NCBI GenBank assembly: GCA_018222765.1
Contig: JAAEZT010000012.1
Span: forward strand, 1-64,000
Direction: 5' to 3'
DNA from: a bacterium
Lineage (GTDB): Bacteria > Verrucomicrobiota > Verrucomicrobiia > Verrucomicrobiales > Akkermansiaceae
DNA length: 64,000 bases
In this document: positions 1 to 64,000 of the stretch, in pieces
Position numbering within the stretch: the stretch's first letter is position 1
How the letters are laid out: each line of letters opens with the position of its first letter
Made by a program: the position numbers and the translations under genes
Notes under the pieces: generated by a model
Seen by the model: only the letters and a program-made list of their open reading frames with translations
Databases searched by the model: none
What the model was told of the DNA's origin: nothing

Positions 1-297
1 AAGAGCGAACAGGCAAGAAAAAGGCCTCCCGCGAGAAGGCTTGAACTCTTTGAGTGTGACATAACAATAGTGCTCAAAGACGATCGACTAAAAATCGATA
101 TAGCGCGAGCGTTTTCGTCCGGATCGCTCCAGTGTCGACTGCTGCCGCAATCAAGGCATCAACGCCCGGGTCCCCCAAAAAGTGGATGAGACTTGCAAGC
201 AGATCCACCACACTGCCCGCCAACAGAAACTCTACGACCGATCCGCCACTTCATCGGAAAATGACGAATGAAGCCCAAGGTCAAATTCTAAGTCTGA
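1..297. other. Left-edge region without a convincing gene
   Basis: No gene can be supported here. Bases 3-44 on the plus strand read as an open frame ending in TGA (tail RTGKKKASREKA), which could be the basic C-terminus of a gene lying to the left of the window; this is a guess from only 13 codons. Just after it is a perfect 8-base inverted repeat, TCTTTGAG at 47-54 and CTCAAAGA at 73-80, with an 18-base loop and no T-run, so at best a weak terminator. A 99-codon plus-strand frame at 132-431 runs antisense into the glycosyltransferase gene and resembles no family I know. Confidence 0.3.
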
Positions 298-1380
298 TTA
301 GGAGGGGCGAAGGTTTTGGTATGTCTCATGGACAAGCTTCGCGGCCCGCTCCCAGGTGCAGGCTTGGTGGTCTTGTGAGGAATGCTCTGCAGCCTTGGCG
401 TGGGCCTCTTTGTTTTTTAGGAGTTCGATGATGTGGCCTGCCATAAGATCCAAGTCCCAATGGTCGGCGATGCGGGAATTTGTGAGGACTTCTGCGACGC
501 CCGATTGTTTTGAAATCACGGTTGGGATGCCGAATTGAGCTGCTTCGAGAGCAGAGAGGCCGAAGGGTTCGGAGACCGAGGGCATGCAATAAACCGAAGT
601 CCGGGCGAAGAGAGCATTAATTTTTGCTCTGTCGATAAAGCCGGGGAATTGAATCTGCTCATTTATCTGTAAGCGTATGCTTTCTTGAATGACTTCTTCA
701 AGTTGGTCTCCGGTGCCCGCCATGGCAAAGCGGGTGTCCGGGATGTTTTTAAGGACTTTGTCTGCGATCTTGAGAAAGTTGAGAGGGGCTTTTTGCTGGG
801 TCATTCGTCCGAGAAAGGTGACGAGATTTTCTGGCTGAGATGGGGTGGAGGTGATCGAGACGACACCGTTGTGAATCGGTTGAATCTTGTCCGGGTTAAT
901 TCCGTAGTGCTCGATGCATATTGACTTGGTGTATTCGCTCACGGTGATGACGTGATCGGCCTCGGTCATAGCCAGCTTTTCCAGATCGAAGATCCAATCA
1001 CGCACTTCTGGGCCGGCCCGGTCAAAGCTGAGTGAGTGGATGTGAAGGACGAGTGGCTTATTGAAAAGTAATTTAATTTTGAGTCCTGCGCGGAAAGTCA
1101 TCCAGTCGTGAGCGTGGATGATATCGAAATAATTATCCTTGGAACGCTCGAGGGCCATTCGGGTGAAACGGCTTACCCTAGAGGCGAGATCACCTGAGTA
1201 GGCATTCTGGGATTCATGGTAGGGATGAAGCTGACTTGTTTCGGGGAGAATGAGAGCGAGGTCCACATGATCGGTCAGAGCTCTGGTCAGGCCATCGCAA
1301 GCGACTCCAAGCCCACCATTGATGAAAGGAGGGAACTCCCAGCCGAGCATTAGGACTTTTTTTTGCATACCGATTTCCAT
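298..1380 (-). CDS. GT4-family glycosyltransferase (glycogen-synthase-like fold)
   Basis: A 360-residue GT-B glycosyltransferase. The N-terminus has the glycine-rich donor/acceptor loop WEFPPFINGGLGVA typical of GT4 proteins related to glycogen synthase. The C-terminal half has FLGRMTQQKAP, the usual GT4 strand-loop, and SEPFGLSALE, the E-x7-E nucleotide-sugar signature. No signal peptide is seen, so it should be cytoplasmic. An internal ATG at 1366-1368 (MQKKVLML) has a GGA about 9 bases upstream and may be the true start, 4 codons in. It is divergent from an alpha-glucosidase gene across 94 bases, which hints at a role in alpha-glucan metabolism; the exact donor and product cannot be read from sequence. 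Confidence 0.85.
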   Translation of the reverse strand: MEIGMQKKVLMLGWEFPPFINGGLGVACDGLTRALTDHVDLALILPETSQLHPYHESQNAYSGDLASRVSRFTRMALERSKDNYFDIIHAHDWMTFRAGLKIKLLFNKPLVLHIHSLSFDRAGPEVRDWIFDLEKLAMTEADHVITVSEYTKSICIEHYGINPDKIQPIHNGVVSITSTPSQPENLVTFLGRMTQQKAPLNFLKIADKVLKNIPDTRFAMAGTGDQLEEVIQESIRLQINEQIQFPGFIDRAKINALFARTSVYCMPSVSEPFGLSALEAAQFGIPTVISKQSGVAEVLTNSRIADHWDLDLMAGHIIELLKNKEAHAKAAEHSSQDHQACTWERAAKLVHETYQNLRPS

Positions 1381-1474
1381 GAGTCTGGCAGGTTTTTGGT
1401 ATGAATCCGAGGATTAGAAATTAGCTGGAAAATCAGTGGATAAAGTGGGGGTGTTATCCTAGCGTCCGCCGCAA
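1381..1474. promoter_or_regulatory. Divergent intergenic region between GT4 and GH31 genes
   Basis: These 94 bases separate two genes transcribed away from each other and so must hold both promoters and leaders. I could not pick out a convincing -35/-10 pair or operator. Assignment rests on gene geometry only. Confidence 0.4.
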
Positions 1475-3886
1475 ATGGAACCAGCCTTCGAGAAAGACAA
1501 TTACATCGAAACCGGAATGCCTAAGAATGCAGGCGAACTCTTCCCGGGCAAGGTCGTCAAGATGGAGGAAATTGAGGGGCGCTATCTCTTTGTATGCGAC
1601 AACCGGTGTGAGTTGGAGGTGATCGCGATCGATCCCAAGACGATTCGGTTTCGCTTTGCGCCGACGGGGGAGTTTAGTGACGGGTTTTCCTACGCAATCA
1701 AAGAAGATTTGGACCAGTCCGGGATGAAGCTCGAGGTGAAAGAGGGGGAGAAGGAGTTCGTTCTGAAAACGGAATCCCTCATGGTTTTTATTGCGAAGAT
1801 GGGATTACTCATTCGAGTGGAGGATCACGATGGATTCATCCTTAGCCAGGACGAGAAGGGATTTCATTGGTATGATAATGAGGACTTTGGTGGGGAGAAC
1901 GTCATACTCAGCAGAAATATTCAGGCTCGCGAACGCTTTTATGGTCTGGGCGATGTGCCGGGGCACAAAGATCTTCGCGGGCAGCGTCGTATGCTTTGGG
2001 GGAGTGATGTGTATGGCTATGATGCCTCCACCGATCCTCTTTATAAAAATATTCCGTTCTTCATCGGTCTTCATCATGACCGGGCTTACGGGATCTTTTT
2101 CGACAATTCGTTTCGTTCCAGTTTCGATTTTGGGGAAGAACGTTCGAGTGTGGCGAGTTTTTGGGCTCAGGGAGGTGAAATGAATTTTTATTTCATGGAC
2201 GGTCCGAAAGTCGCGGACGTCGTGTCGTCGTATTCCCGACTCACGGGAGTGCCCGAGCTCCCGCCATTGTGGGCTTTGGGATTTCACCAGTGCAAGTGGT
2301 CATACAAGAGTGAAAATGAGGTGATGGAAATCGCCAGCGGATTTAAGTCCCTGGAGATTCCCTGCGATGCAATCTATGTCGATATTGACTACATGGATGG
2401 CTTCAGGTGTTTCACCTGGAATTCCGCTGAGGATGCCTATCCAAATCCGAAACGCATGACTGATGCTCTTACGCGGGACGGGATTAAAACGGTGGCGATT
2501 ATTGATCCTGGCATCAAGATTGATCCTGAATACCACGTGTATCAGTCGGGGATTGAAAGCGACGTCTTCTGTCGTCGCATGGATGGTCCTTTGTTGAAGG
2601 GAAGCGTTTGGCCCGGTCCGTGTCACTTTCCAGATTTCACAAGCGAAAAAGCGCGTGATTGGTGGGCTGATCTTTTTCCTCCATTTATCGAGGAGAGCGG
2701 TTTGGCTGGGATCTGGACCGACATGAATGAACCGGCTGTCTTCAATGAGGACAAAACTTTCCCTCGTGATGTGCGTCACGATTATGATGGGCATGCTTGC
2801 TCCCATCGCAAGGCGCACAATGTCTACGGCATGCAGATGTCGAGGGCAACCCAGGAGGGTTTACGTCGGGCGTCGCCTGATCGCCGACCCTTCGTAATCA
2901 CAAGGTCTGCATACGCGGGGACCCAGCGCTATAGCTCTGCCTGGACCGGTGATATTCAGTCTACCTGGGAGCATTTGAAGATTGGTAACGGTCAATGTCA
3001 GCGTCTCTCCCTTTCAGGATACTCATTTGTCGGAACCGATATCGGAGGTTTTTCCGGTCGTTCCGATGGAGAACTGTTTGTTCGTTGGTTGCAGATGGGA
3101 GTCTTCCATCCTTTCTGTCGGGTTCATAGTTCGGGTGATGAAAATGAACAGGAACCTTGGTCGTTCGGTGACCCTTATACCGCAGTCGCCAAAAAGTTCA
3201 TTGAGTTCCGCTATCGTATTCTGCCGTATCTTTATACGGTGTTTGAAGAGCATGTTCGACTGGGCACGCCGATGCTACGCTCTTTAGTCAATCTCGACCA
3301 GAATGACACCGAGTGTCACGGGCGGATGGAGGAGTTTTCCCTGGGTACGGATTTGCTCACCTGTCCGATTTCCGATCCAGAAATCGAAGGGAGATGGTTT
3401 TATCTGCCGGGCGGAACGTGGTATGACTTTTGGAATGGGAATAAGATGGACGGTGGCGATGAAGTGTGGCGGGATGTCCCGCTGGACGAAACCATCTTGT
3501 ATGTGAGAGGTGGATCGATCTTGCCGCTGGCGCCCGTTAGGATGAATAGCAGCGTGCCGCTTTCCCACATGGAGCTTCATCTCTATCCGGATCAAGGCTC
3601 AGCGGAAGGTTCGCTCTATGAAGACTCGGGAGAGGGCTATGACTACCGCGATGAAAAGGGATCGGTTTCGAAGCGGCTCAGATTGGAGAGAACGGCAAAT
3701 GGAATGACATTAAGCCAGAGTCGAGTGGGCGAATTTACACCGGAGTACTTCGAGTATCATTTGGTGATCCATGGAACGGATCTTGAAGTGACCCAAGTCT
3801 CAATTGATGGTGGTGATGTTTTCCAGATCAAACCGGGGCAAGTTGTGAAGTTGCCGGAGAGCTTTGTGGCAGCTCACTTGAGTTAG
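1475..3886 (+). CDS. Glycoside hydrolase family 31 alpha-glucosidase
   Basis: An 803-residue GH31 enzyme, expected to release glucose (or xylose) from the non-reducing end of alpha-linked oligosaccharides by a retaining mechanism. The nucleophile motif IWTDMNEP is present with Asp416, and the acid/base Asp493 sits in WTGDIQSTWEHL. The motif DIDYMDGFRCFTW lies on an earlier barrel strand, and HPFCRVHSSGD on a later one. Domain order is an N-terminal beta-sandwich (about 1-230), the catalytic barrel (about 250-600) and C-terminal beta-domains. No signal peptide is visible, so the enzyme is probably cytoplasmic. Its stop overlaps the stop of rlmH by 4 bases. Substrate specificity (alpha-glucosidase, alpha-xylosidase or sulfoquinovosidase) is not settled; alpha-glucosidase is the default. 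Confidence 0.93.
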   Translation: MEPAFEKDNYIETGMPKNAGELFPGKVVKMEEIEGRYLFVCDNRCELEVIAIDPKTIRFRFAPTGEFSDGFSYAIKEDLDQSGMKLEVKEGEKEFVLKTESLMVFIAKMGLLIRVEDHDGFILSQDEKGFHWYDNEDFGGENVILSRNIQARERFYGLGDVPGHKDLRGQRRMLWGSDVYGYDASTDPLYKNIPFFIGLHHDRAYGIFFDNSFRSSFDFGEERSSVASFWAQGGEMNFYFMDGPKVADVVSSYSRLTGVPELPPLWALGFHQCKWSYKSENEVMEIASGFKSLEIPCDAIYVDIDYMDGFRCFTWNSAEDAYPNPKRMTDALTRDGIKTVAIIDPGIKIDPEYHVYQSGIESDVFCRRMDGPLLKGSVWPGPCHFPDFTSEKARDWWADLFPPFIEESGLAGIWTDMNEPAVFNEDKTFPRDVRHDYDGHACSHRKAHNVYGMQMSRATQEGLRRASPDRRPFVITRSAYAGTQRYSSAWTGDIQSTWEHLKIGNGQCQRLSLSGYSFVGTDIGGFSGRSDGELFVRWLQMGVFHPFCRVHSSGDENEQEPWSFGDPYTAVAKKFIEFRYRILPYLYTVFEEHVRLGTPMLRSLVNLDQNDTECHGRMEEFSLGTDLLTCPISDPEIEGRWFYLPGGTWYDFWNGNKMDGGDEVWRDVPLDETILYVRGGSILPLAPVRMNSSVPLSHMELHLYPDQGSAEGSLYEDSGEGYDYRDEKGSVSKRLRLERTANGMTLSQSRVGEFTPEYFEYHLVIHGTDLEVTQVSIDGGDVFQIKPGQVVKLPESFVAAHLS

Positions 3887-4323
3887 CGGTGATAAGGCTC
3901 GCCGCGTTTGATGGAATAGGCGCGGTAGAGTTGCTCCAAAAGAACGACGAGGGCGAGTTCGTGCTGTAAGGTTAGCGGAGAGAGCGCCCAGACCGCGTTG
4001 CATTGGGTGCGGAGATCCTGGGTGTGACCGTCGGAAGCTCCGATGAGGAGAGAGATTGTTTTGATGCCGGGATCCATTTCCCATTGGTTGACCCTCGCCA
4101 CGAATTGATCAGTGTCCCAGTCCTTGCCGCGTTCGTCCAGGGCGATGCGGAAAGTTCCTTCGGAGCGGGTGAGGAGGTCTTTTGAGACTGCTTCGGAATC
4201 TCCGGATTTAAGGTAGATGAGTTCGACCTTGGCGCCGCGCTTTAATCGCTTGAGGTATTCCTCGATACCGGTTTTGGCGTAGGCGAGGGCGGGTTTTCCG
4301 GCGGCGTAGATTTTCCAGTTCAC
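3883..4323 (-). CDS. rlmH: 23S rRNA pseudouridine-1915 N3-methyltransferase RlmH
   Basis: A 146-residue SPOUT methyltransferase that methylates N3 of pseudouridine 1915 in helix 69 of 23S rRNA using SAM. Family marks are LLIGASDGH (the knot loop, usually GGPEGH) and the C-terminal stretch LEQLYRAYSIKRGEPYHR, nearly identical in pattern to known RlmH tails. Length is slightly below the usual 155. Translation begins at GTG (4321-4323), overlapping the TGA of the AAA+ gene as GTGA, which indicates translational coupling. Being last in a membrane-stress-like operon is unusual for this housekeeping gene. Confidence 0.95.
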   Translation of the reverse strand: MNWKIYAAGKPALAYAKTGIEEYLKRLKRGAKVELIYLKSGDSEAVSKDLLTRSEGTFRIALDERGKDWDTDQFVARVNQWEMDPGIKTISLLIGASDGHTQDLRTQCNAVWALSPLTLQHELALVVLLEQLYRAYSIKRGEPYHR

Positions 4324-5978
4324 GATGAATGGAGCATGGCGCGGATCTCATCGGGAATGAACTCGCCTTCGGTGGCTTCGTTCATGGCGAGCCGCATTTG
4401 GGCACGCAGAGTTTCGAAGGGAATGGGCGGCCGACTCGAGGTGAGAATGTGATGGAGGGCTTCGAACGGTGAATGGGTCCCGGTCTTCACCAGACGAACT
4501 GCTTTGACTGCGAGGGCCTCGGCTCCTCCGGCGGTGACGAGTTCGGGAAGATATTCGCGGAGTTGACTCCATTCCTCATCGGCGAGCTTGACGCCTCGTT
4601 TTCCACAGAGAGCTTTTAGGAGTAAGAGGGCTTCTTTTTCCTCGCAGGCCGGGAAAATGGGGATTTTGACATCAATGCGGCCGGGGCGTTTGAGATCGAC
4701 TTCAATAAGATCAGGACGACTGGAAGCGAGAATCCAAACAAGCTTGCCGCGATTCCGCGGATTGGACATTTCCTTGGCAATCATGGAGTAGACCCGACTG
4801 GAAACGCCGGAGTCTCCGGATCCCGAGGCTCGTTTCCCGAGGGCCTGGTCAGCTTCGTCAATGAAGACCATGCAGCGGTCGAGGGCGTGAAGGAGGGAGA
4901 AGATCTTTTCGAGGTTGGCCTCGGTGCTGCCAACCCAGCGATCGCGGAAATTCTTGAGTGTCACGACGGGAACACCCGCTTCTCCGGCGAGGCATTCTGC
5001 GAGGTAGGTTTTGCCGGTGCCCACAGGGCCGCAGAAAAGGTAGCCCATTGGCATGGCGCTGAGTTCGTCGCGGCGCCAGAGATCAAGATCACGCCGGAGC
5101 CAGTCCTTGACGCCATCAAGTCCGATAATGTCGTCGAGCGAGCGGTCGGGTTCGACGAATTCGATTAATCCGGCACAGTCCCGTTCGACGAGGTCTTTTT
5201 TGAGTTGGCTGAAGTCGTTTTCGACGAGTGGTCTCTTGTCGTAATGACGACGGCGTAGGAGGTCTTCCACTGCGCTGACGGTCGCGCCGCGGAGTCGAGC
5301 GGCGGCCCAGGGGAGTCGCTCGCGAACATCTTTGACTGCCTCGGGGCAGGAATCTGAAAGGGCTTTCATGACGCCGGTGAGTTCTTCGACGGAAGGAAGC
5401 GGGATTTCCAGATCCGCAACGGAGGGATCATTGACGACGTGAGAGTGGAGTTCGTTGAGATTCTCCGAGAGGAGAAAGACGGCCTGCCCGTGAGAGGCGA
5501 GATTGTCGGAAGAAGCCCAGGTCCGCCAGATGCTGGCCATGGCGTGGAGATCATGGTTGAGGGCATTCGGAAGGGAAGGGCACATTAATTGCGCGCCTTT
5601 TAAAATTAGGGCCACGCGGGGGGCTTTGACTCCGACTGCTTCAAGATTGCGGGTGTAGGTAAGGTAGCGTCCAAGGAAACGGGAAGCGCGCAGTGGTTGG
5701 GTGGGGAGTTGGGCTTCCTTTTTGAGGCTGGGCCACTCGGAGAAGATTTCCTTGCCGCGTTCGACCCGGATTCCTTGGCCGAGGTCGTAACTGAGGACGA
5801 CATCGAAGCGAGGGAGGAGGACTTCGCTGAGGAAGTCGCTGAGGCTTCCAAGGCGAGGAGTTTTTAGAGGAAGGAGAAAGCGGTCGCTGACATTTCCGTG
5901 GAGAACAAAGCATCCGGCGGAACCACTTTCGTATCGAGCGATCGTTTCCTTGGCCCAGGCCGGGATGGAGGTCTTCAT
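4320..5978 (-). CDS. Ycf46-like AAA+ ATPase
   Basis: A 552-residue protein with a classic-clade AAA+ domain in its C-terminal half: Walker A GPVGTGKT near residue 317, Walker B MVFIDEAD near 370, sensor-1 region WILASSRPD and arginine finger RPGRID. The N-terminal half (about 20-270) has the look of a degenerate RecA-like domain (FDVVLSYDLGQGI, VALILKGAQ) without a P-loop. That two-lobed plan matches Ycf46-type ATPases of cyanobacteria and plastids. It has no membrane segment; it is probably recruited to partners. Start ATG (5976-5978) overlaps the stop of the 53-residue membrane protein, and its own stop overlaps rlmH. Upstream in the same operon is a PspA/IM30-like protein, so a remodelling role for that polymer is a reasonable inference, not shown. 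Confidence 0.85.
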   Translation of the reverse strand: MKTSIPAWAKETIARYESGSAGCFVLHGNVSDRFLLPLKTPRLGSLSDFLSEVLLPRFDVVLSYDLGQGIRVERGKEIFSEWPSLKKEAQLPTQPLRASRFLGRYLTYTRNLEAVGVKAPRVALILKGAQLMCPSLPNALNHDLHAMASIWRTWASSDNLASHGQAVFLLSENLNELHSHVVNDPSVADLEIPLPSVEELTGVMKALSDSCPEAVKDVRERLPWAAARLRGATVSAVEDLLRRRHYDKRPLVENDFSQLKKDLVERDCAGLIEFVEPDRSLDDIIGLDGVKDWLRRDLDLWRRDELSAMPMGYLFCGPVGTGKTYLAECLAGEAGVPVVTLKNFRDRWVGSTEANLEKIFSLLHALDRCMVFIDEADQALGKRASGSGDSGVSSRVYSMIAKEMSNPRNRGKLVWILASSRPDLIEVDLKRPGRIDVKIPIFPACEEKEALLLLKALCGKRGVKLADEEWSQLREYLPELVTAGGAEALAVKAVRLVKTGTHSPFEALHHILTSSRPPIPFETLRAQMRLAMNEATEGEFIPDEIRAMLHSS

Positions 5979-6136
5979 TCTACTGAGTCGGGATCGGGTG
6001 GCGGGGAGAAGCCCTGAGGAAGACCGGGATCTTCGTGGTGTTGGATTCGTTTGTCGGCGTAGGCTTTAAACCACCAGACTCCCCCGGCCAGTAAAATCAC
6101 CGCGATGGTGAGGAGCCAGAGGAGTTTCTTTTTCAT
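5975..6136 (-). CDS. Small single-pass membrane protein (53 aa)
   Basis: A short gene that is easy to miss. It starts MKKKLLWLLTIAVILLAGG, a lysine-rich start followed by one hydrophobic span (about residues 5-23), then a polar tail rich in His, Pro and Asp ending in PPPDPDSVE. It begins 16 bases after the stop of the PspA-like gene, and its TGA overlaps the ATG of the AAA+ gene (ATGA). This perfect fit between two clear genes is the main evidence that it is translated. It could anchor the operon's proteins at the inner membrane. I recognise no family. Confidence 0.75.
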   Translation of the reverse strand: MKKKLLWLLTIAVILLAGGVWWFKAYADKRIQHHEDPGLPQGFSPPPDPDSVE

Positions 6137-6152
6137 CTACGATGAGATGGAC

Positions 6153-6911
6153 TTAAGCAGATTCGCCTGGTCCCATGGTTCCTTGGCTGGTTTCGGAAGC
6201 GGGCTTGTTTTCGTCGGCAGGAGCGTCGGCCTCGAGTTCGATTCCTTCGGCAGCAGCGAAGTCGGCGAGCGCCATTTCGGCGAGAGCGTTCTGCTCTGCT
6301 TCCTGAGTATTGATGTCAGAGAGGTCAAGCTGGTCACGCGCGACACGGGCGCGTCCGGCTGCTTTGGTTCGTTCGTCTTCGACTATTTCTTCGAGACGGT
6401 TGAGAGTGTCTCCGGAGCCACCGATTTCAGTGACCATGCCGGCGGCCATTTCATTGAGATCGGCCATTGCCTTGGAGACTTTCATGTCATCAAGGTCGCG
6501 ACGGAGTTGCTCGATACGATCTTTGGCGGCCTTGATGCTGACGTCGCGGGCTTTCACGAGTTCCTTGTAGCGAGCGTCGGCGGTCTCCATTTGCTCACGG
6601 ACCTCGTCGTGTTCCTTATCGACGGTTTGTAGCTGAAGGGCGAGCTTACCGGCGGCTTCACGGTTCCCTGCTTTAAGATTGGCGGCGGTCTTGGCACGGA
6701 GCTCGCTTTCCTGCTTGTCGAGTTTCTTGGCCCGGGAAATCAGTTTCTCGACCATGCCGGCGTGGGCGGAGAGGCCTTTGTTGAACTCGGAAATTTGCGT
6801 GCGGAGGTTTTCCTTCTCGTTGGCGAGGAGTGCTTCCGGGTTCCTTTTTTCGAGTCCGCCGATGAAGAGCCCGAAGAAGCCTTTGATGAGATTTTTGATA
6901 CGTTTAAACAT
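6153..6911 (-). CDS. PspA/IM30-like coiled-coil protein
   Basis: A 252-residue, almost wholly helical and highly charged protein. It starts MFKRIKNLIKGFFGLF, an amphipathic first helix like the membrane-binding helix of PspA/Vipp1. RNPEALLANEKENL then parallels the DPEKLV-region of PspA, followed by long heptad-rich coiled coil (about 35-215) and an acidic Ala/Glu tail. PspA/Vipp1 proteins form ESCRT-III-like polymers that bind and stabilise stressed membranes on the cytoplasmic face. A longer in-frame start exists at 6962, but MFKR fits the family better. It is first in an operon with a tiny membrane protein, an AAA+ ATPase and rlmH. Sequence is divergent, so the assignment rests on architecture. 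Confidence 0.75.
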   Translation of the reverse strand: MFKRIKNLIKGFFGLFIGGLEKRNPEALLANEKENLRTQISEFNKGLSAHAGMVEKLISRAKKLDKQESELRAKTAANLKAGNREAAGKLALQLQTVDKEHDEVREQMETADARYKELVKARDVSIKAAKDRIEQLRRDLDDMKVSKAMADLNEMAAGMVTEIGGSGDTLNRLEEIVEDERTKAAGRARVARDQLDLSDINTQEAEQNALAEMALADFAAAEGIELEADAPADENKPASETSQGTMGPGESA

Positions 6912-7001
6912 TAGTCTTGGAAATGTTAGGGAAACTTTGTGCCAGCGATGGGCATACTGCAAGAAGAGACGAGGAGAATTCTAGGGTATTTTTGTAAGGG
7001 A

Positions 7002-7706
7002 CTAGGAGGGGTTGGAGATCTCGACGAAGTCTTTGACGATTCTGACGAACGAATCGGGTTGTTGCCAAGGGAGGCGGTGGCTGGCATTGGGGACGGAAAT
7101 CATGCGGCCACGAGGGATGCGGGAGACTGAATCTTCAGCGATGGCGCTGAATTTCTCGTCCTTGGTTCCGGTGAGCCAGAGGACGGGGCAGGTGATTTTT
7201 GGGAGTGCGGGGCGGAGGTCGGATTGCCGGCCCAAGCTCCAGTCACGGAAGCTGCGGGCTACTTGAGAACTCCTCTCGCTGGAAGGATGCTGAAATGCCA
7301 TTGAGACTCCGTGCGGGGAGTTAAGGAGTGCTTGCTCGTTCCAATGCTTGAGAAATGCTTCCCAGTTTGTTTCCGCCAGTTGGGCCCATTCCTCGTCCCG
7401 GGCTTTCCGCTCTTTGTGACCGTCTGCGATGCCCGGGTCGGCGGCAATAATAATGGCACCCCGCCATTTTTCGGGATAGAATAGCAGAGAGTGCAGGGCA
7501 ATACGCCCGCCCATGGAATAGCCCATTAGGAGGTCCCCGTCACTGGCTTGCTCGGTGACGAGTCTTCCGGCTTCGCGAAGGGTGACTTGTTTATCGGATT
7601 CGAAGAGCGACCAGAGATCGATGCTGTTGATTTCCTCGCCGAGGGATTTTTCGAAAAGATCCCAGTTGGTGTGGCATCCCGCCGAGCCATGGAGGCAATG
7701 GATCAT
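7002..7706 (-). CDS. menH: MenH-like alpha/beta hydrolase
   Basis: A 234-residue alpha/beta hydrolase. It has the oxyanion motif HGSAG, the nucleophile elbow GYSMGGRIA, the acid region TGTKDEKF and the catalytic His in NASHRLPWQ. The last two match the layout of MenH (SHCHC synthase, which removes pyruvate from SEPHCHC in menaquinone biosynthesis). The start chosen, ATG at 7704-7706, overlaps the TGA of the HAD gene as ATGA; a frame open to 7796 exists but would lie inside that gene. No other menaquinone genes are in view, so a general hydrolase is the alternative. Confidence 0.65.
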   Translation of the reverse strand: MIHCLHGSAGCHTNWDLFEKSLGEEINSIDLWSLFESDKQVTLREAGRLVTEQASDGDLLMGYSMGGRIALHSLLFYPEKWRGAIIIAADPGIADGHKERKARDEEWAQLAETNWEAFLKHWNEQALLNSPHGVSMAFQHPSSERSSQVARSFRDWSLGRQSDLRPALPKITCPVLWLTGTKDEKFSAIAEDSVSRIPRGRMISVPNASHRLPWQQPDSFVRIVKDFVEISNPS

Positions 7707-8410
7707 GGTTTCCAGAAGCCGAAGAGTTGTAGGACGCAGCCCCAGGCGAAAGCCTTGCGATTTTTCCAAGGGCTGGCTGGTTCTAGGATGCGCCATTGAT
7801 TGGCGACTCCGGTTTTGCGAACGCCGGGAAGGGGGTTGACGAGCGTGTTTTCCTGGCAGAGGTCGAGGAGGGGAAGATCGGCCTTGGAGTCGCTGTATCC
7901 GGCGAGGCCGCTGTTAATGTTGTGTTGGGCGAGACGAAGGACTTTCTCCTGCCCTTTGTGGTTCTCGCCGTTCATGTCGGGGAAGAGCGCGATTTTTTCA
8001 CCCCAATCGAATCGGGTGCCAAAGCTCAAGTGAAAGCCCAGAGCTTTGCCGATACCGCTGACCCAGAGCTCCGGGCTGGCAGACGAGAGAACGAGGATGT
8101 TTCCGTCCTGTTTGTGTTTGGCAATTTCATCGAGAATTTCAGGGTAGGGGAGTTTTGGGAGCCAGTCGGTGAGGAAACCTTTTACGTGGGCGTCGAGTTT
8201 TTGCCGACTCATGCCCCAGAGGTAGCAATGAAAGACACGCTTCATCCCGCCCGTGCCGAGGACTTTGGTGAGAGGCAGAAAGGCGATAAAAATGAAGGTG
8301 AGGAGGCGTCGTATTGGCTCGTTTTGAAGAACATAGCTCCGAAAAACGAGCTGGGTATCCCAGGGGATGATCGTTTGGTCGAGATCGAAGAGGACGTGTT
8401 TTCGAGGCAC
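7703..8410 (-). CDS. HAD-IB family phosphatase
   Basis: A 235-residue haloacid-dehalogenase-type phosphatase. Motif I is FDLDQTI (nucleophile and general-acid Asp), motif II is LVLSSASPE, and motif IV is GYSDSKADLPLL, which binds magnesium. A helical cap with a hydrophobic stretch (LLTFIFIAFLPLTKV) is inserted after motif I, as in the SerB-like HAD-IB group that hydrolyses phosphoserine or lipid-linked phosphates. It starts with GTG. It is translationally coupled to the MenH-like gene downstream. The substrate cannot be told. Confidence 0.85.
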   Translation of the reverse strand: MPRKHVLFDLDQTIIPWDTQLVFRSYVLQNEPIRRLLTFIFIAFLPLTKVLGTGGMKRVFHCYLWGMSRQKLDAHVKGFLTDWLPKLPYPEILDEIAKHKQDGNILVLSSASPELWVSGIGKALGFHLSFGTRFDWGEKIALFPDMNGENHKGQEKVLRLAQHNINSGLAGYSDSKADLPLLDLCQENTLVNPLPGVRKTGVANQWRILEPASPWKNRKAFAWGCVLQLFGFWKP

Positions 8411-8482
8411 TCTTGGAAGGCTAAAAGATCGGGGGCAAATTGGAATTTTAAATTTGGGTAAAGTGAGGGTAGATTCCTCTCC

Positions 8483-9673
8483 GTGAAGGCCATTCTTTTT
8501 GCTCTAGGAGTCATAGCGACTCCGCTGCATGCCCAACTCTATGCCGATGTCACCACAACGATGGGGGATTTTACGCTGGAGCTTTTTTATGAAGAATCAC
8601 CGAAAACAGTAGCCAATTTTGTAAGTTTGGCAGAGGGATCCCGAAAGTGGATTGATCCAGTAACCGGGATTGTGCAGGTGAATAAGCCCTATTTTGACGG
8701 GATTATTTTTCACCGGGTGATTGATGCGTTCATGAATCAAGTGGGGTCACCACAGGGGACTGGATCGGACGGACCTGGCTATAATTTTCCAGATGAAGTG
8801 GATAACGGCCTGTTGCACGATGAGCCCTATCTTTTGTCATCAGCAAATTCGGGTCCGCATACAAATGGCTCGCAGTTGTTTATCACCGTGGTGGTGACTA
8901 ACTGGCTCGACGGAATCCACACCGTATTTGGAAAAGTTTCCTCCGGCACAGATGTGATCGATGCGATCAATGATGTGGATGTGGGGAAAATATTTAATGG
9001 AAACTTCGATTCAACCCGCCCTGTGGTTGATGTGTCTATCATCTCGGTGGTGATTAGAAGGGAAGGACCGGAAGCAAACGCCTTTGATGTTACGGCACAG
9101 GGGCTTCCCGAGGTGGAGCAAGCCGAATTGGGAATCGAAAATTCCGAAAGCGGATTGAATCTCACCGTTGATCAAGCGGTGGGAACTTCCCTGGAGGTTT
9201 TTCAAAGTTCCGACATGGTTGCCTGGAGTTCGCAGAGCCGGCATCTTGATCTGGGTTCATTGCCCTTGAGCGGGATCGGGGTGCCGGTTGACCAAAGTCA
9301 GGAGTTTTTCCGCTCGGTCATCATTGATTGGCCGACCGAAGCTAATTTTCCAAGTGATTTGACGGGATGGAGTATTGGCATTGAGTCTCCATTGAACGGA
9401 TTAAATTTCACTCTGAATTTTTCAGACGAGCCTACTTTATTTTTGGAGGGGAATGGGACGTTTTTGATCAATATGGAATCAAGTAGTATTGTTACGGATG
9501 GTTATGGCGTTACCCTCTTTATTTATACCGATGGACTTGTGCCCTTTAGATTTCGATTGGGATCCGATCTTCCGATTAATAGTAGTGCCCCAAGTGGGAG
9601 AATGACAGGAACGGCCTTTACCGCCAATCGAATCTCTTTGAGCGGAGGATTTACGATGACTCCTCTCCCGTAG
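8483..9673 (+). CDS. Secreted cyclophilin-type peptidyl-prolyl isomerase with C-terminal extension
   Basis: A 396-residue exported protein starting at GTG with a signal peptide ending around LHAQ. Residues about 20-195 form a cyclophilin domain with conserved active-site sequence: FHRVI (catalytic Arg), NTNG-like HTNGSQLFIT and WLDGIHTVFG. It should speed proline isomerisation during folding in the periplasm. Residues about 215-275 carry a pattern common in secreted Verrucomicrobia proteins (FQSSDMVAWSSQS, ending in FFRSV). A further beta-rich domain (about 290-396) has no family I recognise. The gene is followed 60 bases later by a second cyclophilin-like gene. Confidence 0.88.
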   Translation: MKAILFALGVIATPLHAQLYADVTTTMGDFTLELFYEESPKTVANFVSLAEGSRKWIDPVTGIVQVNKPYFDGIIFHRVIDAFMNQVGSPQGTGSDGPGYNFPDEVDNGLLHDEPYLLSSANSGPHTNGSQLFITVVVTNWLDGIHTVFGKVSSGTDVIDAINDVDVGKIFNGNFDSTRPVVDVSIISVVIRREGPEANAFDVTAQGLPEVEQAELGIENSESGLNLTVDQAVGTSLEVFQSSDMVAWSSQSRHLDLGSLPLSGIGVPVDQSQEFFRSVIIDWPTEANFPSDLTGWSIGIESPLNGLNFTLNFSDEPTLFLEGNGTFLINMESSSIVTDGYGVTLFIYTDGLVPFRFRLGSDLPINSSAPSGRMTGTAFTANRISLSGGFTMTPLP

Positions 9674-9733
9674 CTGCAAAAGAAGCCCTATTCAATGTTG
9701 TTATCTTGATGAGATACGGCATTTTTTGACCCG

Positions 9734-11509
9734 ATGTCCCTTCCTAGAGAGTTTTTCTTTTTTGCGTTTTTGCTCATCGGGGGGCTCGCGCAGGCGTCAA
9801 TTTACGCGGAGTTTACGACCAACCAAAAGGATGCCGCCAATCAACCACGCACGTTTCGTGTTTTGCTGGATCCAGTGAATGCGCCTTTAGCGGTGACGCA
9901 TTTTTCCCTGTTGGCGGGGAAGCCAGATGATATCTGGGAAGCTGCGTCAGGAGCCGCCTTACCGACTGTTGTTCCGGGCGGATTTACTACGATGTTGCTG
10001 GGGTCGATCACTGTGGGGGAGAGACGGGAAAATATTGTGGTAAGGCCAATCGTGGAGTCTGAGGGCTCTCTGATGATTAAGGAGTATCAGGTCGTTACCC
10101 AAGGTCAGAGTTTAGAACTGGGGCGGGTGTCGGCGATTCCCAATGGTGATGTTTATCTCGATGTGACCGGGAGGGGGCGCCTTGAGATGTGGCAGGAGAC
10201 TGCGTTTCCATTCCGTTGGCGGGTGGCGATTAAATATCCCAGACCTTGGCTTGAACCGATATTTGGTGAGGAGACAGAAGAGACTTTTTATCAAAACTTG
10301 ATTGTTAGTGCGCCAGCGGGACAGTGGTTGTCTGCTGGGACGCGGGTGATTGGCGGGAAGTCTGTGACCGATCCCGGTTATTTTTTACCTGATGAGCTGG
10401 CCCGGGTGCCCAACGTTCTCTCCGAAATTCCGGACATTGCCCACCGGCAGCCTTTCAATGTTCCTTACGTGCTGGCGATGGCGAATGATGGTCCGAATAC
10501 CAATGGCTGCCGATTTTTCATTACCGGTGTCTCCGAACCAAGTGGCCAGGATTGGAACGGGAAGTATACAGCATTTGGAAATGTTTTTTCAGCAGATCGA
10601 TTGTTTGTGTCGGAGCTGATCAGTATTGCTGGTTCGAACCCAGGAACAGTGTTGATTACCTCGATTGAGGTGAAGCGAGACGCGACCTTTACTCATGTCG
10701 GTTTTTTCGAAGGGTATTACCAGAATTTCTTACCGGGGGGCTATACCGATAATGTTGATCTTTCAATCGCAACGGTGAATGGGAAGCCAGAGTTGCGGGC
10801 ATTTTCTTCGCAGGAGGGAACCGATGAATCTGCATCTTTGTTGACGAGGATCTATGCCGGAGATGATTTGCAGGAGTATGACTTCGTGACAACAGCAGGA
10901 ATTGCTTCGGGATTAACCGAGCCTGCCAAGCAATTTGTTGATGCCAATTTTTTTGCCGGGCCGAGAGGTTTTTTTAAAGCGACAGCTTGGGAATATCCGT
11001 ATTGGCCATCGGCAGATGTGACTACCGGAAATGCCATCTATGAGTTCACTGTAGAGGGCCCGGGCAACAGTATTGGGAAATTGACGTTGCTTTTTAATCT
11101 TGAGGGAACGGGGGGGACTTTTGTGGATACGAGTTTTGTTGAAAGATACACAGTCCGCCCCAATCCTGATTGGTTTCCGGGGAGTGATTTGTCTCCCGTG
11201 ATTGTGACTCCCCGAATGCAGCCCGAGGTTCAGACTGTCCGAAATGGAACCTTTGAGGCGACCTACTCGCCAAGCCAGGGGCCGTATGCTGCAACGATTG
11301 CGATCGAAGCGACCAGTGGTGAATTGGAAATTGATTACCTTGAGTTGATTTACTCCTTCAATCCCCAGGATTACCAAACCCTTGTGCCGCAGGGTCTTCC
11401 CATTCCGCATAGATTTCGAGCCTTTAAGGACGAACCCGACATCCTCACCGAAGGAGGGGCCCGAATCCTGCCTTTTAGCTATGAAGGCTATTATTTTAAA
11501 TCCCAGTAA
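9734..11509 (+). CDS. Secreted divergent cyclophilin-like protein
   Basis: A 591-residue exported protein with signal peptide (MSLPREFFFFAFLLIGGL...). The clearest cyclophilin segment is NDGPNTNGCRFFITG followed by NGKYTAFG near residues 250-290. Upstream, the domain start (LDPVNAPLAVTHFSLLAG) is separated from this segment by an insertion of over 100 residues with beta-strand character. The FHR catalytic-arginine motif is not visible, so isomerase activity is doubtful. The remaining roughly 280 residues repeat the beta-rich composition of the neighbouring protein's tail. Probably a diverged duplicate of the gene at 8483-9673. Its TAA overlaps the trmB ATG (TAATG). Confidence 0.75.
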   Translation: MSLPREFFFFAFLLIGGLAQASIYAEFTTNQKDAANQPRTFRVLLDPVNAPLAVTHFSLLAGKPDDIWEAASGAALPTVVPGGFTTMLLGSITVGERRENIVVRPIVESEGSLMIKEYQVVTQGQSLELGRVSAIPNGDVYLDVTGRGRLEMWQETAFPFRWRVAIKYPRPWLEPIFGEETEETFYQNLIVSAPAGQWLSAGTRVIGGKSVTDPGYFLPDELARVPNVLSEIPDIAHRQPFNVPYVLAMANDGPNTNGCRFFITGVSEPSGQDWNGKYTAFGNVFSADRLFVSELISIAGSNPGTVLITSIEVKRDATFTHVGFFEGYYQNFLPGGYTDNVDLSIATVNGKPELRAFSSQEGTDESASLLTRIYAGDDLQEYDFVTTAGIASGLTEPAKQFVDANFFAGPRGFFKATAWEYPYWPSADVTTGNAIYEFTVEGPGNSIGKLTLLFNLEGTGGTFVDTSFVERYTVRPNPDWFPGSDLSPVIVTPRMQPEVQTVRNGTFEATYSPSQGPYAATIAIEATSGELEIDYLELIYSFNPQDYQTLVPQGLPIPHRFRAFKDEPDILTEGGARILPFSYEGYYFKSQ

Positions 11510-12132
11510 TGATGGTGACCGAATCACGTTATGATCGTCCGGTAGAGCCCAACGAGCTCGTCCCGGCTGACTATTTTAAGGAGCTTCCCTTGGAGGAGTA
11601 TTTTGCGAATGACGCACCTCTGGAGATCGATCTCGGCTGCGGTGATGGCTCGTTTATTCTGGGTATGGCCGAACATTATCCGGATCGGAATTTTCTCGCG
11701 GTGGAGCGTTTGCTCGGGCGGGTGCGTAAAGTGTGTAAGCGTTCGCATAAGATGGACCTGAAGAATCTCAAGGTTCTGCGTTTAGAAAGTCTTTATACTC
11801 TGGAATGGCTGTTGCCCGAGAGTTGCGTGGACAGGCTGCACCTTCTTTGTCCCGATCCGTGGCCGAAAGCGAAGCATCATCGTAGACGCTTGTTCCAGGA
11901 GCCGTTTCTCAATGCGGTGGTGCGGGTGTTAAAGCCGGGCGGGGAGTTTCTCTTCAAAACGGATCACGAGGAATACTTTGAGTGGAGCGAGGAACATCTC
12001 GTGGCGTTCGATAAGCTGGAACGCCTGAGCTGGGAGGAAGATGATTTCTTTTATCCCAAGACTGACTTTCAGATCCAGTGGGAAGCCGAGGGGAAATCTC
12101 TTCAGGGGCTTCGTTCCCGGAAGGCTATTTGA
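11509..12132 (+). CDS. trmB: tRNA (guanine-N7-)-methyltransferase TrmB
   Basis: A 207-residue Rossmann-fold methyltransferase that makes m7G46 in tRNA variable loops. DLGCGDGSF is the SAM-binding motif I, and LLCPDPWPKAKHHRRRLF is the family signature including the tRNA-binding and catalytic Asp. FKTDHEEYFEW matches the C-terminal substrate region. Start ATG overlaps the preceding stop; a second ATG follows directly. It converges on the DUF502 gene with an 8-base overlap of 3' ends. Confidence 0.96.
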   Translation: MMVTESRYDRPVEPNELVPADYFKELPLEEYFANDAPLEIDLGCGDGSFILGMAEHYPDRNFLAVERLLGRVRKVCKRSHKMDLKNLKVLRLESLYTLEWLLPESCVDRLHLLCPDPWPKAKHHRRRLFQEPFLNAVVRVLKPGGEFLFKTDHEEYFEWSEEHLVAFDKLERLSWEEDDFFYPKTDFQIQWEAEGKSLQGLRSRKAI

Positions 12133-12832
12133 GTTCGTAGGACTCGGGCGCGACCAGTCCGGCGGAAAGGATCATTTTTCCTGCTTCCTCGAGAGACATT
12201 TCGCTGTCGTAGACTTTCTCGTCGTCCACGATGATCACGAATCCGGTCATGGGATTAGGGGATGTTGGGATAAAGACGGAGGTGACGTCTTTCTTGGTCT
12301 GGGGATCGTGGAAGTTCCCGGTCACAAAGCCGATGAGGCGGCAACCGGGGCTGGGATATTCGATATAGGCGACACCTTTAAATTTCCTTGGTCCGCCGAG
12401 ATTGCGCACGGCATCGACGAATTGTTTAATGGTTCCGTAGACGAATCCCAGGAGGGGAATGCGGGTGAGTGAGTCATCGATCCAGCTTGAAAGCCGGTGT
12501 CCCGGTTTGTTCATGACGGCCAGGCCAATGACAAAGAGGAGAGCGAGGGGAATGAAAAGCCACAACAAATCGTCGCCAGGGAAGTATTCGATTTTCCAAG
12601 CTTCCTCCGGGGTTGCACTGCGGAGGGTATTGAGTCCCGATAGGGCGAGGTTGATGATGGCCCGTCCAATGCGATGCAGGAGTTTGAACACGAGGACGAT
12701 GATCCAACCGGTCGCGAGAATTGGGATTACCGCAGCCATCCCGGCGAGGAAGGGCTTGAGAGCCATTCTTATTTTCGGGTGTCTGGAGTTACGGGCTTGT
12801 CCGAGGGGCTCATCTGACATGATACTGCTCAA
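12125..12832 (-). CDS. DUF502 family inner-membrane protein
   Basis: A 235-residue protein with two strong membrane spans, about residues 27-55 (FLAGMAAVIPILATGWIIVL) and about 88-110 (LLWLFIPLALLFVIGLAVM). The soluble part has the DUF502 features: RIPLLGFVYGTIKQ, VAYIEYPSPG, IGFVTG and VFIPTSPNPMTGF. The family is widespread in bacteria with unknown function; distant plant relatives (LCV-like) are membrane proteins. It is divergent from the metalloprotease gene over 43 bases. Confidence 0.9.
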   Translation of the reverse strand: MSSIMSDEPLGQARNSRHPKIRMALKPFLAGMAAVIPILATGWIIVLVFKLLHRIGRAIINLALSGLNTLRSATPEEAWKIEYFPGDDLLWLFIPLALLFVIGLAVMNKPGHRLSSWIDDSLTRIPLLGFVYGTIKQFVDAVRNLGGPRKFKGVAYIEYPSPGCRLIGFVTGNFHDPQTKKDVTSVFIPTSPNPMTGFVIIVDDEKVYDSEMSLEEAGKMILSAGLVAPESYELK

Positions 12833-12875
12833 TCAATAGCGCCTAATTCCCAACTGACAACTCTGAGATTTCTGG

Positions 12876-15800
12876 ATGACGAAAGGAGAAAAAAGTGGGA
12901 GGGTTTTTCAGCGATTCGCAATTTTAATGCCTCGATTGATCATTCTTGTTCTTCCTCTCTCCGTCCTGTGGCTGGTGATGATCTCGAGGCCGTCGGTGAT
13001 AAAGAGTGGTCAAGGGTCTGATGTCTCCCTCGCAGAGGTAAGTCCGCAGAGGTTCTCCGAGGGTTTTGAGAGAGAATCAAGGCATGTAAAACAAAGGGGT
13101 GGAAGAAGTGATTTCGCTTTTGAACCAATGCCTTTTAAAGATGAATCTGAATCGATTTTGGACTCAAGTAATGGCAGTGCTGAGCTTTCTGTCGATGAAA
13201 AGGCCGCCTTGGTGTGGCGCAGAATTCAGGATTCCATTCCCCGGGATTTCACCGGAAAGGAGAGGAAGGACTTGAGATCCTACATTGGTGAGTTGGTGGG
13301 GGTTCAGGACGAAAGCGAGTTAACCTGGCGGTGTTGGGCTCCCGGGGCGTCCCGGGAGAAAGCGCTCCTCTACCATGAAGTAGAGAGCTTGATCGGGTTG
13401 AATCCGGGACGGGTTGGCTTGTTTGCAAACCAGTTTCTTGGGACTGGCCGATGGGGTAGTGTCGCGAGTCATGATGGAACGACATCCGACCAGGGAAGGC
13501 CGGCTGTTCTCACCTGGAGCATCGTGCCTGATGGGACAATGGCTCCGGGAATCAGTGGCCAGTCGGCAGCGGCTTCGGATTTACGTTCCTTTTTAGATGG
13601 GATTTATGGAGACAATCCCGGGGAGTCAACGCAGAATCAACCTTGGTTTTCCGTGCTGAAATCGGCCTTTGATGACATGGGGCAAACATGTGGCGTGAAA
13701 TTTGTTTTTGAGGAGAATGATGATGGGATTGCAATCTCTACTTTTGCGGATGGTGAGCTTGGAACGAGGGGAGATATTCGGCTGGCCGCCCGAGCTTTGG
13801 ATGGTGTTAACGAGACTCTGGCATTTGCCTATGCACCTGGATATGGAGATTTGGTGATCGATTCCTCTGACTCGTTTTTCAACCTTGTCGGGTCATCATC
13901 GATCCGGATGCACAATGTCGTAGCCCACGAGCTGGGGCACGCCATGGGGCTGTCCCACGTTTGCCCGATTAACCGAACAAAGCTCATGGAACCGCTAATT
14001 AGCCAGGAGTTCCGGGGGGCTCGCTTCGATGAGTTTCAGTCCCTTCAACGACAATATGGCGACCCCTTGGAGCATCATTCGGACGAGCGGGATAACGACA
14101 GCCCGGTTGATGCTACTCCCCTGATTCTTCCGCTGGGTGACACTTTGAGTTATACTAGGCTGAGTATTGATGATAACAGCGACATTGATTTTTTTAGAAT
14201 CTCATTGTTGGGTGGACAAAAAATTTCGGTGGACGTGGAACCTGCTTCAGGGAGTTATTTGGAAGGGGCGCAAGTTGGGGAAGATTGTTCGGGAGGAGAG
14301 GATTTTGATCCCGGGGCGATTCATAATCTGACTTTGGATATTCTGGGGGCCAATGGCGTGGAGGTATTGGCCTCTGCCTCTTCGGGAGGATTGGGTGAAG
14401 GGGAAAGCATCACCAATTTTGAGATACTGGAGGATGGGAATTATTTCCTGCGAATTAATGGGGGTAGAGCCAATGCGACTCAAATCTACGACCTCGATAT
14501 TTTCACCGAAGACCGCCCGCCGAGTCCTGAGGTCGACATGGTCGGTTCGGCCATTGTGATGGAGTCGGGAAAGGTGAAAAACGCTCGAGCAGACCCTGAT
14601 GAAACACTCAAGGTTCAGGTTGAGTTGAAAAACATGGGCAATCTTGCAACAGAGGATTTGCAGGTTTTCCTGTCTGGTCCGCCAAATCTTGTTTTTTTTG
14701 AGAGTGAGGTATTGATGCCGGTCTTGGCTCCTAATGAGACGGGGATGGTGGAACTTGTCTTTGGGCTGCGGGGACCTTGTGGAATTGAAATTCCACTGAC
14801 TCTCACCGTGGATGATTCTTTGATGGATCCGGTTGAATTCGAGTTGAGTTACGTTTTGGGTGAGGTGATCACCGAGGAACTTGTGAACGAGGGCTTTGAT
14901 GGCTCGAGTTTATTTCCTGATGGATGGAGCAATTCCTCCACCGGAGGTGGAACAAATTGGGTGGTTTCTCCCTCGGTAAATGTCTCAAGTGCTCCAAACG
15001 CAATGTTTTGTCAGGGGGTTGGGGAGGTCGGACAGTCCATTCTGAAGTCGCCAGTGGTGACTCTGGGAAGTGAAGGTGGGAATCTGATGTTTCACCACTC
15101 CTATGATATGGAGTTTGCTTGGGATGGCTGTGTTCTCGAGGTTTCCCGTAATGGCGGGGGTTGGTTTGACCTTTTGGATAGCGAGGCAGTAGTAGCCTCC
15201 GGTGGATACAATAGCACGATGCGGTCTTCTTCGACTTCAGGGCTGGCGAACCGGGGGGCATGGACCGGGGCGAGTGGCGACTTCGTGGTCACGGAAGTTG
15301 AGTTGCCGATGAGTTGGGCCGGAGACGAGGTGCAAATTCGATGGATCATTGCTTCGGATCGTACTGTTGCCTCGGGTGGGTGGTATCTTGACGAGGTGCA
15401 ATTGATAACCAGCACGTCGTATTGTGAGTTGCATGATCCCGAGCTTGCCATCCATGCTACCGAGGAAATTGTCGAAGAAGGAGCGCAATTAGAGGTGGAG
15501 GTTTCTAGTGTGTTGCCTCTGGTTCTCGCCGAGGAAGTGCTCTTGTCGGTGGGTGGAGAAGCGGTTTTGGCTGATCTCGATGGGGATCTCTCCGGAACGA
15601 TTTTCGCGGGGGGATCAAGGGTGCCGATTTTCTTGTTTGTCGTGGACGATGGGCTTAGCGAAGGCGATGAGGTTTTGACGCTTTCATTAGCAGGCGGCGG
15701 CGGGGAGGACTCGGTTACCCTTCAGGATTTGGTGGGATTTGGTTCCTGGGCAGCATCGTATGCAATGCCGGGAGATGCCCCTGAAGTTGATCAGGATGGC

Positions 15801-16073
15801 GATGGACTGAGTGCGCTTGCGGAATACCTTCTGGATACCGACCCGACGGATCTCTTATCTATCCCTGACTTATCGATTCAGCTGGTGGACGGAATTGTGC
15901 TGTTTCCGGTTGGCAACCTTCCGTCGCGAAATGATGCGGCGATCGCGGTTGAAAAATCGACGGACTTGGTGAACTGGACACCGACAAGTTTTACCCAATC
16001 CGCCGAGGGACTGGAAGTTCCCTACGACGGCGGCAAATCCTTCCTCCGCATGGTTTTCTCGTTGAACGAATAG
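12876..16073 (+). CDS. Large secreted zinc metalloprotease (matrixin-like) with multiple beta-domains
   Basis: A 1065-residue exported protein. A hydrophobic segment (LIILVLPLSVLWLVMI, about residues 17-33) serves as signal peptide or anchor. The catalytic zinc motif HELGHAMGLSH spans residues 351-361 with His351, Glu352, His355 and His361, matching HExxHxxGxxH metzincins. Afterwards come a PPC-like pre-peptidase C-terminal domain (about 395-510), a CARDB-like adhesion domain (about 520-635), a jelly-roll or MAM-like domain (about 650-835), a Calx-beta-like stretch (about 850-930), a calcium-type repeat DQDGDGLSALAEYLLDTDP, and a final SSTDLVNW-type module (EKSTDLVNWTPTS). Likely an extracellular or surface protease. 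Domain names after the catalytic unit are pattern-based. Confidence 0.85.
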   Translation: MTKGEKSGRVFQRFAILMPRLIILVLPLSVLWLVMISRPSVIKSGQGSDVSLAEVSPQRFSEGFERESRHVKQRGGRSDFAFEPMPFKDESESILDSSNGSAELSVDEKAALVWRRIQDSIPRDFTGKERKDLRSYIGELVGVQDESELTWRCWAPGASREKALLYHEVESLIGLNPGRVGLFANQFLGTGRWGSVASHDGTTSDQGRPAVLTWSIVPDGTMAPGISGQSAAASDLRSFLDGIYGDNPGESTQNQPWFSVLKSAFDDMGQTCGVKFVFEENDDGIAISTFADGELGTRGDIRLAARALDGVNETLAFAYAPGYGDLVIDSSDSFFNLVGSSSIRMHNVVAHELGHAMGLSHVCPINRTKLMEPLISQEFRGARFDEFQSLQRQYGDPLEHHSDERDNDSPVDATPLILPLGDTLSYTRLSIDDNSDIDFFRISLLGGQKISVDVEPASGSYLEGAQVGEDCSGGEDFDPGAIHNLTLDILGANGVEVLASASSGGLGEGESITNFEILEDGNYFLRINGGRANATQIYDLDIFTEDRPPSPEVDMVGSAIVMESGKVKNARADPDETLKVQVELKNMGNLATEDLQVFLSGPPNLVFFESEVLMPVLAPNETGMVELVFGLRGPCGIEIPLTLTVDDSLMDPVEFELSYVLGEVITEELVNEGFDGSSLFPDGWSNSSTGGGTNWVVSPSVNVSSAPNAMFCQGVGEVGQSILKSPVVTLGSEGGNLMFHHSYDMEFAWDGCVLEVSRNGGGWFDLLDSEAVVASGGYNSTMRSSSTSGLANRGAWTGASGDFVVTEVELPMSWAGDEVQIRWIIASDRTVASGGWYLDEVQLITSTSYCELHDPELAIHATEEIVEEGAQLEVEVSSVLPLVLAEEVLLSVGGEAVLADLDGDLSGTIFAGGSRVPIFLFVVDDGLSEGDEVLTLSLAGGGGEDSVTLQDLVGFGSWAASYAMPGDAPEVDQDGDGLSALAEYLLDTDPTDLLSIPDLSIQLVDGIVLFPVGNLPSRNDAAIAVEKSTDLVNWTPTSFTQSAEGLEVPYDGGKSFLRMVFSLNE

Positions 16074-16118
16074 AGTTCGGTCTTTTCAAGAGCGTTGTTT
16101 TGAGAGAGATATTCATGC

Positions 16119-16412
16119 ATGACGGCAGCTGAACTTGCTCAATCCGCTCAAAATGATGATGAGGTCCCGGCCGGGATTTCCATCGAACAGAAGGCGCTCT
16201 GGTTGGCGAAAGCCGGACGTTGGGATGATTCCCATGATCTTTGTCAGGATGTGCCTGATCCGGCGGGAGCTTGGATTCACGCCTACCTCCATCGCGAGGA
16301 GGGTGATTTTGGAAATGCTTCCTACTGGTATCACCGTGCCGGGAAGCAAATGCCGGCATCGGACGTAACACTCGCCGAGGAATGGGGCCAGATCGCGGCG
16401 ACACTTTCATAA
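16119..16412 (+). CDS. Conserved small protein of unknown function (97 aa)
   Basis: A 97-residue acidic protein with two helical pairs. The core AWIHAYLHREEGDFGNASYWYHRAG is a conserved pattern I have seen in short uncharacterised bacterial proteins, and resembles a single TPR-like repeat. The ATG is preceded by GAGAGA about 10 bases upstream. It lies 6 bases before rsmB, so the two are probably cotranscribed. No function can be assigned. Confidence 0.75.
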   Translation: MTAAELAQSAQNDDEVPAGISIEQKALWLAKAGRWDDSHDLCQDVPDPAGAWIHAYLHREEGDFGNASYWYHRAGKQMPASDVTLAEEWGQIAATLS

Positions 16413-16418
16413 ACCAAG

Positions 16419-17624
16419 ATGCCGAAATCTGGAAAAAATGTCCGTCGTGCGGCAGTCTCGGCGCTGAGAGCTTGGGCGAAAGGACATGCCTATGCCGATT
16501 CTCTGATCGAACGACACGCCGAGCGCAATCATTTGTCGCCGCAGGATCGGGCATTGATGAAAGCCATCCTGCTGGGGGTGCTGCGTAACCGGAGTCTTTT
16601 GGATTATTGGATCGGCTTGTTTCGTAAGGGAAAGCTTGATGCGGAAAACCGCGACATTATGCGGGTTGGACTATGTCAGTTATTGATTCTTCGTATTCCC
16701 GACCACGCTGCGATTTATGAAACGGTGGAATGTGCCCGCGCTCCGGTGCGGGGTCTGATCAACGCGGTGCTTCGCAAGGCTGCTCACTCGCGGGCGCGTC
16801 TTCTGCGGGAGCTTCCCAATGTAGATCTTGCCACGCAGTATTCGCATCCCGGTTGGCTTTTTAAACATTTTCGAAAACTCTACGGGGCAAAGAACACTAC
16901 CGTCCTGATGGATTGGAACAATTGTCCAGCGGAGACTTATTATCGTCCCAATCTTCTTAACCCTCCGCCTCTCGATACTCCCGAACCGGAGAATGCCGGC
17001 GATGCGGTGGCGACAGGTCACTACTATATTACCGATCCATCGACTGCCTATGCTCCCGAATTGCTGGCTCCGAAGCCTGGTGAGGCGATTCTCGATGCCT
17101 GTGCCGCGCCGGGCGGGAAGTCGATTCATCTGGCCGGCCTCATGGAAAATCAAGGAGAGTTGGTGTGTTCGGATTCGAATGAAAAACGCCTTCCTCGATT
17201 GCGGGAGAATCTTGAGCGTTGTGGCGTGGAAATTGCCGAAGTGGTGCAGCATGATTGGACCAATCCCGCTCCGAAAGAATGGCACGGTCGCTTTGATGGG
17301 ATTCTCGTCGATGTGCCTTGTTCAAATACCGGGGTGTTACGTCGAAGGGTTGATGTGCGATGGCGACTTCAGCCAGGGGATATCGTCGATCTTGTCGGGA
17401 TTCAGAATGAGATCTTTGAGCAAGTGCTTCCCTGTTTGAAGCCGGGAGGGCGAATTGTCTACTCAACCTGCTCGATTGATCCCCAAGAGAACCTGGAGTT
17501 GATGACAAAGTTCTCCAATGCTCATCCGGAGCTGGAATTGAGCGACCATAAGCAGTTGCTGCCCTTCCGGGACGAATGCGACGGGGCCTTTGCCGCTCTG
17601 CTCCTTGACCAGCGGGAAAGTTAA
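16419..17624 (+). CDS. rsmB: 16S rRNA m5C967 methyltransferase RsmB (Fmu)
   Basis: A 401-residue RNA cytosine-5 methyltransferase. Residues about 1-135 form a NusB-like RNA-binding domain (LSPQDRALMKAILLGVLRN). The catalytic domain has SAM motif I DACAAPGGKS, motif IV DVPCSNTGVLRRR with Cys301, and motif VI STCSIDPQEN with the nucleophile Cys351. It methylates C967 of 16S rRNA during ribosome assembly. Length is slightly under the 429 residues of the E. coli enzyme. Followed at 30 bases by an L,D-transpeptidase. Confidence 0.93.
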   Translation: MPKSGKNVRRAAVSALRAWAKGHAYADSLIERHAERNHLSPQDRALMKAILLGVLRNRSLLDYWIGLFRKGKLDAENRDIMRVGLCQLLILRIPDHAAIYETVECARAPVRGLINAVLRKAAHSRARLLRELPNVDLATQYSHPGWLFKHFRKLYGAKNTTVLMDWNNCPAETYYRPNLLNPPPLDTPEPENAGDAVATGHYYITDPSTAYAPELLAPKPGEAILDACAAPGGKSIHLAGLMENQGELVCSDSNEKRLPRLRENLERCGVEIAEVVQHDWTNPAPKEWHGRFDGILVDVPCSNTGVLRRRVDVRWRLQPGDIVDLVGIQNEIFEQVLPCLKPGGRIVYSTCSIDPQENLELMTKFSNAHPELELSDHKQLLPFRDECDGAFAALLLDQRES

Positions 17625-17654
17625 GGTAAGCTAAGCTTCACCAAATTAAATCAC

Positions 17655-18269
17655 ATGAAAGCGATTTTCCTCTCTCTTCCGATAGCTCTTCTGCTGTCCT
17701 CGTGTTCAGAATTTGTCTCAACAGGAATGAGTGCCTCGACAGGAACGAGTCTTCCAATAGGATATCTCGCAGCCTTCCGCCATGCCGCACCCGTTCGTGA
17801 AGGCCTGCCGCATGAGCAGGGCTTTTGGGATGCCGAGGGGATCAACGGTCCAGCGTCAATCCGTATTCATCGATCGGAACAAAAGGCCTATTTCTACAAA
17901 GGAACACACATCGTGGGAATGAGCCCGGTGGCTACTGGAAAGACGACTCATACTACTCCGGGCGGGACGTTCAAAATCAGCCAGAAGAGCAAAGATCATA
18001 AGTCCTCGCTTTACGGAGTGATTCGAGACAATGCCACAGGGCAAGTCGTGAATGACGACGCGGATACGCGGAAGCACAAGGCGGGCCCGGGGCAGACTTT
18101 CGAAAATGCTCCCATGCCCTATTTCATGCGATTCAATGGAGGGATCGGAATGCATGTGGGTCATCTTCCTGGATACGCGGCTTCCCATGGTTGTGTGCGG
18201 ATGCCCAAGCCGATGGCGATTAAGTTTTTTGAAAACGTTGAAGTTGGAACTCCCGTCATTGTAGAGTAG
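17655..18269 (+). CDS. L,D-transpeptidase (YkuD domain) lipoprotein
   Basis: A 204-residue protein with a lipoprotein signal (LLLSSC), so the mature form is probably membrane-anchored at the Cys around residue 17. The YkuD domain spans about 65-204, with SPVATGKTTHTTPGGTF and the active-site motif SHGCVRMP, in which His178 and Cys180 are visible. Such enzymes form 3-3 cross-links in peptidoglycan or attach proteins to it. An N-terminal Ser/Thr-rich linker follows the lipobox. It sits between rsmB and an ACT-domain gene, all on the plus strand. Confidence 0.9.
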   Translation: MKAIFLSLPIALLLSSCSEFVSTGMSASTGTSLPIGYLAAFRHAAPVREGLPHEQGFWDAEGINGPASIRIHRSEQKAYFYKGTHIVGMSPVATGKTTHTTPGGTFKISQKSKDHKSSLYGVIRDNATGQVVNDDADTRKHKAGPGQTFENAPMPYFMRFNGGIGMHVGHLPGYAASHGCVRMPKPMAIKFFENVEVGTPVIVE

Positions 18270-18271
18270 AA

Positions 18272-18778
18272 ATGCAGGCTTCTCTCGTGTTGATAATTCA
18301 CGGACCGGACAGGCCTGGTTTGGTGGGTGCCCTCGCTGATGTGATTTCAAGTCATAGCGGAAGTTGGATGGAAAGCCGGATGGCGAATCTCTCAGGGCAA
18401 TTCGCAGGGATTCTTCGCGTGGAGTGCCCGGCCTCTGCGAAAGACTCATTGGTGGGTGACCTTGAAAAGCTCGCCGAGCAGGAAATCCATGTGCAAGTTG
18501 CGGGAGGCTCGGTCAGGGATGAATCAAGCGGAGAGTCCGTCGTGATCACCATCACGGGGCACGATGAGCCCGGGATTGTCAACACAATCGCGTCGGTTCT
18601 GGCGGCGGAAAATGTCAACGTCGAGGAGTTGGAAACCTCTCTCGAATCCGCTCCGATGTCCGGGCATTCGATTTTCTGTGCCAAGGGTGAAGTCAGATTG
18701 CCCGAAGGTTTGGAAATTACTGAACTGATTAATGCTTTGGAAGAGGTTGGATCGGATCTTACGGTGGATGTGAATTAA
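18272..18778 (+). CDS. Double ACT-domain protein (GcvR-like)
   Basis: A 168-residue protein made of two ACT domains: SLVLIIHGPDRPGLVGALADVI (first, about 4-85) and VITITGHDEPGIVNTIASVL (second, about 92-168). Tandem ACT proteins of this size are annotated as glycine cleavage system repressors (GcvR) and bind small ligands, probably amino acids. No DNA-binding domain is present, so any regulation would act through a partner. It starts 2 bases after the preceding stop. No gcv genes are in view. Confidence 0.85.
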   Translation: MQASLVLIIHGPDRPGLVGALADVISSHSGSWMESRMANLSGQFAGILRVECPASAKDSLVGDLEKLAEQEIHVQVAGGSVRDESSGESVVITITGHDEPGIVNTIASVLAAENVNVEELETSLESAPMSGHSIFCAKGEVRLPEGLEITELINALEEVGSDLTVDVN

Positions 18779-18793
18779 CGAACCCCCGATTTC

Positions 18794-19465
18794 GTGCGAA
18801 TTGATATCTTGACCCTGTTTCCCGAGATCGCTTTGGCTCCTCTCAGTGAGAGCATGATGCAGCGGGCGCAGAATGCTGAAATTGTTGAAATTCACGCACA
18901 CAACCTTCGCGACTGGGCTACAGATAAACATCGACGCACCGATGACTATCTTTGTGGTGGAGGTCAGGGGATGTTACTCAAGCCCGAGCCAATTTTCGCG
19001 GCTATTGAAGAACTTCGCTCGGATGAAGCCCAGGTCATCTTGCTGACGCCGCAGGGGAAGGTTTTCAAGCAGGCGATTGCGCGCGATCTTTCAGAAGCCT
19101 CGCACCTCATTTTTATCTGCGGACACTACGAAGGAGTAGATCATCGTGTGATCGAAGAGTTGGTGGATCTGGAACTTTCGATTGGTGATTATATTTTGAC
19201 GAATGGTGCGATAGCCGCGGCGGTTGTGACGGATGCCATCGTGCGTCTTCTTCCCGGAGCCCTCGGTGATGCACGCTCGCCGGTGGATGAATCATTTTCA
19301 GATCCAAATCTTCTCGAAGCTCCGGCCTATACCAAGCCGATTGAATTTCGTGGGTTAAAAGTCCCCGAAATATTCCTGTCCGGCCATCACGCCAAGATCG
19401 AAGAATGGAAGAAGGAGCAGGCGGTCAAACGCACGCGCGAAAATCGCCCTGACCTGTTTGAGTGA
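18794..19465 (+). CDS. trmD: tRNA (guanine-37 N1)-methyltransferase TrmD
   Basis: A 223-residue SPOUT enzyme that makes m1G37 next to the anticodon, preventing frameshifts. It starts at GTG with VRIDILTLFPE, the standard TrmD N-terminus. Further marks are YLCGGGQGML, the knot loop ICGHYEGVDHRV and LSIGDYILTNG with PGALGD. The usual rpsP-rimM-rplS neighbours are absent. Its stop abuts the stop of the convergent DUF1080 gene with no spacer. The C-terminal domain looks a little short against E. coli (255 residues). Confidence 0.95.
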   Translation: MRIDILTLFPEIALAPLSESMMQRAQNAEIVEIHAHNLRDWATDKHRRTDDYLCGGGQGMLLKPEPIFAAIEELRSDEAQVILLTPQGKVFKQAIARDLSEASHLIFICGHYEGVDHRVIEELVDLELSIGDYILTNGAIAAAVVTDAIVRLLPGALGDARSPVDESFSDPNLLEAPAYTKPIEFRGLKVPEIFLSGHHAKIEEWKKEQAVKRTRENRPDLFE

Positions 19466-20449
19466 TTAATTCTTGGGGAGAACCCAGATATTTTTGAAAA
19501 AGACCGGGTTGCCGTGGTTTTGAAGATAAACCGGGCTGCCTTCATCTTTGAGGGGATGTTTGATCGGAGCAGCCGTGGTGAAGTCCTTGTTTAGCTCGAC
19601 ATCCTCATGAACGATCACGCCATTGAGGCGTACCGTGATGCGGGGCCAGGCGGTACGTTTTCCGGAGGCGTCGAATTTCGCTGATGTGAAATCGACATCG
19701 TATGTCTGCCAACTCAGGGGAGGAAGGCACATGTTGAGGCGGGATTGATCCACCGAATAGATTCCTCCGCATTCGTTCATCTTTCCTTCGAGTCCGAATG
19801 AATCAAGAATCTGGGTTTCCCAACGTCCACTGAAATAGACCCCGCTATTGCCGCGCCCCTGACCGCGTGCGAATGGACGATAAGGAGTGCGGAATTCGAG
19901 ATGGAGTTGGTAGTCCTTGAAGGTGGGAATACTGGTGCAGCCAGTGGCCATGAGGAGGCCGTTTTCCATTTTTCCATTTTTCCAATGTTCGACGGTCGAG
20001 CCGTCGAAGAGTATTACGGCACTCTTGGGCGCTTTGGCGCCAAGGGTCGAGCTGGCTCGTTCGATACGAGGGAGCGTGAGTGAATTTTTGCCTTCGCGTT
20101 GAATGGTGATTTTACCTTTGGCGATTTGGGCGGAGAGTCCTTTTTGGGCGGCAAAGGTTACCGTGCCATCTTTCAGCGCACCACTGAGCTTGACGCGGGA
20201 TTTCCCGCGCTCCCAACCAAGTCCGGGGAGTCCGTCTTCGAGAATGTAGGCGTCGAACCTCCCATCTCCCAGAGCGACGACTTGCACACCGAGTTGGCCA
20301 CCCGGTGAGCCTTTGCCATACTCGCCTTGGATCGAGAAATCGGGGTCTTCTTTGGTGGCTTTAGCAGGATCGGTCCAAAATGGTTTTTGGGACTTTTCGG
20401 CGTAAGCCAGAGTCAGGGTGAAGGTCAGGGCGGCGAGTGCGAGTTTCAT
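19466..20449 (-). CDS. Secreted DUF1080 (3-keto-disaccharide hydrolase-like) protein
   Basis: A 327-residue exported protein with signal peptide MKLALAALTFTLTLAYA. The DUF1080 domain begins at VILFDGSTVEHWKNG (about residue 140) and shows the family's concanavalin-like sheet motifs: LEFRTPY, GNSGVYFSGRWETQILDSFG, CGGIYS and WQTYDVDF. Members hydrolyse 3-keto-glycosides or bind glycans. The N-terminal 120 residues (QGEYGKGSPGGQLGVQVVALGDG) are a second beta-domain that often precedes DUF1080 in PVC bacteria. Last gene of a four-gene minus-strand operon with a dehydrogenase and PVC cytochrome. Confidence 0.88.
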   Translation of the reverse strand: MKLALAALTFTLTLAYAEKSQKPFWTDPAKATKEDPDFSIQGEYGKGSPGGQLGVQVVALGDGRFDAYILEDGLPGLGWERGKSRVKLSGALKDGTVTFAAQKGLSAQIAKGKITIQREGKNSLTLPRIERASSTLGAKAPKSAVILFDGSTVEHWKNGKMENGLLMATGCTSIPTFKDYQLHLEFRTPYRPFARGQGRGNSGVYFSGRWETQILDSFGLEGKMNECGGIYSVDQSRLNMCLPPLSWQTYDVDFTSAKFDASGKRTAWPRITVRLNGVIVHEDVELNKDFTTAAPIKHPLKDEGSPVYLQNHGNPVFFKNIWVLPKN

Positions 20450-20478
20450 TGTGGTTTGATACGGAATGGAGAGACGAG

Positions 20479-23373
20479 TTATTTCTTTAAATTGAGCGGT
20501 TGCGAAGTGCCGAGGTAAGTGAAGAGGTCCCGCAGTTGTTGCTCGGAGAGATCTGAAAGGAGATCAGCTGGCATGAGTGAGGTGTTAGAGCTCTTTTGAG
20601 ATGTGATTTGGCTGCGCTCGATTAGATGATTCTTTCCTCCCAGTGGGCGGATAGTGAGCGAGTGCTTGTTTTGATTGGTAAGGAAGCCGCTGAGAGTTTG
20701 TTGGTCCTTGGTAGTGATGGTGATGGTTTGGAATCCTTCCCGGATCTCAGCTGCCGGATTCACGATTGCGAGAAGAAGGTCGGAAATGCTGTTACGTTGG
20801 TAGGCTGTTAGGTCCGGACCGATCCGACCGCCTTCATTGTAGAGGAAGTGACAAGAGGCACATCGTTCAAGGTAGAGCTTGCGACCAGTCTGAGGGTCTC
20901 CCGAGGTGGTTTTGAGAATGTTGGAGATGCGAACGATTTCTTTTTTGAAATTGTCTTCCGATTCGGCAGGCAGAGTCTTTCGAAGTGCTTGAGGAAGGTT
21001 TTCTCGAATGAGGGGAGTGAGATGGGAGCTCGCAATGTCACCGTTTTGAATTGCTTCCAACCAAGGTTTTGTCCATTCAGGGCGGCTGGTGAGAAGATTG
21101 GCGACGAGGTCCTGCAGACTCTTGGGGAATGCATTGAACCTTTTGACGAGCGTCTTTCCGGTTTGCGGAGCGGAGTAAGAAAAGAGAGCGTTGATCGCTG
21201 CGCGCGCAACTTCCTTATCTTTGTGGTTTGTAAGCTTGAGAAAAAGTGACTCGGCCGCAGCAGAGTTGATCACTGGAATGATTTCCAGAAGTTTCGGGGG
21301 AGAGGCTTTTGGATTTTTTAAGAGAGCAATTCCCTCTGCGATCGCATTTGAGTCGTCGAGTTTGATTTTGAGAGCGAGAGAGTCGTTTCCTGATTGGATG
21401 AGTAAGCGGGCCAGTTCATCTGGGATTATTGAATCTGGGGTGAGAGCCAGTGAGACTGATTTTGTCAAAGATACCTGATGAGCTATTAGGGCCTCTTGAG
21501 GTGGAGTCTTTTGGATGGGATGAGCAGTTTTTTTGTAGAGTGAGAGGCAGGCTTGAGCATGTCTTTGCGTGTTTTCCTCAATCAGGCGCCGAGCAAGATA
21601 GCATGACAGTTTGTTCGTTGTGGGACCGTTTGGGGTAACTCCGAGAAGTTCGACGGCCTTTTCGGGGTCTTCAATGACACGGGATTCGATAGCCCACCAA
21701 TACAATTGGAGGGATGGCGAAAGTGAGAGGTCTTGGTCGCCTAAGCGCAAATTACCGAGAATATTCCAGAAGTCCTCACTGGATATGGCTTGCCTCCTTA
21801 GTTCGAAGAGAAGTTGCGCTTCATATTCCACAGATGCATCGTCCATGGTGGTGAAAAGTTTCACTATGTCTTCTTTGAACCAAGATCCGCGGTATGAATC
21901 AAAGAGAAGGCGAAGAACCCAGGTGCGGACGTGAGGATCCTCATGATGTCGTTGATCCATAAGAATATCCTTGGCTTCTGCTTCGTTCCGATCCAGAGCC
22001 CAAAGTGATTCAAGAACATCCTGGGGGTTTTTGCTCTTAAGGAGTGGCCTAATAAGGTCGTTGCGATCCGGACGGCTCCAAAGAATCCGGCGTGCGGTTT
22101 CGCGAGTCCAACGATTGGAGTTACGTAGTTTTTCTATGAGTTCCGAAGTGCTCAGTTTGTTGAAGGCGAGGGGCTGAAATTCCTTAGCTCCCTTTTTCCG
22201 GACTCGATAGATCCGTCCGTCGGATTTGTTGATCTGCCCTTCATGGTTTTTCATGTGGTTGACTTGCTTGTCCCGCCAGTCAGCAACATAGATCGCACCA
22301 TCGGGTCCGGTCTCGATGTAGACCGGGCGGAAGAGGGGCGCGTCACCAGAGAGAAGAGGATCAAGATATTCGGATCTGAAATTAAGGTCCACTGAGGTGA
22401 GGGTCGAAGCCCCAACTTTATGATGAAGGGTATTGGCCCACAGCAGCGAGCCTTTGAATCGTTTTGGGAGTTGGCCGCCTTCGTAAATGGCGATATTGGT
22501 GGAAAGGCGTTTCCAGCCGGGGTGATCAATGGAAGGGAGGTGGCCATAGACGTGAGCGTTTGAGAATTCGCCGTGCTTTCTGAAGGTCTTGGCGTAGTAG
22601 GCGCCGGGTAAATAGTAGCTTCCGGGAGTGGATCCGTTGTGTCCGGAGAAAAGACGACCCTTTGAATCAAATTCGCAACTCCAGAGGTTGCCACCACCTT
22701 CTGCGAAGACTTCGTAGATTTTTCGAGTCGGATGGTAGCGCCACATGAGCTGGCCGATTCGGTCGATCGACGGCTGATCGCTGCCGGGAAATTTTATTTT
22801 GCTGGAAACGGTTGAGCCCTGCGATCCATAAAGCCAGCCGTCGGGGCCCCAGGTCAGTGAGCTGACCAGAGCATGGGTGTCTTCGATGCCAAATCCTTCG
22901 AGCAGAACCTCGGGTTTCCCATCCGGCTTGTCGTCGTGGTCTTTGTCCGCGTAATAGAGCAGATAGGGAGGTTGAAGGACATAGACGCCTTCGGGACCGA
23001 ATTCGAAACTCGTCGCGAGGTTGAGTTGATCGAGGAATGTCGAGTGCTGATCGTAATTCCCGTCACCATCGGTATCTTCATGAATGGTGATTTTATCTTT
23101 GCCGGGATAATAATCCGGATGCCCCTGAGGTAAGGGAAGTTTGTTGTAAACAGCGCGCCAGTAGCGGTCGCGGCTTTTCATCTCGGTGCCCGCCGGTTCG
23201 GGGTAGCTGCGATATTCGGCGACCCAAAGCCGCCCCCGGCCATCGAATTTTAGGAAGACCGGTTGCTGGACCTGTTCTTCGGTTAAGACAATCTCGCTCT
23301 CCAGATCATCTGGCGTTTTTTGTGACCAGACGATGACGGGGAACAGAAGAAGAGCGAAGAGGAGTGAGCGCAT
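20479..23373 (-). CDS. PVC-type haem-binding CxxCH protein (membrane-bound dehydrogenase-like)
   Basis: A 964-residue exported protein with signal peptide MRSLLFALLLFPVIVWSQ. Residues about 30-400 form the PVC dehydrogenase-like beta-propeller, with repeated GRLWVAEY, GPEGVYVL and GPDGAIYVADW blades. Residues about 420-800 are HEAT-like helical repeats. The C-terminus carries the c-type cytochrome motif CASCH (Cys838, Cys841, His842) with distal GPDLTAYQ and a family tail ending DLFTYLGT. Such proteins are expected to oxidise sugars or pass electrons in the periplasm, but no substrate is proven. It is 7 bases downstream of the dehydrogenase gene. Confidence 0.9.
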   Translation of the reverse strand: MRSLLFALLLFPVIVWSQKTPDDLESEIVLTEEQVQQPVFLKFDGRGRLWVAEYRSYPEPAGTEMKSRDRYWRAVYNKLPLPQGHPDYYPGKDKITIHEDTDGDGNYDQHSTFLDQLNLATSFEFGPEGVYVLQPPYLLYYADKDHDDKPDGKPEVLLEGFGIEDTHALVSSLTWGPDGWLYGSQGSTVSSKIKFPGSDQPSIDRIGQLMWRYHPTRKIYEVFAEGGGNLWSCEFDSKGRLFSGHNGSTPGSYYLPGAYYAKTFRKHGEFSNAHVYGHLPSIDHPGWKRLSTNIAIYEGGQLPKRFKGSLLWANTLHHKVGASTLTSVDLNFRSEYLDPLLSGDAPLFRPVYIETGPDGAIYVADWRDKQVNHMKNHEGQINKSDGRIYRVRKKGAKEFQPLAFNKLSTSELIEKLRNSNRWTRETARRILWSRPDRNDLIRPLLKSKNPQDVLESLWALDRNEAEAKDILMDQRHHEDPHVRTWVLRLLFDSYRGSWFKEDIVKLFTTMDDASVEYEAQLLFELRRQAISSEDFWNILGNLRLGDQDLSLSPSLQLYWWAIESRVIEDPEKAVELLGVTPNGPTTNKLSCYLARRLIEENTQRHAQACLSLYKKTAHPIQKTPPQEALIAHQVSLTKSVSLALTPDSIIPDELARLLIQSGNDSLALKIKLDDSNAIAEGIALLKNPKASPPKLLEIIPVINSAAAESLFLKLTNHKDKEVARAAINALFSYSAPQTGKTLVKRFNAFPKSLQDLVANLLTSRPEWTKPWLEAIQNGDIASSHLTPLIRENLPQALRKTLPAESEDNFKKEIVRISNILKTTSGDPQTGRKLYLERCASCHFLYNEGGRIGPDLTAYQRNSISDLLLAIVNPAAEIREGFQTITITTKDQQTLSGFLTNQNKHSLTIRPLGGKNHLIERSQITSQKSSNTSLMPADLLSDLSEQQLRDLFTYLGTSQPLNLKK

Positions 23374-23380
23374 TCGTGAA

Positions 23381-24412
23381 CTACGAATAGGTGAGCAGAG
23401 CTTTGATGACTTTGCGGTCGGCGACCGTTTTTAGGGCTTGGTCAATATCGTCGATGTCGAAAGTGTGCGTGATGAATTCGGAGGAGCTCAGCTTGTCTTC
23501 ACGGATCCAATCGCAGAGCGGACCCTGAGCTTCCTTTTCATAAAGGCGGGTGGGCCATTGATGAATAAAAATGTTGTAATTGAAGTCGGCGAGCGAGTTG
23601 TTGATCGTGAATTCCTTAAGTCCGGCCATGACGCCGTAGACGCAGAGTGAACCGCCACGGCGAATCATGGGGAGTCCCGAGTTCATGATTTCCGGTTTGC
23701 CCACGGCATCGATGACGGCGTCGAGGTTTTTGAGGTCGACGAGTTTCGGGTCGTCGCGATCGAAGACGGCATTGGCGCCGAATTCTTTGGCCTTCGCTTG
23801 TTTCTCGGGATGTCGATCAATGATGCCGATCCAGCCGAGGCCGAAGAGGCGACCCAGTTTGACAAAGCTCAAGCCGACCGGGCCGGCGCCGTAGATGAGA
23901 ATGTCGTCTCCGGGATTGAGGTGAAAGTCGCGAAAGGCTCCGAGGACTTCACGCCAGGTGCAGAGGAGGACGGCTTCCTTGGGAGAAATGTCGTCGTCGA
24001 GCGGAGTTTGGATTTCGTAGCATTCGAACCAGCCGTGTTCTTCATCGGCCACCCCGTCGGCGACCATCGCTTCGTGGTCGTTAGCCAGGACGTATTCGCA
24101 AAAGCCACCCCAGCCGGATTGCATGCCCTCGACTCCGAGATCGAAGTGGAGTCCGCTAACGGCACGACCGTCTATTTTGAAATTCTTCACCTTGTCACCG
24201 ACTTCGACAACAGTGCCGACGCTTTCGTGTCCGAGAGCGAAGGGAAAGGCTCTCTCCATGCCCGGAAAGCGGCCATGAACGAGTTCGCTATCGGTGCTGT
24301 TGCAAACGCAGGCGAATTCGGTTTTGACGAGAGCTTGGTAAGGGCCGGGTTTTGGCATCGGGGTGTCGATGATCTCGACCACTCCCGGGGCGGTAACGGA
24401 AACAGTCTTCAT
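23381..24412 (-). CDS. Zinc-dependent medium-chain dehydrogenase
   Basis: A 343-residue MDR-family oxidoreductase. Candidate catalytic zinc ligands are the Cys in CVCNSTD near residue 37 and His in LGHES near 63, with the Rossmann motif GAGPVGLSFV binding NAD(P). The structural zinc lobe with four clustered cysteines is absent, as in some sorbitol- or threonine-dehydrogenase relatives. No signal peptide, so cytoplasmic. Its start overlaps the preceding hydrolase stop as ATGA. In this operon it probably oxidises a sugar or polyol released by secreted partners; the substrate is unknown. Confidence 0.88.
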   Translation of the reverse strand: MKTVSVTAPGVVEIIDTPMPKPGPYQALVKTEFACVCNSTDSELVHGRFPGMERAFPFALGHESVGTVVEVGDKVKNFKIDGRAVSGLHFDLGVEGMQSGWGGFCEYVLANDHEAMVADGVADEEHGWFECYEIQTPLDDDISPKEAVLLCTWREVLGAFRDFHLNPGDDILIYGAGPVGLSFVKLGRLFGLGWIGIIDRHPEKQAKAKEFGANAVFDRDDPKLVDLKNLDAVIDAVGKPEIMNSGLPMIRRGGSLCVYGVMAGLKEFTINNSLADFNYNIFIHQWPTRLYEKEAQGPLCDWIREDKLSSSEFITHTFDIDDIDQALKTVADRKVIKALLTYS

Positions 24413-25188
24413 TTGCCTGTGTGTTTGAGGATGAAGTCCACGATGGGTTTTGGATCCTTGAGGCTGTGCGGATGGTGTCCGACGCCGGGTTTGTGGATGA
24501 CTTTGATCGGGCCTTTGAGTTCGAGGTATCGCTTTTCGATGACGGCGGTGTTTTCCGAAACCGGAACGACCTTGTCATCGTCGCCGACGACGTGGAGGAG
24601 CGGAATCCCGGCCTTGGCGAGGGGAGCAAGCTTATCGACTGGATTGCCTTTGTAGCTTTTCGCTTCTTCGGGGGTAAGCTTGTAGGCGGTGGTAATAGCC
24701 TTGTTGATTTTTGGCCAACTTTTGAAATCGCAGACTGGGGCATCGGCGTAGATACAGGAAACTTTTTCGGGATTCTTTGCCGCCCAGTTGAAGATGATCA
24801 AGCCTCCGCGTGACATGCCTTCGAGAGCGACCTTTTTTGAGAGTTGGTGTTCCTTGGTGACGTGGTTGTAAAAGCGATCCCAGCGTGCGACTGCAGAGGG
24901 TGCGCCGTAGAGTCCCCCTACGTTACAATAGGCGACGTGAAATCCTTTTTTGAGGAGTGCGATGTCTGTCTGTGGTTCGTGACCCCAAAAGCGAGCCCGC
25001 CAAATCCAAGGGTTTCCCTTGGCGGCCTTTTTGGGAGAAACGATTTTACAGCTCAGGTCATCAATATTGAAATCAGTCTGCTCGAAGCCGTGGAATTTGG
25101 ATTTCTTGCCAGCCCATTGATGAGCAAAGGCGACTTGGAGTGAAGTGAAGATGAGTAATAGGAAAAGCTTTATGAGCGACGAATTCAT
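24409..25188 (-). CDS. Secreted alpha/beta hydrolase
   Basis: A 259-residue exported hydrolase with signal peptide MNSSLIKLFLLLIFTSLQVAFA. The nucleophile elbow is GMSRGG, the acid is probably in VVGDDDKVVP and the histidine in GVGHHPHSL, completing a Ser-Asp-His triad. The scaffold (WIWRARFWGHEPQTD) resembles PVC-bacterial esterases related to acetylxylan esterase and prolyl oligopeptidase. Likely the first gene of the operon continuing with the dehydrogenase, PVC cytochrome and DUF1080 genes. Ester substrate not identifiable. Confidence 0.85.
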   Translation of the reverse strand: MNSSLIKLFLLLIFTSLQVAFAHQWAGKKSKFHGFEQTDFNIDDLSCKIVSPKKAAKGNPWIWRARFWGHEPQTDIALLKKGFHVAYCNVGGLYGAPSAVARWDRFYNHVTKEHQLSKKVALEGMSRGGLIIFNWAAKNPEKVSCIYADAPVCDFKSWPKINKAITTAYKLTPEEAKSYKGNPVDKLAPLAKAGIPLLHVVGDDDKVVPVSENTAVIEKRYLELKGPIKVIHKPGVGHHPHSLKDPKPIVDFILKHTGK

Positions 25189-25710
25189 AGCGGAGCCTTA
25201 CGCTAGGAAGGTCGGATCTTCTTTCCAGAATAAACCGTCGGAATTCTTTGAGCAAACTAAGAACAACCGTGTTTTAGAGGGTGGGGGCCCGGTGAATTCA
25301 TGACAAATTCTCCCCTGTAAGCGATGATCCTGGTTTTCAACACTGTTAATACCGATTCCCCCGAATAAGCGCCGCCCACTCGTTCAGTGGCTTTTTTGAC
25401 GGGCGGTGGGGGAGAGTCAGCCAGTTGAATTGGTGTGCTTTGCTAATTTCAAACTGTTTTTTTGATGGCTTTCTCCGATTGAACTCAAACAACCAATGGT
25501 CCTTCTATTTAGATTGCGCTCGACAATTTTCTGCAAGCTTGTCGACATTTGATCTCTGCGAATAGAAGGAGAAACATGGTCTTCGTGGTCCGCGATCTCC
25601 GCTGTCTTTTCTTACCTCCCATCGCCTGTTAAAAAGGTTGGGACTGAGTTGCACAGGGTTTGTGAAAATCGCCTGATTGAGGGGGCCAAAATTTTGCAAT
25701 TTCGGCTACT
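25189..25710. other. Gene-free gap of about 520 bases
   Basis: No frame here looks protein-coding. The most structured part is CCACT-CGTTC-AGTGG at 25376-25390 followed by C and six T at 25391-25397, resembling a short plus-strand rho-independent terminator, though no plus-strand gene precedes it. It also lies within a wider CCGCCC ... GGGCGG inverted repeat. The right part presumably holds downstream sequence of the DUF1501 gene, and the left part the promoter of the minus-strand hydrolase operon. The function is otherwise unknown. Confidence 0.4.
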
Positions 25711-27141
25711 TTAAGCGATGATCCCTTCGACGACTTTGGCCGGGTTTACGCCGGTGAGTTTTTGGTCCAGTCCCATGAAGGGGAAGGTGAGTTTGTCGTG
25801 GTCGATGCCGAGTTGGTGCAGAATAGTGGCGTTAAAGTCGCGGACCCGGACTTCGTCTTCGACGACATTGTAGCAATAATCGTCGGTTTTTCCGTAGGTC
25901 ATGCCACCTTTGATGCCACCGCCGGCCATCCAGGTAGAGAAGCATTTCGGGTGGTGGTCGCGGCCGTATTGGTCGCGTTCCAGCTTACCTTGGCCGTAAG
26001 TTGTGCGTCCGAATTCTCCGGCGAAGACGACGAGGGTTTCATCAAGCATCCCACGTTGTTTGAGGTCTTTGATGAGACCGGCGCAGGCCTGATCGACATC
26101 GTAGGCCTGTCCACGGATTTTCTTGGGAAGAGTGGAGTGGTGATCCCAACCCCGATGGAATAGCTGGATAAAGCGGACGCCTCGTTCCGCCATGCGCCGT
26201 GCGAGGAGACAGTTGCGGGCGAAGGATCCGGACTTCTTCATTTCGGGTCCGTAAAGTTTTTCGTTTTGGGCTTCGTTTTCGCCGGAGAGGTCGGTGAGTT
26301 CGGGGACGCTGGCTTGCATCCGGAAAGCCATCTCCTGCTGTGCGATGGTTGTTTGAATTTCCGGGTCGCCGACTCTGGCCATATGCTCTTCGTTGAGCCT
26401 GGTAACGAGGTCGAGCATCTTGTGCCGGGATTCCCGGTTGACTCCTTTGGGATTGGAGAGGAAGAGGACGGGGTCGCCGGAAGGTTGGAAGGGAACGCCC
26501 TGATGTTTTGAGGGGAGGAATCCCGACCCCCAGAGCCGGGAATAGAGGCCCTGGACATTGCCCATGCCGCCTGTCCAGAAGGCGGAGTTCAGGACGATGA
26601 AGTCGGGGAGGTTTTCGTTGAGGCGTCCGAGCCCATAGGAAAGCCAGGCGCCCATGGACGCTTTGCCGGGAATTTCGCTGCCGGTGCAGAAGAGCGTTTT
26701 TCCAGGATCGTGATTGATTGCGGTAGTGGAAGTGGAATTGATCAGGGCGAGGTCATCGGAGACTGAACCGAGGTTCGGGAGGAGTTCGGAAAGCCACATG
26801 CCATTGGAACCATGTTGTTTGAATTTGAACATGGAGGGCGCGACGAGTTTGGCCTTGCCTCGGGTCATCGCGGTGACGCGTTGGCCTTTGTGAATGGATT
26901 CAGGGATAGCTTCCTTAAAACGTTTGTGGAGCTCGGGTTTGTAGTCGAAGAGATCAAGTTGGGACGGTGCGCCGCCCATAAAAAGGAAGATGACGCGCTT
27001 GGCGGGGGACTTTGGGAGACGGAATCCGTATGTGCCGGTTTCCTCTTGCGCAGCGAGGTTGCCGAGGACTGCTGCACCAAGGCCCATGCCCGTGGTGTTG
27101 AGGAATTGGCGGCGTGTCTGTGGAGCGAACATAGCGAGCAA
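25711..27141 (-). CDS. DUF1501 family exported protein
   Basis: A 476-residue protein of the PVC-typical DUF1501 family, whose fold belongs to the alkaline-phosphatase/sulfatase group. The N-terminus TRRQFLNTTGMGLGAAVL is a Tat-type signal. Family marks are VIFLFMGGAPSQLDLFDYKPEL, LINSTSTTAINHDPG, GMGNVQGLYSRLWGSGFLP, FAGEFGRTTYGQG and GRDHHPKCF. The function of the family is unproven. Unlike the copy at 59387-60841, it lacks an adjacent DUF1549/DUF1553 partner; the neighbour upstream is a TIM-barrel isomerase. The first Met or the one three codons later could be the start. Confidence 0.9.
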   Translation of the reverse strand: MLAMFAPQTRRQFLNTTGMGLGAAVLGNLAAQEETGTYGFRLPKSPAKRVIFLFMGGAPSQLDLFDYKPELHKRFKEAIPESIHKGQRVTAMTRGKAKLVAPSMFKFKQHGSNGMWLSELLPNLGSVSDDLALINSTSTTAINHDPGKTLFCTGSEIPGKASMGAWLSYGLGRLNENLPDFIVLNSAFWTGGMGNVQGLYSRLWGSGFLPSKHQGVPFQPSGDPVLFLSNPKGVNRESRHKMLDLVTRLNEEHMARVGDPEIQTTIAQQEMAFRMQASVPELTDLSGENEAQNEKLYGPEMKKSGSFARNCLLARRMAERGVRFIQLFHRGWDHHSTLPKKIRGQAYDVDQACAGLIKDLKQRGMLDETLVVFAGEFGRTTYGQGKLERDQYGRDHHPKCFSTWMAGGGIKGGMTYGKTDDYCYNVVEDEVRVRDFNATILHQLGIDHDKLTFPFMGLDQKLTGVNPAKVVEGIIA

Positions 27142-27198
27142 AAGAAGAAGTTTGGACCGCGATTGAACTATTCTTTGGATTTCTTTTACTCGTTTTCC

Positions 27199-28212
27199 TT
27201 ATTGTTGCGCGTCCCGGACCTTGAGCATGGTGTCGAGGATGGTGTTCCAGGTTTGTTGTTCCTCTAACAACTCATTGGAGAACATGCATCCGTCCCAGCA
27301 GATGTGTTCGATTTTGCGGTCCGCATGGTCTTTAAGCCATTCGGAGGAACAGCTGACGATGTCGAGTTTTCCGTTCGGGTCGTCGGCGGGGCAGTGGCGG
27401 CCGGTTTTGTCGTGTGCGCCGGTGCCGTGGACGGTGCCGTCGTTTTGGGCGACGTGGAAGTCGATGGTCCAGGGGCGAAGCTTGTCGACCATGGGGCGAT
27501 AGGCAGCCCAGAATTCTTCGTCGGTGTGGTCCTCTTTGACCAGGGCATGCTCGGGAGCATTGTAGCCGAGAAGATAGAGGTAAGTGTGGGCGAGGTCGGA
27601 TTGAAAACCGACGGTCTCGGGCAGGCCGATAGCTTCCAGGAGATCGAGAGTGTCCTTCCAGGAATGGATTCCGCCCCAGCAGATTTCTCCCTCCATGGCG
27701 AGGCGTTCTCCGTTGTCGGCGGCGATGGCGGCGGCTCGTTTGATGGTGTCTGCGGCAAGTGCGGTGTTACCAGCCGGGTCCTTGGCCCAGTCTTCCACGC
27801 CACCGGCGGTGTCGATGCGGATCGCTCCGTAATCACGCACGCCGTGACTTTTGAAGATGTTGGCGACCCGGCATGCCTTGTCGACAGCGAGGACGAAATT
27901 GTCCCGGTCGTCCTGCGATCCGAAGGCGGGACCTCCGACGGTGCCTTCCCAAACGGGAGCGACAAGGGTGCCCACTTTGAGGTTCTTGGAGGCGATGAGA
28001 TCGGCGATTTTTTTAAGATCGTCTTCTGAGGCATCGGGGTCGGTATGGGGATGGAAGAGGAAGTAATCGATGCCGTCGTATTTCTGTCCGTTGACCTCGG
28101 AATTGGTGGTGAGTTCGAGCATGCGCTCGAGAGAGATTGGAGGATGGTCGGTACCTTCTTCTTTCCCGACAAGACCGGGCCACATTGCGTTATGAACTTT
28201 AAGAGCACTCAT
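27199..28212 (-). CDS. Sugar-phosphate isomerase/epimerase-like TIM-barrel protein
   Basis: A 337-residue TIM-barrel protein of the xylose-isomerase-like/AP-endonuclease 2 superfamily. Metal-ligand candidates are Glu in [10 protein letters not shown], Asp/His in [11 protein letters not shown] and Asp/His in [11 protein letters not shown]. No signal peptide, so cytoplasmic. These proteins isomerise or epimerise sugars or keto-acids with divalent metal. It lies 57 bases upstream of the DUF1501 gene, likely as one transcript. The specific reaction cannot be named. Confidence 0.82.
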
Positions 28213-28453
28213 GATGTTTGGTAAATTATCGGGATGATTTGCGGGAGCAAGGATATTGCGGATTTAGAGCGAAGGTGAACTGCGTAATTGGTTAACCCGC
28301 CGAATGGCAATGAGGATGCCGGCGAGGAGGAAGGGTTTCGGTGCTCAATGCGATGATGACAATCCAAGCTCACACTTTTCGCCGTCTGAGCCACTTGGCT
28401 AAATAACTGGTAGAATGTGTTTGCGAATCCGGGGCAATTTTGGGGATAGCCCC

Positions 28454-29257
28454 TCACTCGAGTCGAAAGGGAATGGACTGCTTGTAGGTGTAGGGGACGG
28501 CGTGGCCGAGGCCGCTGCGGGCAGGGGTGAAGCGCCATGTGCGGACGGCCGAAATGGCGGCTTGGTCCAGCGCGGCGTGTCCACTGGATTTGGTGACCCG
28601 GGCCGAGGTGACTCTTCCGGAGGTGCCGACGACGAAGGTGATAATGGTGGTTCCCTGATGGCCGGCCCGGCGGGAGGAGGAGGGGTATTTGGGCGATTTT
28701 CGGCTGACGGAGCCAGGTTTGACAGCGACGCGTTTGGCTTCGGCGGCGCGCTTGGCCGCTGCGGCTTTTGCCGCGCGGTCTTTGCGCATTTTTTCGGCAA
28801 CGCGTTTTTTGGCGAGTTCGCGCTGGCGGTCTTTTTCTTTTTGCACGGCCGCAGCGCGGGCCTTTTCCTCGGCTTGCTTTTTGAGGAGGGCTGCCTGGCG
28901 GTCTTTCTCTTCGGCTTGTTTTTTGAGAAGGTTAGGATCGGTGGCAGGTGGTTTGACGAGCTCAGGTCCCGGCGGCGGGGTGGGCTCTGGTTTGGGAGGA
29001 GTGGGTTCCGGTTGAGGAGGAGTGGGTTCGGGTAGAGGAGGAGTGGGAACAGGAGCAGGCTTTGGTGGTTTTGAGGCCTCTTCTATCCTTTTTTCTGGAG
29101 CGAGGAGGATACTTAGGTCGAGGAGGACAGCTTCGTCTTCAATCGATGATTCAGGTTCCCGCTCGAGAACGATCCAAGCTACAGCGACGGCATGGAGAAG
29201 GATGGTGATAAAGATCACACAAATCCAGGTAAGGGGATGACTACTTCGAGGGGGCAT
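28454..29257 (-). CDS. tonB: Energy transducer TonB
   Basis: A 267-residue TonB. One N-terminal membrane anchor (WICVIFITILLHAVAVAWIVL), then a proline-rich spacer with short PEPTPP/KPEPTPP repeats (about 60-95), a charged Lys/Glu/Ala helical region (about 110-185), and the C-terminal TonB domain with KYPSSSRRAGHQGTTIITFVVG and AAISAVRTWRFTPA. It transmits proton-motive energy to outer-membrane receptors. Its start overlaps the end of exbD by 17 bases, so the three genes form one operon (exbB-exbD-tonB). Confidence 0.93.
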   Translation of the reverse strand: MPPRSSHPLTWICVIFITILLHAVAVAWIVLEREPESSIEDEAVLLDLSILLAPEKRIEEASKPPKPAPVPTPPLPEPTPPQPEPTPPKPEPTPPPGPELVKPPATDPNLLKKQAEEKDRQAALLKKQAEEKARAAAVQKEKDRQRELAKKRVAEKMRKDRAAKAAAAKRAAEAKRVAVKPGSVSRKSPKYPSSSRRAGHQGTTIITFVVGTSGRVTSARVTKSSGHAALDQAAISAVRTWRFTPARSGLGHAVPYTYKQSIPFRLE

Positions 29258-29654
29258 CTTTTTTGTGATAACCGAGATCGATAATCCCGCATTCGCGGGC
29301 GGTTTCGATCACCGTGATGAAGGTTCCAAGGTGGGAGGTGCTGTCACCCTTGATTTCGAGTGAAGTGATGTCGGTGTGATAAATGAGATCACGGAGACCG
29401 TCGGAAAGGGCGTTGAGTTGGATGGGATTTCCTTCTAGGAGGAGCTTGTTGTCGGCGAGGATGACGAGGGTCAGGGATTCCAGTTCTTCACTGACGGGAG
29501 CGGCGGCAACGGGGCCAGTGGGGAGATCGACGCGGCGGTCGGGTTTGATGAACTGACTGCTCACCATTAGAAAGATGAGGAGCTGGAAGACCACGTCAAT
29601 GAGCGGGGTCATATCGATCCCGGCATTTATGCGGCGCTTGCGGGTGATCAACAT
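29241..29654 (-). CDS. exbD: Biopolymer transport protein ExbD
   Basis: A 137-residue ExbD/TolR family protein with one membrane span near the N-terminus. DMTPLIDVVFQLLIFLMVSS contains the conserved proton-path Asp. A periplasmic domain follows (about 45-137). It acts in the ExbB-ExbD motor that energises TonB. It starts 3 bases after the exbB stop and overlaps tonB. Confidence 0.93.
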   Translation of the reverse strand: MLITRKRRINAGIDMTPLIDVVFQLLIFLMVSSQFIKPDRRVDLPTGPVAAAPVSEELESLTLVILADNKLLLEGNPIQLNALSDGLRDLIYHTDITSLEIKGDSTSHLGTFITVIETARECGIIDLGYHKKDAPSK

Positions 29655-29657
29655 GGA

Positions 29658-30260
29658 CTACTCGTTGCTCTTGGGAGTGGAGAAATACCACTCGCGGAGG
29701 TGCGAAGTGACTTCGTTGAGATCGTGGACCAGTTTATCGACACGGGCTTCGAAGATCTTGGCCATGGCCATGGCGGGGATGGCAACGAGGAGTCCGGCGA
29801 CGGTGGTGAGGAGTCCGGTCCAGATGCCGTCGGCAAAATCGGCCGGAGTGACCGTTTCACCAAGTTTGGCGATTTTGGAAAAGGCAATCACCATACCCCA
29901 GACGGTGCCAAGGAGTCCGATAAGAGGTGAGATGGCCGCGATGAGGGCCAGAATACGAAGGCCGCGCTCGTGGCTATTGATGAGCTGGGAGGCGTGGCGC
30001 TCGGTAATATTGAGACAATGCTCCTCGCCGCCTTGGGCTGAGGATTGGAAGGCGCCTCCGAGCGAGAGCAGGGGATTGGTGTTACCCTCTGGAATATGGC
30101 TTTGCTGGAGTCTGGAGAGGGCTTTTCCAGTGCGATATCGTCGTATGGCATAGAAAACGAGCCGCTCGAGGATAATCGCCACGGAGATGAGAGAGAGGAT
30201 CAGGAGGGGCCACATGAAGCCGCCGCCTTTGAGAAAGAGATCTTTTACTGAAAAGTCCAT
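29658..30260 (-). CDS. exbB: MotA/TolQ/ExbB proton channel protein ExbB
   Basis: A 200-residue protein with three membrane spans (about 13-35, 105-130 and 150-175). The conserved ISPLIGLLGTVWGMVIAF and GLLTTVAGLLVAIPAMAM belong to the MotA/TolQ/ExbB family and include the threonines lining the proton path. First gene of the exbB-exbD-tonB operon. ExbB and TolQ cannot be told apart from sequence alone, but the tonB neighbour favours ExbB. Confidence 0.92.
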   Translation of the reverse strand: MDFSVKDLFLKGGGFMWPLLILSLISVAIILERLVFYAIRRYRTGKALSRLQQSHIPEGNTNPLLSLGGAFQSSAQGGEEHCLNITERHASQLINSHERGLRILALIAAISPLIGLLGTVWGMVIAFSKIAKLGETVTPADFADGIWTGLLTTVAGLLVAIPAMAMAKIFEARVDKLVHDLNEVTSHLREWYFSTPKSNE

Positions 30261-30350
30261 GAAGGTGAGGGAATGTTGGCGTTCTGTGCGCTGGATCGAA
30301 AGCCAGAAATCCCAATTTACGAATTGTTCGTCAATCTCTGTAATTTTTGG

Positions 30351-30378
30351 TTGAATTGAAGGGGTTGCCAGCTAATCT
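30351..30378 (+). promoter_or_regulatory. Candidate promoter of the PEP-CTERM gene
   Basis: TTGAAT at 30351-30356 and TAATCT at 30373-30378 are separated by 16 bases, an acceptable sigma-70-like pair, about 63 bases upstream of the chosen ATG at 30442. Verrucomicrobial promoter consensus is poorly known, so this is only a candidate. Confidence 0.3.
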
Positions 30379-30441
30379 TTCCACTTGGATTCGACATTTC
30401 CTAGCGATGCGTCCTTTTCTCAATATCAACCCACCAATTAC

Positions 30442-31101
30442 ATGAAATCGAATTTTCGGATCAAACAGTTAGCTGTAGCCGTCGTCGCGCCGCTCCTCTT
30501 TACCTCTGGAAGCCAAGCTGTCCTTCTGATCGCAGGTGTCACCGACGGTGATCTCACGGGAGGTACTCCCAAGTCAATTATCCTACAAGCTGCTGCTCCG
30601 GTTGCCGATCTTACCCTCTGGGGTGTCGGTTCGGCGAACAATGGTGGTGGAACGGACGGGGAAGAGTTTACTCTGCCGGCTGGCTCGCTTGCCGCAGGCG
30701 ATGTGATCGTAATTGCGGGAACTACGGCTTCGTTTAATTTCTTTAATGATAATTTCGTGCAGAATTTCACACTTCTTCAGAATAGCTCGGCTAGCATAAA
30801 TGGCGATGACGCTGTCGAACTGTTTAACAACGGTTCAGTTTTCGATGTTTACGGAGATCCTGGCACCTTAGGGGATGGGGAGACTTGGGACTATACAGAT
30901 GGATTTGCGACTCGTATCGGAACTGGGGTGGGCGCTTTTGATCAAGCAAACTATGCGAGTAACGCTTTCGCATTTGATAATAAGACCGAGCAGCAGCACA
31001 TCGATGTCTTTGTCGCTTCTGGATTTACTGCAATTCCTGAGCCGGGGTCTGCTCTTCTCCTCGGATTGGCCGGAATTGGATTTCTGAGACGTCGACGATA
31101 A
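30442..31101 (+). CDS. PEP-CTERM sorting-signal protein with lamin-tail-like domain
   Basis: A 219-residue exported protein from the chosen start MKSNFRIKQLAVAVVAPLL (signal peptide). The body (about 30-190) resembles a lamin-tail (LTD) beta-sandwich: PKSIILQA, DLTLWGVGSANNGGG and DDAVELFNNGSVFDVYG. The C-terminus is a clear PEP-CTERM signal, IPEPGSALLLGLAGIGFLRR, recognised by an exosortase for surface or EPS attachment. The exosortase is not in this window. A frame start 19 codons upstream (30385) lacks a signal-like beginning. A strong terminator follows. Confidence 0.9.
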   Translation: MKSNFRIKQLAVAVVAPLLFTSGSQAVLLIAGVTDGDLTGGTPKSIILQAAAPVADLTLWGVGSANNGGGTDGEEFTLPAGSLAAGDVIVIAGTTASFNFFNDNFVQNFTLLQNSSASINGDDAVELFNNGSVFDVYGDPGTLGDGETWDYTDGFATRIGTGVGAFDQANYASNAFAFDNKTEQQHIDVFVASGFTAIPEPGSALLLGLAGIGFLRRRR

Positions 31102-31129
31102 AGCACTTGTTTTCAACCATTTCAAAAGG

Positions 31130-31156
31130 GCCGCTTCGTTTAGGAGCGGCTTTTTT
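31130..31156 (+). terminator. Rho-independent terminator after the PEP-CTERM gene
   Basis: GCCGCT at 31130-31135 pairs with AGCGGC at 31145-31150 around a 9-base loop, followed directly by six T (31151-31156). It lies 29 bases past the PEP-CTERM stop and insulates it from the porin operon. Confidence 0.85.
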
Positions 31157-31223
31157 GTGTCAGGAAATACAAGGCGGTTTCTTGGTTGGAAAATTTATTT
31201 TGGAATTCCTCCACTTTTCTCTT

Positions 31224-31242
31224 GATAATGAGACTCTATCTC
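31224..31242 (+). promoter_or_regulatory. Fur-box-like palindrome upstream of the porin operon
   Basis: GATAATGAGACTCTATCTC matches 14 of 19 bases of the classical Fur box (GATAATGATAATCATTATC) by my hand count. It is an imperfect palindrome (AATGAGA ... TCTCAAT). It ends 18 bases before the porin ATG, where a bound repressor could block the start of transcription or translation. Fur binding is inferred from this match and from the redox/uptake gene content downstream. Confidence 0.4.
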
Positions 31243-31260
31243 AATAAGGTCCCCTCCGAC

Positions 31261-32361
31261 ATGAATACAAAGTCAGCATTAATTGCATCCATTACCGTAT
31301 TATCCACCGCTCCAGTTTTCGGAGAAGACATTGACCAAGCTTATCTCAGTGGGAGTGATAGCGGAGTCCAAGGAGGGTGGTGGGAAAAGACCTCGATAGG
31401 TGGCTATGGGGAGCTTCACCTGAACCAAGGAGATAAAGAGCAGATCGATTACCACCGCTGGGTTCTCTTTTTCAATCATAAATTTACTGATCGGATCAAG
31501 TTGTTCTCCGAGTTTGAATTGGAGCACTCTCTCGCAGGAGATGGGAAACCCGGGGAGGTTGAATTGGAGCAGGCCTATGTTGAGTTTGCGCTTGAAAATG
31601 GCTGGTCGGTCAAAGCTGGTCAGTACTTGATTCCGGTGGGAACTTTGAATGAGACTCATGAGCCCGATACTTTTTTCGGAGTTGAGCGTAACAATGTAGA
31701 AAAGAACATTATTCCCACGACTTGGTGGGAAGGTGGAGCGGCCGTGACCAAAGTTAATGACAGTGGTTTAAGTTTCGACTTTGCGGTGCATTCTGCTTTG
31801 GCTGTGCCGACAACAGGGTCAAAGGCCTTTAATATTCGCAGTGGTCGCCAGAAGGTGGCTGAGGCTGATGCCTCTGATTATGCTGCGACGGCCCGTGTGC
31901 GTTATTCGGGAATTGAGGGGCTTGATCTGTCTGCCTTTGCAAATTACCAGAATGACATCGCTCGTGATAACGTAGAAGACAACTCGGCTCTCTTGCTTGG
32001 GGCAACAGTGAGTTATCGCAACGGTGGATTTGGCTTGAAGGGCTTGGTTGCTAGTTGGGATATCGAAGGAGCATCATTCGAAGCAAATGACGCTGACAGT
32101 CAATGGGGTTACTTTGTTGAGCCTTCCTATACTTGGAGTTTTGGCGGAGAGCAGAGGGTGGGTGTCTTCGCTCGCTATAGCTATTACGACTATGCCAAAG
32201 GAGTCGCAAACGCCTCAGGTGGAGAATACGATGAGTATTCTGTTGGGTTGAATTATTGGCCCACTGACAACGTAGTTCTTAAGGCCGACTTCTCTCAGTC
32301 TGAGAAGAAAGGTGGAGATAACAATGAAACCTATAACTTTGGAGTTGGCTACAGCTTCTAA
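31261..32361 (+). CDS. Outer-membrane porin-like beta-barrel protein
   Basis: A 366-residue exported protein starting MNTKSALIASITVLST, with cleavage near PVFGED. The rest has alternating amphipathic strands (ISIGGYGELHLNQ-type, YHRWVLFFNHKFTDRIKLFSEFELEH split over several strands) and ends in aromatic YSF, the usual outer-membrane assembly signal. It resembles phosphate-selective or carbohydrate porins of the OprP/OprO type. A longer frame start at 31186 would put 25 codons, including the Fur-like site, inside the gene and is rejected. First gene of an operon with FMN-binding, PepSY and ApbE genes. The cargo is unknown. Confidence 0.8.
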   Translation: MNTKSALIASITVLSTAPVFGEDIDQAYLSGSDSGVQGGWWEKTSIGGYGELHLNQGDKEQIDYHRWVLFFNHKFTDRIKLFSEFELEHSLAGDGKPGEVELEQAYVEFALENGWSVKAGQYLIPVGTLNETHEPDTFFGVERNNVEKNIIPTTWWEGGAAVTKVNDSGLSFDFAVHSALAVPTTGSKAFNIRSGRQKVAEADASDYAATARVRYSGIEGLDLSAFANYQNDIARDNVEDNSALLLGATVSYRNGGFGLKGLVASWDIEGASFEANDADSQWGYFVEPSYTWSFGGEQRVGVFARYSYYDYAKGVANASGGEYDEYSVGLNYWPTDNVVLKADFSQSEKKGGDNNETYNFGVGYSF

Positions 32362-32866
32362 AAAACTCTGTTTCTTTTTCATGACGGCGTTCCTCCTGTG
32401 CGGGGGGAGCGCCTTCTCTGCTACCCGGGTGTATCAGAAGCCGTCGGATTTTGTGAAGTCGGCGCTCGGATCCTTGCCACCGACGCAGGCGCTCAAGTTA
32501 ACGCCGGCACAGCAGAATACGGTGAGCCGGTTACTCGGGAAGCGGTATAAGACGACGACCATTCGCTATTGGACCCGCAACGGGAAGACGGCATTCATCT
32601 TGGAAGAGATCGGGAAGGTGGAATACATCACCACTGGGATCTCGGTTAAAGATGGTCGCATTGAAGGGATGAGAGTGTTGGTTTATCGAGAGACACACGG
32701 TATGGAAGTGGCGCGGACTGCGTTTACGAAGCAATTCAATGGAGTGTCGGTTAAGTCTGACAGCCAGTTGAGCCGTAATCCTCGTAATATCGCTGGAGCG
32801 ACTCTTTCGGTACGGGCATTGACCAAGTTGGCCCGCTTGGCATTGTATCTCGAAACCCTAAAATGA
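32324..32866 (+). CDS. Exported FMN-binding domain protein
   Basis: A 180-residue protein overlapping the porin end by 38 bases. The chosen ATG (32324) follows GGTGGAG; an in-frame GTG lies at 32312. A hydrophobic stretch (KLCFFFMTAFLLCGGSAFSA) acts as signal peptide. The FMN-binding domain (about 75-170) has VEYITTGISVKDGRIEGMRV and ends in IAGATLSVRA, where Thr of GAT (about residue 160) is the expected site of covalent FMN attachment. The usual Asp a few residues before GAT is not seen. It is the probable target of the ApbE encoded two genes downstream and would carry electrons on the outer face of the membrane. Confidence 0.85.
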   Translation: MKPITLELATASKKLCFFFMTAFLLCGGSAFSATRVYQKPSDFVKSALGSLPPTQALKLTPAQQNTVSRLLGKRYKTTTIRYWTRNGKTAFILEEIGKVEYITTGISVKDGRIEGMRVLVYRETHGMEVARTAFTKQFNGVSVKSDSQLSRNPRNIAGATLSVRALTKLARLALYLETLK

Positions 32867-33603
32867 GTTCGGAACCAAAAAAGCGCCGCCGTATTGCCCG
32901 TCATTGGCATCGTTGGTTGGGGCTTTTTGCCGCCGTGCCTCTCTTGTGGTTGTCAGTGACGGGATTGCTTTTGAATCACATCGTTGATCTCGGACTGAAT
33001 GATAAGCGGGTCTCTGCCAAATGGATTTTGAAGAGGTATCATCAGCTTCCTGAAGGGAAGCCGGTGGCCTTCAAGGCGAATGAGCGCCTGGTCGCGGAGT
33101 GGGATGGAGCGCTTTATCTCGATGGGAAGTTCCTCGAGGGATTCGAGGGTGAATTGGTTGGCGCGGTGGGGGTGAAGGACAAACTCGTGATCGCAACCAA
33201 GGAGTCGGTGGGTGTTTTCGATGGGAGTGACGCCATGGAGATCGAGCTCGATGAGCTGTCTCTTCCAGTCTTGCCTTTGCAAGGAGTGGCCGTTGCGGAG
33301 AATGTCTTGCTGGTAAAGACGGACAGCGGATGGTCGTCGTTTTCAGATGATTTTCTTTTGTTTGAAGAATGGAATGAATCAGCTGAAGCGGTGACGTTTA
33401 ATTTACTGAATGATGAGGAGTTGAATGATTTAAAGTCAGCGATTACCTCGAGCCGTTCCATGCCTTTGGACCGGGTCATTGGTGATGCGCATTCCGGAAA
33501 GCTCTTCGGATGGCCAGGTTGGTTGATCACGGATCTCACTGCGCTTGGCGCGATTATCTTGACGATATTCGGGCTGCGATTGTTTCCAAAGCGCAAGTCA
33601 TGA
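32863..33603 (+). CDS. PepSY-associated transmembrane protein
   Basis: A 246-residue membrane protein with an N-terminal span (HRWLGLFAAVPLLWLSVTGLLLNH, about 17-40) containing the family's His-Trp-His pattern RHWHRWLGL, a periplasmic part of about 175 residues and a C-terminal span (LITDLTALGAIILTIFGLRLF). PepSY-TM proteins often carry electrons across the membrane to periplasmic flavoproteins or siderophore reductases. The start overlaps the FMN-binding gene stop (ATGA), and its stop overlaps apbE likewise. Confidence 0.85.
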   Translation: MSSEPKKRRRIARHWHRWLGLFAAVPLLWLSVTGLLLNHIVDLGLNDKRVSAKWILKRYHQLPEGKPVAFKANERLVAEWDGALYLDGKFLEGFEGELVGAVGVKDKLVIATKESVGVFDGSDAMEIELDELSLPVLPLQGVAVAENVLLVKTDSGWSSFSDDFLLFEEWNESAEAVTFNLLNDEELNDLKSAITSSRSMPLDRVIGDAHSGKLFGWPGWLITDLTALGAIILTIFGLRLFPKRKS

Positions 33604-34457
33604 AGAGGCGACTTTTTCTTGGGCTGGCCGGGGGCGCACTTTGTTCATGTGGTGAGAAATCCAGTGAGTATTCCTGGAAAGGCATTGTTTTTGGAATCCC
33701 GGTGGGAATTAGTTTTAGGAATGTCACCGAGAAGACTGCAGAGGACTTGGGACAGCAGTCCTTGGAGCTAGCGCAAAAGTATGAGGCATGTTTTTCCTTA
33801 TGGGATGAAAACTCAGAGTTGAGTCTGTTAAATCGTGAAGGAGTATTGCCTTCTCCGTCCGAGGGCTTGTTGGACTGTCTGAAAATAGCGAAGGACTTTC
33901 ATGCTAAAAGCAATGGATTGTTTGATCCTACGATTCATTCCTATCTGGAATGGAGCAAAGGCGAGTATGTCGCCGGGAGGATTCCTGATGATTTGGAGGC
34001 AGAACGTCGACGCAAGTTGGTTGATTTCTCACGAGTTGAGATCTCAGAAGACCACATCAAGTTGCAGTCGGAAATGTCGTTGAGTTTGAATGCTTTAGTC
34101 CAAGGTTATGTCACCGACCGGGTTTGTGAGTTTTTGGAAGAGCATGTTCTGTCTGCCCTGGTGAATTTTGGGGAGTATCGCGTGGTGGGGAGTCATCCCT
34201 TTGATGTCGAGGTCGAGGGGCAGACAATACCCGTCCGCCATGCCTTGGCTGTCTCGAGCGGAGGTGGACAGCGCCTCAGTGCGACCGCTTCTGCGAATCA
34301 TTTGATCAATCCTCAGAACGGAGTTAGTCCCGACGCCAAGCGGGTGATTGCGATCGAAACGAGGAAAGCTGTCAATGCAGATGCGATTGCTACTATCGTC
34401 GCTCTGGGTGGGAAGGTGCCCGAAGGGTTTGGGGCTGTGACGACTTGGGAATTCTAG
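33600..34457 (+). CDS. apbE: FAD:protein FMN transferase (ApbE)
   Basis: A 285-residue exported ApbE protein that attaches FMN to Thr of target proteins using FAD. The start MKRRLFLGLAGGALCSCG fits a lipoprotein signal and overlaps the PepSY gene stop as ATGA. Family features are LWDENSELSLLN, the flavin-binding SLNALVQGYVTDR, NHLINPQNG and KAVNADAIATIVALGG, where Asp and Thr are the expected metal-site residues. The typical GG(N/D) element is replaced by FGEYRVVG, a noticeable divergence. The likely target is the FMN-binding protein of the same operon. The last 4 bases overlap the convergent sulfatase gene. Confidence 0.85.
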   Translation: MKRRLFLGLAGGALCSCGEKSSEYSWKGIVFGIPVGISFRNVTEKTAEDLGQQSLELAQKYEACFSLWDENSELSLLNREGVLPSPSEGLLDCLKIAKDFHAKSNGLFDPTIHSYLEWSKGEYVAGRIPDDLEAERRRKLVDFSRVEISEDHIKLQSEMSLSLNALVQGYVTDRVCEFLEEHVLSALVNFGEYRVVGSHPFDVEVEGQTIPVRHALAVSSGGGQRLSATASANHLINPQNGVSPDAKRVIAIETRKAVNADAIATIVALGGKVPEGFGAVTTWEF

Positions 34458-35989
34458 TCGCCAGGGTTCAGCGAACCCCACCAAGTTTTGTTGGGTTGGT
34501 AGTCAGGCTTGAGGAAGTTGGCGTGTTGTTGTTCCAGACGGGCCTTTGAGTCGGTGGCGGCCTTCTGAAGTTGTAGTTTCTTTTTGGCTGAATCGAAACG
34601 TGAATCTGGAAGAGGGATCTTGGCTCCAACTTCTTTCAGGTGAGCGGAAAGCTCTGCGCCGAGCCGGGTAACAATTTCGGGGTTTCTCTGGGCGAGATCT
34701 TTGGTTTCGCCAATGTCGTCCTTGAGGTTATAGAGTTCCTCGTGTCCGTCTTCGTAGTAGCGGATAAGTTTAAAATTGCCTTTGCGAATGATGCTCGATG
34801 GTTCGCCACCTTGGTTTCCGTAGTGCGGATAGTGCCAGAAAAGCGAGCGTTCGGACTTTTTTCCCTGGAGGGCTTTGACGAGTGATTGGCCGTCGATGTG
34901 GTTTTCAGGACGAAGCTTCAGTCCGGCGAGTTCAAGAAGAGTAGGGAAAAAGTCGGTGCCGGTGGCGAATTGATCGGAGCTTGAGCCCGGTTTGGCGACG
35001 CCGGGAGCCTTGATGTAAAACGGCTGGCGAATACCGCCTTCCCATTGACGTCCTTTTCCGCCGCGGAGAGGGAGGCAAGCGGTGGCGAAGGCGTCGCCGG
35101 AAGAGACACCGCCATTGTCGGAAGTGAAGATGACAATCGTGTTGTCATCGATGCCGAGATCATTGAGGGCCTTGGTGACGATGCCGACGGCGTCATCCAT
35201 GGATTCCATCATTCCGCCATAAATCGGACAGTCCTGCACCTGGCGGACTGATTTGGTTCGATCGAATTTAAAGCGCTCCTTGGTCAGTCCGGCCGCAGTC
35301 GCTTTTTTACGGTATTTTTCCCAAAGGTCGGGAGTGGTTTGAATTGGGCCGTGCACGGAGTAGAAGGAAAGGAAAGCGAAGAAGGGCTTTTTGTCGTCCT
35401 TTTTGATGAACTTTACGGTTTCGTTAGCAAGACGGATTGGGAGAGATTCGCCCTTGGGGCCGTCTTCGAGGTCAGGGTTTTTGTAGGGAGAGAAAAAGCC
35501 CCCGGGAGGAGAGCCGCGATGATGGCCGCCTTTGTTGATCTCGAATCCATGATGCTCGGGCTTCGAGGTATTTCCTCCGAGATGCCACTTGCCGGCGAAG
35601 AAGGTGCGGTAGCCGCCCTCCTTGAGGGCCTCGGCCATGGTGGTGGCGTCAGCAGGAAGGTTGTGAGCGTATTCAGGCGGGAGCACGCGGTCGTTGCGCT
35701 TCCACTTCGTGCCGGTGGCTGCCCCAATCCAATCGGTGATGCCAATGCGGGCCGGGTATTGCCCGCTCATGATGGAAGCGCGGGAGGGAGAGCAAACCTG
35801 GCAGGTCGAGTAGCCATTGGTGAAGCGCATCCCCGACTTGGCAAGAGCATCGATGTGGGGAGTCTCGTAAAAGGTGGAGCCCTCGATGGAGAGGTCTTTG
35901 ATGCCAAGATCATCGGCGAGAATGAAAATGATGTTGGGCTTTCCCAGCGCGATGAAGGGAATGAGGAAGAGGAGCGAGAGGGGCTTCAT
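34454..35989 (-). CDS. Cys-type sulfatase (arylsulfatase family)
   Basis: A 511-residue exported sulfatase starting MKPLSLLFLIPFIALGKPN. Metal ligands appear in IIFILADDLG. The sulfatase signature [14 protein letters not shown] begins at Cys66, which must be oxidised to formylglycine by a maturase not present in this window. FAGKWHLGG and FTSDNGG are further active-site motifs. Such enzymes remove sulfate from polysaccharides or smaller esters in the periplasm. A frame reaching 36034 exists, but MKPLSL gives the better signal peptide. The substrate is not identifiable. Confidence 0.93.
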   Translation of the reverse strand: MKPLSLLFLIPFIALGKPNIIFILADDLGIKDLSIEGSTFYETPHIDALAKSGMRFTNGYSTCQVCSPSRASIMSGQYPARIGITDWIGAATGTKWKRNDRVLPPEYAHNLPADATTMAEALKEGGYRTFFAGKWHLGGNTSKPEHHGFEINKGGHHRGSPPGGFFSPYKNPDLEDGPKGESLPIRLANETVKFIKKDDKKPFFAFLSFYSVHGPIQTTPDLWEKYRKKATAAGLTKERFKFDRTKSVRQVQDCPIYGGMMESMDDAVGIVTKALNDLGIDDNTIVIFTSDNGGVSSGDAFATACLPLRGGKGRQWEGGIRQPFYIKAPGVAKPGSSSDQFATGTDFFPTLLELAGLKLRPENHIDGQSLVKALQGKKSERSLFWHYPHYGNQGGEPSSIIRKGNFKLIRYYEDGHEELYNLKDDIGETKDLAQRNPEIVTRLGAELSAHLKEVGAKIPLPDSRFDSAKKKLQLQKAATDSKARLEQQHANFLKPDYQPNKTWWGSLNPGD

Positions 35990-36077
35990 TTGATTGGAGT
36001 AGGAAAACGTAAAATAGAGACAAAGACAATTCACTTTGGAGTTTCCGCATTCTGTGCTTTCAGCCAGACTGCTGGGG

Positions 36078-38825
36078 ATGCGACCGACTTGTGACTATCT
36101 GGGCTCCGATTCTCTGTTTGGCCCTGCGGTGGTTGATTGGCTTTGGGCGGGGAAGGATGCTCTGCCGGGGATGTTGGTGGTGGTGCCAACTTCGCAGAGT
36201 GGTCGGCTTTTGAGGGAGGGGCTCGCTGAAAAGGGCGGGGCCTTGGCTCCACGGGTGGTGACATCAGGATATTTCCTGCATACGGGGGAGGGTGCTCCGG
36301 AAGCGGTTGAGGTGTTGGCTTGGGTGGAGGTTCTGGAGGGGATTGAGGACTGGACCCGTTATGAGGCGGCGTTTCCACAGCAGCCAGGCGTTGGAGAAGA
36401 GGCTTCGTGGTCCCTGCCCTTGGCGAAGTCTTTGTTTGGAGTGCGTGCAGGATTGGTTGAAGGAGGGATGATGATTGCCGGGGCTGCGGAGCGGATGAGG
36501 GAATCGATTGAGGCCGATCGTTGGCAGGTTTTGGCTGATTTGGAGAGAAAGGTGGAAAGCTTACTAGAAAGCTGGGGCTTTGAGAGTCGGAGTGCCTTGG
36601 TCTCGCAAAATAAGATCGATTGGCCGTCGGGAATAACCGAGGTCGTTTTGGCTGGAATGGTGGATGTGTCACCGGCAGTAGTGAGGGTGTTGAAATCGAG
36701 CCCGGTTCCAGTGAGAGTGCTTGTTGGAAGTGACGAAGGTTTGGATGACTGGGGACGGCCTGATCAGGAGCATTGGAGGGACCGTGACATTTCGTGGCCG
36801 AAGAGTGGTTCGGTGACTCTCTCGGGTGATCCCATTCAACAGGCCGAGTGCGCCTTAGAGAAAGTGGCGAGAGGTGGACGGGCATCGGATCAGGTGACTT
36901 TGGGGTCGGTGGATGAGGAAGTGGCGGCCGAGTTGGTTCGGACTTTTGGTCGGGCGGGGTGGACGATTCATAATCCTGGTGAGACTGCGAACCATTCCCT
37001 CGTGGCCTGGTTGAGTGCTTGGCGGGCCTACTTGCGTCGGCCGGAAGCGGCTGAAGTGATGGATTTGCTTTCGTTTAAAGAAACCGGCGTGCTGGTGAAG
37101 CATCGTCGTGTGGCTCGGTCCCGGGCTTTGTCCTCGCTGCGGAATGATTATCTGGTGCGACGGTCTGACGATGTGACTCGGGTGGTTGAATTACTGGAGC
37201 GTGAGGTCAAAGCGGCTGATGGAGAGGGTCGGGCGAAATATCTCAAAGGCTCGCTGGAGGACGCGGAGCTCACGGTGGAGACGTATGCTCACTTGGCGAA
37301 GTCGCGCGATCGTTTTTTGAGTGGAAGTTTCCACGAGGGGATGCGGTCGCTTCTTGCGATTGTTGATCCGGAAAATGAGAGCGGATCGCTGGAGTGGTTG
37401 CATGAGACTGAACCAGTGGCCGGGGAGACGAAACGTCCGGCGAGTTTTTGGTTGGAATTGTTGCAGAGTGGGCTGCAACCAGTAGTGGATTATGCCCCGG
37501 AGGAGCGGGCGCTCGATGTGCAGGGGTGGTTGGAGTTGTCTTTCGAGAAAGGCAATCATCTCGTGATTTGTGGGATGAACGAGGGCTTGGTGCCTGGGCG
37601 TCCGGGCAATGACTCGTGGTTGCCGGAGGGCACGCGAAGAGTGTTGGGTTTATCGAGTTGCGAGTCGCGACGGGCGCGCGATGCCTATTTGTTGGCGGGA
37701 ATGATCGCGAGTCGGGAAGCGAATGGACGGGTGGATCTGTTACTTGGAAAGTCGACCGGCGGTGGTGATGTGCTACAGCCGTCGAGTTTGCTTTTGGCGA
37801 GCAAAGGTGAAGAGTTGGCCGGGAGGGTGAGTGAGCTCTTTAAGGAGGTGCCGCCTCCGGAAGATGGCTTGTCGTGGAGCCCTGAACCGGCCTGGGATTG
37901 GCAGGTAAAGAAATTGCCGCCACCCGAGAAGCTGAGTGTGACCGCGTTCAGCGATTACTTGGCCTGTCCGTTTCGTTTTTATCTCAAGCATGTCGTGAAG
38001 ATAAAGGAATCCGAACCCGAGCGGATCGAGTGGAATGCGCGGGATTTTGGAACCTTAGTGCATGTAGTGTTAGAGGATTTTGGGCGTGATCCAGAAGCGC
38101 GGAACTTGTCCTCGGAAAAAGAAATTACAGATTGGATTCATCAAGACCTGGAGCGGGTTCTGCAGGAACGGACCGGGCGCGAATTACCAGCGGCGATTCG
38201 CATTCAAAAGGAGGTCATGAAGAAACGGCTTTCGTGGTTTGCCGAGTGTCAGGCGGCGCAGTACGCCGAGGGCTGGCGGATCACGGAGGTGGAAAAGAAT
38301 TTCCAGCTGAAGATTGGTGGGATTGAAGTTCGAGGCCAGATTGACCGGATTGAAGAGAACGAGGAGACAGGAGCGAAACGGGTGCTGGATTATAAGACCA
38401 AGAGTAAGGATCACGGAGTGGTCAAAGCTCATGCAGTTCAGATCAAGAGTAATACCAATTGGCCGGAGCACCTGAAGGAGGTGGAGGCTGTGAAAGCGAT
38501 GCTGCCATTGGGGTATCAAGGAAGGGAAGCGGAGGCGCGATGGACGAATTTGCAGGTTCCTCTCTATGCGCTTGCGATGGGTGAGCTCGATTCAGTGGGC
38601 TATTTTGGTTTGGGAGCCACGCGCTCAAACGCGGGTGTTTATCTGTGGCCGGATTTTGGTTCGGCTGATGTGGAAGCGGCTCGGGAATGCGCTGAATGGA
38701 TTGTTGGGCAGGTGGAAGCCGGAGTGTTTTGGCCGCCTGCAGAGAAAGTGAAGTATGACGATTACGAGAAGTTACGTTTCGGAAAGTCACTCGAGAATGT
38801 CATCAAACCCACATTTACAGTATGA
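36078..38825 (+). CDS. AddB-like PD-(D/E)XK nuclease
   Basis: A 915-residue protein. The N-terminus (MLVVVPTSQSGRLLREGL) recalls the degenerate helicase lobe of AddB, without Walker motifs. Middle parts contain AddB-like FEKGNHLVICGMNEGLVPG. The C-terminal nuclease has VTAFSDYLACPFRFYLKHV and the catalytic RVLDYKTKS (Asp771, Lys773), with IDRIEENEE upstream. The trio of cysteines that closes the AddB iron-sulfur staple is not visible after the nuclease. It partners with the next gene in double-strand-break resection. The start is uncertain (ATG at 36078; TTG at 36036 possible). The 4-base overlap with the AddA-like gene supports a two-subunit enzyme. Confidence 0.82.
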   Translation: MRPTCDYLGSDSLFGPAVVDWLWAGKDALPGMLVVVPTSQSGRLLREGLAEKGGALAPRVVTSGYFLHTGEGAPEAVEVLAWVEVLEGIEDWTRYEAAFPQQPGVGEEASWSLPLAKSLFGVRAGLVEGGMMIAGAAERMRESIEADRWQVLADLERKVESLLESWGFESRSALVSQNKIDWPSGITEVVLAGMVDVSPAVVRVLKSSPVPVRVLVGSDEGLDDWGRPDQEHWRDRDISWPKSGSVTLSGDPIQQAECALEKVARGGRASDQVTLGSVDEEVAAELVRTFGRAGWTIHNPGETANHSLVAWLSAWRAYLRRPEAAEVMDLLSFKETGVLVKHRRVARSRALSSLRNDYLVRRSDDVTRVVELLEREVKAADGEGRAKYLKGSLEDAELTVETYAHLAKSRDRFLSGSFHEGMRSLLAIVDPENESGSLEWLHETEPVAGETKRPASFWLELLQSGLQPVVDYAPEERALDVQGWLELSFEKGNHLVICGMNEGLVPGRPGNDSWLPEGTRRVLGLSSCESRRARDAYLLAGMIASREANGRVDLLLGKSTGGGDVLQPSSLLLASKGEELAGRVSELFKEVPPPEDGLSWSPEPAWDWQVKKLPPPEKLSVTAFSDYLACPFRFYLKHVVKIKESEPERIEWNARDFGTLVHVVLEDFGRDPEARNLSSEKEITDWIHQDLERVLQERTGRELPAAIRIQKEVMKKRLSWFAECQAAQYAEGWRITEVEKNFQLKIGGIEVRGQIDRIEENEETGAKRVLDYKTKSKDHGVVKAHAVQIKSNTNWPEHLKEVEAVKAMLPLGYQGREAEARWTNLQVPLYALAMGELDSVGYFGLGATRSNAGVYLWPDFGSADVEAARECAEWIVGQVEAGVFWPPAEKVKYDDYEKLRFGKSLENVIKPTFTV

Positions 38826-41821
38826 AGTTAAGCGAGCATCTTCTGGACAAGAATCTCATGATTCTCGCTTCGGCGGGATCGGGGAAGACCTATCAGTTGG
38901 GGAACCGGATCATTGGGATGATCGGGGCGAAGGAGGTCGATCCCGAGCGCATGGTGGCCTTGACTTTTACTCGCAAGGCGGCGGGTGAGTTTGCGGATTC
39001 AGTGCTGACAAAGTTGGCGGCGGGGACGTTAGATGAAGACGAAGCTCGCGAGATTCAAGAAGCGGTGGATGGCGAGTTTGATGTTGTCGAAGTTCTCGAA
39101 AGTGTCGTGCGGGTTTTACCAAGGTTTCAGCTGGGAACGATTGATTCTTTCTTTTCGCAAATCGTGAGAGGGTTTCAGTATGAACTGGGTCTGAGCGGGG
39201 GGACCTTTGAATTGATCGAAGGTCGAAAGCAGGATCTCGTGATGGGTGAGCTGATTCACGGGGTGCTGAGCGAAGTGCTGGAGACGGAGGAGGGCGATGA
39301 ATTTGTGCAGGCTTTTCGTCGGGCCACGATGGGTAAAGAGGAGCTGCGGGTCATCAAGGATCTCGAGCAGTTTTTGAAATCCTGGCATGGGCTTTGGAAG
39401 GTGGGATTGAGCATCGAACATTTTCGCGGAAATGGTCGTTTTGATCATTTGCCTGAGGTTGAGGAGTGGGAAAAGCAGAAGTTGGGACTGGTGCAGGAGT
39501 TGAGTGACGAGTTTGAGGGGTTTGATGGCTGGACACATGGCAGCCAAGAGAAAGGGATGATTAAGTTGATCGAGGATTTCAAGAGTCATACGACAGGAAG
39601 CGGAGTCCTTACGGCGGCAGGAAAATTGTTTGAAACCTTGATCGAAGCGGTAGCGGCAGGTGATGTTCATGAAATTGAATATTACCGAAAACCACTCAAG
39701 TTTTCTGAAAATCAATCCAAGTTGTTGAAGCAGCTTGTTCTGCTGGCGGCTTCTTGTGAGTTAGTCTCGGCGATTGAGCGGAGTGAAGGCGTGGGGTTTT
39801 TGGTGAAACGAATCGATGAGGAATGTGAGCGTCAAATGCGGAGCCGTGGGATGCTTGGTTTTGATGATGTGAAGAATCTTCTCGGGCGATGGAAGAACAA
39901 TGAGGAATCGCGACTTCAGCGGGAGCAAATTGATTTTCGTCTGGATGGGTGCTATGACCATTGGTTCCTCGATGAATTTCAGGACACCAGTCCGACCGAG
40001 TGGGATGGTCTTGAGCCTCTGATTACCGAGGCGGCCAGTGATGGTGAAGGGAGTCTCTTTGTTGTGGGGGACAAGAAGCAGGCGATTTATGGATGGCGTG
40101 GAGGCGACGTGCGTCTCTTTGATCAAGTGAAGGATCATTTTAGCAGTGGGATGACGGCAGTACCCATGGATAAGTCGTATCGCTCCTCGCCGGAGGTGTT
40201 GGCTTTGGTTAATGAAGTTTGTGGGAATCTTGATCTGATCGGGAGGCTCTTTGGGGAGAAGGTGGCGGCGCGTTGGGATTGGCATGATCACGAAGCGGCG
40301 AGGACTTCGATGCCCGGTGAAGCTCGAGTGGAAACGGTGGACAAAGAGGAAATGATGGAGCGCCTTGTGGAGACTTTGAAAGAGATCGGAGTAGGGAAGA
40401 AGAAGCTGGCTTGTGGGATTCTCGTGAGGACGGGAAAGCAGGTGACGGATATCTCCGATCATTTGAGGAAAGAAGGATTTGATGTCATCGAGGAGGGTCG
40501 TCGGAAGCCGATGGAGGATTGTGCGGTAGGAGCGGCAGTAATGATGTTGGCGGAGTGGTTGGCTGATCCAGTGAATCCGTTTGCGAGAGAAGCCTTAACG
40601 ATGTCACCGATCAACGCCGTGATTCAACATCGCTTTAAGGATGTTGAACGATCTCCTTGGGAGGACTTGCTGGATGAAGCTCGCGAAGAAGGCTTTGCGA
40701 TGATGGTCGAGCGACTGGTTGAGCCCCTTAGGGAAAGCTTGTCCGGATTTGGGCGTCGACGTCTGGGTGATATCTTGCGGTCGATAGAGGAGTTTGATCA
40801 CTCGGGGAATGGCACTCCGCGCGCGCTGCGCGATTGGTTGGCGGGATTGGAAATCAGTCAGGCTCCCGGTGATGCTGCGGTGCAGGTGATGACGATTCAT
40901 AAATCAAAAGGGCTTGGTTTTGATGTGGTGGTTTTACCGAATCTCAATGACGAGCAGGTTCCCGATCGAGCCAAATACGAGGTGGCAAGGTCGCCGGGCG
41001 AATGGGTCTTGCAGCCACCGGCGTCCTGGGTGCGATCGCTTTTCCCTCCTTTGGTGGCCGCTGAGGAGTGTTGGGAAGAAGAGCAGCGTTATGAGGCACT
41101 CTGTTTGCTGTATGTTGCCCTCACACGGGCCAAGCAGGGCTTGTATGTCTTCTTACCGAGGGAGAGCAAGAGTCGTGGTAAGGCGGCTGCTGATTGGTCC
41201 TCGATGGCCAATGTCGTTCGGCAGAGCGTGGGAGATTATCAAAGCGCACCCGGTAAATGGCCGAAGTGTGTTGAGCCGCGTGAAGCCAAGGAGTCTCCCG
41301 ATTTGCCGGCTTTGGGGGATGCGGTGCCCTTGCGGGAGCGGACAACGCCATCAAAGTTGAAGTCATCCGGCGCAGGCTTTCGCGGGGGAGCAGGCGCTGC
41401 GGTCGGTCTTGAAGTTCATCAGTTGTTTGAATCGATCGCGTGGTTGGGGGAGGGCGAGAAGCCCGAGACTCCGCAAAATCTCGTGGGCATGATTGTGGAT
41501 CAAGCGTTGGCGGTCCCGGAGATTCGGGCCATTTTTTCAGAGCAAGATCAGGTGACTCTCTATCGAGAACAGGCTTTTGAAGTGATGGTGTCGGGCAAAT
41601 GGATGTCGGGCGTGATTGACCGGATGCACGTCGGCCCGGAAGGCGTGTGTATCTATGACTACAAGACCGATATGGCGGAGGATGCGGATTCACTTCTAAC
41701 AAAATACGCAGGTCAGATGGCGGCCTACCGTGAAGCGATGGGTTTGGTGATGAAGGTGCCCGCGGAGTCAGTGAGAGTCTATCTCGTGTCGACTCATCTC
41801 AAAACTTTGATCGAGGCATGA
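38822..41821 (+). CDS. AddA-like UvrD-family helicase-nuclease
   Basis: A 999-residue helicase. Walker A ILASAGSGKTYQ (near residues 15-25), LTFTRKAAGEF, DEFQDTSPTEWDGL, GDKKQAIYGWRGG, MTIHKSKGLGFDVV and ALTRAKQGL are the SF1A motifs. A PD-(D/E)XK nuclease follows at the C-terminus, with IYDYKTDMAED (Asp946). This helicase-plus-nuclease order is the AddA architecture. With the upstream AddB-like protein it should unwind and degrade broken DNA ends to start recombination. The start overlaps the preceding stop (ATGA), and its own stop overlaps the serine hydrolase gene. Confidence 0.9.
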   Translation: MKLSEHLLDKNLMILASAGSGKTYQLGNRIIGMIGAKEVDPERMVALTFTRKAAGEFADSVLTKLAAGTLDEDEAREIQEAVDGEFDVVEVLESVVRVLPRFQLGTIDSFFSQIVRGFQYELGLSGGTFELIEGRKQDLVMGELIHGVLSEVLETEEGDEFVQAFRRATMGKEELRVIKDLEQFLKSWHGLWKVGLSIEHFRGNGRFDHLPEVEEWEKQKLGLVQELSDEFEGFDGWTHGSQEKGMIKLIEDFKSHTTGSGVLTAAGKLFETLIEAVAAGDVHEIEYYRKPLKFSENQSKLLKQLVLLAASCELVSAIERSEGVGFLVKRIDEECERQMRSRGMLGFDDVKNLLGRWKNNEESRLQREQIDFRLDGCYDHWFLDEFQDTSPTEWDGLEPLITEAASDGEGSLFVVGDKKQAIYGWRGGDVRLFDQVKDHFSSGMTAVPMDKSYRSSPEVLALVNEVCGNLDLIGRLFGEKVAARWDWHDHEAARTSMPGEARVETVDKEEMMERLVETLKEIGVGKKKLACGILVRTGKQVTDISDHLRKEGFDVIEEGRRKPMEDCAVGAAVMMLAEWLADPVNPFAREALTMSPINAVIQHRFKDVERSPWEDLLDEAREEGFAMMVERLVEPLRESLSGFGRRRLGDILRSIEEFDHSGNGTPRALRDWLAGLEISQAPGDAAVQVMTIHKSKGLGFDVVVLPNLNDEQVPDRAKYEVARSPGEWVLQPPASWVRSLFPPLVAAEECWEEEQRYEALCLLYVALTRAKQGLYVFLPRESKSRGKAAADWSSMANVVRQSVGDYQSAPGKWPKCVEPREAKESPDLPALGDAVPLRERTTPSKLKSSGAGFRGGAGAAVGLEVHQLFESIAWLGEGEKPETPQNLVGMIVDQALAVPEIRAIFSEQDQVTLYREQAFEVMVSGKWMSGVIDRMHVGPEGVCIYDYKTDMAEDADSLLTKYAGQMAAYREAMGLVMKVPAESVRVYLVSTHLKTLIEA

Positions 41822-42858
41822 TCGAAGATTGCTTTCAACAAATGCTCGAGAGCGGGGAGTTGGGGATGTCCTTCGTGGCTTGGAAGGATGGGAAGGAGTT
41901 TGTTTCATTGCATGGTGGCTGGAAGGATCGGCGTCATGAGGAAGCGTGGACGGAAGAGACGATTGCGCCTGTGTGGTCGGCAACGAAGGGGCCGATGGCA
42001 GTAAGCTTGCTGATGGCCTTGCGTCGGGTTGGGATGGATGGTGATTCTCTGGTGGAGCGCATTTGGCCAGAGTTGGCGGCGCCGAATGTTACGATCGGCG
42101 AGTTGATGTCGCATCAGGGAGGCTTGGCCGCGCTTGATGAGCAGGTTTCGATTTGGGATCGTGAAGCAGTGGTGGCGGCTCTGGAAAAACAGGAGCCAAA
42201 ATGGCCGGTTGGCGAGCACGGTTATCATCCACGGACGATTGGTTTTTTGGCCGATGAATTGGTTCGTCGGGTGGATGGGAGATCGTTGGGAGCGTTTTGG
42301 TTCGAGGAAATCGCGGAGCCTAATGGGATTGAATTTTGGATCGGCCTGCCGGAGAGAGAGCATGGCCGGGTTGCGGAGCTTGTTCCTGCTAGAGTGGCCA
42401 AGGGAGGGAAGCCGGAAGCCTTCTATGAGGCCTTGCTAACGAAGGGGTCAGTGACGCGACTGGCCTTTGCTTCTCCATCGGGTTTGGCTGGCGTAGCGGA
42501 GATGAAAGAACCGAAATCGTGGCGGGCGGGATTTCCGGCGATGGGTGGGGTAGGTTCGGCAAGAGGTTTGGCAAAGTTTTACGATTGGGTGTTGAGGCAG
42601 GACATTCTCGAAGAATTGATTCGCCCGAGGATCTCCGGACTCGATCACATTCAACGGATCGAAAATGCCTTCGGCTTCGGAATGATGCTGGGCTTGGGGC
42701 CAAATATGGACTGCTTTGGCCACCCCGGAGCGGGCGGGAGCTATGGCTTTGCGAATGCCAAGACAGGTGAATCCTTTGCCTTCGTGATGAATCGGTTTGA
42801 GGCGAACCTCTATCCAAGTGAGGCGAGGTTGGCCTTGTGTAAGGAGCGAGTTAGCTAG
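41818..42858 (+). CDS. Serine hydrolase, class C beta-lactamase family
   Basis: A 346-residue protein of the beta-lactamase/EstB-type fold. The SxxK motif is SATK (Ser54, Lys57). The Tyr motif is probably GYHPRT (YxN is not conserved) and the third box is HPGAGGSYG. No signal peptide, so it is probably a cytoplasmic esterase and not a resistance enzyme. Overlap (ATGA) with the AddA-like gene suggests cotranscription, though a joint role is not evident. Followed by a convergent gene after 110 bases. Confidence 0.85.
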   Translation: MIEDCFQQMLESGELGMSFVAWKDGKEFVSLHGGWKDRRHEEAWTEETIAPVWSATKGPMAVSLLMALRRVGMDGDSLVERIWPELAAPNVTIGELMSHQGGLAALDEQVSIWDREAVVAALEKQEPKWPVGEHGYHPRTIGFLADELVRRVDGRSLGAFWFEEIAEPNGIEFWIGLPEREHGRVAELVPARVAKGGKPEAFYEALLTKGSVTRLAFASPSGLAGVAEMKEPKSWRAGFPAMGGVGSARGLAKFYDWVLRQDILEELIRPRISGLDHIQRIENAFGFGMMLGLGPNMDCFGHPGAGGSYGFANAKTGESFAFVMNRFEANLYPSEARLALCKERVS

Positions 42859-42946
42859 TTGCCTGCTTTTTTCAAAAGCTCCACATACGACCTGGCTCAG
42901 TCCCGCTTTGTTCCCAGTCGGATTGCCTTACAGGAAAAAGAGGAGG

Positions 42947-42972
42947 ATGATTTTCAAGGATCAAAAAATCAT
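42947..42972. terminator. Candidate hairpin between convergent genes
   Basis: ATGATTTT (42947-42954) and AAAATCAT (42965-42972) form a perfect 8-base stem with a 10-base loop, in the gap between the serine hydrolase and the convergent metallopeptidase stop. The stem is AT-rich and there is no clear T-run, so termination is only suspected. Confidence 0.3.
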
Positions 42973-43904
42973 TTCTTAAAATGTAATCTCAAGCCTCTGG
43001 TAGACCAGAAGCGAGTGAGTTTCTCCCTTAGGTCTTTTGCTTGGGAGGGAGTGAAGAGGGCTGGCTGGGGGGAGCGTCGGGTGATCACCTGGTCGAGGGA
43101 TTCGAGGTAGGTTTTCACTTCGGCACGTCGCTCCGCTCCGCCGTGAAAGGCGTAATGAATGAGGAGGAGTGAGCTTGTGTAGGGTTCGAAGGGTTCCCAA
43201 TCAAGGGCCTCCTTGGTCCGGGTGTGCCAGGCTCGCTCGGTGAGAGTGAAGAGAACCGCGGGGTCGAGGGCGTTGGCGATTTTTGATTCCGGGGGGTGGT
43301 GTTTTTCGACGTGGTTTTCGATGTCGTTTTCGATTTCGGTGAAACGGAACCGCCCGGCACCGAGATGAGCTGCGGCGAGGTATTCGGCCACTCCTTCATG
43401 AAACCATGGTGGGCATCTCCACAGGATGTTGGTCATGCAGAGGTGGGCCAATTCGTGAACGAGGAGGTCGTCCATGGGGCGGGCAATGCCATTGGCTGGA
43501 TAGAGTTGGTCCCAGCGGATGAGAACGCGGGCATCGCGACCGCTGTAGTATCCGGCGAATCCTTTCGGTCCTCCGGCGCGCACGAAGCTCGTTTCATCCG
43601 GGCATATGAGAATGCGCGGACGGTTGTGGACGGGGGGCGAGTAGAGGGGGAGGGGGATGGACTTAATGACTACGGCGACCGACTCGATGGTTTTGGCGAA
43701 GTCGGTGAGTTTGGTTCGATCAAGAGGAGCGGAGCTCTCGATGAGGTAATTCTTCGTGGTGTAACGATGAAGCTCGCCTTCAGGATCGAGCGTTTGGTGC
43801 TTCCCGAGAGCGGCGGAAGGAGAGAATTTTGTTGGCCATTCCTTGGCGGTAAGGCTGGCAAGGAGTGCAAAGAAAAGAATCGAGCTATGAATCGTCCGAA
43901 TCAT
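42969..43904 (-). CDS. Exported gluzincin-type metallopeptidase
   Basis: A 311-residue protein starting MIRTIHSSILFFALLASLTA (signal peptide). The zinc motif HELAH holds His150, Glu151 and His154, followed by WFHEGVAEYL with Glu170 as the likely third ligand, the pattern of peptidase-MA-like families. Upstream PRILICPDETSFV matches the same family. A longer frame to 44024 lacks support. The start overlaps the 3' end of the IscU-like gene by 20 bases. The substrate is unknown. Confidence 0.83.
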   Translation of the reverse strand: MIRTIHSSILFFALLASLTAKEWPTKFSPSAALGKHQTLDPEGELHRYTTKNYLIESSAPLDRTKLTDFAKTIESVAVVIKSIPLPLYSPPVHNRPRILICPDETSFVRAGGPKGFAGYYSGRDARVLIRWDQLYPANGIARPMDDLLVHELAHLCMTNILWRCPPWFHEGVAEYLAAAHLGAGRFRFTEIENDIENHVEKHHPPESKIANALDPAVLFTLTERAWHTRTKEALDWEPFEPYTSSLLLIHYAFHGGAERRAEVKTYLESLDQVITRRSPQPALFTPSQAKDLREKLTRFWSTRGLRLHFKK

Positions 43905-44358
43905 TGAGCGGGACGATCTTGATTTTTCCGCCCTGAGGTTGGAGGCCGCTGGCGAGAGTCTCGGTGGGCTTTTCGGCTGGAGCGTCTTTGCCGTCGAGGG
44001 CACTTTGGAGAGCTTGTTCGACAAGTTGGCCGCAATGAATTTTCATTGGGGGAAGCGGACCGAGATCCCCGGATAGGTCGTTGGGTTTCAGGTTGCGGGC
44101 CTCCTCGGGGGTTTTGCCTTTGAGGAGTTCGGTGGCCATGGAGGCCACGGCGATGGCGGTTTGACATCCAAACGCCTGGAAGGAGGCGCGGTCGATGATT
44201 TTCTTGCCATCCTTTTCTGTGAATTTGAGCCACATACGGAGCATGTCGCCGCAATCCGGAGAGCCGACGGTGCCGACGCTATCGGCGTCCTGCATTTCGC
44301 CCACATTTTGAGGGGCGGCCATGGCGTCACGGGCTTTGTCTTCGAAGTTGTCGCTCAC
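43885..44358 (-). CDS. IscU/NifU-like iron-sulfur scaffold protein
   Basis: A 157-residue protein from the chosen GTG start (VSDNFEDKARDAM). Three cluster-ligating cysteines are in place: SPDCGDMLRMWL (with the regulatory Asp two residues later), AFGCQTAIAVASM and KIHCGQLVEQAL. This is the U-type scaffold fold that assembles 2Fe-2S/4Fe-4S clusters. A C-terminal extension of about 45 residues follows, without recognisable motif. No cysteine desulfurase or chaperone gene is adjacent, so it stands alone here. A frame to 44463 is possible but starts with low-complexity Arg/Gln sequence. Confidence 0.82.
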   Translation of the reverse strand: MSDNFEDKARDAMAAPQNVGEMQDADSVGTVGSPDCGDMLRMWLKFTEKDGKKIIDRASFQAFGCQTAIAVASMATELLKGKTPEEARNLKPNDLSGDLGPLPPMKIHCGQLVEQALQSALDGKDAPAEKPTETLASGLQPQGGKIKIVPLNDSDDS

Positions 44359-44399
44359 GTTGGGAAAGTTAGGGCATCTTTGCAAGATGTCGAGCGGGG

Positions 44400-45845
44400 T
44401 TAAAGATCGATGACGTAGCCGCTTTTGTTGCTGACGGCCTCGGCCTCGTCGACGTGGACCCACCGGATGGTGTAGCGCTTGCCCCAGGAATCGCTGACCG
44501 CGACTTCGTTGGTGGCTGCGTTGTAGCCGATGATCATGCAGATGTGGTAGTTGCCTTTGGCCTGAAGGTTGGGGAGGTTGCTTTCGGCTTCGCCCGCGAT
44601 TTTGGAGGCATAGGTGCTCCAGTCTTTGACGTTACGGCGTTCTATAGTGCGCCTGTTGGCAACCATGTTGTATGTCGGGAGGCTGCACATTTGCCAGAGG
44701 AGGGGGACGCCTTTGTCGATATACTTTTTGATTTTGGCCGGCGAGAGCGAGCGGAGTTGCAGTTCGCGGGCGGTGCGGCTGCCTTTGCTTCGGGTGGTGA
44801 AGGCGACTTCGTCGTAGAGTTTTCTGGTATTGGTTCCTCCTCCGCCAGTAGTGGCGAGCGTGGCAAGGAGATACATGTCGGCGGCGACTCCGGCGTGGCG
44901 CATGGCGCGTTCGAAGGTGGCGGGTGCGCAGTATCCTTTCGGGCCTTGGTCGACCATCGGGATGTTGTCGATGAAGGTGTCACCGTTTTCTCTCGTGACG
45001 ACATTGCCTTTAAGGCGTTTGCGCATATCACCGTCGCTGACTCGCTCGTATTTGCCTTTGTTGTCGGCGAAGAGGGATTTGGTGATGCGGAGGCCGACGT
45101 ATTCCTCTTTGAGGTGAGTGAGGAGGAAGGAATGATCGAGCCAATCCCAGCGTTGGGTTTTGTGGGTCTTGTTCCCTTGGCCAAGGATGCGCTGCTCGGT
45201 GGGTTCGCCTAGGACGGCGGTGAGGTTTTTGGCGATGGTGCGTTTGTCAAAGATCATCGCTCCGTTCAAGGTGTTGCGATCGATGCTTTTGCCATTTTCT
45301 TTGAAGTGATCCTCGCCCGACCCGACGGTGCTCAGGCTGTCGCCCTTATTGGAATAGATGAGGGAAAAGGACTCCGCTTTTCCGGTTTCATTGCCGTAGG
45401 CCACCACGGTTTTGGGCTGAGCCCCGGCGAATTTGTATCCAGGTCGGGTGTAGAGTCGGTAGCTGCTTGTGTATGGGGTGGAGGATTCAAGAGGCCACTT
45501 GAGTCGCTTCGCAATGTCCGCAACGGGTTCATTCCAGAGATTGCCGGTCTTTGAAAAAAGCTGGTGGCCAAGAGCCTCGTTGATCGGGGCGAGATTTTTA
45601 GAGACTTCAATCTGATATTCCTGCCAGAGTTTTTTGAGTTGGACTCGTGAATCGGCCGAGAGATAGGCGAGAGGGGTGGCGAACTCCTTGCCGTCGGATC
45701 TGCGTAGGAGGGCCGTGTTATCTTCTAGATTGATGAGTTCGGCGCGCAGCTGGTCTCCGCTGTCACTGGAGATGTCGAGCATGACCTTCTTGCCGTGGGC
45801 GGAGATTATCAAAAGTCCGATGAGAGAAATCGTGCGAAGGTTCAT
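44400..45845 (-). CDS. Exported C39-like cysteine peptidase with SHD1-like N-terminal domain
   Basis: A 481-residue protein with signal peptide MNLRTISLIGLLIISAHG. Residues about 25-75 (LRAELINLEDNTALLRRSDG) resemble the SHD1 (SLA1 homology) domain found in planctomycetal and verrucomicrobial secreted proteins. The C-terminal papain-like domain has VDQGPKGYCAPATFERAM (catalytic Cys), NYHICMIIGYN (His) and VAVSDSWG (Asp), consistent with peptidase family C39-like. No GG-leader transporter is nearby. Probably a stand-alone periplasmic peptidase. Confidence 0.82.
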   Translation of the reverse strand: MNLRTISLIGLLIISAHGKKVMLDISSDSGDQLRAELINLEDNTALLRRSDGKEFATPLAYLSADSRVQLKKLWQEYQIEVSKNLAPINEALGHQLFSKTGNLWNEPVADIAKRLKWPLESSTPYTSSYRLYTRPGYKFAGAQPKTVVAYGNETGKAESFSLIYSNKGDSLSTVGSGEDHFKENGKSIDRNTLNGAMIFDKRTIAKNLTAVLGEPTEQRILGQGNKTHKTQRWDWLDHSFLLTHLKEEYVGLRITKSLFADNKGKYERVSDGDMRKRLKGNVVTRENGDTFIDNIPMVDQGPKGYCAPATFERAMRHAGVAADMYLLATLATTGGGGTNTRKLYDEVAFTTRSKGSRTARELQLRSLSPAKIKKYIDKGVPLLWQMCSLPTYNMVANRRTIERRNVKDWSTYASKIAGEAESNLPNLQAKGNYHICMIIGYNAATNEVAVSDSWGKRYTIRWVHVDEAEAVSNKSGYVIDL

Positions 45846-46030
45846 TGTAGGTTTGAGCGGAACAGATCAGAAGATTGTCCCGTAGTGAATGAAAATTGTG
45901 AGATTTGGGGGTGTAAGCACTGATCCATGTGACGAGGATTTTCAGAGCATTCGTGAAGATGACTTCGCCGGTTTTAAGGCCGGGGTCGATGTGGTGGAGG
46001 CAGAGCGAGGAGGCCCATGAATCGAGCTTT

Positions 46031-46561
46031 CTATTTTTTCGGCCCGATGAGTTCGATGTAATTGCCGTCGGGGTCGTGGAAGACGGCGATGAAGTTTCCG
46101 CCTCCGAGATCGGTGGGAGTTTTTCCGAGAAGCTTCACATTTGCTGTTTTGAGTTTCTCGACGGATTTGTTCATGTCAGTGACGAAGAGAGTAAGGTATG
46201 AAATACCGATGGAGGAGTGGATGAATTTTTGATCCTGCATTTTTCCCGGAGCCTCTGGAAATGACATGAGCTTGAACTTCGTTTTTGGTCCTTTGGCTTT
46301 CGGATTGAGGACGAAGACGCGGATCGTCGCGGGTTGGTTGTCGGTAAGACCAAGCCCGGCTGCTTTCTCGGCGGGAACACTGAAGCCCTTGATCTCGGTC
46401 AGTCCGAGGGTTTCGGTGTAGAATTTGGCGGATTTTTCGAGGTCTTTCACCACGATGCCGATATCGGCGGTGGCGGCGGAGAAGACAGGAGGGTCATTCT
46501 GGGCGAGGCCGAGAGTAGAGAGAGCGAGTGAAGCGGCGAGAATACGTAGTGTTGGCGTCAT
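46031..46561 (-). CDS. Exported VOC (glyoxalase-type) superfamily protein
   Basis: A 176-residue protein with signal peptide MTPTLRILAASLALSTLGLA. Two VOC half-folds are visible: ADIGIVVKDLEKSAKFYTETLG and YLTLFVTDMNKSVEKL. It ends in GNFIAVFHDPDGNYIELIG, where Glu is a usual metal ligand. The histidines expected at the first strand of each half are absent, so canonical glyoxalase chemistry is doubtful. Secreted VOC proteins are uncommon. Function unknown. Confidence 0.82.
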   Translation of the reverse strand: MTPTLRILAASLALSTLGLAQNDPPVFSAATADIGIVVKDLEKSAKFYTETLGLTEIKGFSVPAEKAAGLGLTDNQPATIRVFVLNPKAKGPKTKFKLMSFPEAPGKMQDQKFIHSSIGISYLTLFVTDMNKSVEKLKTANVKLLGKTPTDLGGGNFIAVFHDPDGNYIELIGPKK

Positions 46562-46643
46562 TGGGCGAGCGTAGGAGGAGTCAGAACGAGATCAAGAATC
46601 TTTCTGGAAGGTCGGGACCTGAGTTGCGTATATTCCCCATCAT
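46562..46643. promoter_or_regulatory. Divergent intergenic region, VOC / thuA
   Basis: An 82-base gap between divergent genes that must carry both promoters. I see no confident -35/-10 pair or palindromic operator in it. Confidence 0.35.
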
Positions 46644-47666
46644 ATGAAACGTCTGTCTCTCGTTATCCCGCTTCTTTTGGCTTTGGCCTGTCCTTTCTTT
46701 CTCTCCGCTAAGAAGGAAGATCCAAAGAAAATCGTGTTTATTGCGGGAAGTCGCAGCCACGCTTCGGGTGAGCACGAATTCCGGGCCGGTTGCATGTTGC
46801 TGGCCAAGGCTCTCAACGAGCAGAGCGGATTGAATGTCGAAGCGGTGGTCGTGGGCAAGGACTGGAAGAAAGATAAATCAATCTTGGAGGATGCCGATGC
46901 CATCGTGATTTTTGCCGATGGCACGAGCGGGATTGGCGGAGAGTGGGAATACCTCGACGGACTGGCCAAAAAGGGCGTGGGAATGACTTTCATGCACTAC
47001 GCAGTGCATCCCAATCCAGCGCAGGGGAAGCAATACTACCAGCCGTGGATTGGCGGAGCGATGGAGTCCGGTTGGTCTGTGAATCCTCACTGGGTCGCCG
47101 ACATGAAAGTGATGCAGGGGCACGAGATTTCCAACGGAGTGCCTGATGTGGTGACCTGCCTGGATGAGTTTTACTACAACATGCGCTTTGTGGATGATCG
47201 CCAGAGCGTGCACAACTTTGTCACGGCGACACCGACCCGCGACAACATGCATCGCTACATTAATTTGTGGAATCAACACGGAGTTGATGGCTTGAATAAA
47301 GAGCAAACACTCATGTGGGGATACGAGCGCCCCGGAGGAAAAGGTCGTGGAGTTGGCTTCACCGGCGGGCATTATCATCATGGTTGGGCTCTTGATGGGT
47401 TTCGGACGGTGGTGCTGAATGCTATCGTGTGGACGGCGGGGATTGAGGTTCCCGAGGGCGGTGTGAAATCGAAGTCGCTGACTGAAGATGATCTCAACGC
47501 GAATTTGGACGACTACGGGAAGAATCAGAAGCGATTGAAGCTTCCGAATGTCGAGGATTGGAAAAAGCTGCCGCCGGCCAAGGTGAATGAAGCACGCGAA
47601 GCAGGATTTAAGAACGAAGCCAAGCCGAAGAAAAAAGTGTCGCAGTCGGGCTCAAAAAAAAAGTAG
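46644..47666 (+). CDS. Exported ThuA-domain protein
   Basis: A 340-residue protein with signal peptide MKRLSLVIPLLLALACPFFLSA. The ThuA glutamine-amidotransferase-like fold shows IVFIAGSRSHASGEHE, DADAIVIFADG, GVGMTFMHYAVH, PLAT-like HYHHGWALDGFR and VVLNAIVWTAGIEVPEGGV. It ends in a Lys-rich tail KPKKKVSQSGSKKK, encoded by an A9 run directly before TAG. The following frame is open through this end (see the slippery-site entry), so this may be the first part of one longer secreted protein. ThuA is linked to trehalose or other sugar use, mechanism unclear. Confidence 0.88.
   Translation: MKRLSLVIPLLLALACPFFLSAKKEDPKKIVFIAGSRSHASGEHEFRAGCMLLAKALNEQSGLNVEAVVVGKDWKKDKSILEDADAIVIFADGTSGIGGEWEYLDGLAKKGVGMTFMHYAVHPNPAQGKQYYQPWIGGAMESGWSVNPHWVADMKVMQGHEISNGVPDVVTCLDEFYYNMRFVDDRQSVHNFVTATPTRDNMHRYINLWNQHGVDGLNKEQTLMWGYERPGGKGRGVGFTGGHYHHGWALDGFRTVVLNAIVWTAGIEVPEGGVKSKSLTEDDLNANLDDYGKNQKRLKLPNVEDWKKLPPAKVNEAREAGFKNEAKPKKKVSQSGSKKK
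47654..47666 (+). other. Candidate -1 frameshift site (A9 with A-AAA-AAG) at thuA stop
   Basis: Nine adenines at 47654-47662 followed by GTAG give, in the thuA frame, AAA AAA AAG TAG. The heptamer A_AAA_AAG at 47657-47663 is the classic bacterial -1 slippery sequence (as in dnaX and IS3 elements), with a stop immediately after it. Slipping back one base continues as KKKVEGEWIYQSPLI into the haem-protein frame, which is open from 47612. A weak CCGC/GCGG hairpin sits at 47690-47706. Alternatives are transcriptional slippage on the A run or a missing A in the assembly. Confidence 0.55.
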
Positions 47667-47713
47667 AGGGTGAATGGATTTACCAAAGTCCGCTGATAAA
47701 AAGCGGCGGGAAA

Positions 47714-50704
47714 GTGAAGTTTGCGGAGATCGATCTTCCGCTTAAAAAACGAGATCTCTATTTGGCAGTATCCGGTGAGGGAGACATTAGTCACGACTGG
47801 GCTGACTGGTTGGAGCCGAAGATTACCCTCAAGGATGGAAACCTTGTTGATCTCACTGGAATCAAATGGGAGTCGGCAACCACCGGGCACGCAAGGGTTC
47901 AGATCGGGAGGAACTGTGAGGGAAAGCCGCTGAGCGCAGGAGGCAAGGTTTATCAAAAGGGGATCGGAGTGCATGCCCGGTCAATGATTCACTATCGACT
48001 ACCGGAGGGTGCGAAGAGGTTTCAAGCCAAGGTGGCTTTGGATGACGGTGGAGCAATCAGGGATGGCGGGAGGACGCCGGCCTCGGTGCGATTTTTCGTG
48101 TTTGATAAAAAGCCTGCCAAGATTCCCGAGGGACAGGTCGAAGCCTTTGACCCCGATTCGCTTGAGGCGGAAAAAGTTCCCGTTACTGCCTTTGAGGTGC
48201 CGGATGATTTGGAGGTAACCGTCTGGGCCACGAGCCCGATGCTCTACAATCCCACGAATATGGATACGGATGCCAAGGGGCGGATTTGGGTGGCGGAAGG
48301 AGTGAACTATCGTCGGCATCAAAAGCGTCGTTCCGAGGGAGATCGCATTGTCGTCCTCCAAGACACCAATGGTGATGGAAAAGCTGATAGCTCGCATACC
48401 TTTGTGCAGGATCCCGAGTTGGTCGCTCCCCTTGGCGTGAGTGTGCTCGATAATCAAATCGTGGTGGCCCAGCCGCCTCATCTGATCGTTTACACCGACG
48501 TTGACCGGAATCTCCGATTCGACCCGAAGGTCGATAAGCGGGAGAATCTTCTCTCGGGTTTCAATGGCAAGAATCACGATCATAGTCTTCATGCTGTGGT
48601 TGCCGGTCCAGATGGAAAGTGGTACTTCAACCAGGGAAACTGTGGGGCGATGTTTACCTCGAAGGACGGCAAGACCTTCAAGATTGGCGGGCCGTATCGA
48701 GGTGGTGGGGGAGAGTGGTTCGTCGATAATATTAAATTCGGCGGTGAGAAAAGTGATGACGGCCATGTCTGGGTCGGTGGCTTTGCTGGCAAGATGGATC
48801 CCGATGGGAAGAATGTGCAGATCATCGGGCATGGCTTTCGGAATAGCTACGAACACACCGTGACTTCGATGGGAGATGTCTTTCAGAATGACAACGACGA
48901 CCCGCCGGCGTGTCGCACTACATGGTTGATGGAAGGCGGATTCCTGGGCTTCTTTTCGCCCGATGGAAAGCGAACCTGGCAGGCTGATCGCCGACCGGGG
49001 CAATCGGTTCCGCGCGCGCATTGGCGTCAGGATGATCCGGGGACGCTTCCGCCGGGCGATGTTTATGGTGGTGGATCACCGACTGGCATTTGCTACTACG
49101 AACACGGAGCCTTACCGAAGAAATACGAGGGTCTTCTCTTGAGTTGCGAGGCGGCGAAGCGGGTGGTTTATGGATATCACCCAAAGCCCGAAGGCGCGAA
49201 CTTCAAGCTGGAGCGATTTGATTTCTTCAAGAGTAAGAGCGGGAATATGTTCCGCCCCTCAGATGTTATGGTTGGAGCCGATGGTGCGATTTATGTTGCG
49301 GATTGGTATGATCCAGGAGTCGGTGGCCACGCGGATCGGGATGGAAGTTGCAGTGGAACGATTTATCGAATCGCGCCGAGAGGATTTAAGCCGAAGCTTT
49401 CGCAAGCAGGGCAATCGAATTCCATCACAGAGGCGGTCAAGATGCTGAAGAGCCCGGCGATCAATGTGCGCTATGCGGGATTCAAAATACTCCGCGATAC
49501 CGGGCCCAAGGCCTTGCCTGCCCTCATGGAGGTGATGAGAGATTCGAACAAGTATGTTCGTGCCCGCGCGATTCATTTGCTGCCATACATGGGGAAAGAG
49601 GGAAGGATGGTGCTCAATGGTCTGCTCGGAAATAAGTCCGCAGGAATGCGCCTCATGGCGATGCGTTCTTTGAGAGCCGCTGGCGAAGATCCCGTGAGGC
49701 TCGCAAAAGCTCTGGTGGGTGATGCGAGTCCCCAAGTGCGCCGGGAGGTTGCTGTCGCTCTACGAGATGTTGATCCACAGGCGAAGATCCCTTTGGCTGT
49801 GGAATTGCTTCATCATTACGACGGAGACCGAACCTATCTTGAAGCCTGCGGCTTTGCTGCGGAAGGAGTGGAGGAAAAAGTTTGGAATGGATTGCGCCTT
49901 GTTAAAAAGGGAGCCGGTGCTTTGGATTGGAATCCGAACCTGGCGAGGATCGCCTGGCGGCTCAAGATTCCGTCTTTGATTCCTGCGCTTCACGAACGCG
50001 CGGCGAGTCCGAAGCTCTCAGATGCGGATCGTTTGTTCGCAGTTGATTCCTTGGCCTTCATTGATGACGTTAAGTCGGTGCCCGCGATGGCGTCTCTGGC
50101 CAAAGTTCCCGGTCCGGTGGGGGCGTCGGCTTCGCAGTGGTTGATTCATCTTTCCAATACCCGGTGGTCTCAGTTCGGAGTGAAGGATGTTCTTAAGAAA
50201 GAAGGTATTTACGACCCCAGCAAGGTGGAGATTGTTTCGGTGCTTGTTCCTGAGGCTACGAAATCGTCGCTTCCTCCGCTGAAGGATTTAATGAAGTTGA
50301 AGGGCGATATTGCCCGGGGGAAGACGACGGCAGCGCGTTGTATCATGTGTCATCAGATCGAAGGACAGGGCGTGAACTTTGGTCCTGATCTGAAGGGGTG
50401 GATTGAGCGGCAGGGCAAAGAGATGTTTTTGCGTTCCGTGGTCAATCCGTCCGAGCAGATTGCGCAAGGTTATACTGGCTCGTCGGTCAAGTTGAAGGAG
50501 GGTGGCGAAGTGCAAGGCTTGGTCTTGAGTAAGTCGAATCCAGTCATTGTTCAGTCCCAGGGTGGACTGGTGCAGATGATTCCTGCCGACAAGGTTGAGA
50601 AAGTGAGCAACATGGCACATTCGCTGATGCTTTCGGCCGATCAATTGGGGCTGAGCGCCCAAGATTTGGCTGACCTGACCTCGTATCTTGAAACCTTGAA
50701 GTGA
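47714..50704 (+). CDS. PVC-type haem-binding CxxCH protein with NPCBM-like N-terminal domain
   Basis: At least 996 residues. The GTG at 47714 is the first conventional start, but the frame is open back to 47612 and encodes plausible domain sequence there (GEWIYQSPLIKSGGKVKF). It begins without a signal peptide, although a haem-c protein must be exported, so the N-terminus is likely supplied by thuA through frameshifting. Residues about 15-140 are NPCBM-like (LYLAVSGEGDISHDWADWLEP, GIGVHARSMIHYRLPEG). A PVC beta-propeller follows (GRIWVAEGVNYR, GPDGKWYFNQG, GADGAIYVADWYDPG), then HEAT repeats and CIMCH at residues 876-880. Probable periplasmic sugar oxidation or electron transfer. Confidence 0.85.
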   Translation: MKFAEIDLPLKKRDLYLAVSGEGDISHDWADWLEPKITLKDGNLVDLTGIKWESATTGHARVQIGRNCEGKPLSAGGKVYQKGIGVHARSMIHYRLPEGAKRFQAKVALDDGGAIRDGGRTPASVRFFVFDKKPAKIPEGQVEAFDPDSLEAEKVPVTAFEVPDDLEVTVWATSPMLYNPTNMDTDAKGRIWVAEGVNYRRHQKRRSEGDRIVVLQDTNGDGKADSSHTFVQDPELVAPLGVSVLDNQIVVAQPPHLIVYTDVDRNLRFDPKVDKRENLLSGFNGKNHDHSLHAVVAGPDGKWYFNQGNCGAMFTSKDGKTFKIGGPYRGGGGEWFVDNIKFGGEKSDDGHVWVGGFAGKMDPDGKNVQIIGHGFRNSYEHTVTSMGDVFQNDNDDPPACRTTWLMEGGFLGFFSPDGKRTWQADRRPGQSVPRAHWRQDDPGTLPPGDVYGGGSPTGICYYEHGALPKKYEGLLLSCEAAKRVVYGYHPKPEGANFKLERFDFFKSKSGNMFRPSDVMVGADGAIYVADWYDPGVGGHADRDGSCSGTIYRIAPRGFKPKLSQAGQSNSITEAVKMLKSPAINVRYAGFKILRDTGPKALPALMEVMRDSNKYVRARAIHLLPYMGKEGRMVLNGLLGNKSAGMRLMAMRSLRAAGEDPVRLAKALVGDASPQVRREVAVALRDVDPQAKIPLAVELLHHYDGDRTYLEACGFAAEGVEEKVWNGLRLVKKGAGALDWNPNLARIAWRLKIPSLIPALHERAASPKLSDADRLFAVDSLAFIDDVKSVPAMASLAKVPGPVGASASQWLIHLSNTRWSQFGVKDVLKKEGIYDPSKVEIVSVLVPEATKSSLPPLKDLMKLKGDIARGKTTAARCIMCHQIEGQGVNFGPDLKGWIERQGKEMFLRSVVNPSEQIAQGYTGSSVKLKEGGEVQGLVLSKSNPVIVQSQGGLVQMIPADKVEKVSNMAHSLMLSADQLGLSAQDLADLTSYLETLK

Positions 50705-50738
50705 TCTTGTTTTGACGGATGGTGAGCGGGAGGGTTTT

Positions 50739-52973
50739 ATGACTCTTATGATTCGTTTGATATTGGTGGGGCTTTTGCTCCCTAGTCCGCTATGGGCGCA
50801 AGGTCTCTCCGCGCTTCCCGATGGCATGGCTCCGAATGACTCCCGTTTGGAGGCTCCGGTGACGCTTCACGATTACCATCCCTTTCGTCCGGTTGCTTCC
50901 AAAGAAGAATGGAGGGGACGTCAGGAGGAAATCGTGCGTCGGATTGCGGTAAGTTGTGGCTTGTGGCCACAGCCGACCAAGACGCCGCTCAATGCCGTCA
51001 TTCACAAAAAGATTGATCAAGGGGACTATACTGTTGAAGCAGTGTTATTTGAATCGATGCCGGGTCATTATGTGACAGGGAGTTTGTATCGTCCCGCCGG
51101 TGAGTCCCTGAAGATCGGGGTGAAAAATGGCAATCGTCCCGGTGTGCTCTGCGCACATGGGCATTGGCACGATGCCCGCTACGCGCACAAATCCGATGAC
51201 CATGCGAAGCGAGAGATCGCGATTGGAGCCGAGCGTTTTTTGAATGGAGGTAAATCTGTTCATCAGGCGCGTTGTGTTCAGTTGGCGCGGATGGGGTGTG
51301 TTGTTTTCTTTTACGACATGCTGGGCAATGCCGACTCGATGCAGTTTCCCGAACACCGCCGTGGGCCCCGTCCCGAAACCAATGGCGAGAAAATGGGCGA
51401 GTGGGGCTTTGTCTCAAAAAATGCCTCGGCGCGATTGCAGACAAATTTTGGTTTGCAGACATGGAATAGTATTCGCTCACTGGATTTTGTTCTGGGATTG
51501 GACGGCGTGGATCCGGAGCGAATTCTCGTCACCGGGGCGAGTGGAGGTGCGACGCAAACGATGATGGTCAGCGCCCTCGATGAGCGGGTGAAAGCGGCTT
51601 TCCCCTGCGTCATGGTTTCCACTGCGATGCAAGGCGGTTGCACTTGTGAGAACGGGCACTACTTGCGAATAGGGCAGGGGAATGTCGATATCGCGGCGGC
51701 TGTTGCTCCTCGTCCCTTGGGGTTAACGGCTGCTGACGACTGGACGATTGAACTGAAGGAGAAAGGTCATCCCGATTTGAAGAAACTTTATGAAATGGTC
51801 GGGGCTCCCCGGAATTATGAAGCGCATTTCGACGTTCATTATAAGCACAATTACAACCACGTCTCGCGGACGCATCTTTATCAGTTTGTAAATCGGCATT
51901 TCGCCCTGGGGCTGAAGTCGCCCGTGTTGGAGCGTGATTTTGAATTGCTCGGGCAGAAGGAGTTATCGGTGTTCAATGAAGTCCATCCCAAACCTTTGGG
52001 AAAACAAGTTGGTTTGCCTCATGAGAAAGCCCTCAATGAATGGTGGGCCGAGGATTCGGACCGGCAGATTCAGGCGCTTTTAACGCCAAAGACGTCCGAG
52101 CAATTTGCAAAGACCCGGGAAGTGGTCGGTGGCGCGTTGAAGGTGATGATCGGGCGGGGTTTGCCTTCAGTTGGGGAGGTGAATTTTGAACTGGTTGGCA
52201 AGGAAACCCGGGATGGTTTCATGGAGCTGAGTGGTCTTGTTCAAAACACGGAGCATGGTGAAGAAATTCCAGCATCTTTTCTCTATCCGCTCGGATCGTG
52301 GTCGGGCCATTTGGTAATTTGGCTGTCGCCTGAGGGAAAGAAAGGGATGTTTCAAAGTGGCGATAAACCAATTAACGAAGTACGGAGGCTCTTGAAGCAA
52401 GGTGTCGCGGTGATGGGCTTGGATCTCTTTGCGCAGGGTGAGTTTTTGAAATCAGCGGCTCTTGCGAAATCGAGGGGTAAGAATGCCGACGTCATATACT
52501 CGAAGAATCAGAATGTAAAATTACCCACCGATAGCTGGCAACGATCTCCGGTTTACTACTATGGCTACAACCACAGCACCTTCGCTCGTCGCGTTCATGA
52601 TGTGCTGACTGCGGTGGCATTTGCGCAGCACAGCGAAAACTATGACGTGAAGAAACTTTCCCTGGTCGCTCCGAAGGGTGCCGGGCATTGGGCGGCAGCG
52701 GTTCGGGCCGTGGTCGGGGGAGAGGTGATTCAAAAAGCGTGGATCGACACGAGTGGGTTTAGATTCGCCAATCTGAAAAACCACTGGGACGCCAATTTCC
52801 TTCCGGGTGCGGTTAAGTATGGTGACATCGCCGCTCTTCTCACCCTGAATGCGCCCTTCGACACTGCCTTGCTCGATGAAGAGCTGCTGACCGAATCGCT
52901 AAAAAAATTAGCAGCTAAAACCGGAGGTAAGGTTTCCCCAAGGAAAGACCTCGTAGCCTATTTCTTGAGGTGA
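50739..52973 (+). CDS. Exported acetyl-xylan-esterase-like protein, two hydrolase modules
   Basis: A 744-residue protein from ATG 50739 (GGGAGGG just upstream), signal peptide MIRLILVGLLLPSPLWAQG. The N-terminal alpha/beta hydrolase module (about 90-400) has GVLCAHGHWHD and the nucleophile elbow GASGGATQTMM. His candidates are in YKHNYNHVSR. The C-terminal module (about 480-744) resembles a second hydrolase but its elbow reads APKGAGHW, lacking the Ser, so it is probably non-catalytic. It lies 34 bases after the haem-protein gene and overlaps the convergent CE15-like gene by 16 bases. Likely deacetylates plant or algal polysaccharide. Confidence 0.82.
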   Translation: MTLMIRLILVGLLLPSPLWAQGLSALPDGMAPNDSRLEAPVTLHDYHPFRPVASKEEWRGRQEEIVRRIAVSCGLWPQPTKTPLNAVIHKKIDQGDYTVEAVLFESMPGHYVTGSLYRPAGESLKIGVKNGNRPGVLCAHGHWHDARYAHKSDDHAKREIAIGAERFLNGGKSVHQARCVQLARMGCVVFFYDMLGNADSMQFPEHRRGPRPETNGEKMGEWGFVSKNASARLQTNFGLQTWNSIRSLDFVLGLDGVDPERILVTGASGGATQTMMVSALDERVKAAFPCVMVSTAMQGGCTCENGHYLRIGQGNVDIAAAVAPRPLGLTAADDWTIELKEKGHPDLKKLYEMVGAPRNYEAHFDVHYKHNYNHVSRTHLYQFVNRHFALGLKSPVLERDFELLGQKELSVFNEVHPKPLGKQVGLPHEKALNEWWAEDSDRQIQALLTPKTSEQFAKTREVVGGALKVMIGRGLPSVGEVNFELVGKETRDGFMELSGLVQNTEHGEEIPASFLYPLGSWSGHLVIWLSPEGKKGMFQSGDKPINEVRRLLKQGVAVMGLDLFAQGEFLKSAALAKSRGKNADVIYSKNQNVKLPTDSWQRSPVYYYGYNHSTFARRVHDVLTAVAFAQHSENYDVKKLSLVAPKGAGHWAAAVRAVVGGEVIQKAWIDTSGFRFANLKNHWDANFLPGAVKYGDIAALLTLNAPFDTALLDEELLTESLKKLAAKTGGKVSPRKDLVAYFLR

Positions 52974-54193
52974 TGATCGGCGAAGTTCATGAACTGAGTC
53001 CAGTCGAACGTTTCAATCGAGTGGCCTCCGTTGCGGATGTGGTAACCGACGTCTGACTTGATGATGGCTCTACCGACTGGCGGGCAATTTTCGGATTCAA
53101 GGCCCTTTTTTCCGAGGAGTTTGTATGCTGGGCTCGCGTGGTAGGCGGAAAGGTATTCTCCTCTGCCGTCTGCCCAGGTGTCTCCGACAGCGCTATGAAC
53201 GTAGATGGGGCGTGGAGCAATGCATGCGAGGAGCATGTGTTGATCGACGGGAAGGTCATCTTCGTTGTTGACGAATTTCCAGGCATTACGACAAAGCCAG
53301 TAGGGGAATCGGGTGACCATTTTTTCAAGCGTCTCGCCTGATTTGCGTCGCCACAGGGCGGCGCCGGCGCAACCGGATTGAGCAGAGATAGCGAGAGCGA
53401 AACGTCGGTCTTGGGCCGCAGTCCAGAGAGTTGCCTTACCCATCTTGGAATGTCCCATGATTGCGACCCGCTCGGCGTCGATGTCTTTGTCGGTTTCGAG
53501 GTAGTCCATCGCCCGTGAAGCGCCCCAGGCCACTGTGGAGAGAACGCCCCATTCAGATGCCTTCGGGAAACTCTGCCCTTTGGGGTAAAAGAGCTTGTGA
53601 ATGCCTTTTAGGAATTCCACTTCATTGTGTCTCACGAGATCTTGTTGGTAGACCGCGATAAAGCCGTAGCCGCGCTTGAAAAACTCTCCGATGGGCCATC
53701 CGTTTTTGAAGCAATTTCTTTTGAGGAAGTGAACATCGAAATCGTTTCCATGAGTGCTGCTGAAACTGTGTTTCATGAAGGCTGGGACGGGTTTATCGAC
53801 ATTGTTGGGAACGAAGACGAGAATGAGCATGTCAACCCGGCCTCTCTCATTTTCGAATCTGATACGGACGTCTTTGCGAGTGCCTTTTCCGCCGAGAAAG
53901 TTCTTGTCCTCTTTGAGAACCTTGAAGCTCGTCTTGATTGGCGAGGATGGTTTTGGAACAGTACCGTATACCAAATTCCCAAAGAGGGACATGATTTGAG
54001 GACGCCGAATGTTGAACCATTCTTCGGGTGTTGTGATTGGCTTTCCTTCTGAAGAAGTTAAGAGAGGGGGTAGGTCGTAGGCCGGAAGATTTTCTTCGTC
54101 GTAATTAACGTCTTTGTCGAGTTCTTTGGGCTCCTTTGCCTCAAGAGCGCAAATTGACGCGACATACAGAAGGAGCGATAGGATGGATTTCAT
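52958..54193 (-). CDS. CE15-like glucuronoyl esterase
   Basis: A 411-residue exported esterase with signal peptide MKSILSLLLYVASICALEA. The nucleophile motif GHSKMGKATLWTAAQD, followed by SAQSGCAGAALWRR and the histidine in RNGGHSIETFDW, matches bacterial CE15 enzymes, which cleave esters between glucuronic acid and lignin or other alcohols. The VYGTVPKPSSPI segment is a typical N-terminal landmark. It sits beside an acetyl-esterase-like gene and a PQQ-type sugar dehydrogenase. Exact substrate not certain. Confidence 0.86.
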   Translation of the reverse strand: MKSILSLLLYVASICALEAKEPKELDKDVNYDEENLPAYDLPPLLTSSEGKPITTPEEWFNIRRPQIMSLFGNLVYGTVPKPSSPIKTSFKVLKEDKNFLGGKGTRKDVRIRFENERGRVDMLILVFVPNNVDKPVPAFMKHSFSSTHGNDFDVHFLKRNCFKNGWPIGEFFKRGYGFIAVYQQDLVRHNEVEFLKGIHKLFYPKGQSFPKASEWGVLSTVAWGASRAMDYLETDKDIDAERVAIMGHSKMGKATLWTAAQDRRFALAISAQSGCAGAALWRRKSGETLEKMVTRFPYWLCRNAWKFVNNEDDLPVDQHMLLACIAPRPIYVHSAVGDTWADGRGEYLSAYHASPAYKLLGKKGLESENCPPVGRAIIKSDVGYHIRNGGHSIETFDWTQFMNFADHHLKK

Positions 54194-54202
54194 CGGGCGC
54201 TA

Positions 54203-55357
54203 CTATTTGGATGAAATTGTGTAGATCTTGTGGTCGTGCGACAGAATGAGCATTTCACCCGAGGCGTCTTGGACAAAAGCAGTGGGACGGAACTTGGCCA
54301 TCTTTTCGGGGCGGTTGTAGATTTTGATATTCTTGGGCTTTTGTCCTTCCTGATAGTCGAGGGCCCAGATCGTTCCAAATCCCCAATCGGCGTAGATGTA
54401 GTGGCCCTTTAGCTTGGGAACTGACTTTCCATGGTAGTGGTAACCGCCGGTGATGGAGATGCCGTCTTGGCGGCCATACTCAAAGATGGGATCGATGAAG
54501 CTTGATCCTTCGGGCGGGTCATCCTGACGAATGGTTTTGGCGTGTGTTCCTTCCATGAAGGACCAGCCGTAGTTGCCGCCTTTTTTGATGATGTCGATTT
54601 CCTCGTAATGCCCTTGGCCTACGTCGGCGCACCAGAGTTGTTTGGTTTTGGGATGGAAGGAAAGTCCCCAGGGGTTACGAAGTCCGAGGGCGTAGATTTC
54701 CGGATGCCAGCCTTCTTTTTTCAGGAAAGGATTGTCATTTGGTAGTCCATAAGGACGGTTGCCGCTGCGCGAGTCGGGGTCGATGCGGAGGATCTTACCA
54801 TTGTAGGCGAAGGTGTTTTGCGCGAGGCGTTGCACGTCGTTGCTTTTTCCCCCATCGCCAACCGCGATGTAAAGAAGTCCGTCGGGTCCGAAGAGAATGT
54901 TCCCGGAGTTGTGGTTCCAGAAAGGTTGCGGGATGCGAAGGAGAACGCGCTCGGTGGAGGGGTCAGCTTTGGACGGATTGTTAACGGAGGTCTTCATTTC
55001 GCTCAGCACGGTGTGCTTGGGTTCCTGAAGGGTGTAGTAGATGTAGAATTTCCGGTTTTTTGCGAAGTTAGGATGAAAGGCGAGTCCGAGGAGACCTTCT
55101 TCGAATTGTTTGTCGATGAGGGGGCGCGTGGTGAGGTCGAGGAAGGTGACTTCTCTGGATGAGGAGCGATCCTTGGGGAGAATGGTAATTTTGCCAAACT
55201 GCTGAACGAGAAACAGGCGGTCTGAGCCATCGGGCGGAATGGCGAGGTCGACCGGGAGCTTGAGTTTCTGGTTTTCGAAAGTTTGCGTGAGTTTGATCTG
55301 CGGAGCGGCGGTTGCGAGGAGTGAAGCCGAGAAGAAGAACGTGACGAGGAATCTCAT
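54203..55357 (-). CDS. Exported PQQ-type soluble sugar dehydrogenase
   Basis: A 384-residue exported beta-propeller of the glucose/sorbosone dehydrogenase family with signal peptide MRFLVTFFFSASLLATAA. Family marks are GLLGLAFHPNF, HNSGNILFGPDGLLYIAVGDGG, ALGLRNPWGLSFHP, ADVGQGHYEEIDII and NYGWSFMEG, which surround the PQQ and calcium site. It oxidises aldoses in the periplasm. No PQQ biosynthesis genes are in view. It starts the minus-strand pair with the CE15-like gene, 9 bases apart. Confidence 0.9.
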   Translation of the reverse strand: MRFLVTFFFSASLLATAAPQIKLTQTFENQKLKLPVDLAIPPDGSDRLFLVQQFGKITILPKDRSSSREVTFLDLTTRPLIDKQFEEGLLGLAFHPNFAKNRKFYIYYTLQEPKHTVLSEMKTSVNNPSKADPSTERVLLRIPQPFWNHNSGNILFGPDGLLYIAVGDGGKSNDVQRLAQNTFAYNGKILRIDPDSRSGNRPYGLPNDNPFLKKEGWHPEIYALGLRNPWGLSFHPKTKQLWCADVGQGHYEEIDIIKKGGNYGWSFMEGTHAKTIRQDDPPEGSSFIDPIFEYGRQDGISITGGYHYHGKSVPKLKGHYIYADWGFGTIWALDYQEGQKPKNIKIYNRPEKMAKFRPTAFVQDASGEMLILSHDHKIYTISSK

Positions 55358-55485
55358 GAGCGTATTGAAGGCAAAATTGAGGATCTTGCAAGCAGGCGCT
55401 CGGAAAATAGGGAGTGCGGCTCGGTGACTCCTCTGTCTGGTTGATTTTGCTCGCCGGGGCTTTCGCCTTGGCTAAATTACTAGGG

Positions 55486-56967
55486 ATGCGTTTGAAGATT
55501 TTATCAGGGTTTTTCATGCTGGGATCATTGGGCCTAGTTGAAGCTGCTCGTCCTAATGTCGTTTTCATTTTGACCGATGACCAGAGGTCCGATGCATTGA
55601 GCTGTATGGGGCATCCTCATTTGAAGACGCCCCGGATTGACCAGTTGGCGGCGGAAGGGGTCTTGTTTAAGAATCACTTCTGCACGACTTCCTTGTGCTC
55701 ACCGAGCCGGGCTTCGATTTTGGGAGGGTTGTATGCGCATTCGCACGGGGTGGTGAACAATTTCACGGACTATCCAAAGGGGCTTCCGACCTTTCCGCGT
55801 CAGCTTCAGGGCGCGGGATATTCCACAGCCTACATTGGTAAATGGCACATGGGCGAAGCGGACGATAGCAAGCGTCCGGGTTTTGATCACTTCGTGACAC
55901 ACCGGGGACAGGGAAAGTATTTCGACACGGAGTTTCGGGCCAACGATGGCGAGCGAAAAGTGGTTCCCGGCTACTACACCACGGTGGTCACAGACATGGC
56001 AATTGATTGGATGGAAAAGCAGGAGGGGGGAGAGAGACCCTTCATGTTGATGCTGGGGCACAAGGCGCCGCACAGTTTTTATTTTCCCGAGCCGAAGTAT
56101 GAGAATGCTTTTGATCAAGTTCGCGTGCCATATCCTCAGACGGCTTTTCAGTTGGATGACAAGCCGACTTGGATTAAGCAGCGCCTGAGCACCTGGCATG
56201 GGATCTACGGACCGCTTTTCGATTGGCGGAAGAAGTTCCCGGATACTTCGGCGGCAGGAATGCTTCACTTTGAGGATATGGTGCGGGCTTACTGGGGGAC
56301 TTTGCTTTCAGTGGATGATTCGGTGGGTCGCATTTACGATTATCTCAAGCGGACTGGTCAGCTCGACAACACGCTTTTCATTTTCACCAGCGACAATGGT
56401 TTGCTCGAAGGGGAGCATGGGATGGTGGACAAGCGAACGGGTCACGAGCCTTCATTGCGGATTCCCTTGGTTGTCCGCTATCCGGCCTTGGTCTCGCCCA
56501 AGTATCCAAAGAAAATCGAGGCGCAAACTTTGACTTTGGACTTTGCTTCCTCGATTTTGGAAATCTGCGGAGCTCCGCCTTTGAAGAAGACGCAGGGTAA
56601 GTCATGGAAGAAGCTCATCACCACCGGAGATCCCGAGTGGCGAACCAGTTGGTATTACGAATACAACTACGAGAAGCAATTTCCCTACACACCCAACGTG
56701 CGTGCTTTGCGGACCGATGAGTGGAAGTATATTCGCTATCCCCATGGTGATGGTTCTCCGGACAAGCACATGGCGGAACTCTACAATTTGAAATCCGACC
56801 CCGGTGAAACGAGGAACTTGATCAAGGATGCCCGTTATGAGGCGTTGGTTGCCAAGTTGCGTGAGGAACTGGACCAGCGGATTCAAGAGGCCAATCCCGG
56901 GAAGAAGGATAAAATGCCCATGGATGAGGGAATAAAGGGGGAATTACCTGACGAGAAGATTCGATAG
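55486..56967 (+). CDS. Cys-type sulfatase
   Basis: A 493-residue exported sulfatase from ATG 55486 ([20 protein letters not shown] signal). [12 protein letters not shown] binds calcium, and the maturation motif [11 protein letters not shown] starts at Cys71. [22 protein letters not shown] and [13 protein letters not shown] complete the active site. It differs from the sulfatase at 34454-35989 in the sequence following the signature, so the two likely act on different substrates. First gene of an operon with DUF1549/DUF1553 and DUF1501. A frame open from 55414 adds a non-signal-like N-terminus. Confidence 0.93.
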
Positions 56968-56981
56968 AGCTTTTTTGAATC

Positions 56982-59390
56982 GTGAACTCAGAAATTCGTC
57001 TCCTCGTCCTAGCTTTCGTTGGCTGGGCCTTGGTGACGAAAGTTTGGAGCAAGCCTGATCCCAATCATTGGTCGTTTCACGAGGTGGCGGAGCGGAGCGT
57101 TCCGGATCTCGGGGAGAAGAATGGCATCGATGGTTTTTTGTTGCAGCGGTTGAAGGAGGAAGGGCTTTCATTTTCGAAGCGTGCGGAGCCTGTTAATCTG
57201 TTGCGACGTATCTTTCTGGATTTGACCGGGTTGCCTCCGACGCCAGATGAAATTGATTCGTTCGAAAAATCTTGGAAGGAAGATGCGAGCGAAGCCTATA
57301 ATTCTGCGGTGGAGCGGTTACTCGTGTCTCCCCGATATGGGGAGCGCTGGGGTCAGCATTGGCTCGATGCCGTGCGCTTTGCTGAGACTCATGGATTCGA
57401 GGTGAACACTCCGCGCCCCAACGCCTGGCCGTATCGTGATTACGTGATTCGGGCATTCAATGAGGATCTTCCATACGACCAGTTTGTCTTCGAACAACTG
57501 GCTGGCGATACGGTGTCGAAAGACGCGGCCACAGGTTTTTTGGTGACAGCTGCAGCTCTTTTACGGGGGCAGGTGGGGAAGGATGACGAATCGATCAAGC
57601 GGGCGCGTCAGGATGAGTTGAATGAGATTGTCATCAATACTTCGGCGACTTTTCTGGGGCTGACGGTTCATTGTGCACGCTGTCACGATCACAAATTCGA
57701 TGCCATTTCCCAAAAGGACTACCATCGGATGCAAGCGATCTTCGGTGGTGTTCGTTACGGGAATCGCCCGCTTCGAGATGATTCCGAAAAGCGGGAAGAG
57801 GAAATCCGATCTCTCGATATGCAGATTGCTTTGGTTGAGCAGGGGCTGAAGAAGATGGGAGTTCGTCTTCCGGTAAGTCCTCTTCTGAATACGGAAAGTT
57901 TTGCTCCAATTTTGGCTCGGTATTTAAGATTCACGATTCGGAAGACCAATGGCGTAGAGCCCTGCATTGATGAGTTGGAAGTTTGGTCTTCTGGAGAGAA
58001 ATCAACCAATGTTGCTCTGGCATCAAATGGTGTCGTCGCAAGTTCCTCGGGAGATTACCAGGACCCGTCGAAGCATCGCTTGGAATACATTAATGATGGT
58101 AAGTACGGCAATGGCCGGAGTTGGATCGCCAGTGAGACCCAGGGAGGTTGGGTCATACTCGATTTTGGAAAGCCAATCCTGATCAATCGTGTGACGTGGG
58201 GTAGGGACCGAAAGGGCGTTTACAAGGATCGCTTGCCGATTGATTATGTCATCGAGGTTGCCGCAGACAAGGGTGCTTGGCAGGAGGTCGCAGGTTCGAA
58301 GGGTCGCTTGATGAGTCTCGATCCAAGTAAGCTGGGAGGGGCGCAGCGCTCGGCGGTGTTAGATCACCAAAGCCTGAGCGAGGCTCGTCGCCGACTCGAT
58401 GGAAAGAAGATGATTTTTGGAGGAGTCTTTCAAAAGCCACCGCCGATGCACCTTCTCAATCGGGGTGATGTGACGCAGCCGAAAGAAGAAGTTTCTCCAG
58501 GGATTCCGGAGGTGTTTGGTTCATTGAAAATGTCTTCTGCCACGAGTGATGTCGATCGAAGAAAGGGTTTAGCCCGATGGATTGCTTCGCCAAAGAATCC
58601 GCTCACTGCGCGCGTGATGGTGAACCGGGTGTGGCATTTGCATTTCGGAGCGGGCCTAGTGAATACGCCATCCGATTTTGGTGGGATGGGCGGGAAGCCC
58701 TCGCATCCCGGGCTTCTTGATTGGTTGGCGGTGCGCTTCGTAAAGGACGGATGGTCGATCAAGAACTTGCATCGGCTCATTCTAAGTTCGAAAGCCTACC
58801 AGCAATCCGGACGTCCAAATTCCTTGGGCATGGAGAAGGATGCCAACAATCGATTGCTTTGGCGCTTTCAACCCCGCCGACTCGAAGCTGAGGCGATTCG
58901 GGATTCGATCTTGCAAGTTTCGGGTTCCCTTGATCTCAAAATGGGTGGGCCGGGATTCAGTTTCTTCGAGCCTAACACGAATTACGTGCGGGTTTATAAT
59001 CCCAAGGAAGAATTTGGTCCGCTGGAATGGCGTCGCATGATTTACGGGCACCGCGTGAGGATGGAGCAGGATGGGGTATTTGGGGCGTTTGATCGACCGG
59101 ACGCGGGATTAATTTGTTCGAAGCGAACGCAATCAACGACGCCGCTGCAGTCCTTGAATCTTTTCAATAGTCGTTTCGTGGAGCAGCAGTCTGAGATTTT
59201 TTCGAAGCGTCTGGTGGCAGAAGCGGGAGAAAAAGTTAACGGGCAGATTGTCTTGGCTTTCCAATATTGTTTTGGACGGGTGCCTACGGCGGAGGAGGTA
59301 AGCAAAGGTCTGGATTTTGTGAATCAACATGGTTTGTCGCAATTCTGTCGCGTCCTCTTTAACACCAACGAATTTCTTTTTCTACCATGA
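56982..59390 (+). CDS. DUF1549/DUF1553 protein with CxxCH and discoidin-like insertion
   Basis: An 802-residue exported protein, GTG start, N-terminal hydrophobic stretch ([17 protein letters not shown]). DUF1549 spans about 45-250 with [17 protein letters not shown] and [15 protein letters not shown], and contains [10 protein letters not shown] (Cys231, Cys234, His235), a haem-c-type motif. Residues about 305-450 are a discoidin (F5/8 C)-like sandwich ([31 protein letters not shown]). DUF1553 occupies about 510-790 with [20 protein letters not shown]. The N-terminal cytochrome domain common in this family is absent. It precedes DUF1501 with ATGA overlap. Confidence 0.88.
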
Positions 59391-60841
59391 TTGATTCCTA
59401 TCGTGTCGCGATGATGGACCGACGAAATTTCCTGAGTCGGGCTGGTTCAGGTCTTAGTGGAATTGCGCTGAGCCAACTCTTGAGTTCACAGGGATTGTTG
59501 GCAAATGCCTTGGTCGATCCTCTCCAACCGAATGCCCGCCGGGAGCCTGAGTTTGACCCTCCGGCGAAGCGGATTATTATGGTCTTTTGCTCGGGCGCGC
59601 TGAGCCAGTTGGAGACTTTTGACTACAAGCCGGAGTTGGTGAAGCGATCAGGGCAGCCGCTCCCGACGATGGCGGAGGGCTTTAAGAGTTTTCAGGGAGA
59701 GAATGGAAATTTGGCGGCTCCGCAGTTTGAGTTTCGTCCCCGAGGGGATTGTGGGAAAATGACTTCGGATCTTCTCCCCGAGATTGGAAACCTGGTGGAT
59801 GAATTCTGTTTTATTCATTCGCTGACGAGCAAGACGAATACCCATGGGCCAGGGGAGAATTTCATGTCGACCGGGTTTACCCTGGATGGTTTTCCAAGCA
59901 TGGGGGCATGGGCGACCTACGCCTTGGGAAGTGAATCGGAAAATCTTCCGGGCTTTGTGGCTCTGCCGGATCCCCGGGGTGTGCCGCAGTCGAGTGTGAA
60001 CAACTGGGGGCCGGGATTTCTTCCGGCGGTGTTTCAAGGAACGCCCTTCAATATGCAAAAGCAGATTGGCAATTTACAAAGTCCGAAAGGAGTGGGCAAA
60101 GAGACTGACGAAGCGGCGAGGCGATATTTAAAGTTTTTGAACCAACGCCATCAGGAGGAGTTTCCAGGCGATACGGAATTGGCGGCACGGATTGCGAGCT
60201 ATGAGCTGGCGGCGCGAATGCAGTTGAGTGTGCCCGAAGTGACCGATCTTTCAAAAGAACCCGCTTCGCTCAAAAAACTCTATGGAGCGGATAGTCGTGA
60301 TCCGGTGAAGGCAGGCTTTGCCAAAAATTGCATGCTGGCCCGCAAGCTGGTGGAGGACGGAGTGCGATTTGTGCAGGTGTTTAATGGAGCCTACGCCATG
60401 GGTGAGGGTGTCGGGAACTGGGACGGGCATCGGACTTTGAAAAAACAGTATGGGATCCACGGAGCGATTCTCGACCAACCAGTGGCGGCCTTGATTCGTG
60501 ATCTCAAATCACGTGGCTTGTTCGACGATACGTTATTCGCTTTTGTGACCGAATTCGGACGCATGCCAACATTCCAAAAAGGCGCAAGTGGGCGCGATCA
60601 CAATCCGGATGGCTTTACTGTTTTCTTGGCGGGAGCGGGCGTGAAGGCTCCAATGAGTTATGGCGCGACCGACGAGTTCGGGCACCGGGCGGTGGATAAG
60701 GTCGTAACGATGCATGACTTTCACGCGACCCTCCTCCATTTACTTGGGTTGAATCACGAGAACCTGACCTTCTATCACAACGGTATCGAGCGACGTCTTA
60801 CCGATGTCCATGGTCATGTGTTGAGTGATCTTTTAATCTAA
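59387..60841 (+). CDS. DUF1501 family exported protein
   Basis: A 484-residue DUF1501 protein starting by overlap with the DUF1553 gene (ATGA). The N-terminus [20 protein letters not shown] is Tat-like. Family marks are [66 protein letters not shown] and GRDHNPDGF. The coupling to DUF1549/DUF1553 is the usual arrangement in PVC bacteria, and the sulfatase upstream suggests a shared role in processing sulfated sugars. It converges on the right-edge cytochrome gene with 9 bases between. Confidence 0.92.
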
Positions 60842-60850
60842 CAGGAGGGG

Positions 60851-63800
60851 TTACTCGGTGGGAAATCCAGAAGCTATTACGCGCTTAGCGAGAATGGCTG
60901 GGTCGAAGGAGGAGGGATCTGATTCGTGAATTAAGATGGAGTAGCGAAGACGGTAGTGTTCGCCTTTTTTTACGGTAGTTGTGATGTAGGGCTCCCTTCG
61001 TTCTTTTGGTTGCTTGGGAAATGGGTTGGAAACGAGGACTCCGTAGTCGCGACTGTGGGACCAGCTTTTGCGAGGGTTTTCGGGGTGTGGGAGGACCAAG
61101 ATTCCCGCTTGCTTGTCGTTGATCGGGCCGGAGTAGTCGATCCAACGGAATTTCTTTCCCCAGGTCCCCGAACCATTGAATTCATCTCGGTTGTTGGTGA
61201 TTCGGCCCTTTCCTCCCTCGACGCGAAGAGGGCTGGCAATGCGCAGAGCGAGTCCGCTTTCCTCCTGATCACCAAAGGTGAAATCGCGTTCGTCGTTGTA
61301 GAATTTTGAATCCCAGTGAAGGAGAATCCCTTCCTCGACGTGTTGAAAGTAATAGCGGGTTTCTTGGATGCAGATTGTTTCCGTACGATCCTGGGCGAGA
61401 TAGCGATCGCGGGTTTCGAAACATGCCCAACCGGGTTTGTTGATCGGGACTTCGGAGAAGTTTTCGAGAACTACCGGAGAAGTAAACCTCCAGTAGTCAT
61501 TGCTTTCAATCCAGCCAAAGCTCATCCAAAGCCCGGGGTGCATGAATGGATGGATGATGCTTTTCCCGTTACGATCCAGGTCTTCCGGAGTGCGGGCGGG
61601 AAAATTGCGGGTGACCTGAATTCCGGAAGGCGTCTTGAAATTGATAAAGGCCCGCCGGGTGATCTTGGGATGATCAAGCAGGTAGCTCGCGATTTGTTTT
61701 TCATTTAGGATGAGTTGGAGTTCGTTGTCCTTTTTGTGGAATTTAAAAACGCCATTTGCGGGTTGAAGCGCCTTGGTTTTTTTTAACGTCAGCATCCACG
61801 CGGTGATGTCAGCCAGCTGTTGACTGGTGAGCATGGCTCCGAATCCTTCGGGCATGGCAGATACACTCAGTGCGGAACGGGCTTTGATTTTCTTGCGGGA
61901 GATCTCTACCGTGGATCCGCCGGTTTGAGCAAGGGTTACGCTCCGCCCTGTCTCCTGAAGGATGATGCCGAGATGGGTTTTGCCTGCATGGGTGGTGATT
62001 TGGTGGGCTGCGAAGCCTTCGACGATGCTCGCGCTGGGCTTGATGATTGATTCGATGATGGTTGAGGCATCGGCACGCGAACCGATGTCGGAAAGGTCGG
62101 GTGCGTGATTGTTGCCCCGGCCGAGAACCTGATGGCAAGAGCTACAGTTGGCTCCGAGAGGACTAAAAAAGAGATCATGTCCTCGGGTTGGATCGGCTTC
62201 TTTGAGAAGAGGGAGGATGGTTGATTCTGTGGCAAGTTTACCGTCGGATGAGAGAAGAGTGGGTCGCGCGGCTAGGAGATAGTTTCCTTTCCTCGCCCGA
62301 ATATCGTCGCGATTTGATCCGAGCGTTAATGGTCCTGCTGGGAGGTCTGCGCGATAGACCCTCATTTTCTTGGGATCGTCCCCCTCGATGATGAGCGGAG
62401 TTTCTTCCCATTTTCCACGTGCCCAGCCTGGAAGTTTTTCACCGCGAGCGTCATCGATAAAATAGACGGTGGAGGGGTATTTGAGATTGAGGCCTACCTT
62501 GGTTCCACTGGAAGCGTCGGCATCGCTGCAGGCAGTCTGCAGAAATGCCAAACCGGCAAGTTCGGGCGGAACCTTGGTGATGCGATATCCCCGGTCAGTA
62601 TATAATCGGGTTCCTGCTTGCAGAAGGGCGGTGCGGTAAAGGTGGCCCGAGCTTGGTGTGATGTCGGAGAATGGAACGACGAGGGGAGCTTGATGTTTGG
62701 GCTCTCCTTCCGCATCCAGCGGACGGCCACGCAGTTCGTGTTGATGTTTTCCTCCGAGACGTTTTGCGGCGATCTGAGCGACGGGAGGATGGGTGTCGTC
62801 GAGCAGTGTTATAATTTCCTTGTCGGAGAGGGCGTCTTTTTCGAGGAGAGTGAGGAGAATTGCGAGACGAACCTGAGGGCGCTTGTCGGTCAGAAGTCTC
62901 TTTTGTTCGGGGATTGTGAGGAGATCCATGAGCGCTCCCCAGCCTGCGTAGTAGACCACTCGGTCGGACTCCTTGGCCAAGAGGTCGACAATCGATTGAG
63001 AGGAGTTTTTTTGGTCGAGTTCGCGAAGAGCAATGACGGCGGCGAGACGCACCTGCGGATTGGAGTTTTTGAGCGCAGCGAGGATCTTGAGATCCATTCT
63101 CTCATTGAAGGCGGCAAGACGAATACTCTGGATGAGTTGATTCGGGGTGGAATCAAACCACGACTTGGGATTGATCCTTCCGAGCGTCCAAACTAGCCAG
63201 GTTTCGTGTGCGGTCGTGCGTTTGGGATTGCGAAGCGCAGCAAGGAGTTGGGATTTTACTTTGTTCCCGCGATTGATGAGTTCCTCTTGGGCATTACTTC
63301 GCCAAACCGGAAGGTGGCTTCCGAGTTGCCCGATGAGTGCCTCTACGGTATTCGCTTTTTCGGCTTTAACGGCTGGTGAAAACTCCTTCGGCCACAGCCG
63401 GTAAATTCGGCCTTCATTGGCGAGCTTGTTGTGTTCAAAGTGAGCGCCATATTGGCGTCCCCAACTTGAGATCCAAATTGCTCCATCGGGACCGATTTCG
63501 ATGTCAACCGGATCGAAGGATCGGCCCTTGCTGAGGGGCATGCTTCGTCCGCCCTCGGCATGGGCGAGGACGGGGAGCTGAGTGATGGCAGATTTTCGCC
63601 AGGCGCCATCCCAGCGGGATTTGTAGATGAGGACTTCCCGGTTGAGCCAGTCGTTGATGAGGAAAACATCGCGATATTTTTCGGGATAGTCGGGATGGTT
63701 GGCGTAGATCACACCAGCTCCCGAGCCTTCGAAGAGCGGCCCGCTGGAGGGGGCGGTGGGGAGGTGCTTGTCTCCTTTCCAGGCGTAGCTCCAGGTATGT

Positions 63801-64000
63801 CCCCAGCCAAAGTGCGATCCGAAGAAAGGGGTAAAAATCTTGTCGCCGTGGGTTTGGTCATTATCGGTGCCGAGCCAGTTGAAGTGATCGTCGAAAGCAA
63901 TGTCCCAAGGGTTACGAAAACCTCGTGAGATGATTTCGAGATTCGAACCGTCATCGTCGCATCTTAGAATTCCTCCGGAGATGCCCCAATCGTCGCGGGG
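60851..64000 (-). CDS. PVC-type haem-binding protein with C-terminal DUF6807-like domain (partial, runs off the right edge)
   Basis: At least 1050 codons, open to the last base of the window; the true start lies to the right. An internal GTG at 63712 could be taken as a start, but in-frame upstream codons encode propeller sequence (PWDIAFDDHFNWLGTDNDQ, FFGSHFGWGHTWSY), so the gene continues. Propeller blade GPDGAIWISSWGRQ, HEAT repeats, then the haem motif NCSSCHQ (coded near 62132-62146) and DLSDIGSRADAS. Following it, about 310 residues match the DUF6807 (PmoA-like) family: HPFMHPGLWMSFGWIE and HWDSKFYNDERDFTFGDQEE. The cytochrome-DUF6807 fusion suggests joint action on a sugar or polysaccharide. 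Confidence 0.88.
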   Translation of the reverse strand, partial: PRDDWGISGGILRCDDDGSNLEIISRGFRNPWDIAFDDHFNWLGTDNDQTHGDKIFTPFFGSHFGWGHTWSYAWKGDKHLPTAPSSGPLFEGSGAGVIYANHPDYPEKYRDVFLINDWLNREVLIYKSRWDGAWRKSAITQLPVLAHAEGGRSMPLSKGRSFDPVDIEIGPDGAIWISSWGRQYGAHFEHNKLANEGRIYRLWPKEFSPAVKAEKANTVEALIGQLGSHLPVWRSNAQEELINRGNKVKSQLLAALRNPKRTTAHETWLVWTLGRINPKSWFDSTPNQLIQSIRLAAFNERMDLKILAALKNSNPQVRLAAVIALRELDQKNSSQSIVDLLAKESDRVVYYAGWGALMDLLTIPEQKRLLTDKRPQVRLAILLTLLEKDALSDKEIITLLDDTHPPVAQIAAKRLGGKHQHELRGRPLDAEGEPKHQAPLVVPFSDITPSSGHLYRTALLQAGTRLYTDRGYRITKVPPELAGLAFLQTACSDADASSGTKVGLNLKYPSTVYFIDDARGEKLPGWARGKWEETPLIIEGDDPKKMRVYRADLPAGPLTLGSNRDDIRARKGNYLLAARPTLLSSDGKLATESTILPLLKEADPTRGHDLFFSPLGANCSSCHQVLGRGNNHAPDLSDIGSRADASTIIESIIKPSASIVEGFAAHQITTHAGKTHLGIILQETGRSVTLAQTGGSTVEISRKKIKARSALSVSAMPEGFGAMLTSQQLADITAWMLTLKKTKALQPANGVFKFHKKDNELQLILNEKQIASYLLDHPKITRRAFINFKTPSGIQVTRNFPARTPEDLDRNGKSIIHPFMHPGLWMSFGWIESNDYWRFTSPVVLENFSEVPINKPGWACFETRDRYLAQDRTETICIQETRYYFQHVEEGILLHWDSKFYNDERDFTFGDQEESGLALRIASPLRVEGGKGRITNNRDEFNGSGTWGKKFRWIDYSGPINDKQAGILVLPHPENPRKSWSHSRDYGVLVSNPFPKQPKERREPYITTTVKKGEHYRLRYSILIHESDPSSFDPAILAKRVIASGFPTE

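What the first reader, a model, noticed from the sequence alone, without database searches (positions are those of the whole stretch)
46644..50704. Possible -1 frameshift fusing ThuA to a PVC haem protein
The thuA frame ends AAA AAA AAG TAG on an A9 tract, containing the canonical A-AAA-AAG heptamer with a stop directly after it. The next frame is open back to 47612 through this site, and the in-between sequence (KVEGEWIYQSPLIKSGGKVKF) reads as real domain sequence. The downstream haem protein has no signal peptide of its own, while ThuA has one. A slip would make a secreted ThuA-NPCBM-propeller-cytochrome of about 1350 residues. Both ThuA alone and the fusion could be made.
Basis: partly seen in the sequence, partly recalled or inferred. 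Interest (0 to 1): 0.75.

Follow-up and report, generated by a model that had tools for sequence, protein, structure and literature searches.

The report
Conserved slippery tract joining two genes
In a small group of uncultured bacteria, a run of nine adenines appears to let the gene-reading machinery slip, so that a secreted enzyme is sometimes made fused to a haem protein that otherwise could not leave the cytoplasm.

Summary
thuA (46644-47666) ends TCA AAA AAA AAG TAG on an A9 tract. The haem ORF is open in the -1 frame through it, with no start codon before GTG 47714 and no signal peptide.

It is not a one-genome error: two more species, from other assemblies, have the identical CAAAAAAAAAGTAG and frames. 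The haem frame is under purifying selection (dN/dS 0.09-0.11; wrong frames 2.0-3.2). Of 43 distinct NPCBM-haem homologues compared, 11 are fused in frame to ThuA, 29 have their own signal peptide (judged by eye), and these three have neither. The nearest relatives (66-70%) are in-frame fusions. A fourth species, nested in the clade, has lost most of the haem gene; its tract is A8.

Best reading: realignment at A9 gives free secreted ThuA plus a secreted ThuA-cytochrome of 1353 residues. The heptamer fits -1 ribosomal slippage, but A9 without clear stimulators fits RNA polymerase slippage (A9 to A10) at least as well. Sequence cannot separate them, and DNA phase variation is not excluded. The kind of recoding is known; using it to supply a haem protein's export signal is the unusual part.

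The parts
46644..47666 (+). thuA, 340 aa, 0-frame product
   Evidence: PF06283, 44.9 bits vs cut-off 33.4; no NCBIfam match at 1e-3
46644..46709 (+). Signal peptide of ThuA (MKRLSLVIPLLLALACPFFLSA)
   Evidence: By eye; no predictor run
47612..47663 (+). Overlap in which both the thuA frame and the haem frame are open
47633..47638 (+). Earlier A6 run inside the overlap, same in all four clade genomes
   Evidence: any role in slippage untested
47654..47662 (+). A9 tract, proposed slip site
   Evidence: same in G014 and G001, A8 in G004
47657..47663 (+). In-frame A_AAA_AAG heptamer
47664..47666 (+). TAG stop of thuA
47669..47710 (+). Two possible weak hairpins (47669-47684, 47689-47710)
   Evidence: z -1.29 to -1.76, not shared by the G001 fold
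47663..50704 (+). Haem-protein part in the -1 frame, 1013 aa after the slip
47714..47716 (+). GTG, first possible start in the haem frame; GTA in G001
47852..48106 (+). NPCBM domain match
   Evidence: PF08305, 79.3 bits
48206..49381 (+). PVC-type propeller, TIGR02604
   Evidence: 457.5 bits vs cut-off 122.2
49514..49687 (+). HEAT repeat match
   Evidence: PF13646, 47.4 bits
50303..50695 (+). Haem-binding domain TIGR02603, CIMCH at 50339-50353
   Evidence: 131.2 bits vs cut-off 68.15; motif read

Best explanation
thuA and the haem gene are one expression unit with a recoding site in the linker. Most transcripts keep nine adenines and give free secreted ThuA (340 aa). A fraction gain one adenine during transcription (A9 to A10), possibly helped by -1 ribosomal slippage on A_AAA_AAG, and give a 1353-residue protein: ThuA, lysine-rich linker, NPCBM, PVC propeller, HEAT, c-type cytochrome. 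It is exported by ThuA's signal peptide, so that its CxxCH can receive haem outside the cytoplasm. Shown: the sequence, the shared frame relation, purifying selection, the lack of an own start and signal peptide. Inferred: the slip itself, its agent and rate, export and haem attachment. I put about 0.85 on recoding of either sort and 0.55 on RNA polymerase as the main agent.
For: Identical A9-G-TAG and -1 geometry in G000, G014 (= JAQWZU010000135.1) and G001 (= NHEN01000004.1). Haem-frame dN/dS 0.113, 0.087, 0.111 at dS 0.236, 0.203, 0.144 over 936 codons; wrong frames 1.96-3.16. Amino-acid changes 51, 35, 33 against null means 120.6, 98.2, 76.6; no stop where 4.7, 4.0, 4.0 were expected (none in 5, 6, 5 of 500 null runs); no length change. 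The 17 codons between slip site and GTG 47714 have 1, 3, 2 synonymous and no other changes. 40 of 43 distinct NPCBM-haem homologues have an own signal peptide by eye (29) or an in-frame ThuA fusion (11); the other three are this clade. Nearest relatives G228 (70%) and G231 (66%) are in-frame fusions. G004, nested in the clade (98/89), has A8 and most of the haem ORF deleted. For polymerase slippage: long A runs look avoided; nine As slip in Thermus dnaX, with 50% of product altered (PMC1088944, passages); A11 gives about 20% in Citrobacter tssM1 with no stimulator found (PMC4256274, sections 7 and 8).
Against: No read, RNA or protein data. Only three species, modestly diverged. A homopolymer is hypermutable, so A9 in all three could be recurrent; PMC1088944 itself says a conserved run does not exclude replication slippage. 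The A8 control is one lineage in one assembly. For the agent: the only tRNA-Lys found has anticodon UUU, and a weak hairpin lies 5 nt after the heptamer in the window and G014 folds, so ribosomal slippage may dominate.
Confidence: 0.55

Rival explanations
1. The fusion is made mainly by -1 ribosomal slippage on A_AAA_AAG.
For: Heptamer in frame directly before the stop; only tRNA-Lys(UUU) found, the condition under which A_AAA_AAG is shift-prone in E. coli (PMC4066793 and PMC5009743, passages); weak 6-bp hairpin 5 nt downstream in two of three species' folds.
Against: No Shine-Dalgarno-like element by eye; predicted structure weak (10-18 of 200 shuffles fold as well) and different in G001. Without stimulators, shift-prone heptamers in E. 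coli gave ratios of at most 10 over a background averaging 0.055% (PMC4066793 section 17).
Confidence: 0.3
2. DNA-level phase variation: replication slippage switches cells between A9 (ThuA alone) and A10 (fusion).
For: Homopolymer; A8 in G004. Phase variation at poly-A tracts is reported in another bacterium (PMC3441752, search listing only).
Against: Three of three genomes with an intact haem ORF have A9, none of four has A10, although the selected haem ORF would need A10 under this reading.
Confidence: 0.1
3. The haem ORF is a decaying remnant cut off by a shared frameshift.
For: G004 has lost most of it; no own start or signal peptide.
Against: Strong purifying selection, no stops or indels in three species.
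Confidence: 0.03
4. Assembly or base-calling error; really one continuous gene.
For: The nearest relatives are continuous fusions; homopolymers are error-prone.
Against: Identical tract in three genomes, two of them from separate public records.
Confidence: 0.01
5. The haem protein is translated separately by re-initiation near the stop and works without its own signal peptide.
For: Adjacent genes; GTG 47714 is in frame.
Against: GTG 47714 is GTA in G001; the first start codon shared by all three is TTG 47762, inside the domain; 29 of 29 unfused homologues judged have a signal peptide by eye.
Confidence: 0.01

Closest known systems
Citrobacter rodentium tssM1 transcriptional frameshifting (PMC4256274; abstract, sections 7 and 8 read)
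   Same: Poly-A run shortly before a premature stop; short and full-length products from one gene; no translational stimulators found there
   Different: A11, 28 nt before the stop, and experimentally proven; here A9 directly before the stop, untested, and the extension is a whole haem protein without an export signal
Thermus thermophilus dnaX, nine As (described in PMC1088944, passages read)
   Same: A9 in the sense strand, two products
   Different: There slippage gives the shorter product; here it would give the longer one
E. coli dnaX -1 frameshift on A_AAA_AAG (PMC3711429, PMC5009743, passages read)
   Same: Same heptamer; one tRNA-Lys type
   Different: dnaX has an upstream SD-like element and a downstream hairpin; here none clear, and the slip extends the protein
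In-frame ThuA - PVC haem fusions (11 distinct loci, e.g. L108, L109)
   Same: Same domains in the same order, one signal peptide
   Different: One reading frame; no long A run in the two junctions printed (L108, L109)

Membership tests
PVC-type haem protein (TIGR02604 + TIGR02603) | Both NCBIfam models over cut-off | tested here: met
   457.5 bits vs 122.2; 131.2 vs 68.15
PVC-type haem protein (TIGR02604 + TIGR02603) | CxxCH haem-attachment motif | tested here: met
   CIMCH at 50339-50353
PVC-type haem protein (TIGR02604 + TIGR02603) | Own export signal (usual, from recall; not part of the models) | tested here: not met
   None in its own frame; supplied only through ThuA. Membership rests on the models, not on this
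ThuA (PF06283) | Pfam gathering score | tested here: met
   44.9 bits vs 33.4
Programmed transcriptional realignment | Run of about nine or more A/T before a stop, extension open in the realigned frame | tested here: met
Programmed transcriptional realignment | Run and frame relation kept while the extension is under selection | tested here: met
   3 of 3 genomes of the clade with an intact haem ORF
Programmed transcriptional realignment | mRNA with varying run length | not testable with these tools
   Needs cDNA
Programmed -1 ribosomal frameshifting | X_XXY_YYZ heptamer in frame | tested here: met
   A_AAA_AAG at 47657-47663
Programmed -1 ribosomal frameshifting | Stimulator: downstream structure or upstream SD-like element | tested here: inconclusive
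   Weak hairpins, not shared by the G001 fold; no SD-like element by eye
Programmed -1 ribosomal frameshifting | Slip on uniform mRNA | not testable with these tools
   Needs reporter plus cDNA

The most novel reading that the evidence does not exclude
A programmed slip on A9 sets the ratio between a free secreted ThuA enzyme and a ThuA-cytochrome fusion and is this clade's only way to export its haem protein: recoding used to lend a signal peptide, kept as a half-way state between the fused and two-gene forms of relatives.
Probability: 0.5. Interest if true: 0.65.

Novelty: new member of a known kind. Interest (0 to 1): 0.52.

Why it matters
In the papers whose passages I saw, recoding on A runs is described mostly for IS elements, dnaX and some single cellular genes. 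This would be a cellular case in Verrucomicrobiota, backed by selection evidence, in which recoding decides whether a redox protein is exported. Routine annotation would call two genes and leave the haem protein in the cytoplasm. Fused, slipped, two-gene and lost states in relatives make the gain and loss of a recoding site testable.

Tried and rejected
Independent start of the haem protein: disfavoured. GTG 47714 is GTA in G001; the first start shared by all three is TTG 47762, without a signal peptide. The ATG at 47674 is in another frame (read).

Strong downstream structure: tested, weak, not shared. Other long A runs in the genome: ORF context looked at for all 15 loci returned, frames printed for six; I saw no other long ORF pair joined through a run, but runs outside long ORFs were not studied further.

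High thuA divergence (dS 1.106 and 0.984 from G014 and G001, against 0.236 and 0.203 in the haem ORF) first looked like a different history. It is a local stretch at about 46860-47560, most likely allele replacement.

Trees: the careful tree of 46 ThuA rows did not finish and a quick one was printed; I then used 26 chosen rows, leaving out long-branch and some other rows. The haem tree used 34 of the 43 distinct homologues. Tree rows were best tblastn segments with gaps removed and stops written X.

Homologue count: only rows whose match starts by query residue 35 (56 rows, 43 distinct), so haem proteins lacking the NPCBM part and truncated loci were dropped. Signal peptides were judged by eye beside a crude, uncalibrated hydrophobicity score: 28 of 29 scored 6 or more, L047 scored 0 and was accepted by eye; the three of this clade scored 0. 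Two of the 11 fusions (L059, L125) are cut at the ThuA end by the contig edge.

One search printed only plus-strand loci correctly; minus-strand ThuA tails in it are meaningless and were not used.

Literature searches: I saw no report of this case in the rows listed. One search (ThuA with frameshift) listed all 3 of its papers, unrelated; the others were capped lists (15-20 rows of 223 to 23,495 papers; 12 of 26).
Full report
The sequence. The two closest named records are MAGs titled Akkermansiaceae and Verrucomicrobiaceae; several looser ones are titled Roseibacillus. thuA runs 46644-47666 and ends TCA AAA AAA AAG TAG on A9. The -1 frame is open from 47612 to 50704 and encodes NPCBM, the PVC propeller, HEAT repeats and a CxxCH haem domain. 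Its first possible start, GTG 47714, opens no signal peptide.

Not an error in one genome. G014 (the same contig as JAQWZU010000135.1; haem 95% identical) and G001 (NHEN01000004.1; 96%, contig ends at residue 937) have the identical CAAAAAAAAAGTAG and the same two frames. In the family search, 41 of 260 genomes had a haem match at E <= 1e-300. Among the 30 matches of these that came with a locus, only this clade's three showed the geometry. The other 11 came without a locus and their junctions were not read, but their open frames of 1365-1430 codons suggest continuous fusions. Weaker matches were not examined.

The haem frame is used. Pairwise dN/dS is 0.113, 0.087 and 0.111 with dS 0.236, 0.203 and 0.144 over 936 codons. 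The two wrong frames, with stop codons skipped, give 1.96-3.16. Amino-acid changes are 51, 35 and 33 against null means of 120.6, 98.2 and 76.6; no stop has appeared where 4.7, 4.0 and 4.0 were expected; lengths are equal. The 17 codons between slip site and GTG 47714 carry 1, 3 and 2 synonymous changes and no other. The linker before the tract varies at 8 of 54 sites, A9-G-TAG at 0 of 13 (too short to be strong alone).

It needs ThuA's signal peptide. Of 56 locus rows with an NPCBM-bearing haem match, 43 are distinct. Eleven are fused in frame to ThuA, 29 have an own signal peptide by eye (8 of these with a separate ThuA gene just upstream), and this clade's three have neither. Relatives' mature start (GPEPLYKSRILKSGD in L032) or fused linker (TKPLYKSPLMKSGD in L108 and L109) aligns with EGEWIYQSPLIKSGG directly after the slip site. 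AlphaFold2 on the first 177 residues gives mean pLDDT 86.9; residues 1-3 are under 50, the first block of ten averages 71, the next 84, and paired residues begin at 8. So the first few residues after the slip are linker and the rest belongs to the domain.

History. In the haem tree the clade (100/100) is sister to the in-frame fusion of G228 (82/68, weak); the fusion of G231 is sister to the group of L030, L031 and the other two-gene forms. A fused ancestor is likely, not proven. In the ThuA tree the clade sits with congeners (92/88). The 14 congener ThuA loci L130-L143 show no haem match at 1e-5 within the locus (about 1.5 kb each side at most). The three plus-strand congener tails readable (G018, G019, G002) end REAGFKK, REAKFKAK and REAAFVK, before the linker. 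G004 is sister to G001 (98/89), keeps ThuA at 91%, has A8, and keeps only the beginning and the last 73 residues of the haem protein, out of frame with each other. That is one lineage and one assembly, but in the direction programming predicts.

Mechanism. For RNA polymerase: long A runs look avoided here (14 distinct in 4.33 Mb; about 108 by scaling a mean of 1.6 per 64 kb), in line with the length of nine at which selection is evident in many genomes, and nine As slip in Thermus dnaX with 50% of the product shortened (PMC1088944, passages). Citrobacter tssM1 shows about 20% on A11 by transcript heterogeneity, without stimulators found (PMC4256274, sections 7 and 8). For the ribosome: the heptamer is in frame and the only tRNA-Lys found reads UUU. 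Of 35 RF00005 places, 30 had loci and were scanned; one of the other five is the tRNA-Leu seen in L175, and the last four are 82-89 nt long, a length typical of Leu, Ser and Tyr tRNAs (recalled). Stimulators are weak: in the window and G014 folds a 6-bp hairpin lies 5 nt and a 7-bp hairpin 25 nt after the heptamer, G001 folds differently, and 10-18 of 200 shuffles fold as well. Heptamers without stimulators in E. coli gave ratios of at most 10 over a background averaging 0.055% (PMC4066793 section 17). I lean to polymerase slippage. DNA phase variation remains possible, though none of the four clade genomes has A10.

Function, by inference. Free secreted ThuA and a secreted ThuA-cytochrome. 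The neighbours, an AXE1-like esterase (50739-52970) and a glucuronoyl-esterase-like protein (52961-54193), suggest polysaccharide breakdown, where the fusion could couple sugar oxidation to electron transfer.

Verdict. A real, conserved, probably functional recoding site. The kind is known; the case was not in the rows my searches listed.

Noticed in passing
46860-47560: The middle of the window's thuA is about 80-88% identical to G001, G014 and G004, while these three agree with each other at 91-98% there; looks like allele replacement.
   Followed up: partly
51460-52660: A second stretch, inside the AXE1-like esterase gene, falls to 65-86% identity against G014, with neighbouring blocks at about 93-95%.
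   Followed up: no
L129:2500-2855: G004 has lost most of the haem ORF; only its beginning and last 73 residues remain, out of frame, with an A8 tract.
   Followed up: yes
L030, L108, L109: ThuA and haem genes are separate or fused in close relatives, implying repeated fusion or fission.
   Followed up: partly
L089:6061-6118: The fused ThuA-haem ORF of this MAG breaks into another frame near haem residue 690; error or second frameshift not studied.
   Followed up: no
L162 (G000:C43:27028-27036): Another A9 run lies a few codons before the stop of a 495-aa ORF; the other frames close soon, no fusion seen.
   Followed up: partly
55414-63712: A sulfatase-like ORF, a pair resembling PVC DUF1549/DUF1501 genes, and another PVC haem-like protein on the minus strand (names by eye from recall, not searched; the last also matches).
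   Followed up: no
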